DNA from: Paenibacillus sp. H1-7
GTDB taxonomy: Bacteria > Bacillota > Bacilli > Paenibacillales > NBRC-103111
Direction of reading: 5' to 3'
Length of the DNA: 64,000 bases
Assembly: GCF_022354825.1 (NCBI RefSeq)
Contig: NZ_CP031168.1
Coordinates: 4,031,501 to 4,095,500 of the forward strand
Shown here: positions 1 to 64,000 of the stretch, one piece after another
How positions within the stretch are numbered: the stretch's first letter is position 1
Layout: the number at the start of each line of letters is the position of its first letter
Notes under the pieces: model-generated
What the model was told of the DNA's origin: nothing
The model's database searches: none
What the model saw: only the letters and a program-made list of their open reading frames with translations
Program-made: the position numbers and the translations under genes

Positions 1-558
1 TTTTACCATCCGATCTATGCGGCTTGTGAACGCAACGGCTTGCCCTTAATCATTCATCCCGGCTCAGAGGGAGCGGGTATCTTCAATCCGCCAACAGCGG
101 TCGGTTATGTCTCCAATTATTTGCAATGGCATACTTGTTTGCCGCAAACCTATATGGCGCACCTGGTTAGCTTCGTTTGTGAAGGCGTATTCGAGAAGTA
201 TCCGGGACTGAAGGTGGTGTTCGGCGAAGGCGGCGTCAGCTGGCTGCCATCGCTGCTGTGGCGGCTGGACAAAAACTACAAGGCTTTGCGCTCCTCCGTA
301 CCGTGGCTAAAGCGCATGCCGAGCGAGTATGTGCAAGATCACTGCTTTATGACTACGCAGCCGATCGAGGAACCGGACAATCCGAAGCATCTGGACGCTA
401 TGTTCGAAATGTTTGACGCCGAGCATATGCTGCTGTTCTCAAGCGACTATCCGCATTGGGATTTTGACGATCCGACGAAAATTTTGCAGCGGCTTCCGTT
501 AGAGAAGAAGCGGAAAATTTTTAGTGAAAACGCGAAGCAGCTGTTCAAGCTGAAGTGA
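1..558 (+). CDS. Amidohydrolase family protein, C-terminal part (5' end outside window)
   Basis: The frame is open from base 1, so these 185 residues are the C-terminal part of a longer metal-dependent hydrolase or decarboxylase of the amidohydrolase_2 (ACMSD-like) TIM-barrel family. LIIHPG (residues ~16-21) places a histidine at the end of a barrel strand, FGEGGVSWLP follows at ~74-83, and SSDYPHWDF near residue 147 carries the aspartate typical of the last metal-ligand strand. The substrate cannot be told from this part. A hairpin with a T-run follows, so transcription probably ends here. The family call is from motif pattern; the exact reaction is unknown. Confidence 0.8.
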   Translation, partial: FYHPIYAACERNGLPLIIHPGSEGAGIFNPPTAVGYVSNYLQWHTCLPQTYMAHLVSFVCEGVFEKYPGLKVVFGEGGVSWLPSLLWRLDKNYKALRSSVPWLKRMPSEYVQDHCFMTTQPIEEPDNPKHLDAMFEMFDAEHMLLFSSDYPHWDFDDPTKILQRLPLEKKRKIFSENAKQLFKLK

Positions 559-582
559 TGCATGAACGATAATTTATAAAAC

Positions 583-622
583 AAGGGTGTTACATGGTTG
601 TATATGATGTAACCCCTTTTTT
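583..622 (+). terminator. Rho-independent terminator after the amidohydrolase gene
   Basis: An imperfect stem (AAGGGTGTTACAT against ATGTAACCCCTT) is followed directly by a T-run, 25 bp after the amidohydrolase stop codon. Confidence 0.7.
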
Positions 623-756
623 CGTTGCTCTAGGATCTGCGGTTTAGTCGGTTGTTTTGTTATAGCACATCAATCGATTACATTACTACTTCCAAAATGT
701 GTTAATATTAACCCGGAAAGAAATTAGTAAAGAAGGATGCTGCTAGGAGGGTGAGA

Positions 757-1601
757 ATGGGACAGGATTTAATCAAGGAAATCTTGGCTATGTTGGAAGT
801 AGATCCATCGGACTGCAAGCTTACAGGCGGATACAGCAGCAATGTATTTGAAGTTGGCCGTAGCGAAAAGTTTATAGTGAAAATTTTGGAAAAGTCAGTT
901 GTTAATGAATCCAGCATATTAGCTGAAATGGAATGGCTTGATTTCCTTTTCTCGAGGGGGATTCATGCTGCTAGACCGATACGTAAACTGGGAAAAGATT
1001 ATATTCAACAGATTAACGATGACTACTACTTCGTTAGTTATGAGAAGATAAACGGATTGCATGTCAGACCTGCCGATAAAGAGAATTGGGGAGCACGTTT
1101 GTTCGAACAATGGGGCGAAGCGATGGGACAAATTCATGCTGCTTCAAAAGCTTATAAAGCAAACAATGCGTTTCCAACCTGGAATGAAAATAAGACTTTA
1201 CTTGCGTTAGAGTCATTGCAACTTCATCCTCTACTAGTCGAGAAATGGTCCAAATACATGAATGAGCAAAAGCAGCTCCCAGCTTCATCGGATCATTTTG
1301 AGCTGATTCATGGTGATCTTCATCATGGGAACTTGCTGCTCAGCGAAAATGCTCTTTGTGTTATTGATTTCGGTGACAGCGAGTATCACTGGTTTATGAA
1401 GGGATATGTTCGGTGGAACCCGGATACGAGCTTTACAAGGGACATAAATTATTTCATTCATATAGACATTTATACTCATTCACTTATCACTCTCTCTATT
1501 TAGACAAAAGTCAACTAACGGAAAAACAATTGGAGCACCTGAAAAATATGGAGTTCTCGCTGGTTAACGACGAGCCTTACTTAAATTTGAATTTAAGCTA
1601 G
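757..1601 (+). pseudogene. Aminoglycoside-phosphotransferase-like kinase, frameshifted and probably internally deleted
   Basis: Residues 1-215 in the first frame look like an APH/choline-kinase fold protein: an N-lobe with FIVKIL, then the catalytic loop HGDLHHGNLL (~189-198) and the metal-binding IDFGDSEYHWF. Right after this the frame runs into unrelated sequence and stops at 1503. The expected C-terminal helix (RHLYSFTYHSLYL...) appears in the third frame from about 1413 to 1601. Family members usually have ~90-100 residues between IDFGD and the end; here about half are missing, so an internal deletion plus frame change is inferred. ATG 757 is preferred over GTG 751 because AGGAGG lies 6 nt upstream of it. 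Probably non-functional. Confidence 0.65.
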
Positions 1602-1650
1602 ACGTTTATCTAACGGGGTAAAAGGCATCAGGTGAAAAGGAGATCTGGTT

Positions 1651-2435
1651 ATGAACTATGTTTACGAAAATGATTTGCTAACAGAAAGCTTGTCAAAGCT
1701 ATCCACACTGGAGATATCCTATCATTGAGAAGAATCCTTGCTGAGAATCCGGGTTTGGCTGCAGCAAGAATTGTCAAAAGAAACAGTAACAACGAGGACA
1801 GCAGCTGCAAAATATCTCGAACACTTTTGCATGTGGTCGCCGATTGGCCCGGTCACTTTCCTAATGGTGCGGCTACTGTGGGTACTTTAGTCGAATTCGG
1901 AGCAGATGTGATTGCTCGGACCATTGGCTCTCACACCGAGACTCCGTTACATTGGGCTTCTAGCTGCGATGATACTGATGTGCTTGACGCTCTTCTGGAT
2001 GCCGGTGCCGACATCGAAGCGGCGGGCGCAGTGATCGCCGGTGGGACACCATTAGACGATGCAGTAGCGTTCGCACAATGGCGGGTGGCACATAGATTGG
2101 TAGAACGTGGAGCGCAGATCGCGCTATGGCATGCAGCGGCGTTAGGATTGATGGATGCTATCGAGGCCTACTTCGCCGGTGCCGCACTTTCGGATCAATA
2201 CCCTTGGGGAGCAAACGGTCCTTCACCTCCGGACAAGATCACCGTAGCCTTTTGGTGTGCTTGTCATGGAGGACAGCGTCACACCGCAGAGTACCTTCTA
2301 GACCGAGGAGCTGAACTGAATTGGATATCGGTTTGGGATGGATTGACCCCGTTGGATGCAGCTCAACGCAGCTCCAGTGCTGATCTGGTTGAGTGGTTGC
2401 GATGGAAAGGCGCCAAATCTGCAAGCGAGCTGTGA
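1651..2435 (+). pseudogene. Ankyrin-repeat protein with an early frameshift
   Basis: The gene should start at ATG 1651 (AAAGGAG 8 nt upstream) and read MNYVYENDLLTE, but that frame ends at a TGA near 1726. The rest of the protein lies in another frame, open from 1674: LVKAIHTGDILSLRRIL, then several ankyrin-type repeats such as TPLHWASSCDDTDVLDALLD and GLTPLDAAQ. One extra A in the GAAAG run at 1684-1688 would join the two frames as TEKLVKA. The downstream frame has no start codon with a ribosome binding site. Ankyrin repeats bind protein partners; the partner is unknown. Either a true null allele or a sequencing indel. Confidence 0.7.
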
Positions 2436-2604
2436 ACGGTAAATCATTACTACTGAGTGAACAGGAGGGTACAAGTTGAGAATTTGAAAATGCGTTAACC
2501 GCGTTTATTGTTTTATTGCGTAACTAAGCTTAAGGTGGGGAGTGAAAATTCCTGTTGTTATAGCAAAACAGGCATATGTCCCAATAGGAGACATATGCCT
2601 GTCT

Positions 2605-3687
2605 TTATTCAGCCCAAGGCTGCCGCTGCGATTTGACCGGTTCTCCGGTCCGAATCGCCTGCTCGATCAGAAGACCAAGATAATGATCCTGCGACGCTTC
2701 CGCCAGACTGTAAAAGCTCGGTCCGCCCGACGCATATTCGGCCATCTTCAGCAAGCAGGTCGCGATCGCAATTTCATCGTCATATAACCTTGCAGGGACG
2801 AATGGATTGCTATAAACCCAGCGTTCTCCGGCCATATAGCCTTGCAAATAATGCCCTTCTTGATTTTCTTCCTCGCCACTGTTGATCCGTTTGAACTCCA
2901 GATGAAGCGGTGTCTTGTAGTCGGCAAGAACACTCAACCGGCGATCGAATATTTCTCCTCTGTCGCCGCGAACGGAGAGATGGTTGGAGCGGATCCACGA
3001 ACGATGTTGATCCTTTGCGAAATCATAGATTGCAAGCTTATTGCCGAACTCAAGCCAAGCCATATCCCGGGGCTCCGCTATGATTTTCTCCTCTTGCGGC
3101 GGTCCGCCGCGCCCGGGTCCGGCAATAACCGGCGATTCGAACCGCATCCCGCGGATATCGGCGTCTTCGAACCCGATGCCGAGCATTTTTCGCATGAGGC
3201 TTACAGCATGATACGTTTGCGATATGGACACCGTTGCCTGAGTCACCGTGCCAAGCATCCCGGCTTTGATCGCCGCCTGCCGTGCCATATGAAGCGGGTG
3301 AAATTGATACTGCTCTGCGACCTGTACTCTTGCTTCCCGCTTCGAGAGCTGATCGTACAGCTCCAGCATGGATTCCAAATCTGGAGCAGGCGGTGTTTCG
3401 ACCAAAGCCGCTATCCCCCTGTCCGCCAGATCTAGCAAATAACCCGAAGCAGCACCACGGCTGACGGAGATTACTGCGAAATCCGGCTTCTCCACGGCAA
3501 GGGCATCTTCAAGCGTTCTGAAAGCGGGGATGTTCCACTGTCGCTCCATAGCTTTGGCCTGCACCTCGTCTCTTATGACCAATCCGTTGATTCGGAAGCT
3601 GTCCGGCAGTGCCTGTGCAATCCGCAAAAAATACTGTGCCCGAAAGCCTGCACCTCCGATAATGATGAATGTTGCTGTATGTGCCAT
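2605..3687 (-). CDS. Gfo/Idh/MocA family oxidoreductase
   Basis: A 360-residue NAD(P)-dependent sugar or inositol dehydrogenase-type protein, usual length for the family. The N-terminal Rossmann motif is FIIIGGAGFRAQYF (residues ~6-19), followed by VEKPDFAVISVS and ETPPAPDLESM where the family has its dinucleotide site, and a C-terminal dimerisation domain. The family's usual EKP motif is replaced by ETP. ATG 3687 is chosen because it lies six residues before the glycine motif; in-frame starts at 3717 and 3753 would add residues unlike the family and have weak ribosome binding sites. The gene stands alone. The substrate is not predictable. Confidence 0.8.
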   Translation of the reverse strand: MAHTATFIIIGGAGFRAQYFLRIAQALPDSFRINGLVIRDEVQAKAMERQWNIPAFRTLEDALAVEKPDFAVISVSRGAASGYLLDLADRGIAALVETPPAPDLESMLELYDQLSKREARVQVAEQYQFHPLHMARQAAIKAGMLGTVTQATVSISQTYHAVSLMRKMLGIGFEDADIRGMRFESPVIAGPGRGGPPQEEKIIAEPRDMAWLEFGNKLAIYDFAKDQHRSWIRSNHLSVRGDRGEIFDRRLSVLADYKTPLHLEFKRINSGEEENQEGHYLQGYMAGERWVYSNPFVPARLYDDEIAIATCLLKMAEYASGGPSFYSLAEASQDHYLGLLIEQAIRTGEPVKSQRQPWAE

Positions 3688-3814
3688 TGCCGATAAGTCA
3701 CACCCTTCTATTTCCATTTGACCTAAGAATAATCTATCGGCGGAAATTGTCAATACAGCTATACAATAATAACTTTGCTTGAAGTCATGGAGTTATCTCG
3801 GGCGTTTATAAAAA

Positions 3815-3843
3815 TTACTTTTTTATCCATAATGTGGTACCAT
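3815..3843 (+). promoter_or_regulatory. Sigma-A type promoter for the small membrane protein gene
   Basis: TTACTT (3815-3820), a 17-bp spacer and TACCAT (3838-3843), with TG one base before the -10 box (extended -10). It lies 28 bp before the GTG at 3871, which supports that start over the upstream in-frame TTG at 3775. Confidence 0.5.
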
Positions 3844-3870
3844 GAAGGGAGTTATCTAAAGGGGAGGAAG

Positions 3871-4005
3871 GTGCCGGATGGATCCGTCGTTGACTCGGGC
3901 ACGAATGAATCATTGAATGGTTTTACAAGGAAAAGTATTTTAGTAGGGTTAGCTATCGGAGTACCGTCGGGTATTTTGCTTTTTTTGGCAATGATGAGGA
4001 GATAA
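3871..4005 (+). CDS. Small single-pass membrane protein
   Basis: A 44-residue protein with a polar N-terminus and one strongly hydrophobic segment (SILVGLAIGVPSGILLFLAM, residues ~23-42) ending in two arginines. GTG 3871 follows GGGGAGG at short spacing and lies downstream of a plausible promoter; the frame is also open upstream to a TTG at 3775, but that would precede the promoter. No family is recognised. It precedes the lipoprotein gene at 4068 by 62 bp and could be cotranscribed with it. Confidence 0.45.
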   Translation: MPDGSVVDSGTNESLNGFTRKSILVGLAIGVPSGILLFLAMMRR

Positions 4006-4067
4006 GCCTGGAAACTCCAACTTCCTTCAGGTTGACAACAAACGGATATCAATGGCAGGTGAATACA

Positions 4068-4607
4068 ATGCAAGTAAAAATCGGATTATTGATTGCTGCA
4101 ATTCTTGTGGTACTCACAGGGTGCTTTAGCAGTGCAAAAGATCCAGTTGTCGCAACAATAAGTCCGGCGCAAGACACCGTCTCATCAAACGAGTTTAGAT
4201 TATCAGCCAGAGAACAAGAGGTTTATATTAACTTTGAACAAGACTTAAAAGAACAGCATTTAAAAGAACTAGACCCAATTAGTATCGCCAAGTTGTATGT
4301 CCAAGCAAGTTTGGATGGTAAAAACGAGGTGGTTTATGCACTATACACGGATAGAAAAGGACATGTTCAATGGACAAAAGAAGAGCATGAACAATTTGCC
4401 GCTTCGGATAGAGGAACAAAGGACCAAATTCTTAAAATCTTTAAACATATTGAAACAGGGAAATTCATACAAACAAGTGATTCTGAGGGATACATTGAGT
4501 ATCAGTCAAACAAAGATGCTGAGAATAAACCTGAAAACAAGTCCGGCTTTAAAATGATCAAAGATGAGGATGGGATATGGAACGTTTCATTTCAGCCCAT
4601 TCAATAA
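4068..4607 (+). CDS. Putative lipoprotein of unknown function
   Basis: A 179-residue protein whose N-terminus is a signal peptide with lipobox VLTGC (Cys19), so it is probably a membrane-anchored lipoprotein on the outer face of the cell membrane. ATG 4068 is preferred because AGGTGA lies 6 nt upstream and the signal peptide then has normal length. The rest is hydrophilic and charged, with a region (YVQASLDGKNEVVYALYTD) resembling small NTF2-like or DUF4878-type lipoproteins; this is a weak resemblance only. It precedes the DinB gene by 19 bp on the same strand, so the two probably form an operon. Confidence 0.7.
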   Translation: MQVKIGLLIAAILVVLTGCFSSAKDPVVATISPAQDTVSSNEFRLSAREQEVYINFEQDLKEQHLKELDPISIAKLYVQASLDGKNEVVYALYTDRKGHVQWTKEEHEQFAASDRGTKDQILKIFKHIETGKFIQTSDSEGYIEYQSNKDAENKPENKSGFKMIKDEDGIWNVSFQPIQ

Positions 4608-4626
4608 AAAAAGGATGTGTGTTTAG

Positions 4627-5136
4627 TTGGATATCTCAATGCCTGTGATCGATAGCATCCTAAGCAAATTTAAGGCTGATAAAAAATGGCTTCTTCAAGC
4701 AATTGAACAGCTAACGGAAGAAGATATTTGTTGGTCCCCAACTAACGAAAGCAACAGTATTGCGAATCTGATCTCTCATATTAGAGGGACGGCTCACGCA
4801 AGAATTGAGATCTTACTCTACGAAATACCTGACACTAGAGACAGAGCTAAAGAGTTCGAGCCAGGACTGACCCTTTCAAAAGAGCAAGCCTTGCTAAAAG
4901 CAACTGAAGCCTTCGATATTATTATTGCATATCTGGAATACCTGAAAACCTATCCTGAAATGCTATTATCGCAGCCTTTTCTTGATAAACCGCCGCTAAC
5001 CTTCAGCGCCGTGAATAATCAGACAACTGCGCTTAACTTGATGATACAGATGGTAAGGGAAATCAATTACCACGTTGGCCAAATAAACTATATAGCAAAG
5101 ATGAGGAAGGGCCCATTAGTGTGGAAATACGATTGA
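4627..5136 (+). CDS. DinB-fold protein (DUF1572-like)
   Basis: A 169-residue four-helix DinB/YfiT-fold protein. The putative metal-binding histidines are visible: ISHIRGTAHARI (H51 and H56 region) and the C-terminal REINYHVGQINYIAKM. Members of this superfamily are thiol-dependent, metal-binding proteins, often stress-induced; the substrate is unknown. TTG 4627 with AAGGA about 11 nt upstream is used; ATG 4639 is the alternative. A convergent terminator separates it from the SDR gene. Confidence 0.75.
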   Translation: MDISMPVIDSILSKFKADKKWLLQAIEQLTEEDICWSPTNESNSIANLISHIRGTAHARIEILLYEIPDTRDRAKEFEPGLTLSKEQALLKATEAFDIIIAYLEYLKTYPEMLLSQPFLDKPPLTFSAVNNQTTALNLMIQMVREINYHVGQINYIAKMRKGPLVWKYD

Positions 5137-5160
5137 AGAGATAGCATCCTTTAATAAAGA

Positions 5161-5193
5161 AAACCCGCCGACAATGCGGCGAGTTTATCTTTT
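5161..5193. terminator. Bidirectional terminator between the DinB and SDR genes
   Basis: AAACCCGCCG pairs with CGGCGAGTTT (one mismatch) around a 6-nt loop, with T-rich sequence on the right and A-rich sequence on the left, so it can serve both converging genes. Confidence 0.75.
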
Positions 5194-5234
5194 GTATTTG
5201 CGTCATATTAGCGTAAGTGTATTTGTACAATCTT

Positions 5235-5996
5235 TTACTCAATCATATGTTTCAAGGCATTATACATAGTTTCAACATGTTCGTCGACCTCATCGCGCGA
5301 CATGCGCAAGCGGTTCACAGAGGTACCATATCCAATTTCCTTCTTACCCTCTTCCAATCCCTTAAAAATGCCATCAGCAAAGGCATCTAAAGGCTCTCCA
5401 TGAGTATGCAATCCGGCTCCACCCAAATCGGTATTTACTGCCGGAGGAGCAACTTCAATAACTTCAACAGATGTATTCGAAAGCTGATGTCTTAGACTTA
5501 TTGTAAAGGAATGCAGCGCTGCTTTGGTTGCTGAATAGATTGGAGCAATAGCAAACGGTGTAAAAGCTAGCCCGGATGTCACATTAATGATAGCCGCTGC
5601 TTCTTTGGCTGCAAAAAATGGAGCGAACAGCATGGAAAGATGGAAGGGGGCTTCCAAATTGGTTGTTATTTCTTTATTGAAGTAGCTCCAATTGTTCTTT
5701 GCATCCGCTGTTAATACATTAAAACGTCGCTGAATCCCTGCATTATTAACCAGCACATTCACTTCCGGATAGGTAGTCGTTACCCAATCAAACAATGCTG
5801 TACGATCGGATTCATTATCTAAATTTGTCACACGAGTAATGAGACCGGGAAATGTTTCTTTCGCATTGAGAAGTACTTGTTCACGTCTTCCGCAAATGAT
5901 GACTTTATTCCCAGCTTTGATAAAGCGTTCTGCAAAGGCTAACCCGATTCCAGTACTGCCGCCGGTTATAAGAATTGTATTTCCCGAAAGATTCAT
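5235..5996 (-). CDS. SDR family oxidoreductase (DltE-like)
   Basis: A 253-residue short-chain dehydrogenase: TGGSTGIGLAF (residues ~10-20) binds the dinucleotide, NNAG (~86-89) follows, and YSATKAALHSF contains the catalytic Tyr and Lys. The best resemblance is to the DltE/YfeH-like SDRs of Bacillus. ATG 5996 is used because AGAGGA lies 6 nt before it, whereas it abuts the ATG at 6002. It is the second gene of a MerR-SDR unit: the merR-like gene lies 26 bp upstream on the same strand and the operon has a MerR-type promoter. Confidence 0.85.
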   Translation of the reverse strand: MNLSGNTILITGGSTGIGLAFAERFIKAGNKVIICGRREQVLLNAKETFPGLITRVTNLDNESDRTALFDWVTTTYPEVNVLVNNAGIQRRFNVLTADAKNNWSYFNKEITTNLEAPFHLSMLFAPFFAAKEAAAIINVTSGLAFTPFAIAPIYSATKAALHSFTISLRHQLSNTSVEVIEVAPPAVNTDLGGAGLHTHGEPLDAFADGIFKGLEEGKKEIGYGTSVNRLRMSRDEVDEHVETMYNALKHMIE

Positions 5997-6022
5997 AATC
6001 ATTCCTCTTTTCCATTATTTTA

Positions 6023-6396
6023 TCAATCCTTTGTTTCCTGAATACGGTTTGAATACCGATCAATTTTGAAGTCAATGCCTTTTAAAGATTCTGTCATCAA
6101 GGAAATTTCAGACAGTACCGCCTGCTTGTGCTTATTCATCATCGCAAGCCGGAGCTCCATAGTGCCATCTCCTTCTACTATCCAATCCATGTATTGCTTA
6201 ATATCGCTTATGGGCATGTGCGTGTTTTTCAAACAAACAACGGTCTCGAGAAGCGACATTTGGTCTTCTGAAAATAATCGCCTTCCTGCATTATCACGCT
6301 CGATTAGAGGCAGTAATCCTTTTTTTCATAATAACGTAACGTGGATTCTGGAATATTGAGTTTATCTGAAGCTTCGCTTATGGAATAATACTTCAT
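6023..6396 (-). pseudogene. MerR family transcriptional regulator, frameshifted
   Basis: From ATG 6396 (GGAGG 8 nt upstream) the frame reads a typical MerR winged-helix start, MKYYSISEASDKLNIPES then TLRYYEKK, and hits a stop after DYCL. In the next frame the protein continues GLLPLIERDNAGRRLF and then the C-terminal helix to 6023. One extra A in the seven-A run (seven T on the plus strand, about 6320-6326) restores a ~124-residue regulator of the NmlR/AdhR type, which sense electrophiles or aldehydes. The intact operator upstream and the SDR gene downstream suggest a MerR-controlled detoxification operon. Either recent inactivation or a homopolymer sequencing error. Confidence 0.8.
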
Positions 6397-6438
6397 TCTG
6401 GAGGCCTCCACATCCTATCTTTCATTGTCGACAAGAAT

Positions 6439-6469
6439 ATGATACGACTTAAACCATGGTTTAAGTCAA
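6439..6469 (-). promoter_or_regulatory. MerR-type promoter with 19-bp spacer and palindromic operator
   Basis: On the minus strand TTGACT (6464-6469) and TATCAT (6439-6444) are separated by 19 bp, the long spacer characteristic of MerR-activated promoters. A perfect 22-bp palindrome (6446-6467), GACTTAAACCA plus its exact reverse complement, fills the spacer and overlaps the -35 box. It lies about 45 bp upstream of the merR-like start codon, so the regulator and SDR genes are probably autoregulated together. Confidence 0.85.
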
Positions 6470-6681
6470 CTATAAAAGATGTGCGTCTCTCTATTCCTAT
6501 TGAAACCCTACTTCAATTTTGCTTCCGCAGAAGGATGCGATCGGGTTTAAGCAACCTTGTGAGTAAGGACTCAACAAAGCGCAATGTAAGTAAGAGATAG
6601 TTCATTGTATTAGAGTTAGCAATCTAAAAGAAATCAACTCATCATCTATTTGCTATGATTGAAAAAAAGGAGTTGATCAAA

Positions 6682-7104
6682 ATGACAGTAAAACTAACAC
6701 CGTACTTTAATATGGAAGGGAATGCAAGGGAAGCTATTCAGTTTTATGAACAAGCGATAGGTGCCGAAGTCGTCTCCATCGTAACTTACGGAGATATGCC
6801 GGAAATGCCTAATACCTTCACGGATTCGTTGAAGAATCTGGTGGCTCACGCAAAGCTGCGGGTTGGTGAAGCGGAGATCATGTTTTCGGATGCACCAACA
6901 GGATCGCAAATTCCCAAGGGCAAACAGGTAACCATTTGTATTACAACTAACGATGTGGAAACGTCAAAACGATTTTTTGAAGCCTTACGCCAAGGCGGCC
7001 AAGTGAATATGCCGTTTGAAGAAACTCCTTTTAGCCCAGCTTTCGGTGATGTCACGGACAAATTTGGAGTAACCTTTCAGATATATACTGAAATCGAGAG
7101 TTAA
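6682..7104 (+). CDS. VOC family protein (PhnB-like)
   Basis: A 140-residue PhnB/YjdN-type member of the vicinal oxygen chelate superfamily. It starts LTPYFNMEGNAREAIQFYEQAIGAEV, continues with GDMPEMP and ends FGVTFQIYTE, the pattern of this subgroup. Function is unknown for most such proteins; the fold can bind a metal or antibiotics. ATG 6682 is preferred over the upstream in-frame ATG 6655 because AAGGAG lies 9 nt before it. The gene stands alone and ends at a small hairpin. Confidence 0.8.
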   Translation: MTVKLTPYFNMEGNAREAIQFYEQAIGAEVVSIVTYGDMPEMPNTFTDSLKNLVAHAKLRVGEAEIMFSDAPTGSQIPKGKQVTICITTNDVETSKRFFEALRQGGQVNMPFEETPFSPAFGDVTDKFGVTFQIYTEIES

Positions 7105-7119
7105 AAGTGTCTTCGTTAA

Positions 7120-7147
7120 TAACCCGGCCTTAAACAAGGCTGGGTTA
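7120..7147 (+). terminator. Hairpin after the PhnB-like gene
   Basis: AACCCGGCCTT pairs with AAGGCTGGGTT (one G-T pair) around AAAC. The tail AATTGCATTTC is only moderately T-rich, so this is a probable rather than certain terminator. Confidence 0.5.
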
Positions 7148-7265
7148 ATTGCATTTCATTGCCAGCAAGCATAGCACCATAGGAACGATTCAAGAGGAGG
7201 CAGCGAAGTTTATAAATGGTTATAATATACTTGATGACTACTTCAGAATAAGGAAGTGTTAATTA

Positions 7266-7973
7266 ATGAATATAAATATGGTTATGGACGAGCTCGAGGC
7301 TCTCGGCAAAGAACGAACTAAGAAAATTTACATATCCAATGGGGCGCATGAACCGCTTTTTGGTGTAGCAACAGGCGGGATGAAGCCCATCGCCAAAAAA
7401 ATCAAAAAAAATCAACCGTTAGCCGAGGAGCTCTATAATACGGGGAATTACGACGCCATGTACTTTGCGGGTGTCATTGCTGATCCGAAGGCCATGACCG
7501 AGGCAGATTTTGAGCGTTGGATCGATGCGGCTTATTTTTTCATGCTATCCGATTATGTAGTTGCAGTTACCCTGGCGGAAACTGATATTGCGCAAGAAGT
7601 TGCCGATAAATGGATCGCAAGCGGAGAAGAACTGAGAATGTCTGCGGGCTGGAGCTGTTACTGCTGGCTGTTGGGGAGTCGGCCGGACAGTGAATTTTCT
7701 GAAAGTAAATTGGTCAAGATGCTTGACTTGGTTGAACAAACGATTCACGATTCCCCTGAACGAACCAAATACGCTATGAACAATTTTATTTATACGGTAG
7801 CAATATCCTATAAGCCTCTCCATGATAAAGCGGTTAGGACCGCAATGGCAGTGGGTCCAGTAGAAGTCAACCGGGATAAGGCCAAAAGCAAGTTTCTTAA
7901 CGCTTCCGAAAATATACAGAAGGCAGTAGATAAAGGACAAGTTGGTTTCAAGCGAAAATATGTAAGGTGTTAA
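7266..7973 (+). CDS. DNA alkylation repair protein-like (HEAT-like fold)
   Basis: A 235-residue protein resembling the DNA alkylation repair family (AlkD-like, pfam08713): the N-terminal G-x-KPIAKKIKKNQPLAEEL (residues ~39-55) and helix pairs with ADFERWID and YAMNNFIYTVAISY match that family's layout. AlkD enzymes excise alkylated bases using HEAT-like repeats; whether this divergent subgroup is a glycosylase is not certain. No strong Shine-Dalgarno is visible before ATG 7266 (GGAAGTG about 5 nt upstream). It is monocistronic. Confidence 0.65.
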   Translation: MNINMVMDELEALGKERTKKIYISNGAHEPLFGVATGGMKPIAKKIKKNQPLAEELYNTGNYDAMYFAGVIADPKAMTEADFERWIDAAYFFMLSDYVVAVTLAETDIAQEVADKWIASGEELRMSAGWSCYCWLLGSRPDSEFSESKLVKMLDLVEQTIHDSPERTKYAMNNFIYTVAISYKPLHDKAVRTAMAVGPVEVNRDKAKSKFLNASENIQKAVDKGQVGFKRKYVRC

Positions 7974-8111
7974 GCAATTCAGGCTTAAAGCTTAGGGGGA
8001 CGCTAGCGAGTCAGCCAGCTGCTCCCTTTTTTACTGGCTGGAATGCATCTCTGTATTTGATCTTCTATTAGTAGAAGTCACTACCGTAATTTACTCAATA
8101 AGATCGAATAG

Positions 8112-8357
8112 TGCAAGGGAAGAGTTCTGGAGGCAATGGTGGGCTCAGGGCGTGTGCTCATTCCGCTGCTTGAATCAGGACTAACGGTGGATGGAGTAGA
8201 TTACTCTCCTCAAATGCTGGCATCCTGCCGACATCGTTGTGAAGAGCGGGGATTAAGACCCGAATTGTATGAGTCGAACTTACAAGAGCTTTCTTTACCG
8301 CATAAATATGAGGCAATCATCGTTGCCGGCGGATCCTTTTTGCTGATTGAAAAGCGT
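8112..8357 (+). pseudogene. Class I SAM-dependent methyltransferase fragment
   Basis: The frame from 8112 to about 8357 encodes GRVLEAMVGSGRVLIPLLE, VDGVDYSPQMLASC and IIVAGGSFLLIEKR: motif I, the acidic motif II loop and motif IV of a class I methyltransferase. The ~40 residues that normally precede motif I are absent (TAG at 8109), and after LIEKR the sequence turns into the antisense of a transposase fragment. Both ends are thus lost. ATG 8136 is inside motif I and cannot be the native start. Non-functional remnant. Confidence 0.75.
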
Positions 8358-8613
8358 CTAAGTGTTCCCAAAAGGTGCGATTGCAGTCTCTACAGCGATA
8401 CCTCTGACGCTTTATAAGAAGGCCTACACGCTTGCCGTGAATAGGCAAGTCCATACAGATCTGTTCCCTGATATCGTGTTTGTAGAGGTTGGCTATACAT
8501 CCACAATGAGGGCAAGCCAAAGGTGGAGAGTTCGTCACCACTTGTATTAGAAAATCAAATTCATTCTCACTAATACTTAGGATGTTGAATTTTGAAAGAT
8601 TTAGAATGTCCAT
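8353..8613 (-). mobile_element. ISL3-family transposase, N-terminal fragment
   Basis: The minus strand encodes the N-terminal ~85 residues of an ISL3 transposase: MDILNLSKFNILSISEN, then the zinc-finger CPHCGCIANLYKH, the KRQRYRCRDCNRTFWE segment and then a break where the methyltransferase remnant begins. The catalytic DDE domain (~300 residues) is missing. ATG 8613 is the likely original start. No terminal inverted repeats were found by eye. It is an insertion-sequence scar rather than an active element. Confidence 0.8.
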
Positions 8614-8632
8614 ATGAATTTCTTCTATGCAT

Positions 8633-9814
8633 TTATGATGCAAACTCCTTCTTTGTTTTCGCGTGACTGGTCAAAATACCGCTGAATATGAAAGATAACA
8701 ACGAACCGGCAAAGCATATAGCCGCAAACATGCCTACGGCGGAAAAACCGTTAAAAGTCGCGTAAATCAGGCCTGCGACCCAAGAACCGAGCGTTGTCGC
8801 AGCGTACATGATTGAATTGGCCAAGCTGGAGATCGTGCCGCGGATGGTTGGATTTAATGAATTCAGCATTCCCAATATTAGGGGAAAAGCGATCCCCATA
8901 TTAACGAATATGAAAAAGTAAACACTTTCGAAAGCCGCAACTGATGGCAAGTGAGGCAAAACAATAAAACATGCGATAGAGACAAGAAAGCCCACAACCA
9001 GCGTATTGAAACGGTTTAACGTTTTGATTACATAGACACCGCCGAAGCTCCCGACTATATTCCCGAGACCAAGAAAAAACATCACGTACCCCGCTTGATC
9101 AATTGAAAGGTAAAAGCGATCCGTCACCCATTTTCCAATGAAAGAAAAGGCAGCAAAGAATCCACATTGAAATAAGAAATGAGCGAGGAAAGCCTTTCTC
9201 ACCATTCGGCTATTCAATAGTGGGATGTATCTACTGAAAATTGGAGTCTTGGTTTTTTGGCCTTGATTCGGTTTCATTTCGGGCAAAGCATAGAAGATGA
9301 ATACTGCTACCAATAATGCACATGCACCGATTGTAAAAAAAGGATAATACCAATGGGTTGAGGCAAGCAGACTTCCAATAGGGATGCCGAACGCTTGGGA
9401 AGCAGCCAAGCCTGCCATGACGATCCCTGATACTTTGGCGATTTTTGACGTTGAAAACAGAGTAGGGATCGAGGCCCAGACTTGAGGCGCCGTAAATGCT
9501 GCGCTGACTCCGGCTAAAAAACGGAAGAAGAACATCGACCAAAAACCTGTGGCAAAGCCGCATAACATGGTTGAAACCGAGAAGCAGATCATGCCGGAAA
9601 GCATTACTTTTTTGCGATCCCATCCATCGGAAAGCGGTCCAGCAATCAGTGCAAAAATGGCATAACCTAAAGCATAAGACCCCACCATCCAACCAGAATA
9701 TTCGGTCGGGATATGAAACAAGTCCTGAAGAGTGGGGATGAGCGGAGAAATCAAAAACGTATCCGTACCAATAACAAACATGATGAGGAAAAATAAAGCA
9801 GTTAATTTGATCAT
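8633..9814 (-). CDS. MFS transporter (drug/metabolite efflux type)
   Basis: A 393-residue twelve-helix major facilitator: the first helices read FLIMFVIGTDTFLISPLIPTL, the loop 2-3 motif is GPLSDGWDRKKVM, and a motif-C-like segment GIPIGSLLAS follows helix 5. It resembles the AraJ/YtbD/YdhP group of efflux proteins. ATG 9814 is preferred (AAGGG 9 nt upstream) over GTG 9823. It lies 72 bp downstream of the ArsR gene on the same strand with a perfect inverted repeat between them, so ArsR probably controls it. Confidence 0.85.
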   Translation of the reverse strand: MIKLTALFFLIMFVIGTDTFLISPLIPTLQDLFHIPTEYSGWMVGSYALGYAIFALIAGPLSDGWDRKKVMLSGMICFSVSTMLCGFATGFWSMFFFRFLAGVSAAFTAPQVWASIPTLFSTSKIAKVSGIVMAGLAASQAFGIPIGSLLASTHWYYPFFTIGACALLVAVFIFYALPEMKPNQGQKTKTPIFSRYIPLLNSRMVRKAFLAHFLFQCGFFAAFSFIGKWVTDRFYLSIDQAGYVMFFLGLGNIVGSFGGVYVIKTLNRFNTLVVGFLVSIACFIVLPHLPSVAAFESVYFFIFVNMGIAFPLILGMLNSLNPTIRGTISSLANSIMYAATTLGSWVAGLIYATFNGFSAVGMFAAICFAGSLLSFIFSGILTSHAKTKKEFAS

Positions 9815-9841
9815 TCTATTCACCCTTTGTAGTTAGTTCTA

Positions 9842-9863
9842 TAGTTCAAAGATTATTGAACTA
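9842..9863. promoter_or_regulatory. Inverted repeat between the ArsR and MFS genes, candidate operator
   Basis: TAGTTCAA-N6-TTGAACTA is a perfect repeat with 8-bp arms, in the 72-bp gap upstream of the MFS gene. A related half site, TTAGTACAATGG on the minus strand near 10185-10196, lies just upstream of the ArsR start, consistent with autoregulation. A terminator role is unlikely because no T-run follows the repeat in the transcribed direction. Confidence 0.5.
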
Positions 9864-9886
9864 ATGAAAAAAAAAAGAATTTCTTT

Positions 9887-10177
9887 CTACAACGTATCCA
9901 GAAACCCGGGTAAGTAAGTTTGAAATGTCTCCAAATCGATGCTCATATACTTTGCTTGAGCTTCTTTTCGTACCTTGATCAATTTCGCCTCCTTTAAAGT
10001 ACGCAAGTGATACGAAGTATTCGATTTCGTAGTATCGCGAATGTGTCCTACTTCTCCACAATTCATCTCCTTCTTGCTGGCGTATAGAGCTCGTATGATG
10101 TCCAATCTTGTTTCATCAGCTAACGCCTTAAATATTTTGACTCTGAGCTCATCATTTATTATTTTTTGAGTAGTCAT
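9887..10177 (-). CDS. ArsR-family winged-helix regulator
   Basis: A 96-residue ArsR/SmtB-type repressor. ALADETRLDIIRAL (residues ~18-31) is the family's hallmark first helix, followed by the recognition helix region TTKSNTSYHLRTLKEAKLI. The classic ELCVCDL metal motif is not present; CGEVGH provides one Cys, so it may sense something other than a metal. The MFS gene downstream and the inverted repeat at 9842-9863 suggest that it represses its own efflux operon. Confidence 0.85.
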   Translation of the reverse strand: MTTQKIINDELRVKIFKALADETRLDIIRALYASKKEMNCGEVGHIRDTTKSNTSYHLRTLKEAKLIKVRKEAQAKYMSIDLETFQTYLPGFLDTL

Positions 10178-10410
10178 AAAACCATTGTACTAAGATATCG
10201 CTACAAATCAAGTCTTTAGAAAAATACCACCATATTCTCCGATTTTTAAGTGAAATGTTTTGATTTTGATTTTGTCTCCACCATAAAATCCGAATACCCT
10301 TTTTATTTAGAGATGGAGCGATTATCTTTTTACTTGAAGGGTATAGGAAGGATATCGTAATGTATAAATATGTAATATAAATTATTATTATACGATAAGG
10401 AGGGCTATCA

Positions 10411-10941
10411 TTGAAATTAAACACTGTGGTTCTTAATGAATTGAACAAACAGCTAAGTAGAATTGAAGCCTGTATAAACCTTTTGTCAGAAGCACAGATT
10501 TGGTACAAGATTAAACCAACCATGAATAGCATCGGCAATTTATGTTTGCATTTGGCAGGAAATGAATATCAGCATTTTGTTAGCGGTATAGGAAACTTGC
10601 CTTTTCAGCGAACGAGATCACGAGAATTTCTTGAAAACAATGGAATGAATGGCCGAGATTTATTGCAGCTGCTTCACGATGTAAGACGGCAATCATCCGG
10701 CATTCTTGAAGGACTGAAGGAAACGGATCTTCAAAAAAGTGTAACCATATACTATTCTATCGAAGATTGGAACAAAATGCTTGTACGTTCCACACTTGAA
10801 ACGGAAGCTCATTATTCAAAGGATATTGAAACTATGCTAGTTCAAGTCTGTGAGCATTATAGTTATCATACAGGACAAATTGTATTACTAACAAAATGGA
10901 TAAGTGAAAGTCAGAATAGCATTACGGGAACGTTTCATTGA
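10411..10941 (+). CDS. DinB-fold protein (DUF1572)
   Basis: A 176-residue DinB-superfamily protein: NSIGNLCLHLAGNEYQHF (residues ~38-55) and the C-terminal CEHYSYHTGQIVLLTKW carry the histidines that bind metal in this fold. It is a second, distinct DinB-type gene beside that at 4627. TTG 10411 is well supported by AAGGAGGG six nt upstream. Base composition is more AT-rich than genes later in the window. Function is unknown; relatives are thiol-dependent transferases. Confidence 0.8.
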   Translation: MKLNTVVLNELNKQLSRIEACINLLSEAQIWYKIKPTMNSIGNLCLHLAGNEYQHFVSGIGNLPFQRTRSREFLENNGMNGRDLLQLLHDVRRQSSGILEGLKETDLQKSVTIYYSIEDWNKMLVRSTLETEAHYSKDIETMLVQVCEHYSYHTGQIVLLTKWISESQNSITGTFH

Positions 10942-11007
10942 AGATTTTTATCTTTGAACCAGCGACGGCCATAGGGCTGCTTTGCTTTTTTTCTCGCTAA
11001 AAATAGT

Positions 11008-11015
11008 GGTATAAT
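11008..11015 (+). promoter_or_regulatory. Extended -10 promoter for rpiA
   Basis: TGGTATAAT: a perfect TATAAT (11010-11015) with the TG extension, 28 bp before the rpiA start codon. No good -35 box is seen at 17 bp, as is common for extended -10 promoters. Confidence 0.65.
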
Positions 11016-11043
11016 ATGGGAACCATATGGAGGAGTGATCGCG

Positions 11044-11727
11044 ATGAATCCCAAAAAGCTAGCCGCTGATAAAGCGATAGAATATGTTACAGACGGTATG
11101 ATAGTTGGACTAGGTACCGGATCTACAGCCTATTGGGCAATCGAAGCGTTGGCAAAAAGAGTTCGGGAAGGGTTGAATATTCGCGCCGTAGCCAGCTCCA
11201 ACCATTCAGAGCAGCTTGCCAAGCAAGGGGGAATTCCTCTTGTGCCATTCTCGGATATTGAGCTTATTGATGTGACGATAGACGGCGCGGACGAGGTCGA
11301 TAGCCAGCTTAACCTGATCAAAGGCGGAGGCGGTGCGCTGCTCAGAGAGAAAATACTCGCTGCGAACAGCAAGACATTTATCGTCATTGTGGACGAGTCC
11401 AAAAAGGTGGAGCATCTGGGCCGTTTTCCGCTGCCTGTCGAAATAGTTCCCTTTGCGGAGTCTTTAACTATCCGTCAAATACAGCAGCTTGATTGCATTA
11501 CGACCATCCGAACCGTTGAGGGAAAGCCTTTCGTGACCGATAACGGCAATCTCATCGTCGATTGTGAATTTGGCAAAATTCTGGATCCCATAGAGCTCCA
11601 TAAACAGTTGAATCTGTTGCCAGGTGTGGTCGAAAATGGTTTGTTTCCTAGTATGGCGAGTAAAGTCATTGTCGGGCATCTCGATGGCAGTGTGGAACTA
11701 ATTGATAGTGCGGATAGCATGAATTAA
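11044..11727 (+). CDS. rpiA: Ribose-5-phosphate isomerase A
   Basis: A 227-residue RpiA, the usual size. It interconverts ribose 5-phosphate and ribulose 5-phosphate in the pentose phosphate pathway. The signature loops are all present: GLGTGSTA (~23-30), TIDGADEVD (~77-85) with the catalytic Asp, and KGGGGALLREK (~91-101) with the catalytic Glu and Lys; FPLPVEIVPFA also matches. ATG 11044 is chosen since GGAGG is 10 nt upstream, whereas GTG 11035 abuts it. It has its own extended -10 promoter. Confidence 0.95.
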   Translation: MNPKKLAADKAIEYVTDGMIVGLGTGSTAYWAIEALAKRVREGLNIRAVASSNHSEQLAKQGGIPLVPFSDIELIDVTIDGADEVDSQLNLIKGGGGALLREKILAANSKTFIVIVDESKKVEHLGRFPLPVEIVPFAESLTIRQIQQLDCITTIRTVEGKPFVTDNGNLIVDCEFGKILDPIELHKQLNLLPGVVENGLFPSMASKVIVGHLDGSVELIDSADSMN

Positions 11728-11951
11728 GTTGCCACAGCTGACAAACATGAGGGAAACCATATAGAGGAACCGTATACAACAAGTACGAAATAATGAATGT
11801 AATAGAACAGAACGGCTGGCCGCAGGAATGGAACTAAGAATGGATCGAAAGGTCCGGAGAGATATATCGAAGTCCAGATCTGGTCGAACACTGTGATTAG
11901 CAGGTACATCAAGTAATTGATTATAAGATAACGTGAGGTGCGTCACGAACC

Positions 11952-12389
11952 TTGAAAATACGAAATTCAGCCAAAGCCATCATCATACATGATCAAAAGC
12001 TGCTTGTGACCAAGCTTGCGGATGAATCGGGCTTCTTCTATTTACTTCCCGGAGGGGGACAAGAGGCCGGAGAGAAGCTCCAAGACTGCCTCGTCCGAGA
12101 GTGCAGAGAAGAAACCGGTTATGAGATCGAGGTTCACGATCTGCTTTTTGTAAGGGAATGCTTTAAGGATGAAGGGATTCATAGAATCGAATTTATGTTT
12201 AAGGCTGAACTAGTGAATCTAAAGCATAAGGTACCATTCAACAGGGATGACGCTCAAGTAGGCGTAGAATGGATTAGCTTGGAAAACGTCCTGAATGAAC
12301 CTTTATTTCCCGTGGAGCTCCGACAACGCATAGCGGTGGCTTACAAAGAGGGACGGCAAGAGCGCGTTTATATAGGTGAAATAGAATGA
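11952..12389 (+). CDS. Nudix hydrolase
   Basis: A 145-residue Nudix protein. The Nudix box runs from GGGQEAGEKLQDCLVREC to REETGYE (residues ~29-56), matching G-x5-E-x7-REUxEExGU, so it should hydrolyse a nucleoside diphosphate linked to another moiety with Mg2+. Substrate is unknown. The start is TTG 11952, with GAGGTG about 11 nt upstream. It opens a compact run with the metallophosphoesterase (18-bp gap) and P-loop kinase genes. Confidence 0.85.
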   Translation: MKIRNSAKAIIIHDQKLLVTKLADESGFFYLLPGGGQEAGEKLQDCLVRECREETGYEIEVHDLLFVRECFKDEGIHRIEFMFKAELVNLKHKVPFNRDDAQVGVEWISLENVLNEPLFPVELRQRIAVAYKEGRQERVYIGEIE

Positions 12390-12407
12390 CGAGGTGATCC
12401 GATCCTG

Positions 12408-13157
12408 ATGCAAATAGCTATCATTACGGATGTGCATGGCAATTACCCGGCCTTGAAAGCGGTACTGGAGGATATCGAACGACGGAAGTCGATTTCCCAT
12501 ATCTACTGTCTTGGGGACATGATTGGTATTGGGCCATATACAAATGAAGTCCTTGAGATGATTTTTAGCCGGGACGATATGTCCGTCTTGTCGGGAAACC
12601 ATGAAGAAGCAGTTCTTCATATCTTAGCGGGCAAAGGAATACTGTCCGGGCATGAACAAGCTGCCAAGCATCATGAATGGATTGCGAGTCGATTGAATCC
12701 GGAATGGATTCCCAAGCTGCAGGCGCTGCCTGTATCTCTGGAATGGAAAGCAGAGGGCCATCAGATCTTGATGGTCCATTACCATAGGACAAACGATAAA
12801 CTCGATGCGATCGACAACGAACCCAGTGGAGACAAATTAGATACCCGTTATTTGAACTCAGGATATGATCTCGTTTGTTTCGGTCATCACCACCCGGTAC
12901 ATTATTTTAAGACCGACGCAAGGCTCTATTTAAACCCAGGTGCGTTAGGCTGTCATCATGAACCGATTGCGCGTTACGGCATTGTGGACCTGTCTGTGAA
13001 CCGTTTGGATCCTAGCTTAATAGAAGTGCCTTATGATAACACGGATTTTATACAATCCTATGAACGGCTGCAGGTGCCGGACCGCTCGTTTATTTTGAAT
13101 GTTTTTCATGGAAATCAGCATCTGGTACCGAAAGGCGGAGTGGCGCATGAGGAATGA
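12408..13157 (+). CDS. Calcineurin-like metallophosphoesterase (YfcE/MJ0936 type)
   Basis: A 249-residue phosphoesterase with the two-metal site motifs in order: ITDVHGNYPAL (D8, H10), CLGDMIGIGP (D35 region), SGNHEE (~62-67), then MVHYHR and FGHHHPVHY (~160-168), and NPGALG. This class cleaves phosphodiesters or phosphomonoesters in the cytoplasm. ATG 12408 has GAGGTG 11 nt upstream. Its 3' end overlaps the next start codon by 11 bp, suggesting translational coupling. Confidence 0.85.
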   Translation: MQIAIITDVHGNYPALKAVLEDIERRKSISHIYCLGDMIGIGPYTNEVLEMIFSRDDMSVLSGNHEEAVLHILAGKGILSGHEQAAKHHEWIASRLNPEWIPKLQALPVSLEWKAEGHQILMVHYHRTNDKLDAIDNEPSGDKLDTRYLNSGYDLVCFGHHHPVHYFKTDARLYLNPGALGCHHEPIARYGIVDLSVNRLDPSLIEVPYDNTDFIQSYERLQVPDRSFILNVFHGNQHLVPKGGVAHEE

Positions 13158-13686
13158 GCAGCCAAAAGTTATTGCCCTAGCAGCGGTGTCCGGCGGCGGC
13201 AAAACAACTACCGTCAAAGAACTGCTTAACAGATTGCCCAACTCCAAGGCATTATATTTTGATGATTACGATTTCGACGGGGTACCGGATGATGTTTGCG
13301 ATTGGGTTGAACAGGGAGCGGATTATAATGCGTGGAACTTGCAGCCGTTGATAGAAGATGTAGAGCGTTCCTTGGCGGAGCAAGGACTGGATTACATTAT
13401 TCTCGACTATCCCTTCGCTTATATGCATCACGGGATGAGTCGATATATTCACTATACGGTTTTTATTGATACTCCGCTGGATGTAGCGATGGCAAGACGA
13501 ATCATGAGAAATTTTGCGGATTCTCCTATGGATGAGCTGCAGGTGGATATGAAGGGTTATTTGTCTCGCGGGAGGTTCGCTTATTTGGAGATGCTGAACA
13601 CAATAAAACCGAACAGTGATTACATTATTGACGGGTGTCTGCCTGTCGACACCATTGTTAAACAAGTGCTGGAAAAGGTTAAATAG
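13147..13686 (+). CDS. P-loop nucleoside/uridine kinase-like protein
   Basis: A 179-residue kinase-like P-loop protein. VIALAAVSGGGKTTTVKEL (residues ~8-26) is the Walker A loop and LYFDDYDFD (~37-45) resembles the base/sugar-binding DDY of uridine-kinase-like proteins. DYIILDYPFAY fits a Walker B strand and ARRIMRNF a lid helix. ATG 13147 overlaps the phosphoesterase gene by 11 bp, with GGCGGAG just upstream. The substrate is unknown. The same gene order with a Nudix hydrolase may mark a nucleotide salvage or clean-up group. Confidence 0.7.
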   Translation: MRNEQPKVIALAAVSGGGKTTTVKELLNRLPNSKALYFDDYDFDGVPDDVCDWVEQGADYNAWNLQPLIEDVERSLAEQGLDYIILDYPFAYMHHGMSRYIHYTVFIDTPLDVAMARRIMRNFADSPMDELQVDMKGYLSRGRFAYLEMLNTIKPNSDYIIDGCLPVDTIVKQVLEKVK

Positions 13687-13822
13687 GTTAAAGAACTGCC
13701 TGGATAAAAAGGCCGGCGAATCTGTCACGGGATCGGCACGAATACGATGGCCCAAATAATGGGAACTATGGATAACAAGGAATGATTTCATTGCCGCGGC
13801 AAAAGCCATCTAAGGAGGAGAC

Positions 13823-14248
13823 ATGGACAAGGTTGAAATTAGAGGAGCAAAAATTGTCGTCATTCATAACAATCAACTTGTCGTGGTTAAGCAATCAAGA
13901 GCCGGCAAGAAAGGGCCAACTTACGAGCTGCCAGGCGGGCGAATCGAAAAGCACGAAGACATCGCTGCTGGTGCGATCCGTGAGTTAAGAGAAGAAACAG
14001 GCCTGATTTCCAAAGAATTGATCCCCTTGGGTACGTTCAGCATTCCGACGAGCCCTATCGTCATTACTTTATTTTTTACGAATAAGATCATTGGCAAGGT
14101 TGAACAAAATTTGGATGCAGACGAAGACATCGAGGTGATTTATGTAAGTATCGATGAGGCATTCAAGAAAATAGCCAATCATACATGGACGGATTCGAGA
14201 TTGGCTATTGGGTTATTTTTGGCTAGAGCAAGAGGATTGCTGAATTAA
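13823..14248 (+). CDS. Nudix hydrolase (ADP-ribose pyrophosphatase-like)
   Basis: A 141-residue Nudix protein with a full box: ELPGGRIEKHEDIAAGAI followed by RELREETGL (residues ~34-60). Immediately after the box the segment GTFSIPTSPIVITLFF resembles NudF-type enzymes, which have a proline-containing loop there. The start codon is ATG 13823 with AAGGAGG 4-5 nt upstream. The 136-bp gap before it holds nothing recognisable. Confidence 0.85.
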   Translation: MDKVEIRGAKIVVIHNNQLVVVKQSRAGKKGPTYELPGGRIEKHEDIAAGAIRELREETGLISKELIPLGTFSIPTSPIVITLFFTNKIIGKVEQNLDADEDIEVIYVSIDEAFKKIANHTWTDSRLAIGLFLARARGLLN

Positions 14249-14352
14249 TTACATAACGATATCAGCCTATTATCATTACATTATGTCTTCCTATATATGG
14301 ATAAAAGTGGTAAGTTTGTAGATGAATATAATCAAAGGGGTGATTGCTTAGG

Positions 14353-15024
14353 ATGCCGCTGCCAATGATTCATCTGCAAGTTGCTGTGAGCATGTTCGAT
14401 GAGAAAGACGTTCCCGCGCCATTCCTTCTTGGAAGTATAGCGCCGGATGCGATTCACATGAGGAAGCATACAACACGAGAAGATAAGAAATTTACCCACC
14501 TGGACATTGAAGCTCAAGGAGAATCATTGGATTACTCCCGACAAGAATATCACCGTCTCCTGCATCTGTCCGATGATGAGTCGTGGCGATGGTTTGTACG
14601 CGGCTATTTTGCTCATTTGATGACCGATTATTATTGGCTGCATCAGGTTTACAGGCCTTTTAAGGAAAGGGCCATGGAAGAAGGGTTAGATCCCGATTCG
14701 ATCCGTAAAGCTTATTACACGGATACGGACCAAATTGATTTTGATTATTACCGCACAAAACCTTGGAAAAATCGTGTGTGGGAGCAGTTAATACAAACAC
14801 CGTCTTACAACCCGGAGCCCTATCTCTCAGCTGACGAAATACATTGCTGGCGATTAAGAATCGTGCATTGGTTCGATTTGATTGCGACAGAGCCCGGGGT
14901 TGCCCCGCGTTATATAACAGAGCCTATTGTTGATGCTTTTTGCAAAGATACGGTTCAACAAATCATCCGCGTGCTGCAAACATGGGATTCCAAGTTCCCT
15001 ATCGGACAGGAAACCTTGAAATAA
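14353..15024 (+). CDS. Zinc-dependent phospholipase C family-like protein
   Basis: A 223-residue all-helical-looking protein resembling the zinc-dependent phospholipase C/S1-P1 nuclease-like family found in many bacilli: IHLQVAVSMF (residues ~6-15) gives the N-terminal His, PFLLGSIAPDAIHM (~25-38) gives Asp and His, and GYFAHLMTDYYWLHQVY (~82-98) gives the HLMTD metal motif. No signal peptide is seen, so it is probably cytoplasmic. The start is ATG 14353 or TTG 14344; AAAGGGGTGA precedes both. Substrate unknown. Confidence 0.6.
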   Translation: MPLPMIHLQVAVSMFDEKDVPAPFLLGSIAPDAIHMRKHTTREDKKFTHLDIEAQGESLDYSRQEYHRLLHLSDDESWRWFVRGYFAHLMTDYYWLHQVYRPFKERAMEEGLDPDSIRKAYYTDTDQIDFDYYRTKPWKNRVWEQLIQTPSYNPEPYLSADEIHCWRLRIVHWFDLIATEPGVAPRYITEPIVDAFCKDTVQQIIRVLQTWDSKFPIGQETLK

Positions 15025-15033
15025 AACGTTGAG

Positions 15034-15075
15034 AAAAGGTTTGCCAATCCGGTATGGGTTTGGTAAACCTTTTTT
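15034..15075 (+). terminator. Strong terminator
   Basis: A 14-bp stem (AAAAGGTTTGCCAA against TTGGTAAACCTTTT, one G-U pair) with a T-run directly after it. Confidence 0.9.
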
Positions 15076-15197
15076 AAGTTCCATTATTTTCATATATTGA
15101 TATAATATATAAGGATTTGTATTTGTATGGAGAAGGGTTGGAAATACTGAACATCTGCAAGACTTTTGCCGATATAGTATGAAGGGTGGGGATTCGT

Positions 15198-15398
15198 TTG
15201 TTTTTGGTGCAAATGTCCGGATTTCCGGGCTCTGGCAAGTCGACGTTGGCCAGATCCATTGCAAAGCATACAGGAGCTGTTGTGATAGACCACGATGTGG
15301 TCAAGACCGCGCTAATGGAGGCTATGAATGAGAGCGTTAACAATAAAGATACCGGCAACGTCTCTTATTCTATTGAATGGGCTCGAATCGGTTCTTGA
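15198..15398 (+). pseudogene. P-loop AAA/kinase protein, truncated after the N-terminal part
   Basis: Only 66 residues remain: LFLVQMSGFPGSGKSTLARS is a Walker A loop, followed by VVIDHDVVKTALMEA and YSIEWARI, after which the frame stops. Relatives of this AAA/zeta-toxin-like kinase family are about 170-190 residues long and continue from EWA into the rest of the nucleotide-binding core. No continuation was found in the other two frames before the next gene. The start is TTG 15198 (GGGG six nt upstream) or GTG 15186. Likely non-functional. Confidence 0.65.
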
Positions 15399-15505
15399 GT
15401 ATATGAACGATTCATCCGTTGTCTAGCACTTATTTTAGGAGCCAGAATCATTATTTAATAACATGAATGTTTGTTAGAACCAGAAATATAAAAGGGGGAG
15501 GGACG

Positions 15506-16012
15506 ATGCGGAAGATTTATTATGCTGCGGTATTCCTGCTGTTATTAGGAATCGGTATGTTTGTGTATATGAAGTACTTTCGAGTGGATTCATTTGAAGT
15601 TTTGCAATCCAGCATAAGCGACATCCTGCAAAAAAACAGCTTGAAGGAAGAGATTATTACCGCTACGGAACGCATCTTATTCGTAAAACCGGTGTCAGGT
15701 GACAAAATATACGCTGTCAGTATGGAGGGAAATGAAGTAACGATGGTAAGGCCTTTCTTTCATATAAAAGAAGGGAACCAGATTGACTGGAGAGTCAGCG
15801 AGAGGAACAACACGACACTGCTCGTGGGGCAGATCAACAACAGCAACATCACTAAAGTTACATTTAACGGAAAATCAGACGATATCGTATACTCGAATTA
15901 CGACGGGGTCCGGTTTTTTTACGCAGTGAGGGATCGGTCTCAAACGCTGCTTCCTTTTGCCATTGTCGGGACGAATGTGAAGGATGAAGTGCTGTATAAA
16001 AGCGTTCCGTGA
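15506..16012 (+). CDS. Membrane-anchored protein of unknown function
   Basis: A 168-residue protein with one N-terminal hydrophobic segment (YYAAVFLLLLGIGMFVYM, residues ~4-21) that is either a signal anchor or uncleaved signal; the rest is a polar, beta-rich extracellular domain (IYAVSMEGNEVTMVRPFF, RFFYAVRD). ATG 15506 follows GGGGGAGGG by 4 nt. It lies 16 bp upstream of the hydroxyacid dehydrogenase gene on the same strand. No family is recognised. Confidence 0.6.
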   Translation: MRKIYYAAVFLLLLGIGMFVYMKYFRVDSFEVLQSSISDILQKNSLKEEIITATERILFVKPVSGDKIYAVSMEGNEVTMVRPFFHIKEGNQIDWRVSERNNTTLLVGQINNSNITKVTFNGKSDDIVYSNYDGVRFFYAVRDRSQTLLPFAIVGTNVKDEVLYKSVP

Positions 16013-16028
16013 GGAAGGGAGGGCGATT

Positions 16029-16925
16029 ATGGTAGTAAAGCCCATATGTGCGGTAGATCACAACATTCATTTATCTCCGGAAGAGCATGCCAGACTACAG
16101 GATTGTTTTGATGTAATCTACGTAGATTTCTCCCAGCCGCTTTCAGCTCATATCAAGCAGTCGGAGCTGCTGCTCATTCATACCCGATTGAATCATCAAC
16201 TAATAAGAGAATTTCCTAAATGCAAGTACATAGGAATTAGAGCTCACAACACCGACTATATCGACCGAAGAGCGGCGGAAGAGCTGGGAATCACGCTTAC
16301 AGGCATTCCCCAGGCAGGTGAACATTCGGTTGCTGAGCATACGTTCGCCTTAATTTTCGCTCTTTCCAAACGAATTCTCCAGTCTCACAACAATGTCATA
16401 GGCGGACGATGGCGGGACGGATTGCAACCCAACCTTGAGCTGTATGGTAAGAAGCTGGGTATTATTGGATATGGAAACATCGGACAAAGAGTAGCCGCTA
16501 TCGGCAAAGCTTTAGGGATGACCATCTTACTCGCTGCAAAAGAGGGCACTGATGCGGACGGAATGATACCGCTGGAGGATGTATTGAAGGAAGCGGATAT
16601 TGTTACGATCCATGCCTCGACCCGTGCTGCGAATACCCCCTTGTTGAACCGAGAACGTATTGCACTGATGAAGCATGGATCCATGCTGATCAATACGGCG
16701 AGAGGAAAGCTTGTAGACCATACCGCTTTGGAAGAAGCGCTGGAGTGCGGCAGATTGTTCGGCGCGGCGCTGGATGTGTTTGAAGTAGAGCCTGCCGTTA
16801 ACGAAAGGATATGCTTGCGTTCGGATGTTATCTGCACTCCGCATCATGCGTACTATACAAGAGAGACATTATTTGTAATGAATTCGCATTTAATCGACAA
16901 TGCCATCCATTATTACCTGCGATAA
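16029..16925 (+). CDS. D-isomer-specific 2-hydroxyacid dehydrogenase
   Basis: A 298-residue NAD-dependent dehydrogenase. Visible features are LGIIGYGNIGQRVAA (~140-154, Rossmann GxGxxG), INTARGKLVD (~220-229, catalytic Arg), FEVEPA (~251-256, Glu) and TPHHAYYT (~270-277, catalytic His). These enzymes reduce 2-keto acids such as pyruvate, glyoxylate or phosphoglycerate precursors; the specific substrate is not clear. ATG 16029 is preceded by AGGGAGGG. It may share a transcript with the membrane protein 16 bp upstream. Confidence 0.9.
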   Translation: MVVKPICAVDHNIHLSPEEHARLQDCFDVIYVDFSQPLSAHIKQSELLLIHTRLNHQLIREFPKCKYIGIRAHNTDYIDRRAAEELGITLTGIPQAGEHSVAEHTFALIFALSKRILQSHNNVIGGRWRDGLQPNLELYGKKLGIIGYGNIGQRVAAIGKALGMTILLAAKEGTDADGMIPLEDVLKEADIVTIHASTRAANTPLLNRERIALMKHGSMLINTARGKLVDHTALEEALECGRLFGAALDVFEVEPAVNERICLRSDVICTPHHAYYTRETLFVMNSHLIDNAIHYYLR

Positions 16926-17045
16926 GCCGACTGCTGAATGCATATATCCCAACGCGTCAACAAAAATCGCTAAAAACGAACGGCTGACGGCGATTGGAAT
17001 CGATTTTTGCGCTTACCCAGGAAATATTGTTGGGGAAATAAAACA

Positions 17046-17074
17046 AAAGCCCGGGAATGAATTTCCCGGGCTTT
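17046..17074. terminator. Bidirectional terminator
   Basis: AAAGCCCGGGAA-TGAA-TTCCCGGGCTTT is a perfect 12-bp stem, A-rich on the left and T-rich on the right. It lies between the dehydrogenase (+) and alarmone synthetase (-) genes. Confidence 0.85.
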
Positions 17075-17092
17075 CGTGCATTCACGGCACGA

Positions 17093-17842
17093 TTATTCAT
17101 TTACCGGAACATCGCCGATCAATCGCAGCAGAGCTTCCGGCAGCTGGTACTGCTGGTTGCTGATGCTGATCTGCTTCAGCTCCTCACGCAGCTCTCCGGT
17201 CTGAGCTTCCTTCACTTCCGTGATTTCATTATGCAGACGCTCCATCTTCAGATCAAGCGCGGCGGCGGAATCCGATGCCTCTTTGAGTTCCTGCAGCAAA
17301 CGGGTCGGTACTGTCCGGTTATATTTATAGTAGATTTTGTGCTCGAGGCTGGCCCAGAAATCCATCGCGATGGTCCGAATCTGTACCTCGACGCAAACAT
17401 TTTCCTGACGGTCGGACATGAAGACAGGAATCTCCACGAGCATATGGAGGCTACGGTAGCCGTTCGGCTTCGGATATTGTATGTAGTCCTCAATCTCGAT
17501 TATTTTTAAGTCGCCCTGGTTTTGCAGCATTTCGCTGATCCGGTAAATATCCGAGATGAATGAGCACGTAATACGGATCCCGGCAATATCCTGGATATGG
17601 TTCTTGATGCTGGGGAGAGATATATCATGGCCTTTTTTGTGCAGCTTCTTCAAAATGCTCTCGGGCGATTTCAGCCGGGATTTCGTATGCTCAATCGGGT
17701 TGTAGTCATGGAAAAGCTGAAACTCTTCCTTTAAAATTTCGAGCTTGGTCTCGAATGCGTCCAGAGCGAATTTATAGGCCATTAAAAATCGCGTGATTTC
17801 ATTCTTAAACTTGCGGAATTGTTCCATAGGCAATGTATTCAC
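17093..17842 (-). CDS. Small alarmone synthetase, RelP/YwaC-like GTP pyrophosphokinase
   Basis: A 249-residue single-domain (p)ppGpp synthetase without a hydrolase domain. The order of motifs fits the Bacillus YwaC (SAS2/RelP) type: YKFALDAFETK, NPIEHTKSRLKSPESI (ATP binding), IQDIAGIRITCSF with the catalytic Asp region, YPKPNGYRSLHM (G-loop, GTP stacking Tyr), and EVQIRTIAMDFWASLEHKI with the essential Glu. It transfers pyrophosphate from ATP to GDP/GTP in the stringent response. The C-terminal tail after MERLHNEI is ~35 residues longer than in recalled YwaC. It is monocistronic. Confidence 0.9.
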   Translation of the reverse strand: MNTLPMEQFRKFKNEITRFLMAYKFALDAFETKLEILKEEFQLFHDYNPIEHTKSRLKSPESILKKLHKKGHDISLPSIKNHIQDIAGIRITCSFISDIYRISEMLQNQGDLKIIEIEDYIQYPKPNGYRSLHMLVEIPVFMSDRQENVCVEVQIRTIAMDFWASLEHKIYYKYNRTVPTRLLQELKEASDSAAALDLKMERLHNEITEVKEAQTGELREELKQISISNQQYQLPEALLRLIGDVPVNE

Positions 17843-17938
17843 GGTAAAGCCCCTTTCCAGCGAATCCGGAGATTCAATTTGGTATCCTAGTCAAAAGCAT
17901 AATATAACCGCGGAGCAGAAAGCAAATATTGCGCTCCT

Positions 17939-18826
17939 CTATGGGGTATACTGTGCAAAATACTGCTGTACTTTGCCGATAAAAGCCTGAGCCGCGTGGC
18001 CGAGAAAACGGTCCTTGCGATATATAATGCCCAGGCTCCGAGTGGGGGCTTCATCCTCAATACGAATGCAGCGAAGCGTGGACTCGTTCATCGATTGAAT
18101 CAGCGGCTGCGGCTGTACCGTTGCCCCTATATTAGCCCGCACTAGATGGATGACAGAAGTGATGGAGGACGTCTCCATCGTCGCGGTGACCGTAAATCCC
18201 TGCTCGCGGCAGCAATTATCGACGATCTCCCGTCCGATCATGCCCTTGGGGAACATGACCATCTCGATATGCCGCAGCTCATGGAGCGCTATGGACTCCA
18301 GATGGGCCAACGCATGATTCTCGGAGACGACGAGCACATACTCTTCCGTACATATCGGGATTCGCACCAGTCTGTCGTCGGGATAAGGCATGATCCCTAT
18401 TCCAATATCCACTTCATTCTCCAGCACTTGCTCGACGATTTCCACGGATGAGCGGACGGTGAGCTGGAGCTTGGGAAACTCATGATAAAAGTCCACCAAC
18501 AGTGCCGATATGCGATAATCGAGATCGGAAGGCAGCGTCCCGATCCGCAATGACCCCCGTTGATAGCTCTGAAGCTCAGATATCGCGTCTTTGACGTTCT
18601 GCAAATTACGGATGATCTGAATGCTTTGATCGTAGAGGATCTTGCCGGCTTCGGTTAAGGCGATCTTTTTCCCGACACGGTCGAAGAGCGGGATGTTCAG
18701 CTCGTCCTCCAGAGAGCGAATCTGCTGGCTCAAGGTTGGCTGGGAAATACCGATGTTCTCGGCAGCTCTAGTGAAATGCAGCTCCTCACATACGGCAATG
18801 AAATATTCCAATTGTCGAAGCTCCAT
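17939..18826 (-). CDS. LysR family transcriptional regulator
   Basis: A 295-residue LTTR with the N-terminal winged helix (LEYFIAVCEELHFTRAAENI, then ISQPTLSQQIRSLEDEL at residues ~27-43) and a substrate-binding-protein-like C-terminal domain (GSLRIGTLPS at ~91-100). The family resemblance is to the CynR/CysL branch. It is divergent from the CynX/NimT-type transporter at 18960, and the intergenic region contains a T-N11-A palindrome, so it is probably the transporter's regulator and autoregulates. Confidence 0.9.
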   Translation of the reverse strand: MELRQLEYFIAVCEELHFTRAAENIGISQPTLSQQIRSLEDELNIPLFDRVGKKIALTEAGKILYDQSIQIIRNLQNVKDAISELQSYQRGSLRIGTLPSDLDYRISALLVDFYHEFPKLQLTVRSSVEIVEQVLENEVDIGIGIMPYPDDRLVRIPICTEEYVLVVSENHALAHLESIALHELRHIEMVMFPKGMIGREIVDNCCREQGFTVTATMETSSITSVIHLVRANIGATVQPQPLIQSMNESTLRCIRIEDEAPTRSLGIIYRKDRFLGHAAQAFIGKVQQYFAQYTP

Positions 18827-18843
18827 TAAGTAAGCCCTCCATT

Positions 18844-18858
18844 ATTGGTGATACCAAT
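18844..18858. promoter_or_regulatory. LysR-type T-N11-A palindrome
   Basis: ATTGGT-GAT-ACCAAT is a perfect 6-bp inverted repeat with T-N11-A geometry (T18845, A18857), 17 bp from the LysR start and about 100 bp from the transporter start. A second short palindrome, ATTGATCAAT, lies at 18880-18889. Confidence 0.55.
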
Positions 18859-18959
18859 GATAATAATAGAAATAATTGTATTGATCAATCGTATGATTCC
18901 TCTTACACTACAATAACCGGAGTCCAATATGACACAGTGTGAAAGGTAGGGGATCAATC

Positions 18960-20192
18960 ATGCGCTTCAAGTATGGATACTTGATATGTGCGCTTTTTCT
19001 TGCATCATTAAATTTGCGGCCGGCTATCTCATCGATTTCACCGCTTCTGGAATCGATACGAGATGATCTGGGGATGAGCGGTTCGGCCGCCAGCTTGCTG
19101 ACGTCCATCCCGGTTCTATGTATGGGACTATTTTCTCCAACAGCGGTGAAACTAAGCAGACGTTGGGGAGTCGAGAGGATGCTGACTCTCGCGATACTGC
19201 TGATCGGAGTGGGGACCGTGCTTCGAGTTTTCGCGGGATCATCGCTGCTAATCCTGATTACCGCGTTTGTTGCGGGGATGGGGATTGCGATAGCAGGACC
19301 TCTGCTGTCCGGCTTTATCAAGAAATATTTTGCCGGCCGCGCTTCATCGATGGTTGGCATTTACTCTATGGCGATGGTGCTGGGGGCGGCATTGAGTGCG
19401 GGGTTGTCCGTACCGTTTCAGCATCTGCTGAACGGCTGGAGAGGCTCGTTGGCTTTGTGGGCGGTGTTTGCCTTGATCGCGCTCCCTATATGGTGGAGAT
19501 TGGCGAGAGCGGGCCAACAGCATGACCAGCAACCGGCGGAAGCGAGCCGACGTGCGGCCGCGGCTCCTGCTGCTTCGAGTGCACGGATTCCATGGGGAAA
19601 TAAGCGAGCATGGCTGTTGACCTTGTTTTTCGGACTCATGGCTACCATCTTTTATTCCATTACTGCGTGGCTAGCGCCTGCTGTGGAAAGTATGGGCTAT
19701 GACAAGTCGGTTGCCGGAGGCGTGCTAACGTTATTTACATTCATTCAAATCCCTGTAAGCTTGGTGCTGCCGTTCCTGACGCAGCGTTTTCCCAAACGGA
19801 TGTACTGGTTGATGGGCTGCGCATTGCTAGAGCTTTCAGGATTTATGGTGTTCATGATGGGCGGCAGCCCTTGGATCGTATCGATCCTGCTGGGAATCGG
19901 AGCGGGCGGCTTGTTCCCGATGGCGCTGATGCTGCCGCTTGACGAAACCGGCAACGCGGAAGCCGCAAGCGCTTGGTCGGCTATGAACCAATCAGGAGGC
20001 TATATTATCGGCGCGTTCGGCCCGATATTCGTAGGTTGGCTACACGATGTAACAGGCAGCTTTACGCAGCCGTTTGCGGGCTTGGCTGTATTAATTGTGT
20101 TCATGCTTGTATTGCATTGGAAAATTGGAAATAAAAAGCAAGCTCAGCATTCCGTCACCCCGGTTGGTAAAGTGAAGGTGGAAGCAAGCTAA
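18960..20192 (+). CDS. MFS transporter, CynX/NimT family
   Basis: A 410-residue twelve-helix permease. The N-terminus SLNLRPAISSISPLLESIRDDLG (shown split: SLNLRPAISSI, then SPLLESIRDD) is the hallmark of the CynX/NimT/YeaN group, thought to move cyanate, 2-nitroimidazole or other small anions or amides. Further helices include AGGLFPMALMLPL and GGYIIGAFGPIFVGWLHD. The central cytoplasmic loop is rich in Ala and Arg. ATG 18960 has AGGGGA 6 nt upstream. The divergent LysR gene is its likely controller. Confidence 0.9.
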   Translation: MRFKYGYLICALFLASLNLRPAISSISPLLESIRDDLGMSGSAASLLTSIPVLCMGLFSPTAVKLSRRWGVERMLTLAILLIGVGTVLRVFAGSSLLILITAFVAGMGIAIAGPLLSGFIKKYFAGRASSMVGIYSMAMVLGAALSAGLSVPFQHLLNGWRGSLALWAVFALIALPIWWRLARAGQQHDQQPAEASRRAAAAPAASSARIPWGNKRAWLLTLFFGLMATIFYSITAWLAPAVESMGYDKSVAGGVLTLFTFIQIPVSLVLPFLTQRFPKRMYWLMGCALLELSGFMVFMMGGSPWIVSILLGIGAGGLFPMALMLPLDETGNAEAASAWSAMNQSGGYIIGAFGPIFVGWLHDVTGSFTQPFAGLAVLIVFMLVLHWKIGNKKQAQHSVTPVGKVKVEAS

Positions 20193-20227
20193 ACGAAATA
20201 ATAACAGTGATGGCCGAGGACTTTCTG

Positions 20228-20262
20228 CACCTCTATCGATGGATTTCGATAGGGGTGTTTTT
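20228..20262 (+). terminator. Terminator after the CynX-type gene
   Basis: CACCTCTATCG pairs with CGATAGGGGTG (one U-G pair) across an 8-nt loop and is followed by TTTTTC. Confidence 0.85.
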
Positions 20263-20456
20263 CATTTAACGGCATTAACCAAAAGAAAACGAGCGTGTAC
20301 AGCCATTCGCATCTTTTACATTCAACATTTTATAATAAAGGGACAATGATCTAAAAAATGGTTAATACCGGAAACGCATGATTTAAGGTAAGATCGGATA
20401 TGGGAAACGTTGGGAAACCAATCAAGCTCGAACTTATGACGAGGAGGCAAGAAAGA

Positions 20457-21956
20457 ATGAGAAAGTATCGTATGAGAGCCGCTGTTATTATTTTGCTGCT
20501 CGCTGCATTCGGACAAGTACTGGGTCAAGCAGCGGCAAGCGCTGAGTCGGAGGGTACGTCGGATTCGGGGCCTCTGCGGCTGATGACGTTCAATCTGCGG
20601 ACCGCCAACGCGGCAGACGATCAGCCTTGGGAGAAGCGGCGTCCGGCTATGAAGCAGCTGATTGAACAGGAGCAGCCCGATCTTATAGGGACACAGGAGG
20701 GCATTCAGAGGCAGATCAAGGATCTGGAGAGCGATTTGCCAGCATATGACTGGATCGGCGTTGGCAGAGAAGGCGGCAGCTTGGGCGAGTATATGGCAAT
20801 CTTTTATAACAAAACACGCCTAAAGCCTTTGGAACAGGATCATTTCTGGTTATCCGACACACCGAATCTTATTAGCTCCACCGGCTGGGGCAACCGGATT
20901 CCAAGAATGGTCAGCTGGGTGCGATTCCAGGATTTGCACAACCGCAAGACGTTTTATATGGTCAATACGCATTTGGATCATGAATCGGAACCTGCGCGGC
21001 AGCGAAGCGCTCAATTAATCATCGACAGGTTGAAGGAGTTCGATCCCAACGTTCCGGTTCTTTTGACGGGCGATTTCAATACGTATCCCGGAGGAGCTAC
21101 CTATTCGGCATTCATAGACGGAGGACTGCACGATGCCTTCCTTGATGCGCACCAGCGGGTTAACGATACCCTGGGGACTTTTCATAATTATAAAGATCCA
21201 ATCGGAGGCGGAAGCTCCAAGCGGATCGACTGGATCCTGTACCGCGGTAAAGTAAACGTCATTCGGGGGGAGATCGTAACCTCCACTCTGGACGGTCAAT
21301 ACCCGAGCGATCATTATCCTGTAACGGTCGATTTCGTCCTGCAAAAAGCTAGCAAAGAGACCGGGGAAACCGTCGTGAAGCGGCCAATTTCAACAGCGCT
21401 GCAAATTACGGAGGTGGTTCCTAATTCGAACGGCAAGGGCAATTTCAATTATGTCGAGATCTACAATAACAGTGATCACGAGATCGATCTGGAAGGCTAC
21501 AAGCTGTACTATTATTACGATCCCGCGCTTCCGTTTGATAAAGGCAAATCGAACAAATGGGTCATAACGAAGGACAAGTATAGTACGGACAGCATCATCA
21601 GGCCTAAGGAGACGAAAGTAATCTGGATCAAAAAGCAGCCCTGCTGTTATGCATTGGATATCAGTGACTTCAGGCAAAACTATCAGTTAACCGAGCAGGA
21701 TTTGACCGCGGATAAGCTGTTGGCGGTATTCACGCCGGGAGAGAACCAAGGACTGAACGGAGTCGCTACGACGGGACGGGCACTTGGTATTGTATCACCT
21801 GACGGAGCACATCTGGTCGGAATCCAGTATAATAACGGAGTCCTGGATGTAAATGCGAATGAGTCCGTAATTTATTCGGAGCCGGATGCGCTGGATAGCA
21901 TCATGCGTAAGAAGGCGGCCCATCAGACACCTACACCGGGCCAAGCCCAGCCTTAA
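20457..21956 (+). CDS. Secreted endonuclease/exonuclease/phosphatase-family protein with C-terminal lamin-tail domain
   Basis: A 499-residue protein: signal peptide (residues ~1-30, cleaved after ASA), an EEP domain at ~40-300 and a lamin-tail domain at ~310-480. EEP motifs are visible in order: LMTFNLRTAN, QEGIQRQI with the metal-binding Glu, VNTHLDHES, LLTGDFNTYPGG, RIDWILYRG and YPSDHYPVTVDF with the final catalytic His. The lamin-tail part starts LQITEVVPNS and contains YVEIYNNSDHEIDLEGYKL. Such fusions are extracellular nucleases or phosphatases; substrate unproven. KKQPCCYALD holds an unusual Cys pair. ATG 20457 has GAGGAGG nine nt upstream. Confidence 0.85.
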   Translation: MRKYRMRAAVIILLLAAFGQVLGQAAASAESEGTSDSGPLRLMTFNLRTANAADDQPWEKRRPAMKQLIEQEQPDLIGTQEGIQRQIKDLESDLPAYDWIGVGREGGSLGEYMAIFYNKTRLKPLEQDHFWLSDTPNLISSTGWGNRIPRMVSWVRFQDLHNRKTFYMVNTHLDHESEPARQRSAQLIIDRLKEFDPNVPVLLTGDFNTYPGGATYSAFIDGGLHDAFLDAHQRVNDTLGTFHNYKDPIGGGSSKRIDWILYRGKVNVIRGEIVTSTLDGQYPSDHYPVTVDFVLQKASKETGETVVKRPISTALQITEVVPNSNGKGNFNYVEIYNNSDHEIDLEGYKLYYYYDPALPFDKGKSNKWVITKDKYSTDSIIRPKETKVIWIKKQPCCYALDISDFRQNYQLTEQDLTADKLLAVFTPGENQGLNGVATTGRALGIVSPDGAHLVGIQYNNGVLDVNANESVIYSEPDALDSIMRKKAAHQTPTPGQAQP

Positions 21957-22001
21957 GAGTATTTACCTCTTCCCGCCTAAGCAACCTTAAATAATCGAAC
22001 G

Positions 22002-22052
22002 ACCGGCTCCCTTTGTTGTCATGTGAGATGACGATGGAAGCCGGTTTTTTTT
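22002..22052 (+). terminator. Terminator after the EEP-lamin-tail gene
   Basis: ACCGGCTCCC pairs with GGAAGCCGGT at the base and GTCAT with ATGAC near the top of a long stem, followed by a T8 run. Confidence 0.8.
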
Positions 22053-22169
22053 AATGTAAACCGCCATGAGGATAGAGGGCTTTAGACGTCCGGGGTAGAA
22101 CTATATCTAGATACAGGTGCAGCAGCAGTACTAGAGCACAGTAGGATCGTTCCGTAAAGGGAGGCAGCT

Positions 22170-24464
22170 ATGCTAAGAGGGAAATATTTTCGCAACAGCC
22201 TTGCTTTGATTCTGGTTATTTCAAGCATTCCCGGTCTGATCGTCGGAGGAGTCATCTACGGGATCGCCGGCGGATGGCTGGAACAAGCGCTGCTCCAGCT
22301 GCACAAGAGCCAGATCGTGCAGAGAGCGTCCAACGTCGACGATCAATTCGCTTATATGGAGACGTCATTGGCCCATTGGGCGTTTGATCCGAAGTTCAAC
22401 AGCAACCTGTACGAAACGTTGTTTTACCGGGACTTTGAAATTGCCCGCGATATTACGAAGACGCTGAATGTCATGCAGGGCTCTACGCCGTTAGCCAAAA
22501 ATGTCGAGCTGTATTTAAGCGGTCCACAGTCAACGCGCTTCCATCCCGAGTATGATGCGGTAACCGATAAAGCGGTGGAGGCGATGTATCAGGACATCTT
22601 CACACATGACAATATGGCGTTCTGGATGCAGCTGGCCGCGGATCCTACGGATCTACAAAAGCAAAGCCTTGCGCTGGTCCACAAAATTCCCGGAGTCGAC
22701 ACCCACCCGTTCGGTGCTGTCATTGTCCGAATCAACGAAGACAAGGCGGCGAATCTGTTAACAACGTTAACGCCGTATAATGTTGGGGAAACGTTCGTTA
22801 TGCAAAGTGACGGGAACATGCTGCTGACCAGCTCCAAAAACTCGGATTCGGCATCCTTCAACGAAGTCCTGAAGCAGGAAGTCGTAAGTAGAGGCGGAAG
22901 GGAAGGCTCCTTCCTGTTCGATTACAACAAGAATATGTATACGGTTTCATACGGGACGCTTCAGCGCATAGGGACGGAGTGGATGTACGTTTCGGCATCA
23001 CCGATCAGCGCGATAACGGAGCCGGTCGATTTTGTGTCCAAGCTGATCTTGTCGGCCAGCGCGGCAGCGCTGCTGTTAGCTCTGATCTTATCCTGGTATG
23101 CTTCCCGGAAAATTTATTCGCCGGTACGCCGGCTTGTCGCACTGTTGAACGGACATCAAACAATTACGAATTCAGCGGCCGAGCATCACGATGAATTTAC
23201 GTTAATCGAGAAGCAATGGGTGCATCTATCACGGGAAAGCAACCTGCTGCAGTCGAAGCTTGAAGAGCAGCTAGAGCATGTCAGAGAAGGATTTTTGCTG
23301 CAGTTGATTCAGGGCTTCCTGTATTCTTACTCCGAGGAGGATTTGCGCGAACGAATGCGCGGCTACGGCTGGGAAGTGGACGGGAAGCAGTTTATCGTCA
23401 TGCACGTTCAACTAACGGGATTAGCGAACCTGGAGGGGCGTTTTACTCAGGGGGACGAGGGCTTGATCACCTTTGCCGCCGCGAATATGGTGGAAGAGCT
23501 GTCAAGCAGCCGCTTGTCCCAAGCAGATGTCATCAATTTTCACGATTTATCCTTAGGATTGCTGATCATGCTGCCGTCTGAGGAGGAGTATAAAGAGGCA
23601 CTTTATGAGCTTAGCAGCGATATTGTTAATGGCATTAATAAAATATTAAAGCTTCAAGTGTCGATTATTATTAGCAAGCCCGCCACCGCGATCGATCAAA
23701 TCCCTTCCTTCTATGAGGAAGCGAAGCAAGCCTCGGGCTACCGTAATTTCGTGAGCGAAAATCAAATTATGGATCTCGAATCGATCGATACGGCAAAGGA
23801 AACAAACGAGCAGCGGTACCCGTTTGCGCTGGAGAGGGAGATTGTCCAAGCGATTCGTACCGGTCAGCAGCCTGAAGCTGAAGCGCTCATCACCTCATTT
23901 CTTGATGCACTTCTGGAGCGGGGAGCCAAGGAGATGGAGGTTCAGCAGTCGATGCTGCAGCTGCTGTTCAGTATTTTCCACGCTATAAGACAGCTCGGAA
24001 TGGATCCGAATCAGTTGTTCGGGACCGCCAATATGTACGAGCAGTTCACGAGCTTACGGGAGCCCGACAAGATGCTTGGCTGGTTCAGCCACAAGATCAT
24101 CCGCCCCTTTGTTCGCGAATTGGAGGCAAGATCGGACGTTCAATTGAAAAAGGTCGTGGAAACCGCCAAAATCTATTTGCAGCAGCGCTACATGCAGGAA
24201 ATTTCTTTGGATACATGCGCGGATTATACCGGAATGAATGCCGTCGCATTAAGCAAGGCGTTTAAGCAGGTGACCGGTATTAATTTTATCGACTATTTGA
24301 CGGAGCTGCGCATGGATAAAGCGAAGGAGCTGCTTCGCGACACCGAGCATAAAATCAACGATATCGCGGTACAGGTTGGTTATCAGCACAGTTACTTCAA
24401 TCGCATATTCAAAAAGCATACGGGATTTACCCCGAGTCAATATCGGGATATGCACCGCATTTAA
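22170..24464 (+). CDS. Membrane-bound AraC-family regulator (YesN-like transcriptional sensor)
   Basis: A 764-residue one-component regulator of the type common in Paenibacillus: TM1 at ~10-32, an extracytoplasmic sensor domain to ~285 (WAFDPKFN, LYLSGPQS), TM2 at ~287-310, a cytoplasmic linker, and a C-terminal AraC double helix-turn-helix at ~665-764 (DTCADYTGMNAVALSKAFKQ; then NDIAVQVGYQHSYFNRIFKKHTG). It sits directly upstream of the sugar ABC operon and probably activates it in response to an external carbohydrate. No receiver domain is present. The start ATG 22170 follows AAAGGGAGG by 6 nt. Confidence 0.9.
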   Translation: MLRGKYFRNSLALILVISSIPGLIVGGVIYGIAGGWLEQALLQLHKSQIVQRASNVDDQFAYMETSLAHWAFDPKFNSNLYETLFYRDFEIARDITKTLNVMQGSTPLAKNVELYLSGPQSTRFHPEYDAVTDKAVEAMYQDIFTHDNMAFWMQLAADPTDLQKQSLALVHKIPGVDTHPFGAVIVRINEDKAANLLTTLTPYNVGETFVMQSDGNMLLTSSKNSDSASFNEVLKQEVVSRGGREGSFLFDYNKNMYTVSYGTLQRIGTEWMYVSASPISAITEPVDFVSKLILSASAAALLLALILSWYASRKIYSPVRRLVALLNGHQTITNSAAEHHDEFTLIEKQWVHLSRESNLLQSKLEEQLEHVREGFLLQLIQGFLYSYSEEDLRERMRGYGWEVDGKQFIVMHVQLTGLANLEGRFTQGDEGLITFAAANMVEELSSSRLSQADVINFHDLSLGLLIMLPSEEEYKEALYELSSDIVNGINKILKLQVSIIISKPATAIDQIPSFYEEAKQASGYRNFVSENQIMDLESIDTAKETNEQRYPFALEREIVQAIRTGQQPEAEALITSFLDALLERGAKEMEVQQSMLQLLFSIFHAIRQLGMDPNQLFGTANMYEQFTSLREPDKMLGWFSHKIIRPFVRELEARSDVQLKKVVETAKIYLQQRYMQEISLDTCADYTGMNAVALSKAFKQVTGINFIDYLTELRMDKAKELLRDTEHKINDIAVQVGYQHSYFNRIFKKHTGFTPSQYRDMHRI

Positions 24465-24594
24465 CATGCATCATCTGCATGCGGGAAATAACGTTTCAAG
24501 TCGATGTCTTATTACAGGCATCGGCTTTTTTTGCGTTATTTCGGGGAGAGGAAAGGCTTGAGTTGTCGATAGTCGGGAAGGTCCGCCAGTGAGG

Positions 24595-24608
24595 CGAAAA
24601 CGCTTCTA
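24595..24608 (+). promoter_or_regulatory. Weak cre-like sequence upstream of the permease operon
   Basis: CGAAAACGCTTCTA matches the catabolite-responsive element consensus TGNAARCGNWWWCA at 11 of 14 positions, including the central AAACG-C core. It lies ~90 bp upstream of the -35 box. Low confidence. Confidence 0.25.
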
Positions 24609-24631
24609 AACCCAGACGGGACAACGGTTTC

Positions 24632-24724
24632 AAAAAAGTATTAAGCCTATTAAAAAAGTACTAGAGCCCAAAAAATCGCTTCCAAAAAAGTGTGGTTGCC
24701 GGAAAATAAGGCGGCGTATATGTT
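24632..24724 (+). promoter_or_regulatory. Triple AAAAAAGT array with adjacent promoter, permease operon
   Basis: AAAAAAGT occurs at 24632, 24652 and 24684 (offsets 20 and 32). The third copy ends 4 bp before TTGCCG (24696-24701), followed after 17 bp by TATGTT (24719-24724). The same layout occurs upstream of the lyase gene at 29997-30088. It looks like an activator-binding array for a class II promoter; the nearby AraC-type regulator is the obvious candidate. A fourth A-run (24670-24675, followed by TC) is degenerate. Confidence 0.65.
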
Positions 24725-24788
24725 GGATTTAGTAAGCGGTTACAATGCTGCGACAAGAGACATAGATCGAGAAAAAGGAGTGAGAGGA

Positions 24789-25757
24789 ATGGACAAAGTA
24801 TCGCGTGCAGAACAGCTCCCTACGGACGTTTCCGCAAGCGCAGCTCGCAAAAAGAACACGTTAATGAAACGAATTCTGCAGGATAAATATTTGCTGATGC
24901 TTCTGCTGCCCGGCTTGGCCTACTTCATTATTTTCAAGTATGTCCCTATGTGGGGAGTGCTGCTGGCGTTCAAAAATTATCAGCCGTTTCTCGGATTTTT
25001 CCAGAGCGAGTGGGTCGGCTTCGATAATTTCCGGCAATTTTTCGGGGACCCGATTTTTTTCCGGTTAATGAAAAACACGCTGCTCCTCGGTTTGTATGAC
25101 ATGGTATTTTTCTTCCCTGCTCCAATCATTCTGGCTTTGCTGCTCAACGAAGTCCGCATTTCGATCTACAAACGATTCATTCAAACAATGATTTACATCC
25201 CGCATTTTATCTCCATGGTTATCGTCGCAAGTATTACGTATTTGATGCTGACTACCGAAGGGGGCATCATTAACGAGCTGCTCGGCCAGGCTATCGGCCG
25301 CAAAATCGAATTCCTAACCAGTGAGGACTGGTTCAGGCCGCTAATCATTACCCAGAGCCTGTGGAAGGAAATGGGCTGGGGAACGATTATATTCCTCGCC
25401 GCGCTGGCCGGTGTAGATCAGGAGCAGTATGAAGCAGCCATCGTGGACGGTGCGAGCCGGTTTCGCCAGCTGTGGCACATTACGCTTCCGGCCATCCGAG
25501 GAACGATTATTGTCCTGCTTATCTTGCGCATGGGCAACTTCCTGGACCGCGGGTTCGAGCAAGTATTGCTGATGAGCAATGCTCTTAACCGCAATGTTGC
25601 CGAGGTGTTCGATACGTACGTGTATACGATAGGGATTACGCAAGGCGCATTCAGCTACAGCACGGCGGTCGGTTTATTCAAAGCAGTGATCGGGATCATC
25701 CTCGTGCTGTCATCCAACTATTTGGCCAAGAGAGCCGGACATTCCGGCATATTTTAG
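24789..25757 (+). CDS. Carbohydrate ABC transporter permease (LplB/YtcP-type)
   Basis: A 322-residue inner-membrane permease with six predicted helices. The N-terminal KYLLMLLLPGLAYFIIFKYV and LLAFKNYQPFLGFF are typical of LplB-family permeases, and the EAA loop reads EQYEAAIVDGASRFRQLWHI (residues ~214-233), the contact for a shared ATPase. ATG 24789 follows AAGGAG by 8 nt; the frame is open upstream to 24690 but that would begin inside the promoter. It is the first gene of a permease-permease-binding protein operon. No ATPase gene is encoded nearby, so an MsmX-type shared ATPase is likely. Confidence 0.92.
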   Translation: MDKVSRAEQLPTDVSASAARKKNTLMKRILQDKYLLMLLLPGLAYFIIFKYVPMWGVLLAFKNYQPFLGFFQSEWVGFDNFRQFFGDPIFFRLMKNTLLLGLYDMVFFFPAPIILALLLNEVRISIYKRFIQTMIYIPHFISMVIVASITYLMLTTEGGIINELLGQAIGRKIEFLTSEDWFRPLIITQSLWKEMGWGTIIFLAALAGVDQEQYEAAIVDGASRFRQLWHITLPAIRGTIIVLLILRMGNFLDRGFEQVLLMSNALNRNVAEVFDTYVYTIGITQGAFSYSTAVGLFKAVIGIILVLSSNYLAKRAGHSGIF

Positions 25758-25776
25758 ACCGAAGGAGGCTTGAGCC

Positions 25777-26652
25777 GTGAGACATAACACGTTAGGCGGT
25801 AAAATTTTCGACGTTGCCAACTACACGTTCCTTGGCCTGGTGGCCCTTAGTATGATTCTGCCGATCATGTATATCGTGGCCGGCTCGTTCGCTACCGAGA
25901 TTGAGCTGAGCAACCGCGCGTTCTTCCTCATTCCGAAGACGGTCACGTTGAACGCTTATGAGTACGTGTTTAAAGACAACGCGCTGCCGCGCAGCTTGCT
26001 TGTATCGGTGTTCGTCACCATAGCCGGTACGCTGGTCAATCTGTTCTTCACGTTCACGATGGCCTATGCATTATCCCGGCGCAATATGGTCGGACGCAAT
26101 ATTGTCATGAACATGGTCGTCTTCTCCATGCTGTTCAGCGGCGGCATCATTCCGACGTTTCTCGTTGTGAAGAGCATGGGACTGCTCAACTCCTACTTGT
26201 CTGTCATGATACCGACGGCGATCAGCGCATTCAATTTGATTGTCATCAAATCGTTCTTTCAAGACATCCCGAACGAGCTGATCGAATCGTCGAGAATCGA
26301 CGGCTGCACCGACCTCGGTGTTCTGTGGCGTATCGTGCTGCCGCTTTCCAAGCCGGTCATCGCAACGTTTGCGTTGTTTTACGCAGTCGGTCACTGGAAC
26401 GATTTCTTTAACGCGCTCCTCTACATTAGCGATGCCAAAAAATGGCCCATGCAGGTGCTGCTGCGCCAGCTGATCCTGCTCGCCTCCGGGTCGCTCGATA
26501 TGTCGACGATGGACCCCGAATACGTCAAGCCGCCGGACCAGTCCATCAAAATGGCCGTCATCGTCGTAGGGACGCTGCCTATACTGCTCGTCTACCCGTT
26601 CCTGCAAAAGCATTTTGCCAAAGGGGTACTGCTCGGCGCAGTAAAGGGCTGA
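25777..26652 (+). CDS. Carbohydrate ABC transporter permease (LplC/YesQ-type)
   Basis: A 291-residue second permease, 19 bp after the first. Landmarks are LSMILPIMYIVAGSF, the loop NELIESSRIDGCTDLGVLWR (residues ~168-187, EAA motif) and the C-terminal PILLVYPFLQKHFAKGVLLGAVKG (split here: PILLVYPFLQKHF, then AKGVLLGAVKG), which is nearly invariant in this family. Start codon GTG 25777 has AAGGAGG eight nt upstream. It forms a heterodimeric channel with the preceding permease. Confidence 0.92.
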   Translation: MRHNTLGGKIFDVANYTFLGLVALSMILPIMYIVAGSFATEIELSNRAFFLIPKTVTLNAYEYVFKDNALPRSLLVSVFVTIAGTLVNLFFTFTMAYALSRRNMVGRNIVMNMVVFSMLFSGGIIPTFLVVKSMGLLNSYLSVMIPTAISAFNLIVIKSFFQDIPNELIESSRIDGCTDLGVLWRIVLPLSKPVIATFALFYAVGHWNDFFNALLYISDAKKWPMQVLLRQLILLASGSLDMSTMDPEYVKPPDQSIKMAVIVVGTLPILLVYPFLQKHFAKGVLLGAVKG

Positions 26653-26775
26653 GGACGCTGCTACTCTATTGATTCAGGTTGATAATAGCCGGTGCTTATC
26701 CCCTTCAGAAGCGGTAAGCCGCCTGCGTATCATACAAGTTGTTCATTTCTGTGACAAGAAAAGGGAGGAACAAAC

Positions 26776-28320
26776 ATGAGATGGAATGTCAAAATGTCTA
26801 AAAGAACGGCGGCAGCAGCTGTTAGCATCGCCCTGCTAGCGAGTATATTTGCAGGCTGCAGCTCGGAAACGAAGCCGGCAGCACCGGCGGAAGGCGGCAC
26901 TCCGGCCAAAGAAGCTCCTTACAAAATTTCGATCATGATGAAAAGCTTCCAGAATGACGCGATTACGGCGGAAAGTAAAATTTGGAAAAAAGTAGAAGAG
27001 TACACGAATACGAAGATGGAAGTGCTGTTTACGCCGGACGCGGCTTATAACGACAAGCTGAATATTACGCTTGCTTCCGGTTCCATGCCTTCCGTTATTT
27101 TCACTGCCAACGCCAAGCTGCCTTCGATCGTTAATGCCATTAAAGGCGGGGCGTTCTGGGAGATCGGACCTTACTTGAAGGACTATCCGAACTTGCGCCA
27201 AATGAATACGACGATATTGAACAACACCTCGGTGAACGGAAAAACGTACGGCTTGTACACGGCAAGACCGTTAGGACGATTCGCGATTTCGTACCGCAAG
27301 GATTGGCTGCAAAGTGTCGGGCTGGCTGAGCCGAAAACACCGGAAGATTTTTATAACATGCTCAAAGCATTCAAGGAGAAGGACCCGGACAAAAACGGCA
27401 AAGACGATACGTACGGCATGGTAGTAACCAAATATTCCGGCCCTTGGGATATTATGCAAACGTGGTTCGGTGCTCCGAACAAATGGGGCGTCGACAAGGA
27501 CGGCAAGCTCATTCCCGCTCATTTGACCACGGAGTATATGGATGCGCTGAAATATTTCAAAAAGCTGTATGACGAAAAGCTGGTCAACCAGGACTTCGCC
27601 GTATACGATTCGGCCAAATGGAACGATCCGATCATTAACAATCAAGCGGGGGTAGCCGTCGACGTCGTGGACCGTTCTTATCAAATCGATGAGAAAATGA
27701 AGTCGGGCAATGTGAAGGGCGAGATGGACATCATCGGCGCAATCAATGGACCTAAGGGACCCGTTACCCCTGCGACGACAGGCTACGGCGGTATCTTCCT
27801 CATTTCCAAGACCGCGGTGAAGTCGGAAGCCGAGCTGCGCAAAGTGCTTAACTTCTTCGATAAAATCGACGATAAAGAATACCAGATCTTAATCTCATAC
27901 GGCCTCGAAGGCACGCATTATAAGGTGGAGGACGGCAAGCTCGTTACGATCTTGTCCTCCGACATGCCGCAAGCGCCGGATATTAACATCAAGAGCCTCA
28001 ACCAGCTGCTGGTCGGCGTGCCTAACGTGCTGGATACTGCCTTCAAAGCTGGTACTCCTCTGAGGGAGAAAGCGAACGTGGTGAAGGCAGCCAACGAAAA
28101 GATTGCGCTGGCAAATCCGGGTGAGCCGCTAATCTCTGCAACTTATACGCAAAAAGGAGCTCAGCTCGATCAGCAGGTCGAGGACGCGAGAATCAAGTTT
28201 ATCGTCGGCAAAATCGACGAGGCCGGCTTCAAGGCGGAGATGGAGCTGTGGAAGAAAAACGGCGGTACGGAATATATTAAGGAAATGAATGACGCCTATG
28301 CCGAAAGCAAGAAGAAATAA
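26776..28320 (+). CDS. Extracellular solute-binding lipoprotein of the sugar ABC transporter
   Basis: A 514-residue family 1 substrate-binding lipoprotein (LipO/YtcQ type). The signal peptide ends in lipobox SIFAGC (Cys28), followed by a Pro/Ala/Glu-rich linker. ISIMMKSFQNDAI opens the first lobe; KNGKDDTYGMVV is a calcium-loop-like motif common in this family. The size and operon partners fit importers for long sugars such as pectin or rhamnogalacturonan oligomers. A perfect terminator lies 14 bp downstream. Confidence 0.92.
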   Translation: MRWNVKMSKRTAAAAVSIALLASIFAGCSSETKPAAPAEGGTPAKEAPYKISIMMKSFQNDAITAESKIWKKVEEYTNTKMEVLFTPDAAYNDKLNITLASGSMPSVIFTANAKLPSIVNAIKGGAFWEIGPYLKDYPNLRQMNTTILNNTSVNGKTYGLYTARPLGRFAISYRKDWLQSVGLAEPKTPEDFYNMLKAFKEKDPDKNGKDDTYGMVVTKYSGPWDIMQTWFGAPNKWGVDKDGKLIPAHLTTEYMDALKYFKKLYDEKLVNQDFAVYDSAKWNDPIINNQAGVAVDVVDRSYQIDEKMKSGNVKGEMDIIGAINGPKGPVTPATTGYGGIFLISKTAVKSEAELRKVLNFFDKIDDKEYQILISYGLEGTHYKVEDGKLVTILSSDMPQAPDINIKSLNQLLVGVPNVLDTAFKAGTPLREKANVVKAANEKIALANPGEPLISATYTQKGAQLDQQVEDARIKFIVGKIDEAGFKAEMELWKKNGGTEYIKEMNDAYAESKKK

Positions 28321-28334
28321 GCGGTAAAAGCATG

Positions 28335-28376
28335 AAAAAACCAGTCTGCTCCGATGCCGGTGCAGACTGGTTTTTT
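28335..28376. terminator. Bidirectional terminator after the ABC operon
   Basis: AAAAAACCAGTCTGC pairs perfectly with TGCAGACTGGTTTTTT over a ~9-nt loop. Confidence 0.9.
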
Positions 28377-28389
28377 TGCCGTTCCGATA

Positions 28390-28659
28390 CTATATCATAT
28401 AATCGTCGTAATCTTTATCGCTTCTCGGCTTCCGTCTATGCAGGTACAAAGAGATCAGCAGGATGAGCACGAACAGAAGGTAATAAATGGCGCACTCGAC
28501 CCCATCGCGGGAATTCATATAAAAGATGATGGCAAAAGGGAGTGGGAACAACAGGGAAATCCAGATGATGTTCTTCAAGGCTGCACCTGCCTGCAAACGA
28601 AATTTGGTTCTAATGATATCACGAATCCTGCAGGAAATGAAGAACCGGCGGCGCTTCAA
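28390..28659 (-). CDS. Small two-helix membrane protein (hypothetical)
   Basis: An 89-residue minus-strand frame with two hydrophobic segments, IIWISLLFPLPFAIIFYM (~31-48) and CAIYYLLFVLILLISLYL (~56-73), a positively charged N-terminus and a highly charged tail (RRKPRSDKDYDDY). This is typical of a real small membrane protein and it converges on the shared terminator. The start is weak: TTG 28659 without a clear ribosome binding site, and the first internal ATG would remove helix one. No family recognised. Confidence 0.4.
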   Translation of the reverse strand: MKRRRFFISCRIRDIIRTKFRLQAGAALKNIIWISLLFPLPFAIIFYMNSRDGVECAIYYLLFVLILLISLYLHRRKPRSDKDYDDYMI

Positions 28660-28679
28660 ATCATGAAAAATGCTGTTGT

Positions 28680-28695
28680 CCTTGCCTAGGCAAGG
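28680..28695. repeat. Perfect 16-bp palindrome upstream of the small membrane protein gene
   Basis: CCTTGCCTAGGCAAGG is fully self-complementary. It lies 21 bp before the putative TTG start of the minus-strand gene, where an operator or hairpin could act. Confidence 0.45.
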
Positions 28696-29067
28696 TATCC
28701 TCTATGGCCGGTTACGTCCATATACCAGATCGAGCATACCGTCCTTCGGCGCAGATCAGGCTCCAGCGCAAACCGGATCCGGGAGTTCCTTGCGGAAGGG
28801 CTGTAACAGATGTTCATTTGGCTAAATGGCGAAACCAGAAGCAATGGCGCATCGTAAGTAGTTAGATGATCCCGGCCAGTTTACCTGGTTGTGACAAATG
28901 ATTGAATGTCTGACATCACTTGCACAGGGAAAGGGCGTCCGTAGCTGGGGCGGAAGTTTCCTAACGCATGCAAATCTGGTATGATTCCACATAGGAATGC
29001 GAGGCACTGCAGCCTCTATCGCTGAATCGAGTTCGCTCGAGAACAGATACATATTAAAGGAGCTATT
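28696..29067. other. Non-coding gap before the deacetylase gene
   Basis: No convincing gene was seen in these 372 bases. Near the end, TGGTATGAT (28977-28985) forms an extended -10 promoter with TTTCCT (28957-28962) 17 bp upstream, 82 bp before the deacetylase start. The remainder shows no clear structure. Confidence 0.5.
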
Positions 29068-29967
29068 ATGCGTAAACGAATCATCCTAATCAGTCTTGCA
29101 GTCATTATTTGTATCGGGGTATGGTTGGCGGTGGACAGCAGGTCAACCGGTTTCCGCAATCAGGTTGCCGTATTGACCTATCATCATGTCGATACGGTGG
29201 AATCAGAGTACACAATCTCTCCGGAGAGGTTAAGGGACCATCTCGAGGCTTTGAAGGCGAATCAGTTCAACGTTATCACCACAGAGCAATTCGTTGCCTT
29301 CCTGAAGGACGGCAAGCCGGTTCCGCCGAACGCCGTAGTCATTACGTTCGACGACGGTTACGAATCGTATTACCGTTATGCTTATCCTGAGCTTAAGAAG
29401 CAGGGGATGCCCGCCACCAACTTTCTCATTGTAAAATCCGTAGGAGACCGGTCGGCGGAAACGCCGTTCATGACCTGGGATGAAGTCAAGCAGATGGCGA
29501 AGGACGGCTTTGATTTTTATTCTCATACGTACGATGCTCATGGATTCGGCGTGGATGCTAAGGGCAAACAGCTGTCTCCGTTAACTCACCCTAACTGGTC
29601 GGATGCGTTAGGCCGCATGGAGACCGAAGAGGAATACAGCAGCAGAGTGCTGAACGATTTGACGCAAGCGGAAACGATTCTCCGACAGCAGCTGGGCAAT
29701 AAGCTATCCATCCTGTGCCTGCCGCACGGCCGGTATACCCAGTCGCTAATCGATATCGGGAATAAAGCGGGAATCCATTATTATTATACCGGTGATTATG
29801 GACTGAACAATCCAGGCGATGTTCTTGTCAAGCGAGTTACGGCCGGAGTGCCCACTTTAACCGGACAAGGGCTCGTCGATAAAATCAACAAGCAAACGAC
29901 AATGCTTGGCAAAGCCGAAAATGTAGTTAAAAACATCGTTTTACAGATCAGGTACCGTTATTTCTAA
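29068..29967 (+). CDS. Polysaccharide deacetylase (NodB homology domain), membrane-anchored
   Basis: A 299-residue carbohydrate esterase 4 protein with an N-terminal signal anchor (residues ~4-22). NodB motifs: VITFDDGYESYY (~90-101; catalytic Asp and metal-binding Asp), DFYSHTYDAHGFG (~150-162; His ligands), and LCLPHGRYTQS (~216-226). It would remove acetyl groups from cell-wall or plant polysaccharides outside the cell. Its location between the ABC operon and the oligogalacturonate lyase gene makes a pectin-related role possible, but cell-wall trimming is equally plausible. ATG 29068 follows AAAGGAG by 6 nt. Confidence 0.9.
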   Translation: MRKRIILISLAVIICIGVWLAVDSRSTGFRNQVAVLTYHHVDTVESEYTISPERLRDHLEALKANQFNVITTEQFVAFLKDGKPVPPNAVVITFDDGYESYYRYAYPELKKQGMPATNFLIVKSVGDRSAETPFMTWDEVKQMAKDGFDFYSHTYDAHGFGVDAKGKQLSPLTHPNWSDALGRMETEEEYSSRVLNDLTQAETILRQQLGNKLSILCLPHGRYTQSLIDIGNKAGIHYYYTGDYGLNNPGDVLVKRVTAGVPTLTGQGLVDKINKQTTMLGKAENVVKNIVLQIRYRYF

Positions 29968-29996
29968 CGGATATCCGCCATGTGACAAGCCTTTTC

Positions 29997-30088
29997 AAAA
30001 AAGTGCAAGACGGGAAATAAAGTGCTAGCCGCAATCAGGCCGTTTTCAAAAAAGTGAGATTGTCCGCAATCCCTTTATCCGGTACGCT
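29997..30088 (+). promoter_or_regulatory. Triple AAAAAAGT-like array with adjacent promoter, oligogalacturonate lyase gene
   Basis: AAAAAAGT at 29997, the variant AATAAAGT at 30016 and AAAAAAGT at 30048 (offsets 19 and 32). The last copy ends 4 bp before TTGTCC (30060-30065), followed after 17 bp by TACGCT (30083-30088). Layout and position match the array at 24632-24724, and both middle elements are followed by CTAG. Confidence 0.65.
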
Positions 30089-30125
30089 TATCGAGGAATC
30101 TAGACGGATTGAAGGGGTGGCTAAG

Positions 30126-31316
30126 ATGAGTTCTTCTGGTAAAGGAAAGGTTTGGCCTGCAGAATGGAAAACGACGAAAGACCTGATTACAGGAATTCCG
30201 ATGCGTCAACTGACCAATTATTTGGCGCATAGCTTTCACCTTTATTTCACTAACAACGGCTGGTATGCTAATGGCAGCAAGCTGCTGTTCGGCTCGGACC
30301 GCAACAACAGCACGAATTTATTCAGCCTGGATTTGAATTCAGGGGAAATTACTCAATTAACGGATTACGCGCAGGATGCAGGTGTTGGAATCCAGCAAGC
30401 GTTTATTAACGCCAATGGATTGGAAGCTTATTTCTCCAAAGGCAAACAAATCATAGCGATTCATCTGCAAACGCTGGAGGAAAAGGTGCTGTATCAAGCG
30501 CCGGAAGGGTTTCTCTTAGGCAATCTGAGCAGCACGTCGGATGGAGTCTGGCTGTGCACTTGTGTGAAGGAAGACTTGTCTGACCGGATCCCTACTTCTC
30601 TTGGTGCGGGATATATCGGGTTCGAGGAGACGGCGAGAGCGAAGCCTCATTGCAAGATCGTGAAGATACCTACCGCAGGAGGAGAGTCCCAAGTCATCCA
30701 TGAGGATAAGGTATGGATCGGCCATGTCAATACTTCGCCGACGCAGCCGCATCTGCTGAGCTTCTGTCATGAAGGTCCGTGGGATCTGGTGGACCATCGG
30801 ATTTGGTGTCTCAATATGGAGACCGGAGAGCATTGGAAAATTCGTCCTTCCGAAGATAATGTGTTCGTAGGACATGAGTACTGGCATGAAGACGGCGTGA
30901 CCATCGGCTACCATGGCTATACGGAGTCGCTTCACAATAAAGACGGCAAGTTCATCGGCTCGATTAAGTATGACAATACGGACAAAGCCGAGAGCGCGTT
31001 TCCTTTTCAAAATATGCACGTCCATTCCAATGATGCCAGCCTGATTGTGGGCGATGGACAGCAAACAAGCGCTTATCACGGCGCACAGTATCAGGACACC
31101 GTCTGTCTGTGGAAACGCAGAGAAGACGGCACGATGGAAGGTCCTCGTATTTTGTGCAGACACCGCGGAAGCTTTCAGGCGCAGAAGCTGCACGTTCATC
31201 CGAGATTTAGCCCTGACGGCAGCAAGGTGTTGTTTACCAGCGACATGACCGGCTATGGCAACTTGTATTTGGTGGATGTCCCCGACTTTGAATCTTTGCC
31301 TATACAGCCGGAGTAA
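30126..31316 (+). CDS. Oligogalacturonate lyase (PL22 type)
   Basis: A 396-residue cytoplasmic seven-bladed propeller-type protein without a signal peptide. The N-terminus TGIPMRQLTNYLAHSFHLYF and NNGWYANGSKLLFGSDRN, together with CHEGPWDLVDHRIWCLN and VGHEYWHEDG, fit the family of oligogalacturonate lyases that cleave unsaturated digalacturonate to 4-deoxy-L-threo-5-hexosulose uronate using Mn2+ bound by histidines. ATG 30126 has GGGG about 8 nt upstream. It is monocistronic with its own terminator and shares a promoter layout with the sugar ABC operon, which suggests that operon imports pectin oligomers. Confidence 0.85.
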   Translation: MSSSGKGKVWPAEWKTTKDLITGIPMRQLTNYLAHSFHLYFTNNGWYANGSKLLFGSDRNNSTNLFSLDLNSGEITQLTDYAQDAGVGIQQAFINANGLEAYFSKGKQIIAIHLQTLEEKVLYQAPEGFLLGNLSSTSDGVWLCTCVKEDLSDRIPTSLGAGYIGFEETARAKPHCKIVKIPTAGGESQVIHEDKVWIGHVNTSPTQPHLLSFCHEGPWDLVDHRIWCLNMETGEHWKIRPSEDNVFVGHEYWHEDGVTIGYHGYTESLHNKDGKFIGSIKYDNTDKAESAFPFQNMHVHSNDASLIVGDGQQTSAYHGAQYQDTVCLWKRREDGTMEGPRILCRHRGSFQAQKLHVHPRFSPDGSKVLFTSDMTGYGNLYLVDVPDFESLPIQPE

Positions 31317-31334
31317 CGATCTGGCGGTAAGAGG

Positions 31335-31362
31335 GCAGGCTGCGTATTGCAGCCTGCTTTTT
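31335..31362 (+). terminator. Terminator after the oligogalacturonate lyase gene
   Basis: GCAGGCTGC-GTATT-GCAGCCTGC is a perfect 9-bp stem followed by TTTTT. Confidence 0.9.
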
Positions 31363-31509
31363 GCTGTCCGATGGACCGTGTAGCCCGCTGAACGGGGTTT
31401 ACCGGCATGAACCCGGATTATCCTCGTAGGTCCTGCGGAACTGGACAAGCGGGATAGTTATCCAGTAGAGTTAAAATGACAGTTTACGAGAGTAGAGGAG
31501 ACCGGATTT

Positions 31510-32040
31510 ATGACTATCTCATGGAAGACCGCGATGTTACCAGCCGCTGTGGCGCTCAGCTTTGTACTAATCATCCCCGCCATTGCTAACGAGCCGGCAC
31601 CTGCCGAACGGCCGCAGCTGGCGCTGCCAAGCGAGATGGCGTTTCAGCTGCCAATGAACAATTACTGCAGCCAGGAAGACGACTTGGACGTTTCGTTTCA
31701 ATTGTCCAACGCATCGGATGAAGCCGCGAATGTAACTCTGTTCTTTTACAAGCAGGACGGAACCTCGTTCACAGAAGAAGGGACGTCTTATCGGGATATC
31801 GGATCGACGATCGTTCCCGGGAAGCCCACGACTATCGCGGCGAACGGAACACAGCTGTACCATATTAATTTCGGCAATCATAAAACATGCGGCGAGCGGA
31901 TCTATTTGGGCAAGATCAAAGTCAATTCAGGCCAAGTATCTTTATTGGCACGAGGATGGGTTAATTCGACTGATGGAGTCGAGCCGATTACAGTCAATGA
32001 TAATAAACGGTTTGAGCTGATCGCTCCTACCAAGCCATAA
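31510..32040 (+). CDS. Secreted protein of unknown function
   Basis: A 176-residue protein with a cleavable signal peptide (LPAAVALSFVLIIPAIA, cut after residue ~27) and a beta-rich mature part (LDVSFQLSNASDEAANVTLFF, split as LDVSFQLSNA and ANVTLFFYK) resembling an immunoglobulin-like or COG1470-type fold. Two cysteines (NNYCSQ and HKTCGE) could form a disulfide bond. Likely extracellular. It is flanked by terminators, so it is monocistronic. No family was recognised with confidence. Confidence 0.65.
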   Translation: MTISWKTAMLPAAVALSFVLIIPAIANEPAPAERPQLALPSEMAFQLPMNNYCSQEDDLDVSFQLSNASDEAANVTLFFYKQDGTSFTEEGTSYRDIGSTIVPGKPTTIAANGTQLYHINFGNHKTCGERIYLGKIKVNSGQVSLLARGWVNSTDGVEPITVNDNKRFELIAPTKP

Positions 32041-32051
32041 TAGCATGGAAC

Positions 32052-32098
32052 AAACGGCGTTGAATCTGAAGCTTTTCTTCAGACGACGTCGTTTTTTT
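32052..32098 (+). terminator. Terminator after the secreted protein gene
   Basis: AAACGGCGT pairs with ACGTCGTTT at the base and TCTGAAG with CTTCAGA near the top, followed by a T-run. Confidence 0.85.
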
Positions 32099-32127
32099 GT
32101 ACCCCGAGATCGGCTCGATTGGTTTCG

Positions 32128-32188
32128 TGGAAGTGCCTACCCCACTTGAAAGTGCCTTCTTCCTAAATTTTTTCAGCCGGGCTACAAT
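32128..32188 (+). promoter_or_regulatory. Direct repeats and promoter of hxlAB, candidate HxlR-type activator sites
   Basis: Two direct repeats of TGRAAGTGCCTWC begin at 32128 and 32147 (19 bp apart). The second repeat abuts a poor -35 box TTCCTA (32160-32165), followed after 17 bp by TACAAT (32183-32188). A weak -35 plus adjacent direct repeats is the layout expected for an activator. B. subtilis HxlR is known to activate hxlAB through direct repeats; no hxlR gene is present in this window. Confidence 0.6.
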
Positions 32189-32228
32189 GTGCTTGTGATC
32201 GAAATCAAATCTTGGGAGTGAGCAAATA

Positions 32229-32861
32229 ATGGAATTACAGCTGGCATTAGATCTTGTGGATATTCCTCAGGCGAAGGAATTGGTCAAGGAAGTAGCGGAA
32301 TATATCGATATAGTTGAAATCGGCACACCGGTTGTCATTAACGAAGGATTGCGTGCGGTCAAAGAATTGAAGGAAGCCTTTCCTTCCTTGAAAGTACTGG
32401 CCGATCTGAAAATTATGGATGCGGGTGGCTATGAAATTATGAAAGCTTCCGAAGCCGGAGCGGATATTATCACCGTGCTCGGCGCAACCGACGATATGAC
32501 GATTAAAGGTGCCGTTGAAGAAGCGCGCAAACAAAATAAGAAAATTATGGTCGACATGATCAATGTAAAAAATATCGAGCAGCGCGCACAAGAGATCGAT
32601 GCGTTGGGAGTAGATTATATATGCGTGCATACCGGATACGACCTTCAAGCCGTTGGCAAAAATTCCTTCGATGAGCTGCTAACGATCAAGCAGGTGGTCA
32701 AAAATGCTAAAACCGCGATTGCCGGAGGCATCAAGCTAGGCACATTGCCGGAGGTTATCAAGGCACAGCCGGATCTGGTTATTGTGGGCGGTGGAATTAC
32801 CGGGCAGCAGGACAAACGAGCGGTAGCAGCAGAAATGCAAAAAATGATCAAGGCAGGCTAA
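32229..32861 (+). CDS. hxlA: 3-hexulose-6-phosphate synthase
   Basis: A 210-residue TIM-barrel aldolase of the orotidine-5-phosphate decarboxylase suprafamily. LALDLVDIPQA (residues ~5-15) and VLADLKIMDAGGYE (~55-68, the D-x-K-x-x-D active site) are diagnostic, and IAGGIKLGTLPEV and VGGGIT bind phosphate. It condenses formaldehyde with ribulose 5-phosphate. The next gene, 4 bp downstream, encodes the isomerase that completes the RuMP formaldehyde-fixing reaction. In non-methylotrophs this pair detoxifies formaldehyde. ATG 32229 follows GGGAGTGAG by 7 nt. Confidence 0.95.
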   Translation: MELQLALDLVDIPQAKELVKEVAEYIDIVEIGTPVVINEGLRAVKELKEAFPSLKVLADLKIMDAGGYEIMKASEAGADIITVLGATDDMTIKGAVEEARKQNKKIMVDMINVKNIEQRAQEIDALGVDYICVHTGYDLQAVGKNSFDELLTIKQVVKNAKTAIAGGIKLGTLPEVIKAQPDLVIVGGGITGQQDKRAVAAEMQKMIKAG

Positions 32862-32865
32862 CCCC

Positions 32866-33426
32866 ATGCCGACGAATCATTATGCAGAGGCTATTGCTCG
32901 CGAGCTGCAGCAATCGGTACAGTATATAGCCCATGCGCAGACCGACAAGCTGGAGAATGCTATTGCAGAAGCCTCCAACGTCTATGTGGCCGGAGCAGGA
33001 CGATCCGGGCTGATGGGGCGTGCTTTCGCCATGCGGTTAATGCACTTGGGGATTACATGCTATGTGGTAGGGGAGACGGTAACACCGGGAATGCGAGAAG
33101 GCGACCTGCTGATCATCGGTTCCGGTTCAGGGGAGACGAAGAGTCTGGTATCGATGGCGGATAAAGCCAAGAGCTTGAATGCTCAAGTGGCGCTGGTCAC
33201 CATAAACGCTGAATCAACCCTAGGTCGAAAATCGGATGTTGTAGTTACTCTGCCAGGGGTAACTAAAGACCAATCGGCCGGAAGCGGCGTGGAGACCATA
33301 CAGCCGATGGGCTCGCTGTATGAACAGACATTGTTATTGTTCTACGATGCGGTTATTCTAGGGCTAATGGCCAAGCGCGGGCTAAGCTCATCTGCGATGT
33401 ACGGCAGACATGCCAATCTAGAGTAG
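32866..33426 (+). CDS. hxlB: 6-phospho-3-hexuloisomerase
   Basis: A 186-residue SIS-domain isomerase. VYVAGAGRSGLMGRAFAMRL (residues ~43-62) and LLIIGSGSGETKSLV (~84-98) bind the sugar phosphate; QPMGSLYEQTLLLF is the conserved C-terminal helix of PHI enzymes. It converts hexulose 6-phosphate to fructose 6-phosphate, joining formaldehyde carbon to glycolysis. It starts 4 bp after hxlA and so is translated from the same mRNA. Confidence 0.95.
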   Translation: MPTNHYAEAIARELQQSVQYIAHAQTDKLENAIAEASNVYVAGAGRSGLMGRAFAMRLMHLGITCYVVGETVTPGMREGDLLIIGSGSGETKSLVSMADKAKSLNAQVALVTINAESTLGRKSDVVVTLPGVTKDQSAGSGVETIQPMGSLYEQTLLLFYDAVILGLMAKRGLSSSAMYGRHANLE

Positions 33427-33458
33427 GGAGTCGATATGGCTGTACGGCTCGAAACTTG

Positions 33459-33490
33459 AACCATTCGGAACCGATTCCGGATGGTTTTTT
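33459..33490 (+). terminator. Terminator after hxlB
   Basis: AACCATTCGGAA pairs with TTCCGGATGGTT (one U-G pair) around CCGA, followed by TTTTT. Confidence 0.9.
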
Positions 33491-33588
33491 GTCGTGTGCA
33501 GAATCCTGAATTTGGAAAGAAGAAGCGAATGAGTTAGAATAAAGCCAAGCCATGGCATACAAACTACAGCTAGAAAGAGGCGATAAGC

Positions 33589-34119
33589 ATGAAAGTTGCG
33601 GAAACCATAATTACGATCATCGTCATGAACATTGTGTACGTCTCGCTGTTTACGATACGGATTATTCTTGTTATGAAAGCAAGGCGGATTTTGGCATCCT
33701 TCATCAGCATGTTCGAAGTGTTTGTGTATTTAATGGCGTTAAATATCGTGTTGAGCAACATCGATGATCCATTGAATTTGGCCGCTTACTGCGTCGGGTG
33801 GGGCGCGGGCGTCTGGCTTGGCATCATGATTGAAGAATGGATCGCGCTCGGCTACTCCATATTGCAGATTGTAGTCGATTATGAATCGACGAAAATTCCA
33901 ATGACCTTACGAGAAAAAGGCTATGGCGTCACGAGCTGGACGGCGGAAGGAAGAGATGGTCCGCGGCTGGTCATGCAGGTGCTGACCCGGAGAAATCAGG
34001 AGAAGCGGCTGATGCAGCAAATCACGGAGCTTGCTCCTAAAGCGTTCGTTATCTCCTATGAGCCGCGCACCTTCCGCGGTGGCTTCTGGACCAAACGATT
34101 GAAAGACCTCAGACCATGA
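33589..34119 (+). CDS. UPF0316/DUF2179 membrane protein (YebE-like)
   Basis: A 176-residue protein with three N-terminal helices (residues ~3-22, 35-55, 66-85) followed by a cytoplasmic DUF2179 domain (LREKGYGVTSWTAEGRDGPR, ~104-123; then AFVISYEPRTFRGGFW). This combination is the UPF0316 family found throughout bacilli; its function is not known. TTG and other starts lie upstream, but ATG 33589 has AAAGAGG nearby and precedes helix one. Its stop codon lies inside the terminator hairpin. Confidence 0.85.
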   Translation: MKVAETIITIIVMNIVYVSLFTIRIILVMKARRILASFISMFEVFVYLMALNIVLSNIDDPLNLAAYCVGWGAGVWLGIMIEEWIALGYSILQIVVDYESTKIPMTLREKGYGVTSWTAEGRDGPRLVMQVLTRRNQEKRLMQQITELAPKAFVISYEPRTFRGGFWTKRLKDLRP

Positions 34120-34129
34120 GGTCTTTTTT
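34102..34129 (+). terminator. Terminator overlapping the UPF0316 stop codon
   Basis: AAAGACCTCA-GACCA-TGAGGTCTTT with following T-run. The TGA stop (34117-34119) forms the start of the descending stem. Confidence 0.9.
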
Positions 34130-34284
34130 GTATTCCGTGGAGGGGGAAGCAAGATCCAGTGATCGATCGGACACAGCTTCAGCTATTGTGCATATTTTCT
34201 CAAGTAATAAAGGAACGTTGCAAATAAATGATTCAATTAATGGAAATTGGGGTAAACCATAAAAATATAAAGGAGTTGGGACGA

Positions 34285-35496
34285 TTGATACGATTCGAAA
34301 ATGTCAAAAAGACGTATGAAGATGGCTATGTAGCACTCAAGAACATCGATCTTGAATTCAAGGAAGGGGAGCTCACCGTCCTGATCGGACCGAGCGGCTG
34401 CGGGAAAACGACCTTAATGAAGCTGATCAACCGGCTGAACAATCCGAGCTCGGGCAAGGTATCCATCCGCGGCAAGGATTTATCCCAGATAGACCCGGTC
34501 GAGCTAAGGCGCAGCATCGGTTATGTCATTCAGAACATCGGCTTGTTCCCGCACATGACGATTGCAGCCAATGTGGCCGTAGTGCCTCGGCTGCTTCATT
34601 GGGATAAGGCTCGCATCGATAGCAGAATAGATGAGCTGCTGAGGCTGGTTAACCTGGAACCGGACACGTACCGTAACCGCTATCCTGCAGAGCTGAGCGG
34701 AGGGCAGCAGCAGCGGATCGGCATCATTCGCGCGCTGGCGGCAAATCCGGAAATTATTTTGCTCGATGAGCCCTTCAGCGCATTGGACCCGATCAGCCGT
34801 GAGCAGCTGCAGGAAGAGCTAGTTAGGCTGCAGCAGGAATTGAAGCAGACGATAGTGTTCGTCACGCACGATATGGATGAAGCGTTGAAAATAGCGGACA
34901 CCATCGTATTGATGAAAGATGGCGAAGTCGTACAAATGGGGCGGCCGGAGCAAATATTGCGCCACCCTGCCAACGATTTCGTGAAGAGCTTCATTGGCGA
35001 GAAACGACTGCAAACAGAGTCGCCGGGAGAACTGTTAACCGTGGACGATGTCATGAACGAGAACGCGGTAACGGCATTCCCTACCCGAGGGATGGCGGAA
35101 GCCATTAAGCTGATGGAGAAGCGCAAGGTCGATTCGTTGATCGTCGTGGACCGTCAATCGAAGCTGCTAGGCTTTGCAACGATATTCCGGGTGCTGGACC
35201 GTTACAGGGAAGAAAACACGACGCTTGCGGATGTAATGAAGCCTTTCGAGCATGTGGTTGAATCGGGAACACCGCTGGCAACAGCGATAGCGCTGATGAA
35301 TGATTATTCACTTCCTTATGTCCCGGTTATTCGCGGGGGACGTTTTGCCGGTCTGATAACCAAAGGAAGCATCGTAAGACATTTGGCGGAAGTATATACT
35401 CCTGTGGAAGCAGAGCCGCATAACACGGAAGAACGGACGGTCGAAGCTCTTAATGATGCCGTTCCTGAGGCAGTGAAAGGCGGGGGAGCGGTATGA
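34285..35496 (+). CDS. Osmoprotectant (glycine betaine/choline/carnitine) ABC transporter ATP-binding protein with CBS domains
   Basis: A 403-residue ATPase of the OpuBA/OpuCA type. VLIGPSGCGKTTLMKLI (residues ~31-47) is Walker A, ELSGGQQQRIGIIRAL the signature, EIILLDEPFSALDP Walker B and D-loop; tandem CBS domains occupy ~255-375 and would sense ionic strength or nucleotides in known relatives. Start TTG 34285 follows AAGGAG by 9 nt; the in-frame ATG 34228 has no ribosome binding site. It is the first of four genes ordered ATPase, permease, binding protein, permease, the OpuB/OpuC layout. Confidence 0.9.
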   Translation: MIRFENVKKTYEDGYVALKNIDLEFKEGELTVLIGPSGCGKTTLMKLINRLNNPSSGKVSIRGKDLSQIDPVELRRSIGYVIQNIGLFPHMTIAANVAVVPRLLHWDKARIDSRIDELLRLVNLEPDTYRNRYPAELSGGQQQRIGIIRALAANPEIILLDEPFSALDPISREQLQEELVRLQQELKQTIVFVTHDMDEALKIADTIVLMKDGEVVQMGRPEQILRHPANDFVKSFIGEKRLQTESPGELLTVDDVMNENAVTAFPTRGMAEAIKLMEKRKVDSLIVVDRQSKLLGFATIFRVLDRYREENTTLADVMKPFEHVVESGTPLATAIALMNDYSLPYVPVIRGGRFAGLITKGSIVRHLAEVYTPVEAEPHNTEERTVEALNDAVPEAVKGGGAV

Positions 35497-36173
35497 TCGG
35501 AGAATACTTCGAATTTGTAGCCGGCCGGCAGGCCGATATCCTGCGTGCTCTTCAAGAGCATCTGATTATTTCTTTCGTTTCGGTACTGATCGGAGCCATC
35601 ATTGCCATCCCTGTCGGTATATGGTTGGCGGGAAATCGCATACGCGTGGTGAACAGCCTGGTATTTGTTATCGCCAATATTTTGCAAACGATCCCGAGCC
35701 TCGCTCTTCTCGCGATTCTGATCCCTTTACTGGGCGTTGGCAGAGTTCCCGCCATCTTCGCTTTGTTCCTGTATTCGTTGATGCCGATTCTGCGCAACAC
35801 GTATTCCGGGTTCCAGTCGGTCGACCCGAATTTGATCGAAGCAGCCAAAGGAATGGGGTACAGCAAGCAGCAGACGCTGCTGCAAATTCAACTGCCGCAG
35901 GCTTTGCCTTACATTATGTCGGGCATTCGTGTCACCACCGTGTACATTATCAGCTGGGCGACTTTGGCTACGCTGATCGGTGCCGGCGGCTTGGGCCAGC
36001 TTATTTTTGCCGGGATGGGTACGAATAAGAAGGAGCTCATATTCACAGGAGCCATTTTGGCCGTATTGCTGGCATTAATTACGGATTTTCTACTGAACCT
36101 TGCCGAGAAAAAGGTGACCGCACGCGCAAACCCAGCGGCTATGGCGTCAACCGGAAACCGGGGTGGTCATTGA
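35493..36173 (+). CDS. Osmoprotectant ABC transporter permease (OpuBB-like)
   Basis: A 226-residue permease with ~5-6 helices. ILQTIPSLALLAILIPLLGVG (split: ILQTIPSLAL, LAILIPLLGVG), FLYSLMPILRNTYSG and EAAKGMGYSKQQTLLQIQL (the EAA loop, ~115-133) are typical of OpuBB/OpuCB. It begins 4 bp inside the ATPase gene (ATGA overlap) and ends in a TGATG overlap with the binding protein gene, so the operon is tightly coupled. Confidence 0.9.
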   Translation: MIGEYFEFVAGRQADILRALQEHLIISFVSVLIGAIIAIPVGIWLAGNRIRVVNSLVFVIANILQTIPSLALLAILIPLLGVGRVPAIFALFLYSLMPILRNTYSGFQSVDPNLIEAAKGMGYSKQQTLLQIQLPQALPYIMSGIRVTTVYIISWATLATLIGAGGLGQLIFAGMGTNKKELIFTGAILAVLLALITDFLLNLAEKKVTARANPAAMASTGNRGGH

Positions 36174-37069
36174 TGAAGCGCACACGGCGAATGGGCTTGC
36201 TGCTGGCAGCTGCAATCGGTTGGACGGCCGTGTTAAGCGGCTGCGGTACCGGTGATAAGATCATTATCGGCACGCAAACGTATTCCGAGCCCAAAATCCT
36301 CGCGCAAATGCATAAGCTGCTCATTGAGGACCGGACGGATTTGAAGGTCGACGTACTTCCGGATTTGGCCTCCAGTACCGTAGTTCTGCAAGCGATGAAA
36401 AGCAACGACGTGCAGATGGCGATTTTGTACACGGGCATGATATTCGATAACTATTTCCCGATTGAGCCGACAAAAGATCGCGCCAGCGTCCTGAAGCAGG
36501 CCAAGGAAGGGTTTGACAAGCATTTCGGCATGCAATGGCTCGATCCGTACGGCTTTGAGAATACGTATGCTTTTACCGTGAGGGACGATGTGGCGAAGCA
36601 AAACAATTTGAATGCGATATCCGATGTCGCACCTACGGCTGGTAATATGACGCTTGGCGTCGATACGACCTGGCTTGAGAGGCAAAACGACGGTTATCCG
36701 GCGTTTCAGAAGCACTACGGCATCACATTCGGCAAGACGCTTCCGATGGAGGTCGCGCTCGTATACAAGGCGGTTGCGAGTAAAAACGTCGATATAGTGC
36801 TCGCTTATTCCACCGATCCGCGCATCAAGGAATACAGCCTGAAGTCGTTGAAGGACGACAAGCAGTTCTTCCCTCCGTACGATGCTTCGCCGGTTATCCG
36901 CAAAGATATTCTCGCCAAGCATCCGGAGCTGAATGAAATCATGAACCTGCTGACAGGCAAAATCGACGTGAACACGATGATCGAGCTGAATTACGAAGTG
37001 GACGTCAATAAGCGGAATGAGAGAAAGGTCGCGGAGGAGTATTTGAAAAAGGTCGGTCTTCTCAAATAA
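36173..37069 (+). CDS. Osmoprotectant-binding lipoprotein (OpuBC/OsmX-like)
   Basis: A 298-residue lipoprotein with lipobox VLSGC (Cys24). IIIGTQTYSEPKILAQM (~30-46) and MAILYTGMIFDNYF (~83-96) are conserved in QAT-family osmolyte receptors, and LAYSTDPRIKEYSLKSLKDD (~209-228) lies where the aromatic ligand box is completed. ATG 36173 overlaps the permease stop codon. Ligand within betaine, choline, carnitine or related compounds cannot be assigned by eye. Confidence 0.9.
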   Translation: MKRTRRMGLLLAAAIGWTAVLSGCGTGDKIIIGTQTYSEPKILAQMHKLLIEDRTDLKVDVLPDLASSTVVLQAMKSNDVQMAILYTGMIFDNYFPIEPTKDRASVLKQAKEGFDKHFGMQWLDPYGFENTYAFTVRDDVAKQNNLNAISDVAPTAGNMTLGVDTTWLERQNDGYPAFQKHYGITFGKTLPMEVALVYKAVASKNVDIVLAYSTDPRIKEYSLKSLKDDKQFFPPYDASPVIRKDILAKHPELNEIMNLLTGKIDVNTMIELNYEVDVNKRNERKVAEEYLKKVGLLK

Positions 37070-37091
37070 TTGGATTCCGGAGGTGATACTA

Positions 37092-37724
37092 TTGGCGTTA
37101 TTTTTCCGATATGTAGGAGAAAACTGGACGTATTTACTGGAGCTTGCTTACCAGCATATCCTGATGGTGATTCTTGGCTTACTGCTGGCTTTGGTGGTTG
37201 GGGTGCCGTTGGGACTTGTAGCGGCGCGGGTTCCCAAGCTCACTAACCTCATTTTGATGCTCGCCAACATCATACAAGTATTTCCGAGCATGGCTTTGCT
37301 CGTATTGTTAATGATTGCGTTCGGACTCGGCTTTACAACCGTTGTCGTAGGGCTGTTCCTGTATTCACTGCTCCCTGTTATCCGCAACACCTATGTCGGA
37401 CTTACCCAGGTGAATCCGGCGATTACGGAAGCGGGGAGAGGGGTCGGAATGAGCACGTCGCAGCTCTTGTTCAAGGTACAGCTGCCTCTTGCGCTGCCGT
37501 TCATTTTCACGGGAATCCGGGTCGCTGCCGTCATTGCTATCGGGGTGGCTACCATTGCTCCGCTGGTGGGAGGCGAAGGACTTGGCCGCGAAATTTATGC
37601 AGGCATTAACATGGATAATCCGGCAAGGCTTTATGCCGGCGCAATCCCGGCGGCTCTGCTTGCCCTGCTGGCGGATATGCTGCTCGGCGTGCTGCAAGGG
37701 AAAGTAAGCAGAGGAAGGGCATAA
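37092..37724 (+). CDS. Osmoprotectant ABC transporter permease (OpuBD-like)
   Basis: A 210-residue permease, the second channel subunit of the operon. NIIQVFPSMALLVLLMIAFG, FLYSLLPVIRNTYVGL and EAGRGVGMSTSQLLFKVQLP (~117-136, EAA loop) parallel the first permease. TTG 37092 is chosen because GGAGG lies 8 nt upstream; GTG 37083 overlaps that ribosome binding site. Confidence 0.9.
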   Translation: MALFFRYVGENWTYLLELAYQHILMVILGLLLALVVGVPLGLVAARVPKLTNLILMLANIIQVFPSMALLVLLMIAFGLGFTTVVVGLFLYSLLPVIRNTYVGLTQVNPAITEAGRGVGMSTSQLLFKVQLPLALPFIFTGIRVAAVIAIGVATIAPLVGGEGLGREIYAGINMDNPARLYAGAIPAALLALLADMLLGVLQGKVSRGRA

Positions 37725-37766
37725 GCGACATGTTCTTGAGGACCTGAGTTACGACGGTGTAACGTA

Positions 37767-37826
37767 ACCAGGTTGCTGCTGGATGAACCGTTATCCGGAA
37801 TCGATCCTCTCTCGAGAAACAGATTG
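37767..37826 (+). pseudogene. ABC-ATPase Walker B fragment
   Basis: A short frame encodes RLLLDEPLSGIDPLSRNRL, a near-consensus ABC-ATPase Walker B and D-loop. Nothing before or after it reads as ATPase, so it is a decayed remnant. It lies just after the osmoprotectant operon, whose ATPase has the similar LLDEPFSALDPISRE, but the codons differ widely from that gene. Confidence 0.5.
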
Positions 37827-37902
37827 CGCAAGCGCGGGACTTACAAGCAAGTTCCATGGTCGATATGGAATGGATCGTTCTGCATTGTCGATCTCCATTG
37901 CA

Positions 37903-37957
37903 AAAAAACCGACATCCCATGCCGATTGACTGGCAATGGAATGTCGGCTTTTTGCCG
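37903..37957. terminator. Bidirectional terminator
   Basis: AAAAACCGACATCCCATGCC pairs with GGCAATGGAATGTCGG and a T-run, with internal mismatches, at the 3' end of mqnD (-) and beyond the osmoprotectant operon (+). Confidence 0.8.
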
Positions 37958-37970
37958 TTAAGCAGCGGTA

Positions 37971-38813
37971 TTACGACCGCAGCAGCGAGAGATCAAACTC
38001 GGGAACAAGGCCTTCCTGAGAAGCGCGATGAAGCAGTGCGGTTACAGCGGCATAGCCGTCCTCACCCAAATTCCCCGTGAATTTGTTCACGTACAGATCA
38101 ATGTGCGCCTGCGCCACCTCGGGAGACAGCTCTTGAGCATGGCTCATCACATAGGGTCTCGATAGCTCCGGATGTGCCCATGCATACTCAACGGATGCGC
38201 GAGTCCATTCAGCCAGAGAGGCCAAATCCATGGAACGGCGGGCGATAATGGCGCCGAGCGGGATCGGCAGTCCGGTGTCGCTCTCCCACCAGCTTCCCAT
38301 ATCGGCCAACAGCGTCAGCCCGTAGGAAGGATAAGTGAAGCGGGCTTCATGGATAACAAGCCCTGCATCGATGATACCGTCGCGAACGGCGGGCATAATT
38401 TCGTGAAAAGGCATCACGACAATTTCGCCGACTCCGCCCGGAACGTTCTGAGCAGCCCAAAGGCGGAACAACAGGTAAGCGGTGGACCGTTCGCTCGGCA
38501 CCGCAACGCGGCGGCCGCTGAGCACGGAAGGGTCGCTCGTTGCCGTCAAACGGCCCGACGTAAGGACGAGCGGGCCGCAGCCGCGACCCAGCGCACCGCC
38601 GCAAGGCAGCAGCGCATAGTCTTGTAATACCCATGGCAATGCGGCATAAGAGATTTTGAGCACTTCCGGTCCGGTGCCGGATGCTGCCCAGTTGTTCGTG
38701 ATGTCGATATCGGCATACGTAACCTCAAGCTCAGGTGCGCCGGGAATCAGCCCGTGAACCCAAGCGTGAAAGACGAACGTGTCATTAGGACAAGGTGAAA
38801 AGGCAATCTTCAT
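37971..38813 (-). CDS. mqnD: 1,4-dihydroxy-6-naphthoate synthase
   Basis: A 280-residue periplasmic-binding-protein-like enzyme of the futalosine menaquinone route. IAFSPCPNDTFVFHAWVHG (residues ~3-21) is the diagnostic N-terminus; KISYAALPWVLQDYALLPCG, VIHEARFTY with the active-site His, and MGSWWESDTGLPIPLGAI match the family. It converts cyclic de-hypoxanthine futalosine to 1,4-dihydroxy-6-naphthoate. ATG 38813 has AGGAGG 7 nt upstream and overlaps the mqnB stop codon (ATGA). Confidence 0.95.
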   Translation of the reverse strand: MKIAFSPCPNDTFVFHAWVHGLIPGAPELEVTYADIDITNNWAASGTGPEVLKISYAALPWVLQDYALLPCGGALGRGCGPLVLTSGRLTATSDPSVLSGRRVAVPSERSTAYLLFRLWAAQNVPGGVGEIVVMPFHEIMPAVRDGIIDAGLVIHEARFTYPSYGLTLLADMGSWWESDTGLPIPLGAIIARRSMDLASLAEWTRASVEYAWAHPELSRPYVMSHAQELSPEVAQAHIDLYVNKFTGNLGEDGYAAVTALLHRASQEGLVPEFDLSLLRS

Positions 38814-39469
38814 TTCAATACCTCCTGTAGTACGGTACCGGCCGCTTCCAATGCGGCCAAAGCATCCCCGATACGCCATGCCGACCGATCTCTCGGTCCA
38901 ACGGCGTTCGAGATAGCGCGCAGCTCCAATACGGGCAAGCCGTATTCCTGGGCTGCGCTCGCTGCGCCGAAGCCTTCCATCGCTTCGGCAGCGGCTCCGG
39001 GCACGCGCTCGGCTAGCGCGGCCGCCGTAGCAGCGGACCCTGTCACCGTGGACAGGGTGAGCACCGGCCCCAGCTGCGCGGGGATCCCCGCAGCAGCGAG
39101 CGCATCCGCCAGCCGCTTCGCCCGGCTGGCGTCAACGGGCACCCTGGACGAGCCGAAGCCGAGCTCGTCCAGGGTGGAGAAGCCCTCAGGCGTCTCGGCG
39201 CCGAGGTCGGCGGCGATGATATCGCTCGCTACGACGAGCGAGCCGACTTCCGCCCTACCGCTGAAGCCGCCTGCGATGCCGGCGACGACGACAAGATCGT
39301 AGCGCGCGGCAGCCAGCGCTTTCGTCGTGCGGATGGCCGACGTCACCGGCCCCACGCCTGCGGCGATAACCTCAAACCGGGGGTTATCGGCAAGCCCGCG
39401 CTGCACGGCGTCTCTTTCGGCGGAGACCGCGGTTACTACGAGGACTTTCAGCTCCTGCGGTTCTTTCAT
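38810..39469 (-). CDS. mqnB: Futalosine hydrolase
   Basis: A 219-residue member of the nucleoside phosphorylase/MTA nucleosidase fold. VLVVTAVSAERDAV (~9-22), AAGVGPVTSAIRTTKAL (~36-52), VVVAGIAGGFSG (~61-72) and AAEAMEGFGAASAA (~165-178) match MqnB, which releases hypoxanthine from futalosine. ATG 39469 follows AAGGAG by 9 nt. It is translationally coupled to mqnD. Codon usage is unusually GC-rich (many GCG/GCC) compared with neighbours. Other mqn genes are not in this window. Confidence 0.9.
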   Translation of the reverse strand: MKEPQELKVLVVTAVSAERDAVQRGLADNPRFEVIAAGVGPVTSAIRTTKALAAARYDLVVVAGIAGGFSGRAEVGSLVVASDIIAADLGAETPEGFSTLDELGFGSSRVPVDASRAKRLADALAAAGIPAQLGPVLTLSTVTGSAATAAALAERVPGAAAEAMEGFGAASAAQEYGLPVLELRAISNAVGPRDRSAWRIGDALAALEAAGTVLQEVLK

Positions 39470-39656
39470 TAGAATGATCTCCTTCATTGAATCAATATAG
39501 GCAACCTTCATGACCAGGTAATAGAAATAATAAGCATAAAGAAAATTATAGTACACTTTGCGGAAATTGCAAAGAAACACGCGAGTGATGAGCTGCTGTT
39601 CATAAGGAATGCAGTTCACAATTTGAAGCTTGTCGCGGCTAGGAGGCTGTGGTAAT

Positions 39657-39743
39657 ATGGATAAAATTTACTTTTCGAACCTTGTCCTTATGAATTCTGC
39701 CAGGGATACGGATCTGGATGGTAGAGGGGGAGTTTTGCTATGA
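39657..39743 (+). CDS. Possible 28-residue leader ORF upstream of the GNAT gene
   Basis: ATG 39657 has a good AGGAGG 10 nt upstream and opens a 28-codon frame (MDKIYFSNLVLMNSARD...) whose TGA overlaps the next start codon as ATGA. This arrangement permits translational coupling with the GNAT gene. No homology is recognised, and it could be a chance ORF or a decayed gene start. Confidence 0.3.
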   Translation: MDKIYFSNLVLMNSARDTDLDGRGGVLL

Positions 39744-40609
39744 AGTCGACTGTATACACCCGCGCGGCCGATTTTCTTGCTGCTGCCGGAGCATTCCTGG
39801 AACAAAACGAAGCAGCGAACAATTTATTGCTTGGGTTATCGAATATTTTGGTGCAAAAGGAGCAAAGAGGCGAATCGACAGCCGGAAACCTTTTGTATAC
39901 CGTGGAAAGCGGCAGCGGAACCCCGATTATGGCCATTCTTTTAAACAGCAAAAATTTAATATTGTACTGTTACGGAGACGATGCGGATACCGAAGCAGCC
40001 GTCAAAATGGCAATAGCCGACATCCGGCAGCGTGGATTGGAGGTTCCGGGCGTTGTCGGGCCGGTTGACGCCGCACGCTCATTGGCGCTGGAGTGGGCAG
40101 CACAGATGCAGCTGGAGCCGTATGTCCGGATGAATCAGAGAATATACCTGTTGGATCGAGTGAATGAGATTCCCTATGCCCCTGGGAGGTTAAGACAGGC
40201 CGGCATGCAAGACCATGAGACGGCGGCAAGCTGGATGTACGACTTTGCGGAATCGGTTAACGAGAACATGTCACGTCAGGAAGCGGCTAACAAAGCTCTC
40301 GAGTGCTTGAGGGACGGTTCGTTATATATGTGGCAGGACGACAACGGGATTCCGGTGAGCATGACAAGAAAAACAAGACCGACCCGTAACGGAATCGTCC
40401 TTAGCTTTGTTTACACTCCGCCGGAGTGGAGAGGGAAAGGCTATGCATCTTCGTGCGTGGCTTCATTAAGTCATCTTCTGCTGGATGAAGGCTACCGGTA
40501 TTGCAGCCTGTATACCGATTTGGCGAATCCGACCTCCAATCATATTTATTCCGTGATCGGATATCGTCCCGTCCTGGATTCCGTTTTGTATCGATTCAAC
40601 AGATTGTAA
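39740..40609 (+). CDS. GNAT family N-acetyltransferase
   Basis: A 289-residue acetyltransferase with an N-terminal extension (~1-130) and a C-terminal GNAT core. LSFVYTPPEWRGKGYASSCV (~220-239) contains the acetyl-CoA-binding R/Q-x-x-G-x-G/A loop (RGKGYA), and YCSLYTDLANPTSNHIYSVI (~254-273) with the final GYRPV is the typical end. Substrate unknown. ATG 39740 follows GAGGGGGAG by ~8 nt. Confidence 0.85.
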   Translation: MKSTVYTRAADFLAAAGAFLEQNEAANNLLLGLSNILVQKEQRGESTAGNLLYTVESGSGTPIMAILLNSKNLILYCYGDDADTEAAVKMAIADIRQRGLEVPGVVGPVDAARSLALEWAAQMQLEPYVRMNQRIYLLDRVNEIPYAPGRLRQAGMQDHETAASWMYDFAESVNENMSRQEAANKALECLRDGSLYMWQDDNGIPVSMTRKTRPTRNGIVLSFVYTPPEWRGKGYASSCVASLSHLLLDEGYRYCSLYTDLANPTSNHIYSVIGYRPVLDSVLYRFNRL

Positions 40610-40647
40610 GGGATCGGTAATCGTTTTTTTTTTGGGGGAAAGGAGCG

Positions 40648-41122
40648 ATGGGGTATCGAAATTCGACGTGCGGATCCTGCAGAAGCCGGGCTCTTAAGCG
40701 ATATAGCTTTCAAGTCCAAATCGTATTGGCATTATGATGCCATCTATATGCTAGCTGCTAAGGAGCATCTGGTTGTGACGGAGCAGCAGGTCAAAGAGGA
40801 CGCAGTATATGTTATTGAGGACCGCGGCGTAATTCGCGGTTTCTATTATTTTCGATCGATCGGGTGCGAGGCGGAATTAAAATGGCTGTTCGTTAGTCCC
40901 GAATGGATCGGACTTGGACTAGGTAAGCTTCTATGGGAGCACCTGCTGGAAACGGTTAAGAAGGCTGGAATATCGCGATTTCGAATCGTAAGTGATCCGA
41001 ATGCGGAAGCTTTTTACAGGAAACTAGGCGCTAAGCGAATAGGGTGGGAACCGTCCAGCGCCGATTCTAATTTGCGGCTTCCTTTGCTTGAATTCACATT
41101 GGATAATTCCGATGCAAGCTGA
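40648..41122 (+). CDS. GNAT family N-acetyltransferase with disrupted start
   Basis: The main frame encodes IEIRRADPAEAGLLSDIAFKSKSYW, quoted in parts (IEIRRADPAEAG; IAFKSKSYWHYD), a typical GNAT N-terminus, then LKWLFVSPEWIGLGLGKLLW with the acetyl-CoA loop and FYRKLGAKRIGWE. This frame has no ATG/GTG/TTG before IEIRRA; ATG 40648, after AAAGGAG, is one base out of frame. Removing one G from the GGGG following AT would give M-G-I-E-I-R-R. The first in-frame ATG, 40748, would delete the first strand and helix. So either the start is an unusual codon or there is a 1-base insertion. Function otherwise unassigned. Confidence 0.6.
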
Positions 41123-41210
41123 AGCGTTGGTGGGCGCAACCCACTCGATTGATTGGCGAATCCGTAAGCAACAGTTTTTTTCTTGAAAAACTATCTTTAG
41201 GAGGCCGGAC

Positions 41211-42140
41211 ATGCTGCCAATGGAAATCGAAGGTGAACGGTTGAAAGAACAAATTCACTTGCTCCAAGGGAAGAATTGTCAATTAACATTAATAGACAAG
41301 GGATACTCCAGCGATCGCAAGTATAGAGTGAGTCTTAGTGAACAGCATTTTCTGCTGCGGGTTTTTGCTGCCAAGAGCTCCGAAAGCAAGCGGCGAGAAT
41401 ACGACGTATTGGCCATGATGGAGGAATATGGAGTAAGGTGCTCCAAGCCTTTGGAATTCGGACAGCTGCCGGAAGCTGAGATCGGTTACATGCTGCTCTC
41501 ATATGTAGAAGGTGTTGATGCATCGGAGGAGCTGCCCCGTTATTCGGATAGCGTGCAATATCAAATCGGGCTCGAGGCGGGCAAGGAGCTGTGGAAGATG
41601 CATCAGCTGCAGGCTCCTCGGCACGCACCGGATTGGTATGAAAGCAAAGTTTCCAAATACCGGCGCTATAGCGAACAATATAAAGCGTGCGGCGTAAGGA
41701 TCAGAGATGATCATAAAATGATTACTTTTATTGACGAGCATCTGGAGATTATGAAAAACCGGCCTAATTCGTTTCAGCACGATGATTTTCACCTTAGCAA
41801 TATTATTGTGAAAGAGGGCCGGCTTGCAGGCGTTATTGACTTCAATCGTTACGACTGGGGAGATCCGGTGCACGAATTTTTGAAAATCGGGATGTTCAGC
41901 AAGGAAGTCAGCGTACCTTTTTCTATTGGACAAATTCATGGATACTTTGAGGGAAAACAACCTGATGATATGTTCTGGAAGCTGTATTCCTTGTATACCG
42001 CTATGACGGTGATTTCGTCCGTTGTCTGGATTTTGAAGGTGAAGCCGGACGAGACCAAGCAAATGCTCAATCGCTTGTATGGCGTACTGGATGACCATGA
42101 CTACTTTGAGATGGTGAAGCCGCGGTGGTATCGCGATTGA
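41211..42140 (+). CDS. Aminoglycoside phosphotransferase family kinase (APH-like)
   Basis: A 309-residue eukaryotic-like kinase. HFLLRVFA (~45-52) contains the N-lobe strand, NSFQHDDFHLSNIIV (~183-197) is the catalytic loop (H-x-D-x-x-x-x-N) and GVIDFNRYDWGDPVHEF (~204-220) provides the Mg-binding Asp. Such proteins phosphorylate aminoglycosides, choline or other small molecules; resistance cannot be inferred. ATG 41211 (TAGGAGG six nt upstream) is used. It is intact, unlike the APH-like pseudogene at 757. Confidence 0.8.
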   Translation: MLPMEIEGERLKEQIHLLQGKNCQLTLIDKGYSSDRKYRVSLSEQHFLLRVFAAKSSESKRREYDVLAMMEEYGVRCSKPLEFGQLPEAEIGYMLLSYVEGVDASEELPRYSDSVQYQIGLEAGKELWKMHQLQAPRHAPDWYESKVSKYRRYSEQYKACGVRIRDDHKMITFIDEHLEIMKNRPNSFQHDDFHLSNIIVKEGRLAGVIDFNRYDWGDPVHEFLKIGMFSKEVSVPFSIGQIHGYFEGKQPDDMFWKLYSLYTAMTVISSVVWILKVKPDETKQMLNRLYGVLDDHDYFEMVKPRWYRD

Positions 42141-42241
42141 TATATGCGCTTTGTTGTCGCTTGGGAGAAACGGGGGTGCTGAATGAGATTATCGGCGATG
42201 GCTGCGGCGGCTCCCACCCTCTACCACACGATATGATATGA

Positions 42242-42667
<426 letters not shown>

Positions 42668-42757
42668 AAATTGAAGTTGAAGCCATAGTAAGATCGGGTT
42701 CGTAAGCGAATGATGCCTGCTGCAGCAAGTATGGCGGGTAAGGAAAAGGATGATGAC

Positions 42758-44035
42758 ATGTCTAAGATGAAAACCACACAGTACTCTTCATACCTGTTGA
42801 CCAACGTACTCCTGGAAACCGGATATGTATATGAAGACGATCAGGTGACAGGAACGAAAACGGCCATCTTCAATCTGCGCATCGATGATGGAATGATATC
42901 GGAAGTGTTGAGCAAGGGAGCCGTTCTGCCTCCCGAGCTGCCGCGCTACGATGCCAGAGGGCTGCTGCTGCTTCCATCGTTCAGAGAAATGCATATTCAC
43001 CTTGATAAAACATTCTACGGCGGTCCGTGGAGAGCTGTTCGGCCTGCGCCTAACGGAAAATGGGACCGAATCCGCGAGGAGCAGGAGCTGCTGCCGCTGC
43101 TCCTGCCAACGGCGCAGGAGAGAGCGGAGAAGCTTATCGAGATGATTTTAGGCTACGGCTCTACCTACGTTAGAAGCCATTGCAATATCGATCCGGTCAT
43201 TGGCGTGAACAATTTGGAGAGTCTGCTTCGCGCCCTGGATCATTATAAGGATAAAATTTCGCATGAAATCGTCGCATTCCCGCAGCATGGGCTCGTGCGT
43301 CCCGAAGTGGCCTCTTCCGTCATTGCTTCTATGAAAGAGGCTATGAGGATGGGAGTGACCCATGTCGGAGGGATCGACCCTGCTACAGTGGACGGGGATA
43401 TGGAAAAATCGCTGCAGACGATCATCGAGCTTGCCGTAGAATACGAAGCCGGTATTGATATTCATCTCCACGACGGAGGCGAAACCGGATTAAATACGAT
43501 TCGTCGCCTAGCCGATCTGACGGAGGAAGCCGGACTTCAAGGACGCGTCACCGTCAGCCATGCATTCTCTCTAGCATCCGCCGCTCCGGGAGAAGACAAG
43601 GAGCTTGCAGGAAGACTTGCGTCATTGGGCATATCCATAGCCTCATCCGTTCCCGCAGGCAAAGGAATGATGCCAATCCCGCTGCTTATGGCTAACAAGG
43701 TCGAGGTCATGCTCGGCAATGACAGCATAATAGACCATTGGTCTCCGTTCGGCACCGGCGATATTTTGCAAAAATCCAATCTGGCTGCACAGCTTTACGG
43801 CTGGTCCAGCGAGTATAGTTTGTCCCGTGCTTTGGCACTGGCCACCGGCGGTGTAATACCATTGGACGAGAAGGGCGTACAGGTGTGGCCGGCACCCGGT
43901 GTTGAAGCGAGCGGCGTGCTGGTAGACGCCAGCTGCTCGGCGGAAGCCGTGGCAAGACTGCCGAGAAGAGTTGCGGTGTTCCATAGAGGCAATCTGGCCT
44001 CGGGCAGCTTGGACGCCGCCCAAACCTTTGCATAG
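42758..44035 (+). CDS. Cytosine deaminase-like metal-dependent amidohydrolase
   Basis: A 425-residue amidohydrolase. FREMHIHLDKTFYGG (~81-95) is the HxH metal motif in the HIHLDKT form of cytosine/isocytosine deaminase-like enzymes; VRSHCNIDP (~142-150), DIHLHDGG (~230-237), VSHAFSLAS (~262-270) and MLGNDSIIDHWSP (~314-326) complete the set, the last with the catalytic Asp. The substrate may be a pyrimidine, a creatinine-like ring or other amidine. ATG 42758 follows AAGGA by 7 nt; ATG 42710 lies upstream in frame without a good site. Confidence 0.8.
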   Translation: MSKMKTTQYSSYLLTNVLLETGYVYEDDQVTGTKTAIFNLRIDDGMISEVLSKGAVLPPELPRYDARGLLLLPSFREMHIHLDKTFYGGPWRAVRPAPNGKWDRIREEQELLPLLLPTAQERAEKLIEMILGYGSTYVRSHCNIDPVIGVNNLESLLRALDHYKDKISHEIVAFPQHGLVRPEVASSVIASMKEAMRMGVTHVGGIDPATVDGDMEKSLQTIIELAVEYEAGIDIHLHDGGETGLNTIRRLADLTEEAGLQGRVTVSHAFSLASAAPGEDKELAGRLASLGISIASSVPAGKGMMPIPLLMANKVEVMLGNDSIIDHWSPFGTGDILQKSNLAAQLYGWSSEYSLSRALALATGGVIPLDEKGVQVWPAPGVEASGVLVDASCSAEAVARLPRRVAVFHRGNLASGSLDAAQTFA

Positions 44036-44049
44036 GGAGTACTATGAAT

Positions 44050-44099
44050 AAACCGGAGGTAAGGAAGCATCCTTGATGCGTCTCGCCACCGGTTTTTTT
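44050..44099 (+). terminator. Terminator after the amidohydrolase gene
   Basis: AAACCGGAGG pairs with CCACCGGTTT (one mismatch) with an inner GCATC/GATGC stem, followed by T7. Confidence 0.8.
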
Positions 44100-44198
44100 G
44101 CATGCCCGTTAACCAAAACAATTTGACAGAAGCGGAATAGGAGAGTACCATACGTGTAAGGTATGGAATAGAGGAATTCGTGTTACGGGGTGATTACA

Positions 44199-44459
44199 TT
44201 GGTCAAAAAGAGAAAACAGGCTGCGGTCCCGAGCTCCGCTGCTTCAGATAAACCGGCTACGTTAAAAGATCTGTTGAACCCGTCCATCGTGGAGCAATTG
44301 AAGTCTCAGGCGGACCAGATGAAAGCGGAGGAAGCCGAGAAGCGGGAGAATGCCCGCAAAGAAGCGGAAGCAGCCCGCAAGGCTGAACAAAAACGTCTGG
44401 AAGGCGATTTCGGTTATTTGCTTGAACAAAGCGGCATGGATTGGCGTAAATACAAGTAA
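44199..44459 (+). CDS. DUF3886 protein (YqkE-like)
   Basis: An 86-residue, highly charged protein: a disordered N-terminus, TLKDLLNPSIVEQLK (~22-36), a Glu/Lys/Arg/Ala-rich helix (~40-70) and the conserved end FGYLLEQSGMDWRKYK. This is the YqkE/DUF3886 family of bacilli, function unknown. TTG 44199 follows GGGG by 8 nt and is preferred over GTG 44190. Confidence 0.85.
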   Translation: MVKKRKQAAVPSSAASDKPATLKDLLNPSIVEQLKSQADQMKAEEAEKRENARKEAEAARKAEQKRLEGDFGYLLEQSGMDWRKYK

Positions 44460-44508
44460 GCGGTCGAATTCGAAGTTCCATTGATTGTCAATTTCAAAAT
44501 GGAAATCT

Positions 44509-44540
44509 GAAGAGGGGCGATACCGGTTGCCCTTCTTTTT
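44509..44540 (+). terminator. Probable terminator after the DUF3886 gene
   Basis: GAAGAGGGGCGAT pairs with GTTGCCCTTC with U-G pairs and one bulge, followed by TTTTTG. Confidence 0.5.
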
Positions 44541-44570
44541 GTTTGTTTAAAAGCAGTGGAGGAATGATTT

Positions 44571-45938
44571 ATGTATCATGCACAATCGTTAAAACAGAAA
44601 GCAGCACTATTTTTTGCCATACTAGGTCCAATCATGATCACGCAAATCAGTTACAATTTGTTGACCGTCATTGACACGATGATGTCAGGGAGAGCAGGGA
44701 CCAACGATTTGGCTGGCGTTGCGATAGGCGCGAGCCTGTGGATGCCCATTGCCGTCGGCATTAACGGTATTTTGCTTGCCGTCACTCCGATGGTCGCCCA
44801 GCTGAATGGCCGGGGAGAAAGCCAACAAATCGGCAGAACCATAAAACAAGCACTATACTTGGCGGTTTTGCTGGCCATGATCGTGCTGGCGGCAGGCAGT
44901 ATAGGTTTAAATCCCGTTTTATCGGCTATGAAGCTGGATGCTGAAGTACAGCATATTGCCAAACATTTTTTGATCGGACTGGGATTCGGCATCGTCCCGC
45001 TGTTTGCAGGGAGCGTTCTTCGTTATAGCTTTGATGCTCACGGCAATACCAAAATAACGATGATGATCATGATCATCGCGGTCCCGTTCAATATGCTGCT
45101 CAATTATTTGCTCGTGTTCGGTCATCTCGGCTTTCCGAAGCTGGGAGGTATCGGGGCGGGTTATGCTACGGCGCTCACCTACTGGCTAATATTCCTTATT
45201 GGCATCGTGATGACATTCCGAGTTCATCCCATAAGCGCTTACCGATTGTTCAGCAGTTGGACCGCACCATCTTGGAAGGCATGGAAGGAGCAGCTGAAAA
45301 TTGGGGTTCCTATGGGACTTTCCGTCTTTTTTGAATCCAGCATTTTTTCTATTGTAACATTGCTGATGGGGATGATGTTCGATACCGTCACGATTGCTGC
45401 GCATCAATCCGCGATCAATTTTACTTCCCTTTTGTTTATGATGCCGCTTAGCATATCGATGACGCTCACCATTCTTGTTGCCTATGAGATCGGAGCGGGA
45501 CGTCTTGCGGACGCAAGACAGTACAGCAGCTTCGGCGTTTCGTGCGCAGTCGGCATTTTGGGCGTCAGCTCCGTGTTCTTGTACTTGTTCCGGGAACAGA
45601 TCGCCTATTTCTATTCGGACAACCCGGAAGTCGTCGGGCTTACGATGCATTTTTTCATCTTCGCCATCTTCTACCAGCTATCCGATGCGGCCCAAGCTGC
45701 CTTACAGGGGGTGCTGCGCGGCTATAAAGACGTAACCGTCCCTTTTATAACCGCTCTGGTATCCTATTGGGTCGTCGGTATCCCTTCTGGCTATTTGCTG
45801 GCGGTATATACAGATCTGGGTCCGTTCGGGTATTGGGTCGGAATTACAATCGGTTTGACATTGGCGGCCGTAGGCTTCTTCATGCGGCTGCTGCTCATCC
45901 AGAGGAAGGAAGTTAAAGCGTTCATAAAAGCTGCATAA
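44571..45938 (+). CDS. MATE family efflux transporter
   Basis: A 455-residue twelve-helix antiporter. Helix 1 reads FFAILGPIMITQISYNLLTV with the following DTMMSGRAGTNDLAGVAIG (residues ~37-55), a typical NorM-type opening; the second half repeats the fold from IGVPMGLSVFFESSIFSIVT, and ALQGVLRGYKDVTVP marks helix 10-11. It exports cationic drugs or metabolites using a Na+ or H+ gradient. ATG 44571 has GGAGGAATG 6-7 nt upstream. A strong terminator follows. Confidence 0.92.
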   Translation: MYHAQSLKQKAALFFAILGPIMITQISYNLLTVIDTMMSGRAGTNDLAGVAIGASLWMPIAVGINGILLAVTPMVAQLNGRGESQQIGRTIKQALYLAVLLAMIVLAAGSIGLNPVLSAMKLDAEVQHIAKHFLIGLGFGIVPLFAGSVLRYSFDAHGNTKITMMIMIIAVPFNMLLNYLLVFGHLGFPKLGGIGAGYATALTYWLIFLIGIVMTFRVHPISAYRLFSSWTAPSWKAWKEQLKIGVPMGLSVFFESSIFSIVTLLMGMMFDTVTIAAHQSAINFTSLLFMMPLSISMTLTILVAYEIGAGRLADARQYSSFGVSCAVGILGVSSVFLYLFREQIAYFYSDNPEVVGLTMHFFIFAIFYQLSDAAQAALQGVLRGYKDVTVPFITALVSYWVVGIPSGYLLAVYTDLGPFGYWVGITIGLTLAAVGFFMRLLLIQRKEVKAFIKAA

Positions 45939-45950
45939 AGATGATGGATC

Positions 45951-45976
45951 AAGAGCCCTCGAGGCTCTTTTTTTTC
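45951..45976 (+). terminator. Terminator after the MATE gene
   Basis: AAGAGCC-CTCGA-GGCTCTT followed by T7. Confidence 0.9.
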
Positions 45977-46146
45977 GTTAATCAGGCTGACTTAGAAATG
46001 TAAGAGGGGGGAGATTAGTTTTAAACTACTGCCGATAAAAATAGATTTTGTAAAAAAGATTGGAGAAAATGATTAATAGCATTAAATATTAGGTTCATTA
46101 ATCAAGTGAATAAGATGTTAATATTGTGCAAATGTAAGTGAATAAA

Positions 46147-46201
46147 TTGCATCCTAAACAGTGAACAGGATATAGTATGATAGGAAATGTAAGCGCTTTT
46201 T
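46147..46201 (+). promoter_or_regulatory. Promoter and cre-like site upstream of the orphan binding protein gene
   Basis: TTGCAT (46147-46152) and TATAGT (46171-46176) are 18 bp apart. TGTAAGCGCTTTTT (46188-46201) matches the catabolite-responsive element consensus at 12 of 14 positions (the final CA is TT) and sits just downstream of the probable transcription start, where CcpA would block transcription. The rest of the 336-bp gap (45977-46146) is AT-rich with no recognised feature. Confidence 0.55.
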
Positions 46202-46274
46202 TACCCATTCAAAGTATGTAATGCCAGTCCGATTTACCATGTAAAAGGCGGTTAACTTAAGAGGGGGAACAAGC

Positions 46275-47591
46275 ATGAAGAAAAACGTAGCAAAGATGGT
46301 CTCACTATCTCTAGGTTTGGTCATGTTAGTAAGCGGTTGCAGCGGAAGCGGCCAAGCACCATCATCCGCCCCGGCAGACACAAGTACGCCCAAAGCCAGC
46401 AATGAACCGGTGACGCTCATTTTTTTCACGGCGCAAAACTCTGTTTATGCAGATGAAAGCGGGTTCGAGAATGAGATCGGGCAATACATCAAGAAGAAAT
46501 TCCCCAATGTAACGATTCAGCATATTCATAAAGGAAAAGGCCAAGATTACGCCGATCTGGTCGCGGCAGGAACAATTCCGGACATCGTGCTGGAGTCCAA
46601 GAGCAATATTTTATCCCGTATCAAAGAATTTGACTTGGCTCTCGATTTGTCTGAGCTGATCAAGAAGCATAATTTCGATCTGAACCGAATCGATGATGCG
46701 GCGCTTGCACAGGTGCGTAACGCCAACCCGGAGGGGCAGCTGTGGGGATTGCCGTTTACTCTCAGTAATATCGTCATGTTCTACAACAAAGATTTGTTCG
46801 ATAAATTCGGCGTTCCGTATCCGAAAGACGGTATGACATGGGATGAAGTGTACGATATTGCGAAGAAAATGTCGCGAACGGTGGACGGAGTGGATTATAA
46901 AGGTCTGTCTGCGCATCCGGGTGTGATGATGGGTTATAATCAGCTGTCGCTCAATCCTTTGGATTTGAAGGAGAACAAAGCGGCTATCAATACCGAGAAG
47001 TGGAAGCAGCTAATCGAAAATTTCAAACGGTTCTATGATATTCCAAGCAACGCATATACGAATATCGATGACTTCCCTAAAGGTCAGACGGCTATCGGTG
47101 TCCATGTTGCAGAGAAGGTAACAAGCTGGTACAACGCCAACAAAGATTTGAACTTCGATCTCGCGTCTCCGCCTTCCTTCAAAGAGCTGCCCAATACCGG
47201 CATGCAGCCTAATACATATTCGCTTTTCGTAACGAAGAACTCGAAATATAAAGATCAAGCCTTCCAGATTGTCCAGCACTTATTGTCGGAAGAAGTCCAG
47301 TCCGAGCTGTCCAAGCAGGGGATCGTGACTCCGCTCAAGAGCAAGCCGGTCCGCGATTTGTACGGTCAAAGCTTGCCGCAGCTCAAAGGCAAAAACACCG
47401 GTGCCGTGTATTACAGCAAAAATGCTCAACCGCCGGCTGCCCGTGCTAACGGACTCGTAGATTACAACGTGAATACGGCCAAAATTTTCGACAACATCTA
47501 TAAAAGCAGCATGGATGTCAATTCGGCTATCCGCGCTGTCGAGGAAGAATCCAACATTGCCATTCAGCAGCTGGTGAATCAGAAGAAGTAA
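46275..47591 (+). CDS. Extracellular solute-binding lipoprotein (orphan)
   Basis: A 438-residue family 1 binding protein with lipobox MLVSGC (Cys22) and a Ser/Pro/Ala linker. VTLIFFTAQNSVY starts lobe one, GLPFTLSNIVMFYNKDLFDK (~155-174) and FPKGQTAIGVH are typical of sugar receptors, and SKYKDQAFQIVQHLLSEEVQ of the hinge C-terminal part. No permease or ATPase gene adjoins it; it is bracketed by terminators. It may feed a transporter encoded elsewhere or serve a sensor kinase. The cre-like promoter site suggests carbon control. Confidence 0.9.
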   Translation: MKKNVAKMVSLSLGLVMLVSGCSGSGQAPSSAPADTSTPKASNEPVTLIFFTAQNSVYADESGFENEIGQYIKKKFPNVTIQHIHKGKGQDYADLVAAGTIPDIVLESKSNILSRIKEFDLALDLSELIKKHNFDLNRIDDAALAQVRNANPEGQLWGLPFTLSNIVMFYNKDLFDKFGVPYPKDGMTWDEVYDIAKKMSRTVDGVDYKGLSAHPGVMMGYNQLSLNPLDLKENKAAINTEKWKQLIENFKRFYDIPSNAYTNIDDFPKGQTAIGVHVAEKVTSWYNANKDLNFDLASPPSFKELPNTGMQPNTYSLFVTKNSKYKDQAFQIVQHLLSEEVQSELSKQGIVTPLKSKPVRDLYGQSLPQLKGKNTGAVYYSKNAQPPAARANGLVDYNVNTAKIFDNIYKSSMDVNSAIRAVEEESNIAIQQLVNQKK

Positions 47592-47594
47592 CGG

Positions 47595-47623
47595 AAAAAA
47601 GCAGCCTTCGGGCTGCTTTTTTG
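47595..47623 (+). terminator. Terminator after the orphan binding protein gene
   Basis: AAAAAAGCAGCC-TTCG-GGCTGCTTTTTT is a perfect stem with a UUCG tetraloop. Its right half is duplicated at 48258-48280. Confidence 0.92.
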
Positions 47624-47625
47624 TG
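47604..47625 (+). repeat. Direct repeat, copy 1 (terminator right half)
   Basis: The 22-bp sequence GCCTTCGGGCTGC plus T6 and GTG recurs at 48258-48280 with one extra T, flanking the AT-rich 47626-48257 segment. Confidence 0.7.
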
Positions 47626-47802
47626 GTAATCACACATAGGGCAATTGGATTCATTCGTTTTAATGCTAATGATATAATAATGTAGGAAATGGCATTGTAA
47701 TATGGAAAATTAACCATATAGTGTATATAGAGTCATTCGGATGGGATTTGAATAACTGAGTTTAATAATCCAGAAAACATTGATTGGTGGTTAGTGACAA
47801 GT

Positions 47803-48123
47803 ATGTTTGAAATTATTGACTTTAAAAGTGGGAAAGTTGTTTTAAATGATCTGGATTTTGATCCGAACCTATCTTACGAAGAGCAAATTTGGTCATTTAA
47901 GGAAGATATTCTTCAAGTTCGATACCATAATGGATTTATATTGGATGTCGGATGGTACCCGGAATTCAATCTCGAGATTGGCAGTTTTAATATAGTTGTA
48001 GTACAGATGGATGACTGGTTAAATCCTATTTTCGAAAGGCGAACGCAAGATCTCCATAAATTATATAGCTGCATAATTGAAGCTATTGATGTAGCCAAAG
48101 CAGCACATTTTAATTCTTGTTAA
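47803..48123 (+). CDS. Hypothetical small acidic protein in AT-rich insert
   Basis: A 106-residue soluble protein: MFEIIDFKSGKVVLNDLDF, then SYEEQIWSFKEDILQVRYHN, GFILDVGWYPEF and a C-terminal helix. The aromatic, acidic layout recalls small immunity-type proteins from polymorphic toxin systems, but this is an impression only and no toxin gene adjoins it. ATG 47803 is used (GTG 47794 is the alternative; GGTGG lies upstream). The gene is clearly more AT-rich than its neighbours and lies between two copies of a terminator sequence, so it may be acquired. Confidence 0.6.
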   Translation: MFEIIDFKSGKVVLNDLDFDPNLSYEEQIWSFKEDILQVRYHNGFILDVGWYPEFNLEIGSFNIVVVQMDDWLNPIFERRTQDLHKLYSCIIEAIDVAKAAHFNSC

Positions 48124-48257
48124 GCTTCTTTCTAATTCTTTTTTTCATTTGTTCACCCATCGTTAGAATCAACTGAAAGTACACGGTTTTTAATTATACC
48201 ATCTTTGGACTGTAGAATTCTTTTTTAAAATTTCAATTTAATATTACGGTAATAATG

Positions 48258-48280
48258 GCCTTCGGGCTGCTTTTTTTGTG
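48258..48280 (+). repeat. Direct repeat, copy 2 (terminator relic)
   Basis: GCCTTCGGGCTGC plus T7 and GTG, the duplicate of 47604-47625. The left arm of the hairpin (AAAAAAGCA) is missing here, so it is unlikely to terminate efficiently. Confidence 0.7.
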
Positions 48281-48330
48281 TATAAATTATTTTATGCAGT
48301 TAAACAAGCAACTAATTTTTAGTTAGCATC

Positions 48331-48359
48331 TTGTTAAAATACAAAGCATATGGTAAAAT
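48331..48359 (+). promoter_or_regulatory. Promoter for the riboswitch-controlled gene
   Basis: TTGTTA (48331-48336), 17-bp spacer, TAAAAT (48354-48359) with TG one base before the -10 box. Transcription would start about 10 bp before the riboswitch. Confidence 0.75.
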
Positions 48360-48376
48360 CCAAACTAATTGAAAAA

Positions 48377-48530
48377 GGATCTTCGGGGCAGGGTGCAATT
48401 CCCGACCGGCGGTAAAGGGTCGTACGTCATGACCCGCAGCCCGCGACTCGTTCATCGTGTTAGCCGCGATGCACGACTGATTTGGTGAAACTCCAAAGCC
48501 GACGGTATAGTCCGGATGGGAGAAGGTCAA
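48377..48530 (+). ncRNA. FMN riboswitch (RFN element)
   Basis: The conserved RFN segments occur in order: GGATCTTCGGGGCAGGGTG, ATTCCCGACCGGCGGT, CAGCCCGCGA, then GGTGAAACTCC, AAGCCGACGGTATAGTC and GGATGGGAGAAGG. The ends GATCTTC and GAAGGTC pair as P1. It senses flavin mononucleotide and normally shuts off riboflavin synthesis or uptake genes. The next gene encodes an EamA-type transporter, implicating it in flavin transport. Confidence 0.95.
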
Positions 48531-48600
48531 AACAAGTTTGTAGTTTGGTGCGTTCACTTTGATGTGAAAAAACGTTCCAGATCCAAGCCTGTTTCAGTAT

Positions 48601-48637
48601 GCCCCGTTGTCATTATGATAACGGGGCTGACTTCTTT
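48601..48637 (+). terminator. Riboswitch expression-platform hairpin
   Basis: GCCCCGTTGTCAT and ATGATAACGGGGC form a stem of up to 13 bp (one G-U) followed by TGACTTCTTTC. It lies 70 nt after the FMN aptamer and 30 nt before the ribosome binding site, fitting FMN-dependent transcription termination. Confidence 0.7.
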
Positions 48638-48676
48638 CGAAGCTTCCTTTTCAAAAATAAGGAGGTTGGATTGGAT

Positions 48677-49666
48677 ATGGAAAATGTATCATCGATTAAC
48701 CCGTCCGTACGGCAAGAGCCGTCCCGCACGGGAATCCGCAACGGAGTATGGCTGGTTGCACTGGGAGCTGCACTGTGGGGCGTAGACCCGCTATTCCGCA
48801 TTTTGCTGCTTAAGTATTTTACATCGACTCAGATCGTACTTATCGAACACGTGCTTTTGCTATTTTACTCCGTACCGATATTGTGGCTGTACCGTAAATC
48901 GCTCCGCGGCTTGAACCTGCGCCATATTGGTGCATTGCTGTTTATATCCTGGGGCGGCTCTGCTATCGCGACGATCATGTTCACTTCAGCTTTTGCGCAT
49001 GGTGATTTGAACGGCGTACTATTGCTGCAAAAGCTCCAGCCATTGTTCGCCATCCTGATGGCAAGATGGATTTTGAAGGAAATGCTTCCGGCACGGTTTT
49101 TCATTCTGGTTATTGTGGCTCTGGCGGGCACGTACTTGCTGACGTTCGGCATAACGTTTCCTTTTGACGGACTTTCCCGTTTTGGGGTGATCGGGGGTCT
49201 GTTATCGATAGGTGCTGCAGCTTTGTGGGGCGGATCTACGGTTATGGGGCGTTTGCTGCTTGATAAAATGCCGTTTGAAGCCGTTACGGCGCTGCGCTTT
49301 ACGCTAGCCTTGCCGCTGCTGTTCGCAACTGCCTGGGTTGGAGGAGAGAGCTGGAACTGGCCGGCTCAACCGACCGAATGGTTCGCCGTTTCGGTAAATA
49401 TGCTGCTGCAAGCCTTTTTGCCCGGATTATTGAGCTTGCTCCTGTACTACAAAGGACTCTCAGGGACCAAAGCATCGTATGCCACACTAGCGGAGCTGTT
49501 CTTTCCGGCCATCGGTGTGCTGGTGAATTGGCTTGTATTCCAACAGCAAATTACAGTGGCGCAAGTCGCCGGCTTCCTGTTGATCTGGTTCATGCTGTTC
49601 CAGCTGTCCAGGCAGCAGGACGGGAAGCAAGAGAGCACCGTAGCGATGCAGCAAGCAGCAAGTTAA
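48677..49666 (+). CDS. EamA/DMT family transporter, candidate riboflavin/flavin-precursor transporter
   Basis: A 329-residue ten-helix drug/metabolite transporter with two EamA repeats (~22-155 and ~170-315). Landmarks: GVWLVALGAALWGVDPLF (helix 1), HGDLNGVLLLQKLQPLFAIL (helices 3-4) and ALWGGSTVMGRLLLDKMPFE opening repeat two. It is the only gene under the FMN riboswitch, so flavin or precursor uptake is inferred. Predicted EamA-type flavin transporters (RibN, ImpX) are known elsewhere. Start is ATG 48677 or TTG 48671 (GGAGG five nt before the TTG). Confidence 0.85.
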   Translation: MENVSSINPSVRQEPSRTGIRNGVWLVALGAALWGVDPLFRILLLKYFTSTQIVLIEHVLLLFYSVPILWLYRKSLRGLNLRHIGALLFISWGGSAIATIMFTSAFAHGDLNGVLLLQKLQPLFAILMARWILKEMLPARFFILVIVALAGTYLLTFGITFPFDGLSRFGVIGGLLSIGAAALWGGSTVMGRLLLDKMPFEAVTALRFTLALPLLFATAWVGGESWNWPAQPTEWFAVSVNMLLQAFLPGLLSLLLYYKGLSGTKASYATLAELFFPAIGVLVNWLVFQQQITVAQVAGFLLIWFMLFQLSRQQDGKQESTVAMQQAAS

Positions 49667-49674
49667 GTAAGGAA

Positions 49675-49706
49675 AACCGTCCTGGATCAGGACGGTTATT
49701 TTTTTC
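49675..49706 (+). terminator. Terminator after the EamA gene
   Basis: AACCGTCCTG-GAT-CAGGACGGTT followed by ATTTTTTT. Confidence 0.9.
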
Positions 49707-49708
49707 CT

Positions 49709-49870
49709 CTATTCTATAGGCACTCCGTCTTCCATCTCACCGGGTTCGCCATAATTGCGCAGAGGAGTCTCATCGTCTACCCGAAATCCTGGGCGCTCAT
49801 GCGCTGTCGTATCTTCATACAGCGTTTGCGGATTACCGTCGGTTTCTCTGTCCACTTGTTCGTTGGGCAC
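49709..49870 (-). CDS. Very small acidic hydrophilic protein
   Basis: A 53-residue frame starting at GTG 49870, ten nt after a perfect AAGGAGG: MPNEQVDRETDGNPQTLYED, then TTAHERPGFRVDDETPLRN and YGEPGEMEDGVPIE. It is rich in Asp, Glu, Pro and Gly, lacks hydrophobic segments and is probably disordered. The strong ribosome binding site and the lack of internal stops support it as real. It lies 30 bp downstream of another tiny acidic gene on the same strand, so the two are likely cotranscribed. Unknown function. Confidence 0.6.
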   Translation of the reverse strand: MPNEQVDRETDGNPQTLYEDTTAHERPGFRVDDETPLRNYGEPGEMEDGVPIE

Positions 49871-49900
49871 GGGATTAATACCTCCTTATAGACTGGGAAG

Positions 49901-50083
49901 TCATCCTTTTTGTCGGAATTGCAGTCCGATAGGGATGGTGTCCAGTAGATCCATATCGTCGTTCTCGTAATAATTCTCATCGTCCGAATGCAGCACAGGG
50001 GTGTTCATGATCTCGGCAGCTTCCCCGTCCGTTAAATCTCTGTCGAATTTCTCTTCAAGCCGTTTCTTGTCATCTGCTTCCAT
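49901..50083 (-). CDS. Small acidic protein
   Basis: A 60-residue protein: MEADDKKRLEEKFDRDLTDG, then EAAEIMNTPVLHSDDEN and a C-terminus DLLDTIPIGLQFRQKG. ATG 50083 has AAGGA about 5 nt upstream. Acidic and soluble, possibly partly helical. It appears to be the first gene of a two-gene unit with the 53-residue gene. No family recognised. Confidence 0.6.
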   Translation of the reverse strand: MEADDKKRLEEKFDRDLTDGEAAEIMNTPVLHSDDENYYENDDMDLLDTIPIGLQFRQKG

Positions 50084-50255
50084 CGATACTCATCCTTTCG
50101 CTTCGGGAAAACATTCATCTCTCTTAGGGTAAACGGAACGGTTGATTTTATTCCTTTTCTTTCAGGAAACCGCCAATTTCGTATTGCATAATGTTGACAA
50201 ATACGATGTAATGAAAAGTGTAGTTCAATCCCGATCATACGAGGGGGCATACATT

Positions 50256-51608
50256 GTGAATGCAGATGGTTCCAAAGGACATGCAACTCCAAGCATTAAA
50301 GAAATGCTCGTAATTCCTGTAGCCGGACATGACAGTATGCTGCTTAATCTCAGTGGAGCCCATAGTCCGTTCTTTACCCGTAATGTCGTCATATTGAAGG
50401 ACGATGCAGGCCGTGTAGGAGTGGGTGAGGTACCTGGCGGAGAAAAAATTCGCGTAACGTTAGAGGAGGCCAAGCCTCTTGTGCTGGGTCAAAGGATTGG
50501 CGCGTACAACCAGGTTCTTGGCAATGTTCGCCGAACGTTCGCCGATAGGGATGCCGAGGGGCGAGGGAAGCAGACGTTTGACCTGCGTACGACGATTCAC
50601 GCCGTTACAGCATTGGAAGCGGCCATGCTAGACTTGTTGGGGCAATTTCTAGAAGTGCCGGCGGCAGCTTTGCTCGGTGAAGGTCAGCAGCGGGATGACG
50701 TCGAGATGCTCGGATACTTGTTCTACATCGGAGATCGGATGAAGACGGATCTTTCTTATCGCAGCGAGCTGGACTCCCAAGATGAGTGGTTTCGATTACG
50801 CAATGAGGAAGCGCTTACAGCAACATCTATATTACGTCTTGCCGAAGCTGCTCACGAGAAGTACGGCTTTCACGACTTTAAGCTAAAAGGCGGCGTGCTT
50901 CGTGGTGAAGAAGAGATCGAAGCGGTTACGCTGCTTGCTGAGCACTTCCCGCAGGCACGGATCACGCTGGATCCTAACGGCGCATGGTCTCTGGACGAAG
51001 CCATACGGCTATGCCGCAACAAGCATTCGGTTCTTGCCTATGCCGAGGATCCGTGCGGAGCGGAAAAGGGCTACTCCGGACGTGAAGTGCTGGCAGAGTT
51101 TCGACGAGCAACCGGACTTAAGACGGCGACGAATATGATTGCGTGCGATTGGCGCGAGCTGGGACACGCCGTACAGCTTCAATCAGTGGACATTCCTTTG
51201 GCGGACCCGCATTTCTGGACCATGCAGGGCTCGGTGCGGGTTTCCCAGCTGTGCGCCGAATGGGGGATGACATGGGGTTCTCATTCTAATAATCATTTTG
51301 ATATATCTCTTGCCATGTTCACACATGTCGCTGCCGCCGCTCCGGGTAAGATTACTGCAATCGATACCCACTGGATATGGCAGGACGGCCAGCGGTTAAC
51401 CAAGGAGCCTCTCAAGATTGTTGGCGGGAAGGTGAAGGTGCCCGACAAGCCGGGACTCGGCATCGAGGTGGATATGGAACGGATCGAGGAGGCACATCAG
51501 CTGTATAAAAGTATGGGACTTGGCGCGAGAGATGATGCCAAAGCGATGCAATATTTAATCCCCGGATGGACCTTCGATCCCAAACGGCCTTGTCTTGTAA
51601 GATCATAA
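50256..51608 (+). CDS. gudD: Glucarate dehydratase
   Basis: A 450-residue enolase-superfamily enzyme that matches recalled B. subtilis GudD along its whole length: [52 protein letters not shown] (KxK base, residues ~206-210), [18 protein letters not shown] (metal ligands) and [18 protein letters not shown] with the second catalytic base His. It dehydrates D-glucarate (and L-idarate) to 5-keto-4-deoxyglucarate. GTG 50256 has GAGGGGGC 7-8 nt upstream; the frame is open to 50142, but those residues are unlike GudD. No other glucarate genes adjoin it. Confidence 0.92.
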
Positions 51609-51610
51609 CA

Positions 51611-51652
51611 AAAAAAGATTGGGTTTGGCGTGAAGCCAAGCCCAATCTTTTT
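51611..51652. terminator. Bidirectional terminator between gudD and the SDR gene
   Basis: AAAAAGATTGGGTTTGGC pairs with GCCAAGCCCAATCTTTTT (one mismatch) over GTGAA. Confidence 0.92.
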
Positions 51653-51658
51653 GATTTA

Positions 51659-52417
51659 TTACAAAGTCAATCCGCCGTCAACGGCTATAACGGAACCGGT
51701 CATATAGCTGGATGCAGGAGAAGCGAGGAAAGCGACCATCTCGGCCAGCTCGGCAGGTTCTGCATAGCGGCCCATCCGCATGTTCGGAAGCTCTTCCGGC
51801 ACATAGCCGGTTTGCGCGAACATATCGGCGACGGCAGCGGTCAATGCTGTTGCGACGCCGCCAGGGCAAATGGCATTGACGCGAATGCCTTTCTTCACAT
51901 ACTCCAGCGCGGCGGATTTGGTTAGGCCGATCACGGCGTGCTTGCTTGCCGAGTAAGCCGCGAGGCTGTGCTCGCTGCGGAGTCCGGCCGTCGATGCCGT
52001 ATTGATGATCGAGCCGCCGCCTTGCTGCTCCATGACGGGAATGATATATTTCAGACCGAAGAAAATACCTTTGACGTTGACCGACATGATCCGGTCGAAT
52101 TCCGCTTCTTCAATTTGGGTAAGCGGCGCGAAAGTTTGCAGTACGCCGGCGTTATTAAAAAATACGTCGATACGCCCGTAAGCTTCCAACGATTTGGCAA
52201 CATAATTCTGCACATCTGCAGCAACAGCTACATTAGCTTGTACGAATATGCTCTCGCCTCCGGCTTGCCGGATCAGCTGAACGGTTTCTTCTCCGGTTTC
52301 CACATTATAATCTACCACTACAACCTTAAATCCGTTAGCAGCCAGCTTCAAGCTGGACGCACGTCCAATTCCGCTTCCTGCTCCGGTAACAACGGCAACC
52401 TGGTTCCTATTCGTCAT
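51659..52417 (-). CDS. SDR family oxidoreductase (classical, FabG-like)
   Basis: A 252-residue short-chain dehydrogenase: [15 protein letters not shown] (residues ~9-23), NNAGVLQTF (~89-97), [20 protein letters not shown] then [13 protein letters not shown] (catalytic Ser, Tyr, Lys), and [10 protein letters not shown] classical beta-oxoacyl reductase/alcohol dehydrogenase shape; substrate unknown. ATG 52417 is preferred (AAGGAG nine nt upstream) over ATG 52423. It is divergent from a TetR gene with twin operators between, so TetR probably represses it. Confidence 0.9.
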
Positions 52418-52446
52418 GATCATCGTCTCCTTAGGTATGATTTATA

Positions 52447-52475
52447 TAATATCAATGCGATAGTACGACTATCAT
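52447..52475 (-). promoter_or_regulatory. SDR promoter with overlapping TetR operator O1
   Basis: On the minus strand TGATAG (52470-52475) and TATTAT (52447-52452) are 17 bp apart. The palindrome GATAGT-ACG-ACTATC (52460-52474) overlaps the -35 box and spacer. Its half sites match the second palindrome at 52547-52567. Confidence 0.7.
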
Positions 52476-52528
52476 TACGATATCAATCATATCATTGCTT
52501 AGTCCACAATGCAACACCTCCCATCATG

Positions 52529-52567
52529 TTGACACTGGAACCAAGTTTTGATAGCATGGCTATCAAA
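52529..52567 (+). promoter_or_regulatory. tetR promoter with overlapping operator O2
   Basis: TTGACA (52529-52534), 17-bp spacer, TAGCAT (52552-52557). The palindrome TTGATAGC-ATG-GCTATCAA (core 52548-52566, 9-bp arms over 52547-52567) covers the -10 box. This fits autorepression by the TetR protein. Confidence 0.75.
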
Positions 52568-52597
52568 TCAACGATCGAAGGGACGTGAAAGGATCGT

Positions 52598-53248
52598 ATG
52601 GGTCCCAAAAACAGATGGGAGCAGGAGCGGCTGGAAGGGAAGAATCAGCGGCTTACGGATATATTAGAGGCGGCCAAACGGGTATTCGTCCGCAAAGGGC
52701 TCGATAAGAGCACGATGCAGGATGTAGCGAAGGAAGCCAATATCGGAGTGGCGACCGTCTTTCGCTATTTTCCTAAGAAGGAGAAGCTGATCGTAGCCGT
52801 AGCAACGCAAATTCTTGAATCTCAAATGTCTGCTTTCGAAGTAATTGCGCAAATGCCGGTACCTTGTCTCGTCAAGGTCGAGAAGCTGTTGGATTTGTTC
52901 ATTTCGTTCGTGACAGAAGAGCATAGCGACAATACGAAGCTGATTGAAGCATTCGAGAGCTACACTTCATTGCTGCATGAGCCCATGGAGGATATAGCCG
53001 CGTATGAGGAGGTTTCGAGAAGGCTGAACGGCATTTATTCCGACATTTTCGCCCAGGGTCAGACCGACGGGTCGATCCGTTCGGACATTTCAGTCGATGC
53101 CTATTTGCGGTCCATAGCCAATACGTTCGGCACGGTATCGAAGAAGCTGTCGGCACAAAGGTACCACATCCTGCCGCACCTTAAGATGGAGCCCGAGGAG
53201 CAGCTTCATATATTAAAACGAATCTTTCTTGATTTCTTAAGAGCCTGA
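52598..53248 (+). CDS. TetR/AcrR family regulator
   Basis: A 216-residue repressor. The N-terminal helix-turn-helix is ILEAAKRVFVRKGLDKSTMQ, then DVAKEANIGVATVFRYFPKK (residues ~22-61), with LIVAVATQIL after it. The C-terminal helical domain would bind a ligand, unknown. It is divergent from an SDR gene; two matching palindromes overlap both promoters. ATG 52598 follows AAAGGA by 5 nt. Confidence 0.9.
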   Translation: MGPKNRWEQERLEGKNQRLTDILEAAKRVFVRKGLDKSTMQDVAKEANIGVATVFRYFPKKEKLIVAVATQILESQMSAFEVIAQMPVPCLVKVEKLLDLFISFVTEEHSDNTKLIEAFESYTSLLHEPMEDIAAYEEVSRRLNGIYSDIFAQGQTDGSIRSDISVDAYLRSIANTFGTVSKKLSAQRYHILPHLKMEPEEQLHILKRIFLDFLRA

Positions 53249-53271
53249 CCCTGATACGCCGTAAAACGCAA

Positions 53272-53316
53272 TAAAACGTGCCTGCCATTGCAACGATGCA
53301 ATAGCGGCACGTTTTC
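53272..53316. terminator. Bidirectional terminator between tetR and the AIM24 gene
   Basis: AAAACGTGCC and GGCACGTTTT form the base and ATTGC/GCAAT the top of a stem with small mismatches, AT-rich on both sides. Confidence 0.85.
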
Positions 53317-54004
53317 ATTTAATAATGACATTGCCGAAGGGCAGCAGCTCTCTCAGTATCCTTTTGAACAGACTGTCGTCCTGCAGATGAGCCATCAGCT
53401 CGTGATCGCGGCTGCCGGTCTGAATCAGGATCGGCCCCGTTCCGGTAATTTCCCACTGTACATTCATATGCTGGCTTGCCAGCTGATTTCCATAGACGGA
53501 TAGCCGGATCTTGGCATTCTGCGGATAAGCGACCAAGGCGCTTTTGTCGACGAAAATCGGTTTGACCGGATCGAGGTGCAGCGTGGCCAGATCACCGGCA
53601 GTCAGCAGTCCGACAACTCCAAGACCCGTGAACCGTACACGGACCAAATCGCGTGTAATCCAGGCTGTTTTCATTTTTTGGATGACACTTTTCATGGATA
53701 ATGATTCCGAGAACATCATCACATGCCGCAGATCGAACAGAAGCTCCTCCTGTTCACCGAGGTCGACGGTATTCAGAGAGCAGCCGGCCGGAATACCGAG
53801 AATCATTTGGCAGGGACCTCGAAGCAGGGAGCGGATCCACTTCTTTTTGCCGTATACTCCTGTCAAATTCATCAGCTGATCCTGACGGTTCTGAGGCATG
53901 CCTTGGTACGCGATAATCGACTTGGGATGCAGGATGTACAGAGATTCCGCTTCCTCCATCGATACGCGGACATGCTCTAATGGCGGGGGTGCACTTATGT
54001 TCAT
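53315..54004 (-). CDS. AIM24-family protein
   Basis: A 229-residue AIM24/TIGR00266-like protein with a beta-sandwich layout: LYILHPKSIIAYQGMPQNRQ (residues ~22-41), GPCQMILGIPAGCSLNTVDL (~62-81), VRFTGLGVVGLLTAGDLATL (~120-139) with the glycine-rich strand typical of the family, and the end HELMAHLQDDSL. Function unknown. ATG 54004 forms an ATGA overlap with the upstream coiled-coil membrane protein gene, so the two are translationally coupled; the longer frame to 54064 merely overlaps that gene. Confidence 0.75.
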   Translation of the reverse strand: MNISAPPPLEHVRVSMEEAESLYILHPKSIIAYQGMPQNRQDQLMNLTGVYGKKKWIRSLLRGPCQMILGIPAGCSLNTVDLGEQEELLFDLRHVMMFSESLSMKSVIQKMKTAWITRDLVRVRFTGLGVVGLLTAGDLATLHLDPVKPIFVDKSALVAYPQNAKIRLSVYGNQLASQHMNVQWEITGTGPILIQTGSRDHELMAHLQDDSLFKRILRELLPFGNVIIK

Positions 54005-54426
54005 GAGCCGAGGGTCGAGCCGCTGCCTTGGCTTCTTTGCCTGCGCCATACGGTAAACCGCCAAATGCGGACGGATAAAATATAAAGCGCAATCAGCAGT
54101 ACCGCAGCGGCACCAATGCTGATCCAGGTACGGCGGTTTGATTCTCGCTCCTGCTTCATTTGTTCCAGCTGCTTGAGCAGTTCGGAGTTTTGGCTGGCAA
54201 GCATTTCAGAGTATTGCTGAGCTTCCTTGAGCTTTTGCTCCTGTTCGGATAGCTGCTGCATCGTCGAATCGTATTTTTCCTGAAGCTCATTTACTTTATC
54301 GGGCATGTTGTATACGTCTTTGACTTTGTCCCAGAAGCCGGCTTCGACGGGAGCGGCCGCTTGAAAGCCAATCATAATAAAAAGAGCGATAACCCAGCAT
54401 AAGACCGGAAAAAGCCTGCCTCTCAT
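54001..54426 (-). CDS. Membrane protein with extracytoplasmic coiled coil
   Basis: A 141-residue protein: N-terminal signal-like helix (LFPVLCWVIALFIMIGFQAA, ~5-24, ending PVEA), a ~60-residue heptad-rich coiled coil (ELQEKYDSTMQQLSEQEQKL onwards to QLEQMKQERES), then a second helix (WISIGAAAVLLIALYILSV, ~100-118) and a basic tail. The coiled coil is probably outside the cell. It precedes and overlaps the AIM24-family gene, suggesting a joint membrane role. Not a recognised family. Confidence 0.65.
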   Translation of the reverse strand: MRGRLFPVLCWVIALFIMIGFQAAAPVEAGFWDKVKDVYNMPDKVNELQEKYDSTMQQLSEQEQKLKEAQQYSEMLASQNSELLKQLEQMKQERESNRRTWISIGAAAVLLIALYILSVRIWRFTVWRRQRSQGSGSTLGS

Positions 54427-54620
54427 TTCTCCTACGCTCCTTGTCCAGATGATAGATTACCTTCATTTTACTTCATTTTTCGACAATGCGCCATGCCGTG
54501 AGTCACCATCCTATTCCAATACGATTCATACAAATTTAATGGGAAAATGCTGCGCCGAAGCGTAACTTGTGGAGCCTTCTCTCGTCTAATGTGTTATGGA
54601 ATGAGGAAAGGTGTGGGACG

Positions 54621-56156
54621 ATGCTGAAGAAAACTATGCTGGCCAGTCTGATCAGCCTAATGGCAGCCTCCGTACTGCCACTGCAGGCAGGAGCGGCTGG
54701 AAATACGGTCCAGGTACGGATAACGGAATTTCCAGTAAAAGTAAATGGTCAGATCATTAATAACACGCAGATGGAATATCCGTTTCTCATTTATAAAGAT
54801 ATTACCTATCTTCCACTGAATTGGGATTTGCTGAGGGAACTGGAGTTGTCCAGCGAATGGAGCGATACAGAGGGCTTGAAAATATACCGGACCTGCTGCG
54901 CTAACGATTACGGGGATATCCCGGCACTGGAGAAGCCTCCTCTCACGCAAGCCGGGACGGCGAACAATGCGATCAAACGTTCATACAATGCCGTACCAAG
55001 CTCCTATCCCATTGAAATCAGAGGGATGCCTGTCGATAATACGGCTCAAACGTATCCATTTCTGCAATTCCGGGACGTGACCTATATGCCTCTGACGTGG
55101 GACTTGGCTCATCTCAAGCTCATGATGGATTTACAGTGGAGTCCGGAGGAGGGCTTAAGCATGTGGGGCGGAGAGGATCGCGTTATGCAGCAGATCGTTT
55201 ATGACGATGAAGAATCGCTATATATCAGCACTACGGGCACTAATAAGGAGAAAACGATGCTCAAGGTGAGCAAATCGCTGTCTGCTGCGCCGGAATGGCT
55301 GGAGACAGGAGAGGAGCAGGCGATACGTGAGAAAGCCGAGCAATCCGGGGACACGAACCGGGTGGAGGGAAAGGAAGCGGTTATAGAGAGGGATGGCAAT
55401 ACGCTTCGTTATAATAACATGACCTTGTCCGAGCTGCGGGACGAGGAAAAGAACGAATTGGGAGGCACCACGCTGCGAATAGAAGGAACGCTGTACGACA
55501 TTGACGATAGACGTAAGCTGCTTGCCGTATATACGTATTACCCCATTGCCGTAATCGGACCGCCTCCTCATAGCAGGTATCAATTGTTCTCTATAGTTGA
55601 CGGGAAACTGAAGGCAGTGACTGAATATCCCTATTTACCCGAGCTTGTGCTGAAAAATGCCGATGGAACCGTCTGGATCGCCCGCGACAGGCAGCCGTTC
55701 CGGAATTTATACTATCTCAACTCAGGACTTCTGGCATTGATGGATACCGATGGTTCGATTCGACTTGCCAACGAGCTGTGGGACGAACAGGATGTCTCTC
55801 CCGTCGGGATTCGGAAGTTAACCGGGAATCCTGTGGATTCGAAAGGAAGTCTAATAGTCCGCTTGTACGGAAAATCGAGGAAAGTTGCAGAGGGGGGCGC
55901 AGTCGATCCTTCCTCCGGCCGATTTCCACTGACGGTGGAGTACGGAGATCCTGAAAAAGACGGATTGTATGAGGTGGATACAAGCCTTCAATTGAAAAAA
56001 CTGTCAGGAGCACCCGATCCGATGGACGATATCGCCTTCTATAGAGACCGTAGTGGTAATGTTTTTTCTATCAATCGCTACAGTAATACATTGACCAACT
56101 GGACGAAGCACGAATCGCGTACGTGGACCGATAAGGAGCTGCTGAAGCAACGTTAG
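54621..56156 (+). CDS. Secreted protein with two copper-amine-oxidase-N-like (stalk) domains
   Basis: A 511-residue secreted protein: signal peptide (~1-26, cut after AGA), then two related Cu_amine_oxidN1-type repeats. The first includes KVNGQIINNTQMEYPFLIYK and DITYLPLNWDLL (~35-66); the second has EIRGMPVDNTAQTYPFLQF, then RDVTYMPLTWDLAHL (~133-167). The remaining ~330 residues are beta-rich (LYYLNSGLLALMDTDGSIRL) and may form a propeller-like domain. Such stalk domains are common in Paenibacillus extracellular proteins and stand for cell-wall or scaffold binding, not oxidase activity. ATG 54621 is well placed. Confidence 0.75.
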   Translation: MLKKTMLASLISLMAASVLPLQAGAAGNTVQVRITEFPVKVNGQIINNTQMEYPFLIYKDITYLPLNWDLLRELELSSEWSDTEGLKIYRTCCANDYGDIPALEKPPLTQAGTANNAIKRSYNAVPSSYPIEIRGMPVDNTAQTYPFLQFRDVTYMPLTWDLAHLKLMMDLQWSPEEGLSMWGGEDRVMQQIVYDDEESLYISTTGTNKEKTMLKVSKSLSAAPEWLETGEEQAIREKAEQSGDTNRVEGKEAVIERDGNTLRYNNMTLSELRDEEKNELGGTTLRIEGTLYDIDDRRKLLAVYTYYPIAVIGPPPHSRYQLFSIVDGKLKAVTEYPYLPELVLKNADGTVWIARDRQPFRNLYYLNSGLLALMDTDGSIRLANELWDEQDVSPVGIRKLTGNPVDSKGSLIVRLYGKSRKVAEGGAVDPSSGRFPLTVEYGDPEKDGLYEVDTSLQLKKLSGAPDPMDDIAFYRDRSGNVFSINRYSNTLTNWTKHESRTWTDKELLKQR

Positions 56157-56182
56157 CCGTACTCAAAGGTTTCGATCTTCTC

Positions 56183-56220
56183 ATCCGCCGGATAGCGATA
56201 GCTGGACCGGCGGATTTTTT
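56183..56220 (+). terminator. Terminator after the stalk-domain gene
   Basis: ATCCGCCGG pairs with CCGGCGGAT over a 15-nt loop, followed by T6. Confidence 0.85.
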
Positions 56221-56283
56221 GTTGCGGATTTCCCATATTCGCCGCTTGCTATACCGGGTTCCTTGCGCTAAGATGAAGAAAAT

Positions 56284-56301
56284 AACCGTTTTCAAACGGT
56301 T
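56284..56301. repeat. 18-bp inverted repeat upstream of the YnfA-like gene
   Basis: AACCGTTT-TC-AAACGGTT is a perfect 8-bp inverted repeat 27 bp before the start codon. No T-run follows, so it may be an operator or mRNA hairpin rather than a terminator. Confidence 0.5.
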
Positions 56302-56327
56302 GGTGTCGAAAAAGGAGTTTTACCGGT

Positions 56328-56654
56328 ATGGTCTCAGCCGTCTTATTATTCCTGATAGCCGGGCTGGCTGAAATCGGCGGAGGATATCTGGTATGGCTTT
56401 GGTTAAGGGAATCCAAATCGATTTGGTATGGAATTGCGGGAAGTCTGATCTTGATCGCATACGGTATTGTACCGACACTTCAGAGCTTTCCGAGCTTCGG
56501 ACGCGTCTATGCCGCATACGGCGGTGTATTTGTCGTTTTAGCTGTCCTGTGGGGATGGCTGGTCGACCGGAAAACGCCTGATCTGTACGATTGGATCGGA
56601 GCCGCGGTATGCATCGTTGGCGTATCCATTATGCTGTGGGCGCCTCGCAGCTAG
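56328..56654 (+). CDS. UPF0060 membrane protein (YnfA-like)
   Basis: A 108-residue four-helix protein: [20 protein letters not shown] (residues ~6-25), [20 protein letters not shown] (~31-50), [20 protein letters not shown] (~61-80) and [20 protein letters not shown] (~85-104). The [10 protein letters not shown] and [10 protein letters not shown] motifs are diagnostic for UPF0060. The family is distantly related to small multidrug resistance pumps; its physiological role is uncertain. ATG 56328 follows AAAGGAG by 8-9 nt. Confidence 0.9.
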
Positions 56655-56687
56655 CGCCTGCACTAGCTCTGCTCACAGACAGAAGCT

Positions 56688-57578
56688 TTATTTTGCGAAC
56701 ATATCGATAAAATGCCGTGCGCTTTTGGACAAGTACCGGTCCTTCAGCCAGACCAGTCCGACGTCGGATTGAAATTCCGCATCGATAATATTCAGGACCC
56801 TGATGTTAGGCAGGGGGAAGGAAGTCATGACCGATTTCGGGAATACGGTGACGCCGATGCCTGCTTCCACCAAAGCCATAATAATGGCAACACTGGAGCA
56901 TTCGCATATGATATTAGGCTCGAAGCCGTGGCGGCGGCACTCGTTCATGACCTTCTCATGCAGCCCGGTGGTTCTGTCCGTCTTCAGAGTGAGCAGCGGA
57001 TAGCTCGCCAGCTCGCTCATTTTCATCGTGGTCTTATCCGGATCGTCGCTCCATTTCCTAGGTACTACTGCGACGAAAGGATCCGAGGGCAGCGGCAGCA
57101 CCGAATAATGGTCGCTTCCTTCGTCCGATTCGAACGGCAGACGGGCGACAACGAGCTCGATCTGTCTTTTTTCCAAATGATAGCCGAGCAAAAAATGATC
57201 TCCCTCCAAAATTTTAAAGGTAACCTGAGGATAGGTTTTCCTGAACATTTCAATTTTGGGCGGAACCAGCGAGATACAGGAAACGACGGAGCCGATGGAC
57301 AGGATCCCCTGAACGCCGTCGTCCAGCTCTTTGACTTCCTGAAGCGTCTCATTGAATTGCAGCAGCAGATTCTCCGCCTTTCGCTGCAGCAGCTCACCGG
57401 CAGGAGTAAGCATCAGCTTGTTGCCGTTACGGTCAAACAGCGTCACGTTAAGCTCTTGTTCCATCAGCTTCAGCTGGCGGCTCAGCGGCGGCTGTTCCAT
57501 ATTGAGCGCTTTGGCGGCGCGGGTAATTTGGCCTTCTCTGGCGATAGCGAGAAAGTATCGTAATTGACGGATATCCAT
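56688..57578 (-). CDS. LysR family transcriptional regulator
   Basis: A 296-residue LTTR: MDIRQLRYFLAIAREGQITR then AAKALNMEQPPLSRQLKLME (helix-turn-helix) and a C-terminal effector domain (GILSIGSVVSCISLVPPKIE). The QPPLSRQL recognition helix groups it with CitR/AlsR-like regulators. ATG 57578 follows AAGGAGGG by ~4-5 nt. It is divergent from ilvE, with two LTTR-type palindromes between, so it may regulate branched-chain aminotransferase expression as well as itself. Confidence 0.9.
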   Translation of the reverse strand: MDIRQLRYFLAIAREGQITRAAKALNMEQPPLSRQLKLMEQELNVTLFDRNGNKLMLTPAGELLQRKAENLLLQFNETLQEVKELDDGVQGILSIGSVVSCISLVPPKIEMFRKTYPQVTFKILEGDHFLLGYHLEKRQIELVVARLPFESDEGSDHYSVLPLPSDPFVAVVPRKWSDDPDKTTMKMSELASYPLLTLKTDRTTGLHEKVMNECRRHGFEPNIICECSSVAIIMALVEAGIGVTVFPKSVMTSFPLPNIRVLNIIDAEFQSDVGLVWLKDRYLSKSARHFIDMFAK

Positions 57579-57595
57579 ACTTGCCCTCCTTCTCA

Positions 57596-57622
57596 ATACC
57601 TTTTAGGTATGGGAACCCCATA
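57596..57622. promoter_or_regulatory. LysR-type operator pair between the LysR and ilvE genes
   Basis: ATACC-TTTTA-GGTAT (57596-57610) has T-N11-A geometry, and TATGGG-AAC-CCCATA (57608-57622) directly follows and overlaps it by 3 bp. Both are 18-45 bp from the LysR start codon, the usual position of the autoregulatory recognition site. Confidence 0.6.
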
Positions 57623-57696
57623 AAACAGATATTTTTAATATACTCAAACGAGTGGTACGATTCAACTATTAGTATCCAAATAAGGAGATGTATCGA

Positions 57697-58794
57697 ATGA
57701 CGGCCCATTCCATCCACATTGAAAAAACAACGAATCCAAAGCAAAAACCGGCATCGAATCAGCTGGTATTCGGCAAGTATTTTACCGATCATATGTTTAT
57801 TCTCGATTATGAGGAAGGAAAAGGCTGGCACAGCGCGCGCATCGTACCTTATCAGCCGATTACGCTGGATCCTGCTGCACGTGTGTTCCATTATGGACAA
57901 ACGGTATTCGAAGGCTTGAAAGCCTATTTGACAGCAGATGAAAAAGTTCTGTTGTTCCGTCCCGAACAAAACTTCAAGCGCTTGAACCGTTCCAACGAAC
58001 GGATCAGCATTCCGGCATTGGATGAAGAGCTTGCGTTAGAAGCGCTTCGCCAACTGATCGTGACAGACCGCGACTGGATCCCGAATGAAGAGGGAACGTC
58101 GCTCTACATCCGACCGTTCATTATTGCTACACAAGCGTCCCTGGGCGTATCACCATCGCTGCAATACCAATTTATGATCATCATGTCGCCGGTCGGCGCA
58201 TACTATGCGGAAGGCATTCATCCGGTAAAAATCTACGTCGAGTCCGATTATGTTCGTGCCGTTAAAGGCGGAACTGGCGTGGCCAAGACGGCGGGCAACT
58301 ATGCCGCGGGCTTGAAAGCGCAGGAGGAAGCGACAAGCAAAGGATATTCCCAAGTATTGTGGCTCGACGGCATTCACCGTAAATATATTGAAGAAGTAGG
58401 AAGCATGAACGTGTTCTTCAAAATTAGCGGAACCGTCGTCACTCCTGCTTTGAACGGCAGTATTTTGGACGGGATTACCCGCAATTCAATCCTTCAGCTG
58501 CTTCGTCACTGGAACATTCCTGTGGAAGAGCGCCAGCTGTCTATCGACGAAATTTACGAAGCGTACAGCAACAATACATTGGAAGAAGCATTCGGAACGG
58601 GTACCGCAGCCGTAATCTCTCCGGTAGGCCAGTTGTTGTGGAACGATCATCAAATGATTATTAACGAAGGCAAGACCGGCGAGCTGTCCAAGAAGCTATA
58701 CGATACGTTGACCGGCATCCAAAAAGGCGAAGTGGAAGATCCGTTCGGCTGGATGGTTGAAGTAACCGACCAATTGGTCAGAGCCAACGGATAA
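57697..58794 (+). CDS. ilvE: Branched-chain amino acid aminotransferase
   Basis: A 365-residue fold-type IV PLP enzyme of the long (BcaT/YwaA-like) subgroup. HYGQTVFEGLKAY (~67-79), GTGVAKTAGNYAAGLKAQ (~193-210, with the PLP Lys), SQVLWLDGIHRKYIEEVGSM (~219-238) and GTGTAAVISPVG (~300-311) are diagnostic. It transfers amino groups between glutamate and the keto acids of Val, Leu and Ile. ATG 57697 is nine nt after AAGGAG; ATG 57688 abuts it. No T-box leader is seen upstream. Confidence 0.93.
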   Translation: MTAHSIHIEKTTNPKQKPASNQLVFGKYFTDHMFILDYEEGKGWHSARIVPYQPITLDPAARVFHYGQTVFEGLKAYLTADEKVLLFRPEQNFKRLNRSNERISIPALDEELALEALRQLIVTDRDWIPNEEGTSLYIRPFIIATQASLGVSPSLQYQFMIIMSPVGAYYAEGIHPVKIYVESDYVRAVKGGTGVAKTAGNYAAGLKAQEEATSKGYSQVLWLDGIHRKYIEEVGSMNVFFKISGTVVTPALNGSILDGITRNSILQLLRHWNIPVEERQLSIDEIYEAYSNNTLEEAFGTGTAAVISPVGQLLWNDHQMIINEGKTGELSKKLYDTLTGIQKGEVEDPFGWMVEVTDQLVRANG

Positions 58795-58814
58795 GATCGG
58801 AAGGAGATTTCACT

Positions 58815-59285
58815 TTGATTCACGTGCTGTTTGTATGCCTCGGCAACATTTGCCGTTCTCCGATGGCGGAAGCGGTATTCAGAAGCAAAGTACGGAGCGC
58901 GGGTCTGGAAGACAAGATATCCGTCGATTCGGCCGGAACGGGAGATTGGCACTTGGGCGAGCCGCCTCATGAGGGCACTCGCAGTATTTTGAAGCAAAAT
59001 GCCATAGATTACACCGGCATCCGGGCGCGGCAGACCAAAGCGGACGATGTTACCCGATTTCAGTATATTATTGCGATGGATGATTCCAACGTCCGGAATT
59101 TGAAGAGCTTGTCCGAGGATTTCCAAAAGGCGAATGTAAGCAAGCTGCTGGATTTCATTCCTGAGCGCAAAGGCGGCGATGTGCCGGACCCGTACTATAC
59201 CGGAAACTTCGAGGAAGTGTTCGATATGGTGAACGAGGGTTGCGATCGATTACTTGCCTATATTCGGGAAAAGGAACGGATTTGA
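58815..59285 (+). CDS. Low-molecular-weight protein-tyrosine phosphatase
   Basis: A 156-residue phosphatase (YfkJ-like). VLFVCLGNICRSPMAEAVF (residues ~4-22) holds the P-loop CLGNICRS with nucleophile Cys8 and Arg14, SAGTGDWHLGEPPH follows, and VPDPYYTG (~123-130) supplies the catalytic Asp. It removes phosphate from phosphotyrosine (or phosphoarginine in the YwlE branch; the residue after Cys-Leu-Gly-Asn is Ile, so the specificity is uncertain). TTG 58815 follows AAGGAG by 8 nt, 20 bp after ilvE, hence probably cotranscribed. Confidence 0.9.
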   Translation: MIHVLFVCLGNICRSPMAEAVFRSKVRSAGLEDKISVDSAGTGDWHLGEPPHEGTRSILKQNAIDYTGIRARQTKADDVTRFQYIIAMDDSNVRNLKSLSEDFQKANVSKLLDFIPERKGGDVPDPYYTGNFEEVFDMVNEGCDRLLAYIREKERI

Positions 59286-59306
59286 GCCTTAGTGGTTTGT
59301 AATGCG

Positions 59307-59347
59307 AACACCTTATTTCTGGTTATTTGCCAGAGATAGGGTGTTTT
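59307..59347 (+). terminator. First of two terminators after the phosphatase gene
   Basis: AACACCTTATTTCTGG pairs with CCAGAGATAGGGTGTT (few mismatches) followed by TTTAGTTTT. Confidence 0.8.
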
Positions 59348-59427
59348 AGTTTTATCTCTATTAACACTACAAACGATCACGGTCAACGCGACCGGTTCGA
59401 TGATTTTCGCAACCAAGCGAACTTGTG

Positions 59428-59460
59428 AGCTCATCCCCTTTGGGGGGATGGGCTTTTTTT
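59428..59460 (+). terminator. Second terminator in the same gap
   Basis: AGCTCATCCCC pairs with GGGGATGGGCT (one mismatch) around TTTGG, followed by T7. Confidence 0.8.
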
Positions 59461-59578
59461 AACCACAATGCATATCCAGTAAATGGAACGAATCCCAAAT
59501 CATCGTTTACATTTTATCGAAGAATCATTTAATATGGAAATGTTGGATAAATAAGTTAATTGAGAGGAAGAGAATCAA

Positions 59579-60394
59579 ATGTCAGCGGAAAGGACGACGG
59601 TGCCTAAACTGACTTACGACGGATGGCACATCGAAATATTATGGGATAATCACGATGAAGCCGTGCAATGGTTCGAGCAATATATGGGCTGGAAAGCGCG
59701 TGATCAATTCAAGAGCGGGGAGAACGACTGGTTCATCATGCGCAGGCAAACTCATTTGGGCTTCGGGACATGGATTAAGTCCTATATTCCCAAAATCAGA
59801 CCGCATGTCTTAGCCGATCGGACTGCGATTGAGGGACATGTGCGCTGGTGCTGGAGAACGCGTGATCTGGAGGCGGTACACAGTGATTTTCAGAATAAGG
59901 GAATTCGGGTGACCGATCTGTATGCTGGCCCGGGCGGGCATTATTACTTCGATTTCTGGGCAACGGCTGAAGGAGTACGGCTAACGGCGGAGGGAGATGA
60001 CACCATCGCGGAGGATGCCCCGCTTTTTGTACCGTCATGGACCCGTATCGGAGTGAGTGATCTGCAGGCAAGCATTGATTGGTATAGCCAATATTTGGGA
60101 ATGCAAGTCGCCGCAACGCATATGAAGGAAGGCTATGCTGTAATGCATTTGGCCCTTGAACATCATCCCGACGATGTTTCGACTTGGGTGTTGGAGCGTC
60201 TGCCGGAAGGGGCGCACAAGGAGTGCGTGAATAGTCCGGTTCGGCCATACGTTGTTATGCACGATACACAGGAATTTCAGACGTATCACAATATTTTGCT
60301 GCAAAGCGGGGTTAAGGTTTCCGACATGGAAGGAAATGTATCGTTATTTCATCTGTACGACCCCGACGGGAATCGGTTTACTATTTCGAGGTAG
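59579..60394 (+). CDS. VOC family protein with two glyoxalase-like domains
   Basis: A 271-residue protein with two VOC modules: the first starts DGWHIEILWDNHDEAVQWFE (residues ~14-33), the second WTRIGVSDLQASIDWYSQYL (~152-171), each with the beta-alpha-beta-beta-beta layout; SLFHLYDPDGNRFTIS closes the second. Metal ligands are only partly conserved. Such proteins include glyoxalases and dioxygenases; substrate unknown. ATG 59579 follows GAGAGGAAGAG. It is monocistronic. Confidence 0.75.
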   Translation: MSAERTTVPKLTYDGWHIEILWDNHDEAVQWFEQYMGWKARDQFKSGENDWFIMRRQTHLGFGTWIKSYIPKIRPHVLADRTAIEGHVRWCWRTRDLEAVHSDFQNKGIRVTDLYAGPGGHYYFDFWATAEGVRLTAEGDDTIAEDAPLFVPSWTRIGVSDLQASIDWYSQYLGMQVAATHMKEGYAVMHLALEHHPDDVSTWVLERLPEGAHKECVNSPVRPYVVMHDTQEFQTYHNILLQSGVKVSDMEGNVSLFHLYDPDGNRFTISR

Positions 60395-60532
60395 GATAAG
60401 AGTGAAGTGAGGAGCTTGCTTTGGCATAGCTTCTTTTTTTCGGTTGAACAAAATCCGAATATTGACAATAAAATGGTTCTGGATATAATATGAATACATG
60501 ATCATATATACATTAAAACTGGGGGAATACAT

Positions 60533-61627
60533 ATGAGGCAGAATACGGAGGTTCTGATCATAGGAGCCGGTCAAGCGGGGCTGGCGGCAGGTTATTATTT
60601 GAAGGAACGTCATATCGACTTTCTGATCATAGATAAAGGCGAAAAGCTTGGTCACGTATGGAGCAGCCGATACGATTCTTTGGTTCTGTTCACGCCCAGG
60701 TGGTACAGCTCGCTGCCAGGCATGAAATTGGACGGAGAGCCGGACGGGTATGCAGGGAAGGATGAGGTCGCTCAATACTTGCAGCGGTATGCAGGCCGGT
60801 ATGCTTTGCCAGTCCAGCTTAGTACGGAGCTTTTAGCTCTTGTCCGAACCGATACCGGCTTCTCAGCGCGAACCACTAAGGGAACCATTACTGCACAACA
60901 GGTAATTGTGGCTACGGGACCGTTCCAAAGCCCGCGCATACCGGATTTTGCAGATCGTTTCTCGCCGAGAGTTAAGCAAATCCATACATCTGCTTATGCG
61001 AATATGTCGAGTTTAAACGAAGGCTCTGTTCTGGTAGTTGGCGGAGGTAATTCAGGAGCTCAGATTGCGGTTGAGCTGGCATCGGAGCGGGAAGTATATT
61101 TATCCGTCAGCCATCCAATGAAGTTTCTTCCCATGGAGATATTGGGCAAAAGTATATTTTGGTGGTTTAAGAAGCTGGGCATTCTGGGATTCCACCGGAA
61201 TTCCTGGGCAGGACGCCGGCTGCGGGCACAAAAGGATCCGATCTTCGGCAAGGAGCTGATAAGTCTGATCGAACAGGGCAAAGTCAGGGTTAAGCCCAAA
61301 ACGGTGAAAATTCACTCCGACCGGATTACGTTCGCCGACAACACCCAATTGCAAGTGGACAATGTCCTATGGGCGACAGGCTTTGTGTCCGAGTACAAGT
61401 GGATGGAGATCGAGGGGGCTAAGGATCGTTCCGGCCAGCCGCTGCATGATGGGGGGCTAAGCCCGATTCCGGGTCTCTACTATATCGGCCAGGCTTGGCA
61501 GAATACAAGAGGGTCTGCATTGCTTGGAGGGGTAGGTACCGATGCGAAGCATATTGTAGAAACGCTGCTGAACGCCAGGGACAGCACAAGAGTCATTTTG
61601 CATGATCGAACCTATGGCTATGGCTAA
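60533..61627 (+). CDS. FAD/NAD(P)-dependent flavin monooxygenase-like oxidoreductase
   Basis: A 364-residue two-dinucleotide-fold flavoprotein. VLIIGAGQAGLAAGYYLKER (residues ~7-26) binds FAD, HVWSSRYDSLVLFTP resembles the CzcO/YdjE-like monooxygenase motif, VLVVGGGNSGAQIAVELASE (~163-182) binds NADPH, and VLWATGFVSEY (~276-286) is the family's ATG motif. It probably oxygenates or reduces small organics; the substrate is unknown. ATG 60533 has GGGGGAA upstream. It ends at a hairpin near 61640. Confidence 0.85.
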   Translation: MRQNTEVLIIGAGQAGLAAGYYLKERHIDFLIIDKGEKLGHVWSSRYDSLVLFTPRWYSSLPGMKLDGEPDGYAGKDEVAQYLQRYAGRYALPVQLSTELLALVRTDTGFSARTTKGTITAQQVIVATGPFQSPRIPDFADRFSPRVKQIHTSAYANMSSLNEGSVLVVGGGNSGAQIAVELASEREVYLSVSHPMKFLPMEILGKSIFWWFKKLGILGFHRNSWAGRRLRAQKDPIFGKELISLIEQGKVRVKPKTVKIHSDRITFADNTQLQVDNVLWATGFVSEYKWMEIEGAKDRSGQPLHDGGLSPIPGLYYIGQAWQNTRGSALLGGVGTDAKHIVETLLNARDSTRVILHDRTYGYG

Positions 61628-61636
61628 ACGCAGCTA

Positions 61637-61674
61637 GAGCTTGCCGCAGGCTGATGCCTTAGAGCAAGCTTTTT
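61637..61674. terminator. Terminator between the oxidoreductase and AI-2E genes
   Basis: AGCTTGC pairs with GCAAGCT, with inner GGC/GCC, followed by TTTTATT. Both converging genes end beside it. Confidence 0.75.
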
Positions 61675-62818
61675 ATTGGTTGTCCTTTGGCTCGTATAGC
61701 CCGGATCGTGACTTAAACCATAGGAACAGATGCGTGATGATCACCTTCAGTACGGCATAACCGGGGACCGCCAATATAATACCTGGCACACCGAACAAAT
61801 TTCCCGCCGTCAAAATAACGAAGATGATGGTTACGGGATGGATGTGCAGTGTTTTTCCCATAATTTGCGGCGAAATAAATTTGCCTTCGACCAATTGGAC
61901 GATGGTCCATATCGCGATCATCTTGAGCAGCATGACCGGTGAGGTTACGCTGGCGACGATCAAAGCGGGAGTAATGGCGATGGCCGGTCCCAAATAAGGC
62001 ACGATGCTGGTACAGGCTGCGATCACCGCAAGAACGAGAGAATAATCCAGACCAATGACCTGATACCCGATAAATAGCAAAAAGCCGATACAGAAGCTCA
62101 CAATAATTTGTCCGCGGATGTACGAGCTGATCTGGTGACTCATTTCCTGCATAACCCGATACGACTGGTCGCGAATCGCAACCGGTACGAATGACAAGAG
62201 GTAGGGAGGCAGCCTATCGCCGTCAATCAGCAAATAAAACAGGATAAACGGCACTGTCACCAAGGCAAGCAGCGTTTCCGTCAGCACCCCGAGAAATCCG
62301 CTTAAGCTTGACCATGTGCGATTCAGCACGGCAGTAATCCGCTCCGTGATGGTGTTCATCAGTTCGTCGGAGTTGAAATGAATCGTTTGCGTGAGCTGAT
62401 TGAACAAATCGCTGCCGATGACCCGTTCGAACTGGCTTCTGATAGTTTGGCTGTAAAATGGAATATTACGAACTAGACTTAACACTTGCTCACGAATGAT
62501 CGGAATGCCGGTTCCGACGATTAACGAAATGATGCCAATGATGACTAAATAAAGGAGGATTATGGAGTACACTCTCCGTATCTTCCGTTTTTCGAAGTAA
62601 TCCACGATCGGATTCAGCAAGTAGTACAATACGCCTGTCAAAATAAATGGAAGCAGCACCGTCTTTAGAATAACGGCCAACGGATGGAAGACAAAATGGA
62701 TCCGGGTAAAAACCAATATATTAAGTCCGATAAGCAGCAGTACGGTTAAGAAGAAAATGAAGGGGTGTCGGTACACAAACACTTTGAATCGATCTGACCA
62801 AATTCCTGGATTTCGCAT
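61673..62818 (-). CDS. AI-2E family transporter-like membrane protein
   Basis: A 381-residue integral membrane protein of the AI-2E/PerM family. Helices near the N-terminus ([19 protein letters not shown]) and the paired [35 protein letters not shown] and [17 protein letters not shown] segments are typical; [20 protein letters not shown] is the conserved loop. Members include the Na+/H+ antiporter-like YhhQ/PerM proteins; autoinducer-2 export is proven for few. ATG 62818 follows GAGAGGA by ~9 nt. Confidence 0.88.
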
Positions 62819-62992
62819 CGGCTGCCATCCTCTCCCGAACTACTAACTACGATTATCCAGTATGGACAGAATAAGGGGGATTTTAACCGTTTTGCAGCAA
62901 AAAAAGTCAGTCAGATCAACAAAGGCAACTAAAAAAACGACCGCGTAGGGCAGGTTACACCGCTTCGCGCTCGTCCTTATGTTAAGATATGG

Positions 62993-63021
62993 TTGAAATG
63001 TGCTATAAACTATGATAGAAT
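62993..63021 (+). promoter_or_regulatory. Sigma-A promoter upstream of the YkgJ-type gene
   Basis: TTGAAA (62993-62998), 17-bp spacer, TAGAAT (63016-63021) with TG one base before the -10 box. About 85 bp before the start codon, in an AT-rich stretch. Confidence 0.7.
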
Positions 63022-63107
63022 CATAAGACAATAAATCTAATATATTATATCATATTACTATATAAATGTCAATTTTAATTTTCTGTAAACAAGTAAGGAG
63101 GTTTTTT

Positions 63108-63452
63108 ATGGAATATCTTCCATGTAACGGCTGTAGAGGCTTGTGCTGTGGTCCGGTTCCGGTTACCGCACAAGAGCTCAAGATCATTCGAAAGGCTCTC
63201 GATGCAATGCCGGAGGAACAGCGCAGTAAGCTGCAGCACCAGTTAAGATTCCCGGGCACGTGCATCTTTTACGATGACGATAACGACAAATGCGGGATCC
63301 ATTCGTTTCGGCCCGGCGTGTGCCAAGCGTTTGGCCATTACAGCAATTTGATCTGTTTTCGCAATCCGGCTGCCGCTGCTGAGGAAGGCTGGGATACTTC
63401 GGAAGAACCTGCAGGGATCTTATCGGTCGATTTTACGTGGAAAGATTTCTAG
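63108..63452 (+). CDS. YkgJ family cysteine cluster protein
   Basis: A 114-residue zinc- or iron-chelating protein of the YkgJ/UPF0153 family: CNGCRGLCCGPVPVT (residues ~6-20) is the C-x2-C-x3-CC motif; GTCIFYDDDNDKCGIHSFRP with GVCQAFGHY (~61-89) completes the cluster. The metal and role are not known. ATG 63108 has a perfect AAGGAGG six nt upstream; the in-frame extension to 63066 lacks one. Confidence 0.85.
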   Translation: MEYLPCNGCRGLCCGPVPVTAQELKIIRKALDAMPEEQRSKLQHQLRFPGTCIFYDDDNDKCGIHSFRPGVCQAFGHYSNLICFRNPAAAAEEGWDTSEEPAGILSVDFTWKDF

Positions 63453-63501
63453 TATCGTGATATATTGGATGAGATTGAATTTTTAGAAAAGAGGACTTGA
63501 C

Positions 63502-63795
63502 ATGATCGATCATACCGTACTAGTAAAATTCGCAGATACAACTACGCAAGAGCAATTGCAAGAAGTGGTTGACCGGTTCAAGGCGCTTAGAAGCCATCTG
63601 ACGGGGGTTATTGACCTTCAAGCAGGAATTAATTTTTCGGAGAAAAATCAAGGCTACCAGGTCGTATTGTACGTCCGGTTCGAAGATCGGGCAGCTCTAG
63701 AAGCATACGGTCCTAACCCGCACCATCAAGCTGTAGCCGCATTCATCCGCGAGTCGGGACGTGTGGACAGCATCGTGAACGACATCGAGATTTAA
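63502..63795 (+). CDS. Dabb family protein (stress-responsive A/B barrel)
   Basis: A 97-residue dimeric alpha-beta-barrel-type protein: HTVLVKFADTTTQEQLQEVV (residues ~4-23), SEKNQGYQVVLYVRFEDRAA (~46-65) and YGPNPHHQAV (~69-78) with the conserved NPHHQ near the active-site pocket. Function in bacteria is unclear; some relatives are stress-induced. ATG 63502 follows AGAGGA by 7 nt. A strong terminator follows. Confidence 0.85.
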   Translation: MIDHTVLVKFADTTTQEQLQEVVDRFKALRSHLTGVIDLQAGINFSEKNQGYQVVLYVRFEDRAALEAYGPNPHHQAVAAFIRESGRVDSIVNDIEI

Positions 63796-63815
63796 GAGTC
63801 GTCAGCAACTTTAAT

Positions 63816-63857
63816 AAGCTTAGTCTTGCGGCCTGTGGCGCGGACTAAGCTTTTTTT
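63816..63857 (+). terminator. Terminator after the Dabb gene
   Basis: AAGCTTAGTC pairs with GACTAAGCTT, with an inner G/C-rich loop, followed by T7. Confidence 0.9.
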
Positions 63858-63958
63858 GATCCTATTGGGAAAGCTAATTTCTGTGATAAGAAACAGGCGA
63901 TGAAGACCTCGGACGATCGATAACGATGGCGGTGCGATGGCGTTATATCAAAGAGAGG

Positions 63959-64000
63959 ATGATCAAGATCAGTAATGCAACGGATGATACCAAAGATAGT
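63959..64000 (+). CDS. Start of a possible next gene (cut by window edge)
   Basis: ATG 63959 follows GAGAGG immediately upstream and opens MIKISNATDDTKDS, which runs off the window. The opening resembles GNAT acetyltransferases (I-R/K-x-A-T-x-D-D/A), but only 14 codons are seen. Confidence 0.3.
   Translation, partial: MIKISNATDDTKDS

Follow-up and report, generated by a model that had tools for sequence, protein, structure and literature searches.

Matching triple-repeat arrays at two promoters of a putative pectin-oligomer locus in Paenibacillus

The locus and its two promoter arrays

We analyzed a 64,000-nucleotide stretch of the Paenibacillus sp. H1-7 genome, referred to here as the window. 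One group of genes in it comprises, in order, an AraC-family regulator (22170), two ABC permeases, a solute-binding protein, a polysaccharide deacetylase-like gene, and an oligogalacturonate lyase (OGL) (Table 1). The closest PDB matches of the solute-binding protein are the extracellular solute-binding proteins 5xs8, 5gx8, and 5gub, together with AlgQ1/AlgQ2. AlgQ1 and AlgQ2 bind alginate oligouronides, and the kinship is consistent with uptake of uronate oligomers. The locus has the gene content expected of a pectin-oligomer regulon, and it is this gene content that points to the probable transported substrate. A gene for 3-hexulose-6-phosphate synthase (HxlA) lies just 3' of the pectin region, at 32229-32861.

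Table 1. Coordinates of genes, promoters, and repeat copies in the window
Feature	Position	Strand	Basis
AraC-family regulator, two hydrophobic (membrane) segments, presumed cognate activator	22170..24464	+	Pfam GGDEF_2 388-521, HTH_18 684-760
Distal copy AAAAAAGT, transporter promoter	24632..24639	+	Sequence; conserved in orthologues
Middle copy AAAAAAGT, transporter promoter	24652..24659	+	Sequence; conserved in orthologues
Proximal copy AAAAAAGT, transporter promoter	24684..24691	+	Starts 12 bp before -35; offset invariant, 17 promoters
Transporter promoter: -35 TTGCCG 24696-24701, 17-bp spacer, -10 TATGTT 24719-24724	24696..24724	+	Sequence
Candidate CcpA site	24731..24745	-	Exact match to cre consensus (TTGTAACCGCTTACT), just past transporter -10
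ABC sugar permease 1 (LplB-type)	24789..25757	+	Pfam BPD_transp_1
ABC sugar permease 2	25777..26652	+	Pfam BPD_transp_1
Solute-binding protein, kin to AlgQ1/AlgQ2-type oligosaccharide binders	26776..28320	+	PDB sequence search
Distal copy AAAAAAGT, OGL promoter	29997..30004	+	Sequence; conserved in orthologues
Middle copy AATAAAGT (one mismatch), OGL promoter	30016..30023	+	Sequence; conserved in orthologues
Proximal copy AAAAAAGT, OGL promoter	30048..30055	+	Starts 12 bp before -35; conserved in orthologues
OGL promoter: -35 TTGTCC 30060-30065, 17-bp spacer, -10 TACGCT 30083-30088	30060..30088	+	Sequence
Oligogalacturonate lyase (OGL), PL22 family	30126..31316	+	Pfam PF14583, E 7e-46

The 22170 protein ends in a double helix-turn-helix that matches HTH_18 (E 1e-22) and HTH_AraC (E 9e-14) in Pfam, and its closest PDB chains are AraC-type domains. 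By sequence it belongs to the AraC/XylS family. Hydrophobic segments lie near residues 7-34 and 285-312, and an AlphaFold model places strands 112-278 between the helices, albeit at low confidence (mean pLDDT only 61). This architecture fits the YesS-like membrane AraC sensors, in which two membrane segments surround a predicted outside domain and the AraC domain is cytoplasmic. The description of 22170 as a membrane AraC protein in an earlier note on this DNA is borne out by the two hydrophobic segments and the AraC DNA-binding domain.

Three repeat copies precede both the transporter operon and OGL. Their coordinates and spacings, as well as the -35 and -10 boxes given in the earlier note, were all correct when we re-read the sequence. 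The same note had each middle copy running into CTAG; the letters are present in the window, but only C/T-W-A is kept across orthologues, and the extension was dropped from the motif for want of conservation. We also rejected an AAAAAA run near 24670 as a fourth copy, because the GT is missing and orthologues do not retain the run as such.

The single word AAAAAAGT is mildly enriched in the window (10 occurrences against 3.55 expected). When we searched for triple arrays with at most one mismatch per copy and distances of 19-20 and 31-32 bp, the window contained exactly two, those of the transporter and OGL promoters. Simulations with Markov orders 1, 3, and 5 or with local intergenic composition, 16 Mb in all, produced no triple array of the same geometry. 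The triple geometry is beyond chance. Its layout, with direct repeats about two helical turns apart and adjoining the -35 box, is the one expected of a putative AraC-type tandem-repeat operator.

The sequence at 24731-24745 is possibly a catabolite repression site. Only 2 of 11 transporter promoters, from the window genome and G002, carry an exact match to the cre consensus WTGNAANCGNWNNCW there. One-mismatch versions of cre overlap the proximal copy in six other genomes.

Conservation of the array across the genus

We searched 12 genomes of the same genus in addition to the window's own (G000). Eleven of the 13 contain an orthologue of the regulator (at least 63% identity) and orthologous permeases. 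Across these 11 species, all 17 promoters carry three copies at distances of 19-20 and 31-32 bp, in a scan that covered 17-21 bp for the first distance and 31-32 bp only for the second. The last copy starts exactly 12 bp before the TTG of the -35 box in 17/17 promoters, and the -35 and -10 boxes are 17 bp apart in every one. Between the middle and proximal copies, only the closest transporter promoters share a well-conserved spacer; in the others it has diverged. The earlier note had made conservation of the array and its spacing in orthologous loci its touchstone, and both are kept at both promoters.

The orthologous promoters define a half-site of approximately AAARAAAGTNYWA. Conserved positions include the GT that follows the A-run (G at 1.4 bits, T at 1.9 bits) and an A four bases later, and many copies have G, T, or C within the A-run. 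The degenerate copies are the distal one in G001, G004, and G010 and the middle one in G006. An additional upstream AAAAAAGT in G007, G009, and G011 was excluded from the array, as its spacing varies (46-49 bp).

OGL has a separate promoter in six species, and an array is present at each. Five of these (G000, G002, G007, G009, and G011) have OGL in the same neighborhood as the transporter, with arrays at both promoters. Extra sequence separates the deacetylase gene from OGL in G007 and G009, yet the array stands directly before OGL. In G007 this sequence includes two more binding-protein-like genes. G006 has OGL and the transporter on separate contigs; the 14 kb upstream of OGL contain no transporter, and the OGL array is present. 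The other arrangement is found in G001, G003, G004, G008, and G010, where a single array stands before one operon in which OGL comes immediately after the gene for the binding protein. The coupling of import to cleavage put forward in the earlier note gains independent support from these five genomes, in which OGL lies inside the transporter operon.

We searched whole genomes with a sequence-only profile built from nine transporter promoters of nine other genomes, leaving out the window genome, G006, and all OGL promoters. In the 8.4-Mb window genome, the two best matches were the transporter promoter (E 2.8e-14) and, after it, the OGL promoter (2.2e-8); the third match had an E of 0.004. The two highest ranks in G006 were likewise its transporter (1.1e-12) and OGL (1.6e-5) promoters, on different contigs.

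Proposed assignment of the arrays to regulator 22170

We consider it quite probable that both arrays are operators of 22170, the two-transmembrane AraC-family regulator, and that it activates both promoters; its binding, inducer, and activating role are what we infer. Its extracellular signal could be an oligouronide derived from pectin, sensed by the regulator itself or by way of the binding protein. The half-sites, which at about two and three helical turns apart all face the same side of the helix, would then be occupied by the regulator's DNA-binding domains. With its start 12 bp from a weak -35 box, the proximal half-site would overlap the -35 region and might recruit RNA polymerase in the way of class II AraC-family activators. 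Import by the permeases and binding protein and intracellular cleavage by OGL would be switched on together.

The earlier note's assignment of the arrays to 22170 is likely, as adjacency and co-occurrence across the 13 genomes both argue for it. A strong array (E <= 1e-10) is present in 11/11 genus genomes with a regulator orthologue. None was found at that threshold in G005 and G012 (best ~4e-8 and ~7e-8), where the best relatives of 22170 are 42% and 46% identical, respectively. In most loci the permease gene comes directly after the regulator gene. Counting against the assignment, ~8 kb separates the regulator from the operon in G003 and G008. For the orthologues in G003, G004, and G008, no array lies within 1.5 kb, owing to displacement of the regulator or its position at a contig end; the arrays are found at the operon instead. 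Since orthologues of regulator, transporter, and array occur together, co-occurrence alone does not single out the regulator.

The arrays might be AraC-type operators bound by a paralogue, instead of or besides 22170. At E <= 1e-100, 22170 has six further relatives encoded in the window genome, related arrays adjoin several paralogous AraC regulators of pectin-related genes in the same family, and cross-binding is made conceivable by the degenerate arrays that precede genes of other regulators. We regard this reading as unlikely, given that every strong array belongs to a genome with a 22170 orthologue and usually adjoins the orthologue's gene. Among 67 AraC loci, only orthologue loci scored above 40 bits (45-65), whereas paralogue loci reached 26 bits at most. 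Among paralogues, identity in the DNA-binding domain predicts the array score weakly (rho 0.22, P 0.10), and the relationship was therefore not used as proof of a cognate pair.

Two further explanations dispense with shared specific regulation. As A6 runs about two and three helical turns apart adjoining a -35 box, the copies resemble phased A-tracts that bend DNA or UP-elements for RNA polymerase. That they act in this way with no specific regulator is very improbable: the conserved GT and later A are not needed for bending, other bases interrupt the A-run in many copies, and the arrays track the orthologues of one regulator. The OGL promoter could instead be a recent copy of the transporter promoter, ~5.4 kb away and of the same layout, alike by descent without common control. 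We give this almost no credence, as copies and spacing are kept while spacers have diverged in the six species with a separate OGL promoter, one of which (G006) has kept the array with OGL unlinked from the transporter.

Paralogous regulators and known systems

The motif is not private to 22170, and degenerate versions of it belong to paralogous regulators. Second-tier matches in the genus and family precede paralogous transporter operons and genes for GH88, for PL11 and PcRGLX-like rhamnogalacturonan lyases, for GH106 rhamnosidase-like proteins, and for GH42 and GDSL esterase. Weak arrays in the window genome precede two PL11 genes (101433 and 6479539) and the GH88 gene of a paralogous cluster (2601172). 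This cluster (L156; G000 contig 1, 2598000-2613000) contains GH88, a membrane AraC protein (~51% identical), permeases, and a binding protein, with weak arrays before GH88, a permease gene, and a downstream gene.

Similar sites were seen elsewhere. Two loci of P. alginolyticus (L186 and L187; G013, contig C55, ~15-44 kb) have five degenerate arrays within ~30 kb, before GH88, GDSL esterase, PcRGLX-type lyase, and transporter genes, making up a pectin/rhamnogalacturonan cluster with repeated operator-like sites. Array-like sites of 33-35 bits precede a methyltransferase-like gene with no obvious link to pectin in G010 (L144, called by Pfam) and G004 (L146, called by sequence likeness). A contig scan for the regulator gave one locus, also in P. 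alginolyticus (L162), whose orthologue is 57% identical and has no transporter adjoining. Sequence after this orthologue (12290-12800), near the contig end, tentatively resembles the start of a group II intron (GTGCG...).

These matches suggest an operator style common to a clade of paralogous regulators, within which the two strong arrays look like the private set of one regulator sharing that half-site style. More speculatively, a clade of membrane AraC sensors may use one operator grammar (half-sites of an A-run plus GT, distances of 19-20 and ~32 bp, and a last copy fixed 12 bp before the -35 box) across paralogous pectin and rhamnogalacturonan regulons. It is conceivable, though we hold it only tentatively, that the paralogues cross-talk or form a family-wide pectin-responsive network.

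Genomes of the Paenibacillus type contain LplB-type transporters by the dozen; membrane AraC sensors accompany many of them, and the operator is known for few. A well-defined putative operator of strict geometry offers a handle for assigning targets and predicting substrates. The pair of arrays also provides a way to test by what means an AraC activator tethered to the membrane gains access to two promoters.

No description of the array motif was found in the literature searched, which did not extend to the RhgR regulon paper. Class II activation by AraC, RhaS, and MelR of E. coli involves a promoter-proximal direct-repeat half-site that adjoins the -35 box. The arrays described here share the half-site beside the -35 box. 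AraC, RhaS, and MelR are soluble sugar-binding regulators, whereas 22170 combines two membrane segments with a presumed sensor outside the cell.

RhgR (YesS) and RhaR are described as specialized regulators of rhamnogalacturonan and rhamnose genes in Bacillales, and the Bacillales AraC-family L-rhamnose regulators are assigned direct-repeat motifs with a 21-bp periodicity (PMC3870299). Unlike these, and with RhgR compared by its description, the present arrays combine a distance of 19-20 bp with a third copy at 31-32 bp, and the pathway is that of oligogalacturonate, not rhamnose. A further parallel comes from Caldicellulosiruptor bescii, a distant relative of the Paenibacillus host. Predictions for that organism give its local AraC-family regulators PecR, PecR2, and HemR control over pectin lyases and ABC transporter operons for pectin oligosaccharides; AraC sites there are widely spaced tandem repeats that lie upstream of the promoter and were interpreted as activator sites (PMC8579813). 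Our locus resembles these systems in its local AraC-family regulator, pectin-oligomer genes, and upstream tandem repeats; compared by description, the published sites consist of two elements and a linker, whereas here there are three copies at a fixed offset from the -35 box (PMC8579813). AraC-family regulators with tandem-repeat operators are already known, and the present case joins them with three copies, a strict geometry, and two promoters per genome.

Follow-up and report, generated by a model that had tools for sequence, protein, structure and literature searches.

According to the parts of the reports drawn on here, orphan immunity genes of interbacterial toxin systems occur in the T6SS arrays of Vibrio (PMC5361080), in the rAID arrays of the Bacteroidales (PMC12247911) and in the esaG/tipC arrays of the Firmicute T7SS (PMC9484751). 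For Enterococcus, the section of the report used here describes plasmid DNA inserted halfway into the rho-independent terminator that follows an rRNA operon, where an ISL3-family insertion sequence is held responsible for the 8-bp duplication (PMC11702846). In this study, we describe a locus of Paenibacillus sp. H1-7, within a window of 64,000 nucleotides taken from a genome that consists of a single contig of 8,375,342 bases, at which an AT-rich segment with one intact open reading frame, P0001, lies between two copies of the loop and right half of a terminator hairpin (Table 1). We give about an even chance to the reading that the segment is a horizontally shared scrap of DNA carrying an intact orphan gene of immunity type, and that a single illegitimate event left the repeat behind.

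Table 1. Layout of the locus, in positions of the window
Feature	Position	Strand	Basis
Extracellular solute-binding protein gene, 438 aa, SBP_bac_1	46275..47591	+	ORF list, domain search
Intact intrinsic terminator hairpin, 12-bp stem, TTCG loop, holding most of repeat copy 1	47595..47622	+	
Repeat copy 1: hairpin loop and right half, T6, GTG	47604..47625	+	
AT-rich segment between the copies, 632 bp	47626..48257	no strand	
P0001 ORF, 106 aa, putative immunity-type family without a Pfam or NCBIfam model	47803..48123	+	
Repeat copy 2: same bases as copy 1 plus one extra T, left arm missing, weak hairpin	48258..48280	+	
FMN riboswitch, RF00050	48375..48531	+	
EamA-family transporter gene, 3' of the riboswitch	48599..49666	+	mechanical ORF; true start may be later

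A duplicated terminator half around an AT-rich segment

The initial annotation had placed a repeat of GCCTTCGGGCTGC, a T-run and GTG on both sides of about 630 AT-rich bases with a single 106-residue frame, and both observations hold. The exact core of the repeat is 19 bp (47604-47622 and 48258-48276) and its extended form 22 or 23 bp, the two copies differing by one T; the second begins 654 bp downstream of the first. The shared 19-mer occurs twice in the entire genome, both times at this locus, a count that is unchanged when two mismatches are allowed, and it has no occurrence in 12 congeners, while GGGCTGCTTTTTT by itself is counted seven times, this locus accounting for two. When the 12 strong terminators that a script detected in the window are compared with one another, 65 of the 66 pairs have no more than 10 nt in common over loop, right arm and tail, and the one pair that reaches 12 nt is the same hairpin read on both strands, as judged by its coordinates. 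The genome-wide counts and the comparison of terminator pairs rule out a chance repeat, and a genuine local duplication is supported. Exact direct repeats of at least 16 bp within 3 kb are as such not rare (44 in the 475 kb made up of the window and related loci, two of them in the window), many being concentrated in a few repetitive loci. A longer, imperfect repeat extending leftward into ACGG was also considered, and its score in an anchored comparison was matched by 17% of random insert positions.

The segment has a GC content of 31.5%, against 48.2% for the window, and the P0001 frame, read from its GTG, is with 33.9% the lowest of 66 window ORFs (those of at least 90 aa kept by the script), which fits a foreign origin. 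With regard to its non-coding DNA, the AT-richness is nothing special and no greater than upstream of the binding-protein gene (45939-46274, 33.9% GC); another non-coding stretch of the window, 10178-10410, has 29.2%. Similarity to the DNA of congeners starts at 48309-48310, 3' of the second repeat copy, and 95 bases past that copy begins the FMN riboswitch, followed by the EamA transporter gene. The riboswitch before an EamA gene (48375-49666) recurs by eye in the congeners G002, G006, G007, G009 and G011, and the transporter behind it is possibly a riboflavin transporter. A short minus-strand frame, MGEQMKKRIRKKLNKN (48110-48160), overlaps the end of P0001 and has, by eye, a TATAAT box upstream; it resembles a gene start that has been broken off, and the segment may therefore be a patchwork.

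P0001 and the loci of its homologs

P0001 is probably a real gene, because comparison with its closest homolog, from Paenibacillus doosanensis (66% identity), gives a dN of 0.22 and a dS of 2.94 (NG86), with 22, 20 and 49 differences at the three codon positions in 102 codons. These values show a protein that has been under purifying selection over most of the divergence between the two. The frame may start at ATG 47803 (106 aa) or at GTG 47794 (109 aa); by eye no clear ribosome-binding site precedes it, and the seven promoter matches stand at the chance level of 6.9 expected.

Searches of 104 family genomes recovered relatives of P0001 in 15, and those of 13 genus genomes in 2, both counts including its own genome; the alignment of all 15 other matches with P0001 has seven invariant columns, among them D, GWY and W..P. 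A match in Tenacibaculum (L064), which is the end of a 386-aa ORF of unrelated look, was rejected as a homolog and is not among the 16 aligned members. No match above cut-off to P0001 was obtained in Pfam, NCBIfam, PADLOC or PHROGs, a named Imm family above the curated cut-offs of Pfam and NCBIfam included; its sole Pfam row, Gemini_AL1_M, fell below its cut-off, and the only strong domain match among the 16 members belongs to a fusion with a Cys_rich_CPCC domain and lies outside the shared domain. There was no match in phage records and no confirmed one in viral contigs, and the two matches in plasmids were weak and covered only part of the query (63% and 59%). An AlphaFold model built from two sequences (pLDDT 78.6) predicts strands and a long C-terminal helix. 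The searches with this model by Foldseek, with nothing at E <=0.001 in PDB and BFVD (best PDB E 0.59), and by VIA-align, with a best Z of 5.3 where the tool cautions that a Z below 8 may mean only a common arrangement, yielded no confident structural match, including to a known immunity-protein fold; a chain of a T6SS effector-immunity complex stood at rank 21 in the latter (Z 3.8). Separately, the frame ITEFNNPENIDWWLVTS upstream had been taken by eye for an Imm33-like relic, an idea that was dropped when BLASTP gave no alignment and Pfam no such domain.

It is the company of the homologs that points to an immunity-type role for P0001, as judged by gene neighbourhood, since several of them lie in toxin/immunity loci. 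Toxin or immunity domains occur within about 4 kb at no fewer than 6 of the 15 other homolog loci, as a raw count. They are Tox-PL-2 and an ankyrin protein (G031), an Imm33-like protein (G050), Imm53 (G074), Imm33 (G047), the fusion to Cys_rich_CPCC (G063), a domain that we take to be linked to immunity, and the Rhs locus of P. doosanensis. At eight further homolog loci (G062, G042, G027, G052, two in G067, G029 and G072) the scan took in one or two neighbours, and none of these had a known toxin or immunity domain that scored above cut-off; neighbours were scanned at every locus but G045. For the immunity-like look ascribed to the protein at the outset, the support comes from the toxin and immunity genes near its family and not from any match to a Pfam or NCBIfam Imm model.

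In P. doosanensis, the core-end repeat of an Rhs gene with RHS_repeat and Rhs_assc_core above cut-off recurs twice beyond that gene, and the frame that covers the first of these additional copies matches Rhs_assc_core below cut-off; there follow two transposase-like genes (by reading), a 158-aa gene without a domain, and the homolog. The contig (L041:2-9953) has small immunity-type genes beside the Rhs gene and the two additional core-end copies, which are identical over 59 and 22 bp, and is apparently a tip/immunity array broken by insertion sequences. In the genome of the window, the Rhs core query has a single match, which lies about 670 kb from P0001 and in its C-terminal part resembles a CDI-type nuclease domain at a score below threshold; no link between this distant match and P0001 was found. 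There is no cognate toxin gene beside P0001, its neighbours on either side being transport genes, for the solute-binding protein and the EamA transporter.

Origin of the arrangement

The congeners were drawn from a genus set of 13 genomes, that of the window being included as the only one of its species. EamA relatives occur in eight congeners, and in four of these (G002, G007, G009 and G011) MATE and EamA genes are close together with other reading frames in the interval between them. By reading, these frames include a NUDIX-like gene (G002) and a cysteine-rich frame (G007, G009 and G011). The binding-protein ortholog, found in three congeners (G007, G009 and G011), is 80.5-82% identical as a protein and adjoins the ortholog of window gene 31510-32040; it lies about 6.5 kb upstream of MATE in G007 and 8.6 kb in G009, and on a separate contig from MATE in G011. 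In the window, the binding-protein gene is 14 kb from gene 31510-32040 and on the other side of MATE. Because of these other frames and this different gene placement, the MATE-EamA interval is to be regarded as variable, and the binding-protein gene as displaced in one lineage or the other. As the repeat copies differ by one T, the event that duplicated them seems to be recent beside the congener dS of 2.9, on the assumption that the second copy is unconstrained.

It had been proposed that an element entered the terminator of the binding-protein gene and duplicated 22 bp. The local duplication stands, and the insertion of a discrete element is not supported: an empty site, with a single uninterrupted terminator, was found in none of the congeners that have the MATE-EamA interval, the four carrying other genes there; a recombinase gene is absent from the 632-bp segment and its ends; no inverted repeat of at least 12 bp lies at those ends; and the search of the genome for a second copy of the site led back to this locus.

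The arrangement is also open to another account, in which the binding-protein gene moved here, with or without the ORF, the half-terminator repeat arose on that occasion, and the 632 bp are not an insert at all. The different position of the orthologs across MATE agrees with such a move, as do the flank 3' of the ortholog in G007 and G009, where there is no such terminator, and the non-coding DNA upstream of the binding-protein gene, which is AT-rich like the segment. However, no exact repeat of at least 16 bp within 3 kb flanks the binding-protein gene, and the move may be of earlier date and have no connection with the repeat, so that we regard this larger moved unit as rather unlikely.

The hairpins of the two copies bear on a further alternative, that of two independent terminators sharing one common hairpin sequence, the second of them weak and serving the 106-aa gene. 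The first copy folds with -19.8 kcal/mol (z -4.9) and the second with -6.2 kcal/mol over 41 nt (z -0.5) or -5.4 over 27 nt; the hairpin of the second copy has five pairs in all, three of them G-C, and adds only two of G-U type beyond these. The loss of the left arm from the second copy, which had been remarked on from the sequence, is thus borne out for most of the arm. A consensus scan, on the other hand, lists the second copy as terminator-like and does not list the first. The 19-mer is also widespread outside the genus, with 51 exact occurrences in 50 stretches of viral contigs, one contig having it twice, 1.1 kb apart, with full hairpins at both, and the congener G006 has a near-identical hairpin. 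Yet such hairpins normally carry the left arm that copy 2 lacks (at least two further strict pairs in 43 of the 51 viral occurrences, or in 49 when G-U pairs are counted, as read from the rows), the identity of the two copies continues past the T-run into GTG, and the genome and the 12 congeners offer no other copy, as counted above. We conclude that copy 2 is a truncated duplicate of the hairpin, probably a weak terminator, and consider that two independent terminators, which would have undone the idea of a duplication and for which the paired viral hairpins speak, are an improbable explanation.

In islands with attachment-site repeats at the 3' ends of genes, one end has the full site, and a half site that has been displaced marks the opposite end. 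The same geometry at this locus would agree with site-specific integration of a small element with the terminator hairpin as its attachment site, and one homolog locus, L076 of G067, a genome of another genus, has an 18-bp direct repeat on its two sides; these 18 bp are the invariable end of a longer repeat (about 83 bp) that contains a hairpin. Such integration is nevertheless very unlikely in view of the missing recombinase ORF and terminal inverted repeats, of a 19-mer found nowhere else in the genome, and of the homolog loci, 0 of 15 of which are flanked by a repeated terminator half (read from the repeat listing); the repeat of G067 is, moreover, another sequence, and as an exact 18-mer is absent from the genome of the window. 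That minimal immunity-gene cassettes lacking a recombinase are moved in trans and use hairpins at gene ends as attachment sites, with an intact hairpin left on one side and half a hairpin on the other, and with the hairpin-bearing repeats around the G067 homolog as a second form of the same attachment habit, strikes us as barely credible.

The repeat of G067 deserves description in its own right. The ends of its units, CTAACGGAAAC.ATAG and TAACGGGCAG, are constant, whereas the hairpin between them varies; units were located at L076:6238-6322 and 8022-8104 (with a diverged unit near 7536-7620), L131:8134-8216, L132:8897-8978 and L135:2730-2811. Most of them separate co-oriented small genes, a P0001 homolog among these, in the manner of a cassette array whose borders they would form. 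As an exact pattern, CTAACGGAAACNATAGTTGAA was found in 10 of 104 family genomes, of which one is a congener (G008), and not in the genome of the window. This repeat may be integron-like or another mobile repeat; the literature listings consulted on Paenibacillus cassettes or palindromic repeats showed no mention of it.

A proposed history and its relation to known systems

In the reading that we favour, that of a shared scrap of DNA with an orphan immunity-type gene, a break or a stalled replication fork at the hairpin would have been followed by the joining of foreign or displaced DNA at the break, and the right half of the hairpin would have been copied a second time. Either the arrival of the gene or a rearrangement that placed it beside the binding-protein gene could have left the right half doubled in this way, and the segment would have come to lodge in the variable interval between the MATE gene and the FMN riboswitch with its EamA gene. 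No dedicated enzyme would be needed, as a break at the hairpin and re-copying of its distal half may suffice. The P0001 protein, if expressed, would probably act by binding, and thereby blocking, a toxin domain that other bacteria deliver, whether of Rhs type or similar.

The locus adds an unnamed and sparsely distributed family to the pool of likely toxin-immunity genes, one copy of which survives outside a toxin locus. Should many such strays prove to be flanked by scraps of terminators, then it would be worthwhile to examine whether terminators act as landing sites in the transfer of single genes, for which this one case is insufficient.

With regard to the islands at gene 3' ends, the segment described here differs in being tiny, in having no recombinase and in having no other copy. 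It would resemble the Enterococcus case, as far as the consulted section of that report describes it, in an insertion inside a terminator hairpin with a short direct repeat flanking it, and differs in that the duplication there is 8 bp and attributed to an ISL3-family insertion sequence, whereas the repeat in the window is about 22 bp and no insertion sequence is present (PMC11702846). The Rhs tip/immunity locus of P. doosanensis (NZ_JANYUY010000069.1) is similar in that it contains the closest homolog, 2 kb after the last of the three Rhs core-end repeat copies; it stands apart in that the surroundings of P0001 in the window yielded no Rhs sequence. From the orphan immunity genes of Vibrio, Bacteroidales and Firmicutes, to the extent that the parts of the sources used here describe them, P0001 differs in being single, outside a toxin locus or array, and without a recombinase; its host is Gram-positive, its closest homolog is linked to Rhs, and its toxin partner and protective function are putative. 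It is like them, within the same bounds, in having no toxin gene beside it and in belonging to a patchy family with homologs in toxin/immunity loci. Orphan immunity genes and their transfer are already well described, and P0001 would be a new member of that kind.

What the first reader, a model, noticed from the sequence alone, without database searches (positions are those of the whole stretch)
48377..49666. FMN riboswitch controlling only an EamA-type transporter
Seen: a complete RFN element, a downstream hairpin able to act as terminator, and a single ten-helix EamA gene, then a terminator. Known: FMN riboswitches regulate riboflavin synthesis or uptake, usually ribU or rib operons in Firmicutes; EamA-type flavin transporters (RibN, predicted ImpX) exist elsewhere. 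Inference: this protein imports riboflavin or a precursor (or exports excess flavin).
Basis: partly seen in the sequence, partly recalled or inferred. Interest (0 to 1): 0.65.

Follow-up and report, generated by a model that had tools for sequence, protein, structure and literature searches.

The report
FMN-riboswitch-controlled ImpX-like riboflavin transporter
A vitamin B2-sensing RNA switch controls one membrane transporter gene that is most likely a riboflavin importer related to the known ImpX, so the find is real and conserved but of a known kind.

Summary
Confirmed. A full FMN aptamer (RF00050, 114.8 bits) at 48375-48531 precedes a terminator hairpin (48601-48627) and one EamA gene (48677-49666, ten hydrophobic segments) with its own terminator. 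All 48 close homologs in 98 related genomes carry the riboswitch directly upstream, as do 35 of 40 further homologs from a class survey. All 49 genomes with the gene (own included) have two FMN riboswitches; 3 of 49 without it do. The host has ribD-E-BA-H under its other FMN riboswitch, and no RibU-type gene was found. The protein and Fusobacterium ImpX, the family with published riboflavin uptake, are reciprocal best hits and form a 100/97-supported clade that leaves out 17 host paralogs and E. coli RhtA, YddG and EamA. Identity is only 29-30%, below the 38% default of the ImpX survey, so I call it ImpX-like. The leader has an OFF-switch layout, which favours import over export. Best reading: riboflavin importer, a new member of a known kind; transport untested. 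The more novel lead: 10 of 99 loci lack the riboswitch; five of those sit in an MCP-DICT-EamA gene array and one lies among F420-cofactor genes.

The parts
48331..48359 (+). promoter-like site TTGTTA-17-TAAAAT with TG before the second hexamer
   Evidence: consensus match, 9 of 12; not evidence of function by itself
48375..48531 (+). FMN riboswitch aptamer (RFN element)
   Evidence: RF00050, 114.8 bits, E 5.1e-26
48384..48390 (+). aptamer core stretch CGGGGCA, one side of the proposed antiterminator
   Evidence: complementary to 48600-48606; layout conserved in 45 of 54 leaders tested
48600..48606 (+). TGCCCCG, other side of the proposed antiterminator, at the foot of the terminator hairpin
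48601..48627 (+). leader terminator hairpin followed by TGACTTCTTT
   Evidence: 12 pairs, -21.0 kcal/mol
48659..48665 (+). ribosome-binding site AAGGAGG
   Evidence: sequence; same kind of site before the homologs
48677..49666 (+). EamA transporter gene, 329 aa, ImpX-like
   Evidence: PF00892 2e-29; reciprocal best hit with Fusobacterium ImpX; tree
49675..49697 (+). intrinsic terminator after the gene
   Evidence: 10-pair stem, tail ATTTTTTTCC

Best explanation
A monocistronic flavin-uptake gene under feedback by an FMN OFF riboswitch. When FMN is low, the aptamer core (48384-48390) pairs with the 5' arm of the leader hairpin, the terminator cannot form, and a ten-helix EamA permease of the ImpX-like lineage is made, which brings riboflavin into a cell that can also synthesise it. 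When FMN is high, the aptamer folds around FMN, frees the terminator and stops transcription. Shown by computation: aptamer, hairpin, gene, conserved linkage, relation to ImpX, rib operon elsewhere, no RibU-type gene found. Inferred: FMN binding, the OFF direction, the substrate and the direction of transport.
For: Aptamer 114.8 bits. Riboswitch directly upstream in 48 of 48 close homologs, 4 of 4 of a more distant family and 35 of 40 class-survey homologs. 49 of 49 genomes with the gene have two FMN riboswitches, against 3 of 49 without. Reciprocal best hit with F. vincentii ImpX, itself behind an FMN riboswitch, and a 100/97 clade with it. F. nucleatum ImpX supports growth on low riboflavin (PMC4418817). 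Terminator/antiterminator layout in 45 of 54 leaders against 0.2% in mononucleotide shuffles.
Against: Identity to ImpX is only 29-30%. Ten of 99 loci of the wider clade lack the riboswitch, so the clade may hold other substrates. F. vincentii ImpX was named by context, not by a published label. The U-run of the leader terminator is weak, and the antiterminator duplex of the window alone is matched by 23 of 500 shuffles. Nine of 54 leaders, among them F. vincentii, fail the strict layout test. No transport or binding data exist for this protein.
Confidence: 0.8

Rival explanations
1. It imports a flavin-related compound other than riboflavin (a precursor, an analogue or a deazaflavin), with FMN as the feedback signal.
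For: A riboswitch-less homolog in Thermomicrobium roseum lies with cofD and cofC, genes of the deazaflavin cofactor F420, inside the same clade.
Against: The host has a riboflavin operon under the same kind of riboswitch, and the nearest tested relative, ImpX, takes up riboflavin (PMC4418817).
Confidence: 0.12
2. It exports excess flavin.
For: Several EamA proteins are exporters, e.g. E. coli RhtA, YddG and EamA as annotated.
Against: The leader layout predicts less transporter when FMN is high, the wrong sign for a pump of excess; the three E. coli exporters fall outside the clade.
Confidence: 0.05
3. An ordinary amino-acid or metabolite exporter with a riboswitch next to it by chance.
For: Annotation gives only EamA; the single NCBIfam hit is an amino-acid/amine transporter model far below its cut-off (44.8 against 230.2 bits).
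Against: 48 of 48 close homologs keep the riboswitch, and 17 host paralogs and three E. coli exporters fall outside the clade.
Confidence: 0.02

Closest known systems
ImpX of Fusobacterium nucleatum (compared here through F. vincentii, L071:2483-3385)
   Same: EamA fold family, FMN riboswitch directly upstream, single gene, prototrophic host, reciprocal best hit, one supported clade
   Different: only 29-30% identity; riboflavin uptake shown for F. nucleatum ImpX (PMC4418817), not for this protein
RibN of alpha- and gamma-Proteobacteria
   Different: sequence relation not tested, no RibN sequence found; reported only from Proteobacteria
RibU (ECF S-component)
   Same: the usual FMN-riboswitched riboflavin transporter of Firmicutes (PMC3766115 and PMC4418817, passages)
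   Different: a different protein family (PF12822); the only PF12822 match in this genome is BioY-like (identification recalled)

Membership tests
FMN riboswitch (RF00050) | covariance-model score over the gathering score, full length | tested here: met
   114.8 against 66.2 bits, positions 1-138 of 138
FMN riboswitch (RF00050) | binds FMN and changes expression | not testable with these tools
   needs in-line probing or a transcription assay
EamA family (PF00892) | two EamA repeats, ten helices | tested here: met
   PF00892 with two stretches, 103.1 bits; ten hydrophobic segments
ImpX | FMN riboswitch upstream, single gene | tested here: met
   48 of 48 close homologs with the riboswitch
ImpX | bidirectional best hit with Fusobacterium ImpX | tested here: met
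   with F. vincentii as stand-in for F. nucleatum
ImpX | one clade with ImpX apart from other EamA proteins | tested here: met
   100/97 support, 60 rows; many long branches outside the clade
ImpX | over 38% identity and at least 80% coverage to the prototype (published default, adjustable) | tested here: not met
   29-30% identity, 88% coverage; so filed as ImpX-like, not as ImpX
ImpX | riboflavin uptake | not testable with these tools
   needs rescue of a riboflavin auxotroph
RibN | sequence relation to RibN | not tested
   no RibN sequence found in the collections
RibU | ECF S-component domain PF12822 | tested here: not met
   the protein is PF00892 only; the genome's one PF12822 match is BioY-like

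The most novel reading that the evidence does not exclude
The ImpX-like clade is a family of (deaza)flavin permeases whose control has been swapped in evolution: in most members an FMN riboswitch, but in five Bacilli genomes of two families the riboswitch is absent and the gene stands last in an array of an MCP-like gene, a DICT-domain gene and EamA. A flavin-linked transporter would then be tied to a signalling module that may sense light or flavin. The DICT domain was found in exactly 3 of 98 relatives, the same three that carry a riboswitch-less homolog of 44-47% identity.
Probability: 0.25. Interest if true: 0.55.

Novelty: new member of a known kind. Interest (0 to 1): 0.3.

Why it matters
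It names the probable riboflavin-uptake gene of a large group of Bacilli in which the gene would otherwise be annotated only as an EamA/DMT transporter (in the host itself no RibU-type gene was found). It extends the ImpX-like lineage well beyond Fusobacterium, and it offers riboswitch-bearing and riboswitch-less homologs for a direct transport comparison.

Tried and rejected
Considered and rejected: a chance riboswitch match (score far over the cut-off, 48 of 48 close homologs); RibU (only a BioY-like PF12822 match); an amino-acid exporter (outside the clade); export of excess flavin (wrong regulatory sign).

Led nowhere: two DNA-pattern scans of genome contigs for F. nucleatum impX found nothing; F. 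vincentii ImpX was then met in a 2.1 Mb record filed as a plasmid. Plasmid records with FMN-riboswitch-like DNA were opened in search of RibN without success. A search of solved structures gave no match. The AlphaFold model from the single sequence was poor (mean pLDDT 58.5, pTM 0.34), so no fold search was run. Paper searches with EamA and FMN riboswitch, Paenibacillus, FMN riboswitch and riboflavin transporter, RibN/EamA terms, RFN/impX/PF00892 terms, Brevibacillus and ImpX listed no paper that I could see to describe this ortholog group; supplementary tables of PMC4418817 could not be read, so it may be listed there. The founding ImpX paper of 2002 is not held. The test whether the five DICT-linked genes form one clade gave p 0.037, with the group named after the tree was seen, so I claim no two independent origins.

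Full report
Observation. The window holds one Rfam match, a complete FMN riboswitch at 48375-48531 on the + strand (114.8 bits). A promoter-like site lies just upstream (48331-48359). Some 70 bases after the aptamer comes a 12-pair hairpin, 48601-48627, -21.0 kcal/mol, with a modestly T-rich tail. A ribosome-binding site and an ATG at 48677 open a 329-residue EamA protein with ten hydrophobic segments and most positive charges in the loops that would face inside. A terminator follows at 49675-49697.

Genome setting. It has two FMN riboswitches: this one, and one before ribD-ribE-ribBA-ribH (gene names read from the translations, recalled). A search for the ECF S-component family PF12822 found one match, next to an ECF-type ATPase gene, which I read as BioY; B. 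subtilis rang in the control, so a RibU should have been seen. The cell is thus a probable riboflavin prototroph whose only FMN-riboswitched transporter is this EamA gene.

Conservation. Of 98 related genomes, 58 have some match. Besides the own genome, 48 hold a close homolog (57-81% identity), and all 48 have the FMN riboswitch directly upstream (29). Three more homologs of 44-47% identity lack it; the other matches are weak or partial. Counting riboswitches per genome: 49 of 49 genomes with the close gene have two; of the 49 without it, 42 have one, 4 none and 3 two (one of these with a match under the cut-off). A phylum sample of 398 added four homologs with the riboswitch, all in one family, and one without. 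A class sample of 398 gave 60 genomes with a match at E 1e-30 or better, 41 of them not yet examined; I fetched 40 of these 41 (G819 left out), and 35 have the riboswitch. Over all surveys, with the window, Fusobacterium and Thermomicrobium, 89 of 99 loci examined have it. The ten without are L053, L054, L055, L070, L072, L159, L162, L164, L166 and L169. The genomes are related, so these are not 99 independent events.

Relation to ImpX. A 2.1 Mb record filed as a plasmid of Fusobacterium vincentii holds an EamA gene directly behind an FMN riboswitch. I take it as ImpX by this context; F. nucleatum ATCC 23726 itself was not obtained. The window protein finds only this gene in that record (E 8e-22), which holds eight two-domain EamA genes (my count). 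In the host genome, with twenty two-domain EamA genes (my count), ImpX finds the window gene first (2.4e-20), then another at 1.5e-9. A tree of 60 proteins puts ImpX and the window group in one clade of 32 rows (100/97), apart from 17 of the 19 other two-domain EamA genes of the host, 6 of the 7 others of Fusobacterium, and E. coli RhtA, YddG and EamA (2 and 1 genes not put in). The tool warned of many long branches outside this clade. Identity is only 29-30%, under the 38% default of the published survey, so I say ImpX-like. That survey (PMC4418817; abstract, Results and Homology search sections and passages read) reports ImpX in Fusobacteria, Firmicutes and Proteobacteria, commonly as a single gene with an FMN riboswitch, only in bacteria that also make riboflavin, and shows growth rescue by F. 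nucleatum ImpX.

Mechanism. In the window leader the aptamer core stretch CGGGGCA can pair with TGCCCCG at the foot of the hairpin (for this duplex alone 23 of 500 mononucleotide shuffles do as well). Of the EamA leaders, 54 were given to a test of the layout (window, 48 close homologs, four of the second family, F. vincentii); the 35 riboswitch-bearing class-survey leaders were not. A strict criterion (hairpin, T-rich tail, 5' arm complementary to the aptamer core) is met by 45 of 54, against a mean of 0.2% in mononucleotide shuffles; the rib-operon leader of the same genome does not meet it. A looser version gave 52 of 54, without a shuffle control. In L066 and L069 the core reads TCGAGG instead of TCGGGG and the hairpin arm has changed to match. 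The core cannot serve both the FMN-bound fold and the antiterminator, so FMN should promote termination. That sign fits an importer and not a pump for excess flavin. FMN binding, the sign and transport are inferred, not measured.

Exceptions. Five of the ten homologs without a riboswitch lie in an array with an MCP signalling gene and a DICT-domain gene directly upstream: three in the host's family (L140, L141, L142) and two in another family (L199, L200; similarity search). Among 98 relatives DICT was found in three, exactly these three. A DICT query found nothing in the riboswitch-bearing loci held, most of which reach only about 700-1500 bases beyond the gene. [quoted passage not shown] The homolog of Thermomicrobium roseum lies behind cofD and cofC and before a nitroreductase gene, i.e. 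with F420 genes; a review passage names T. roseum an abundant F420 producer (PMC8498797). The other four (L070, L159, L166, L169) showed no common pattern. These exceptions weaken any claim that the whole clade is FMN-controlled, and they are the most novel lead.

Verdict. A real, well conserved, FMN-controlled ImpX-like transporter, most probably a riboflavin importer; a new member of a known kind. My paper searches showed no paper on this ortholog group, but supplementary tables could not be read.

Noticed in passing
L140:1707-4616, L141:1927-4657, L142:1899-4641, L199:3552-6158, L200:1799-4427: Riboswitch-less ImpX-like genes stand last in an array MCP signalling gene - DICT gene - EamA, in two families; DICT occurs in 3 of 98 relatives, exactly those three with such a homolog.
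   Followed up: partly
L072:916-4129 (Thermomicrobium roseum plasmid): An ImpX-like gene without riboswitch lies between cofD-cofC (F420 synthesis) and a nitroreductase gene, as if it carried a deazaflavin.
   Followed up: partly
L081:416-2462 and L080:3267-3417: Odd extra FMN riboswitches: in G079 one stands before a methyltransferase gene and an EamA gene that did not match the ImpX-like protein; in G070 one has no sizeable gene directly behind it.
   Followed up: partly
L066-L069 against L165-L178: Homologs of a family outside the class (f20) are nested inside those of family f153 of the host's class, which suggests transfer between classes.
   Followed up: no
L071 (NZ_CP084075.1): A 2.1 Mb Fusobacterium vincentii record filed as a plasmid looks by its size and gene content like a chromosome.
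   Followed up: no
L005:477-590; L010:3285-3489; L011:3216-3416: Neighbouring riboswitches near ImpX-like genes: a guanidine-I riboswitch, and glycine riboswitch pairs.
   Followed up: no
window 32229-33426 and 37971-39619: Frames that read by eye like 3-hexulose-6-phosphate synthase plus isomerase (ribulose monophosphate pathway) and like MqnD plus futalosine hydrolase (menaquinone); recalled from the translations, not tested.
   Followed up: no
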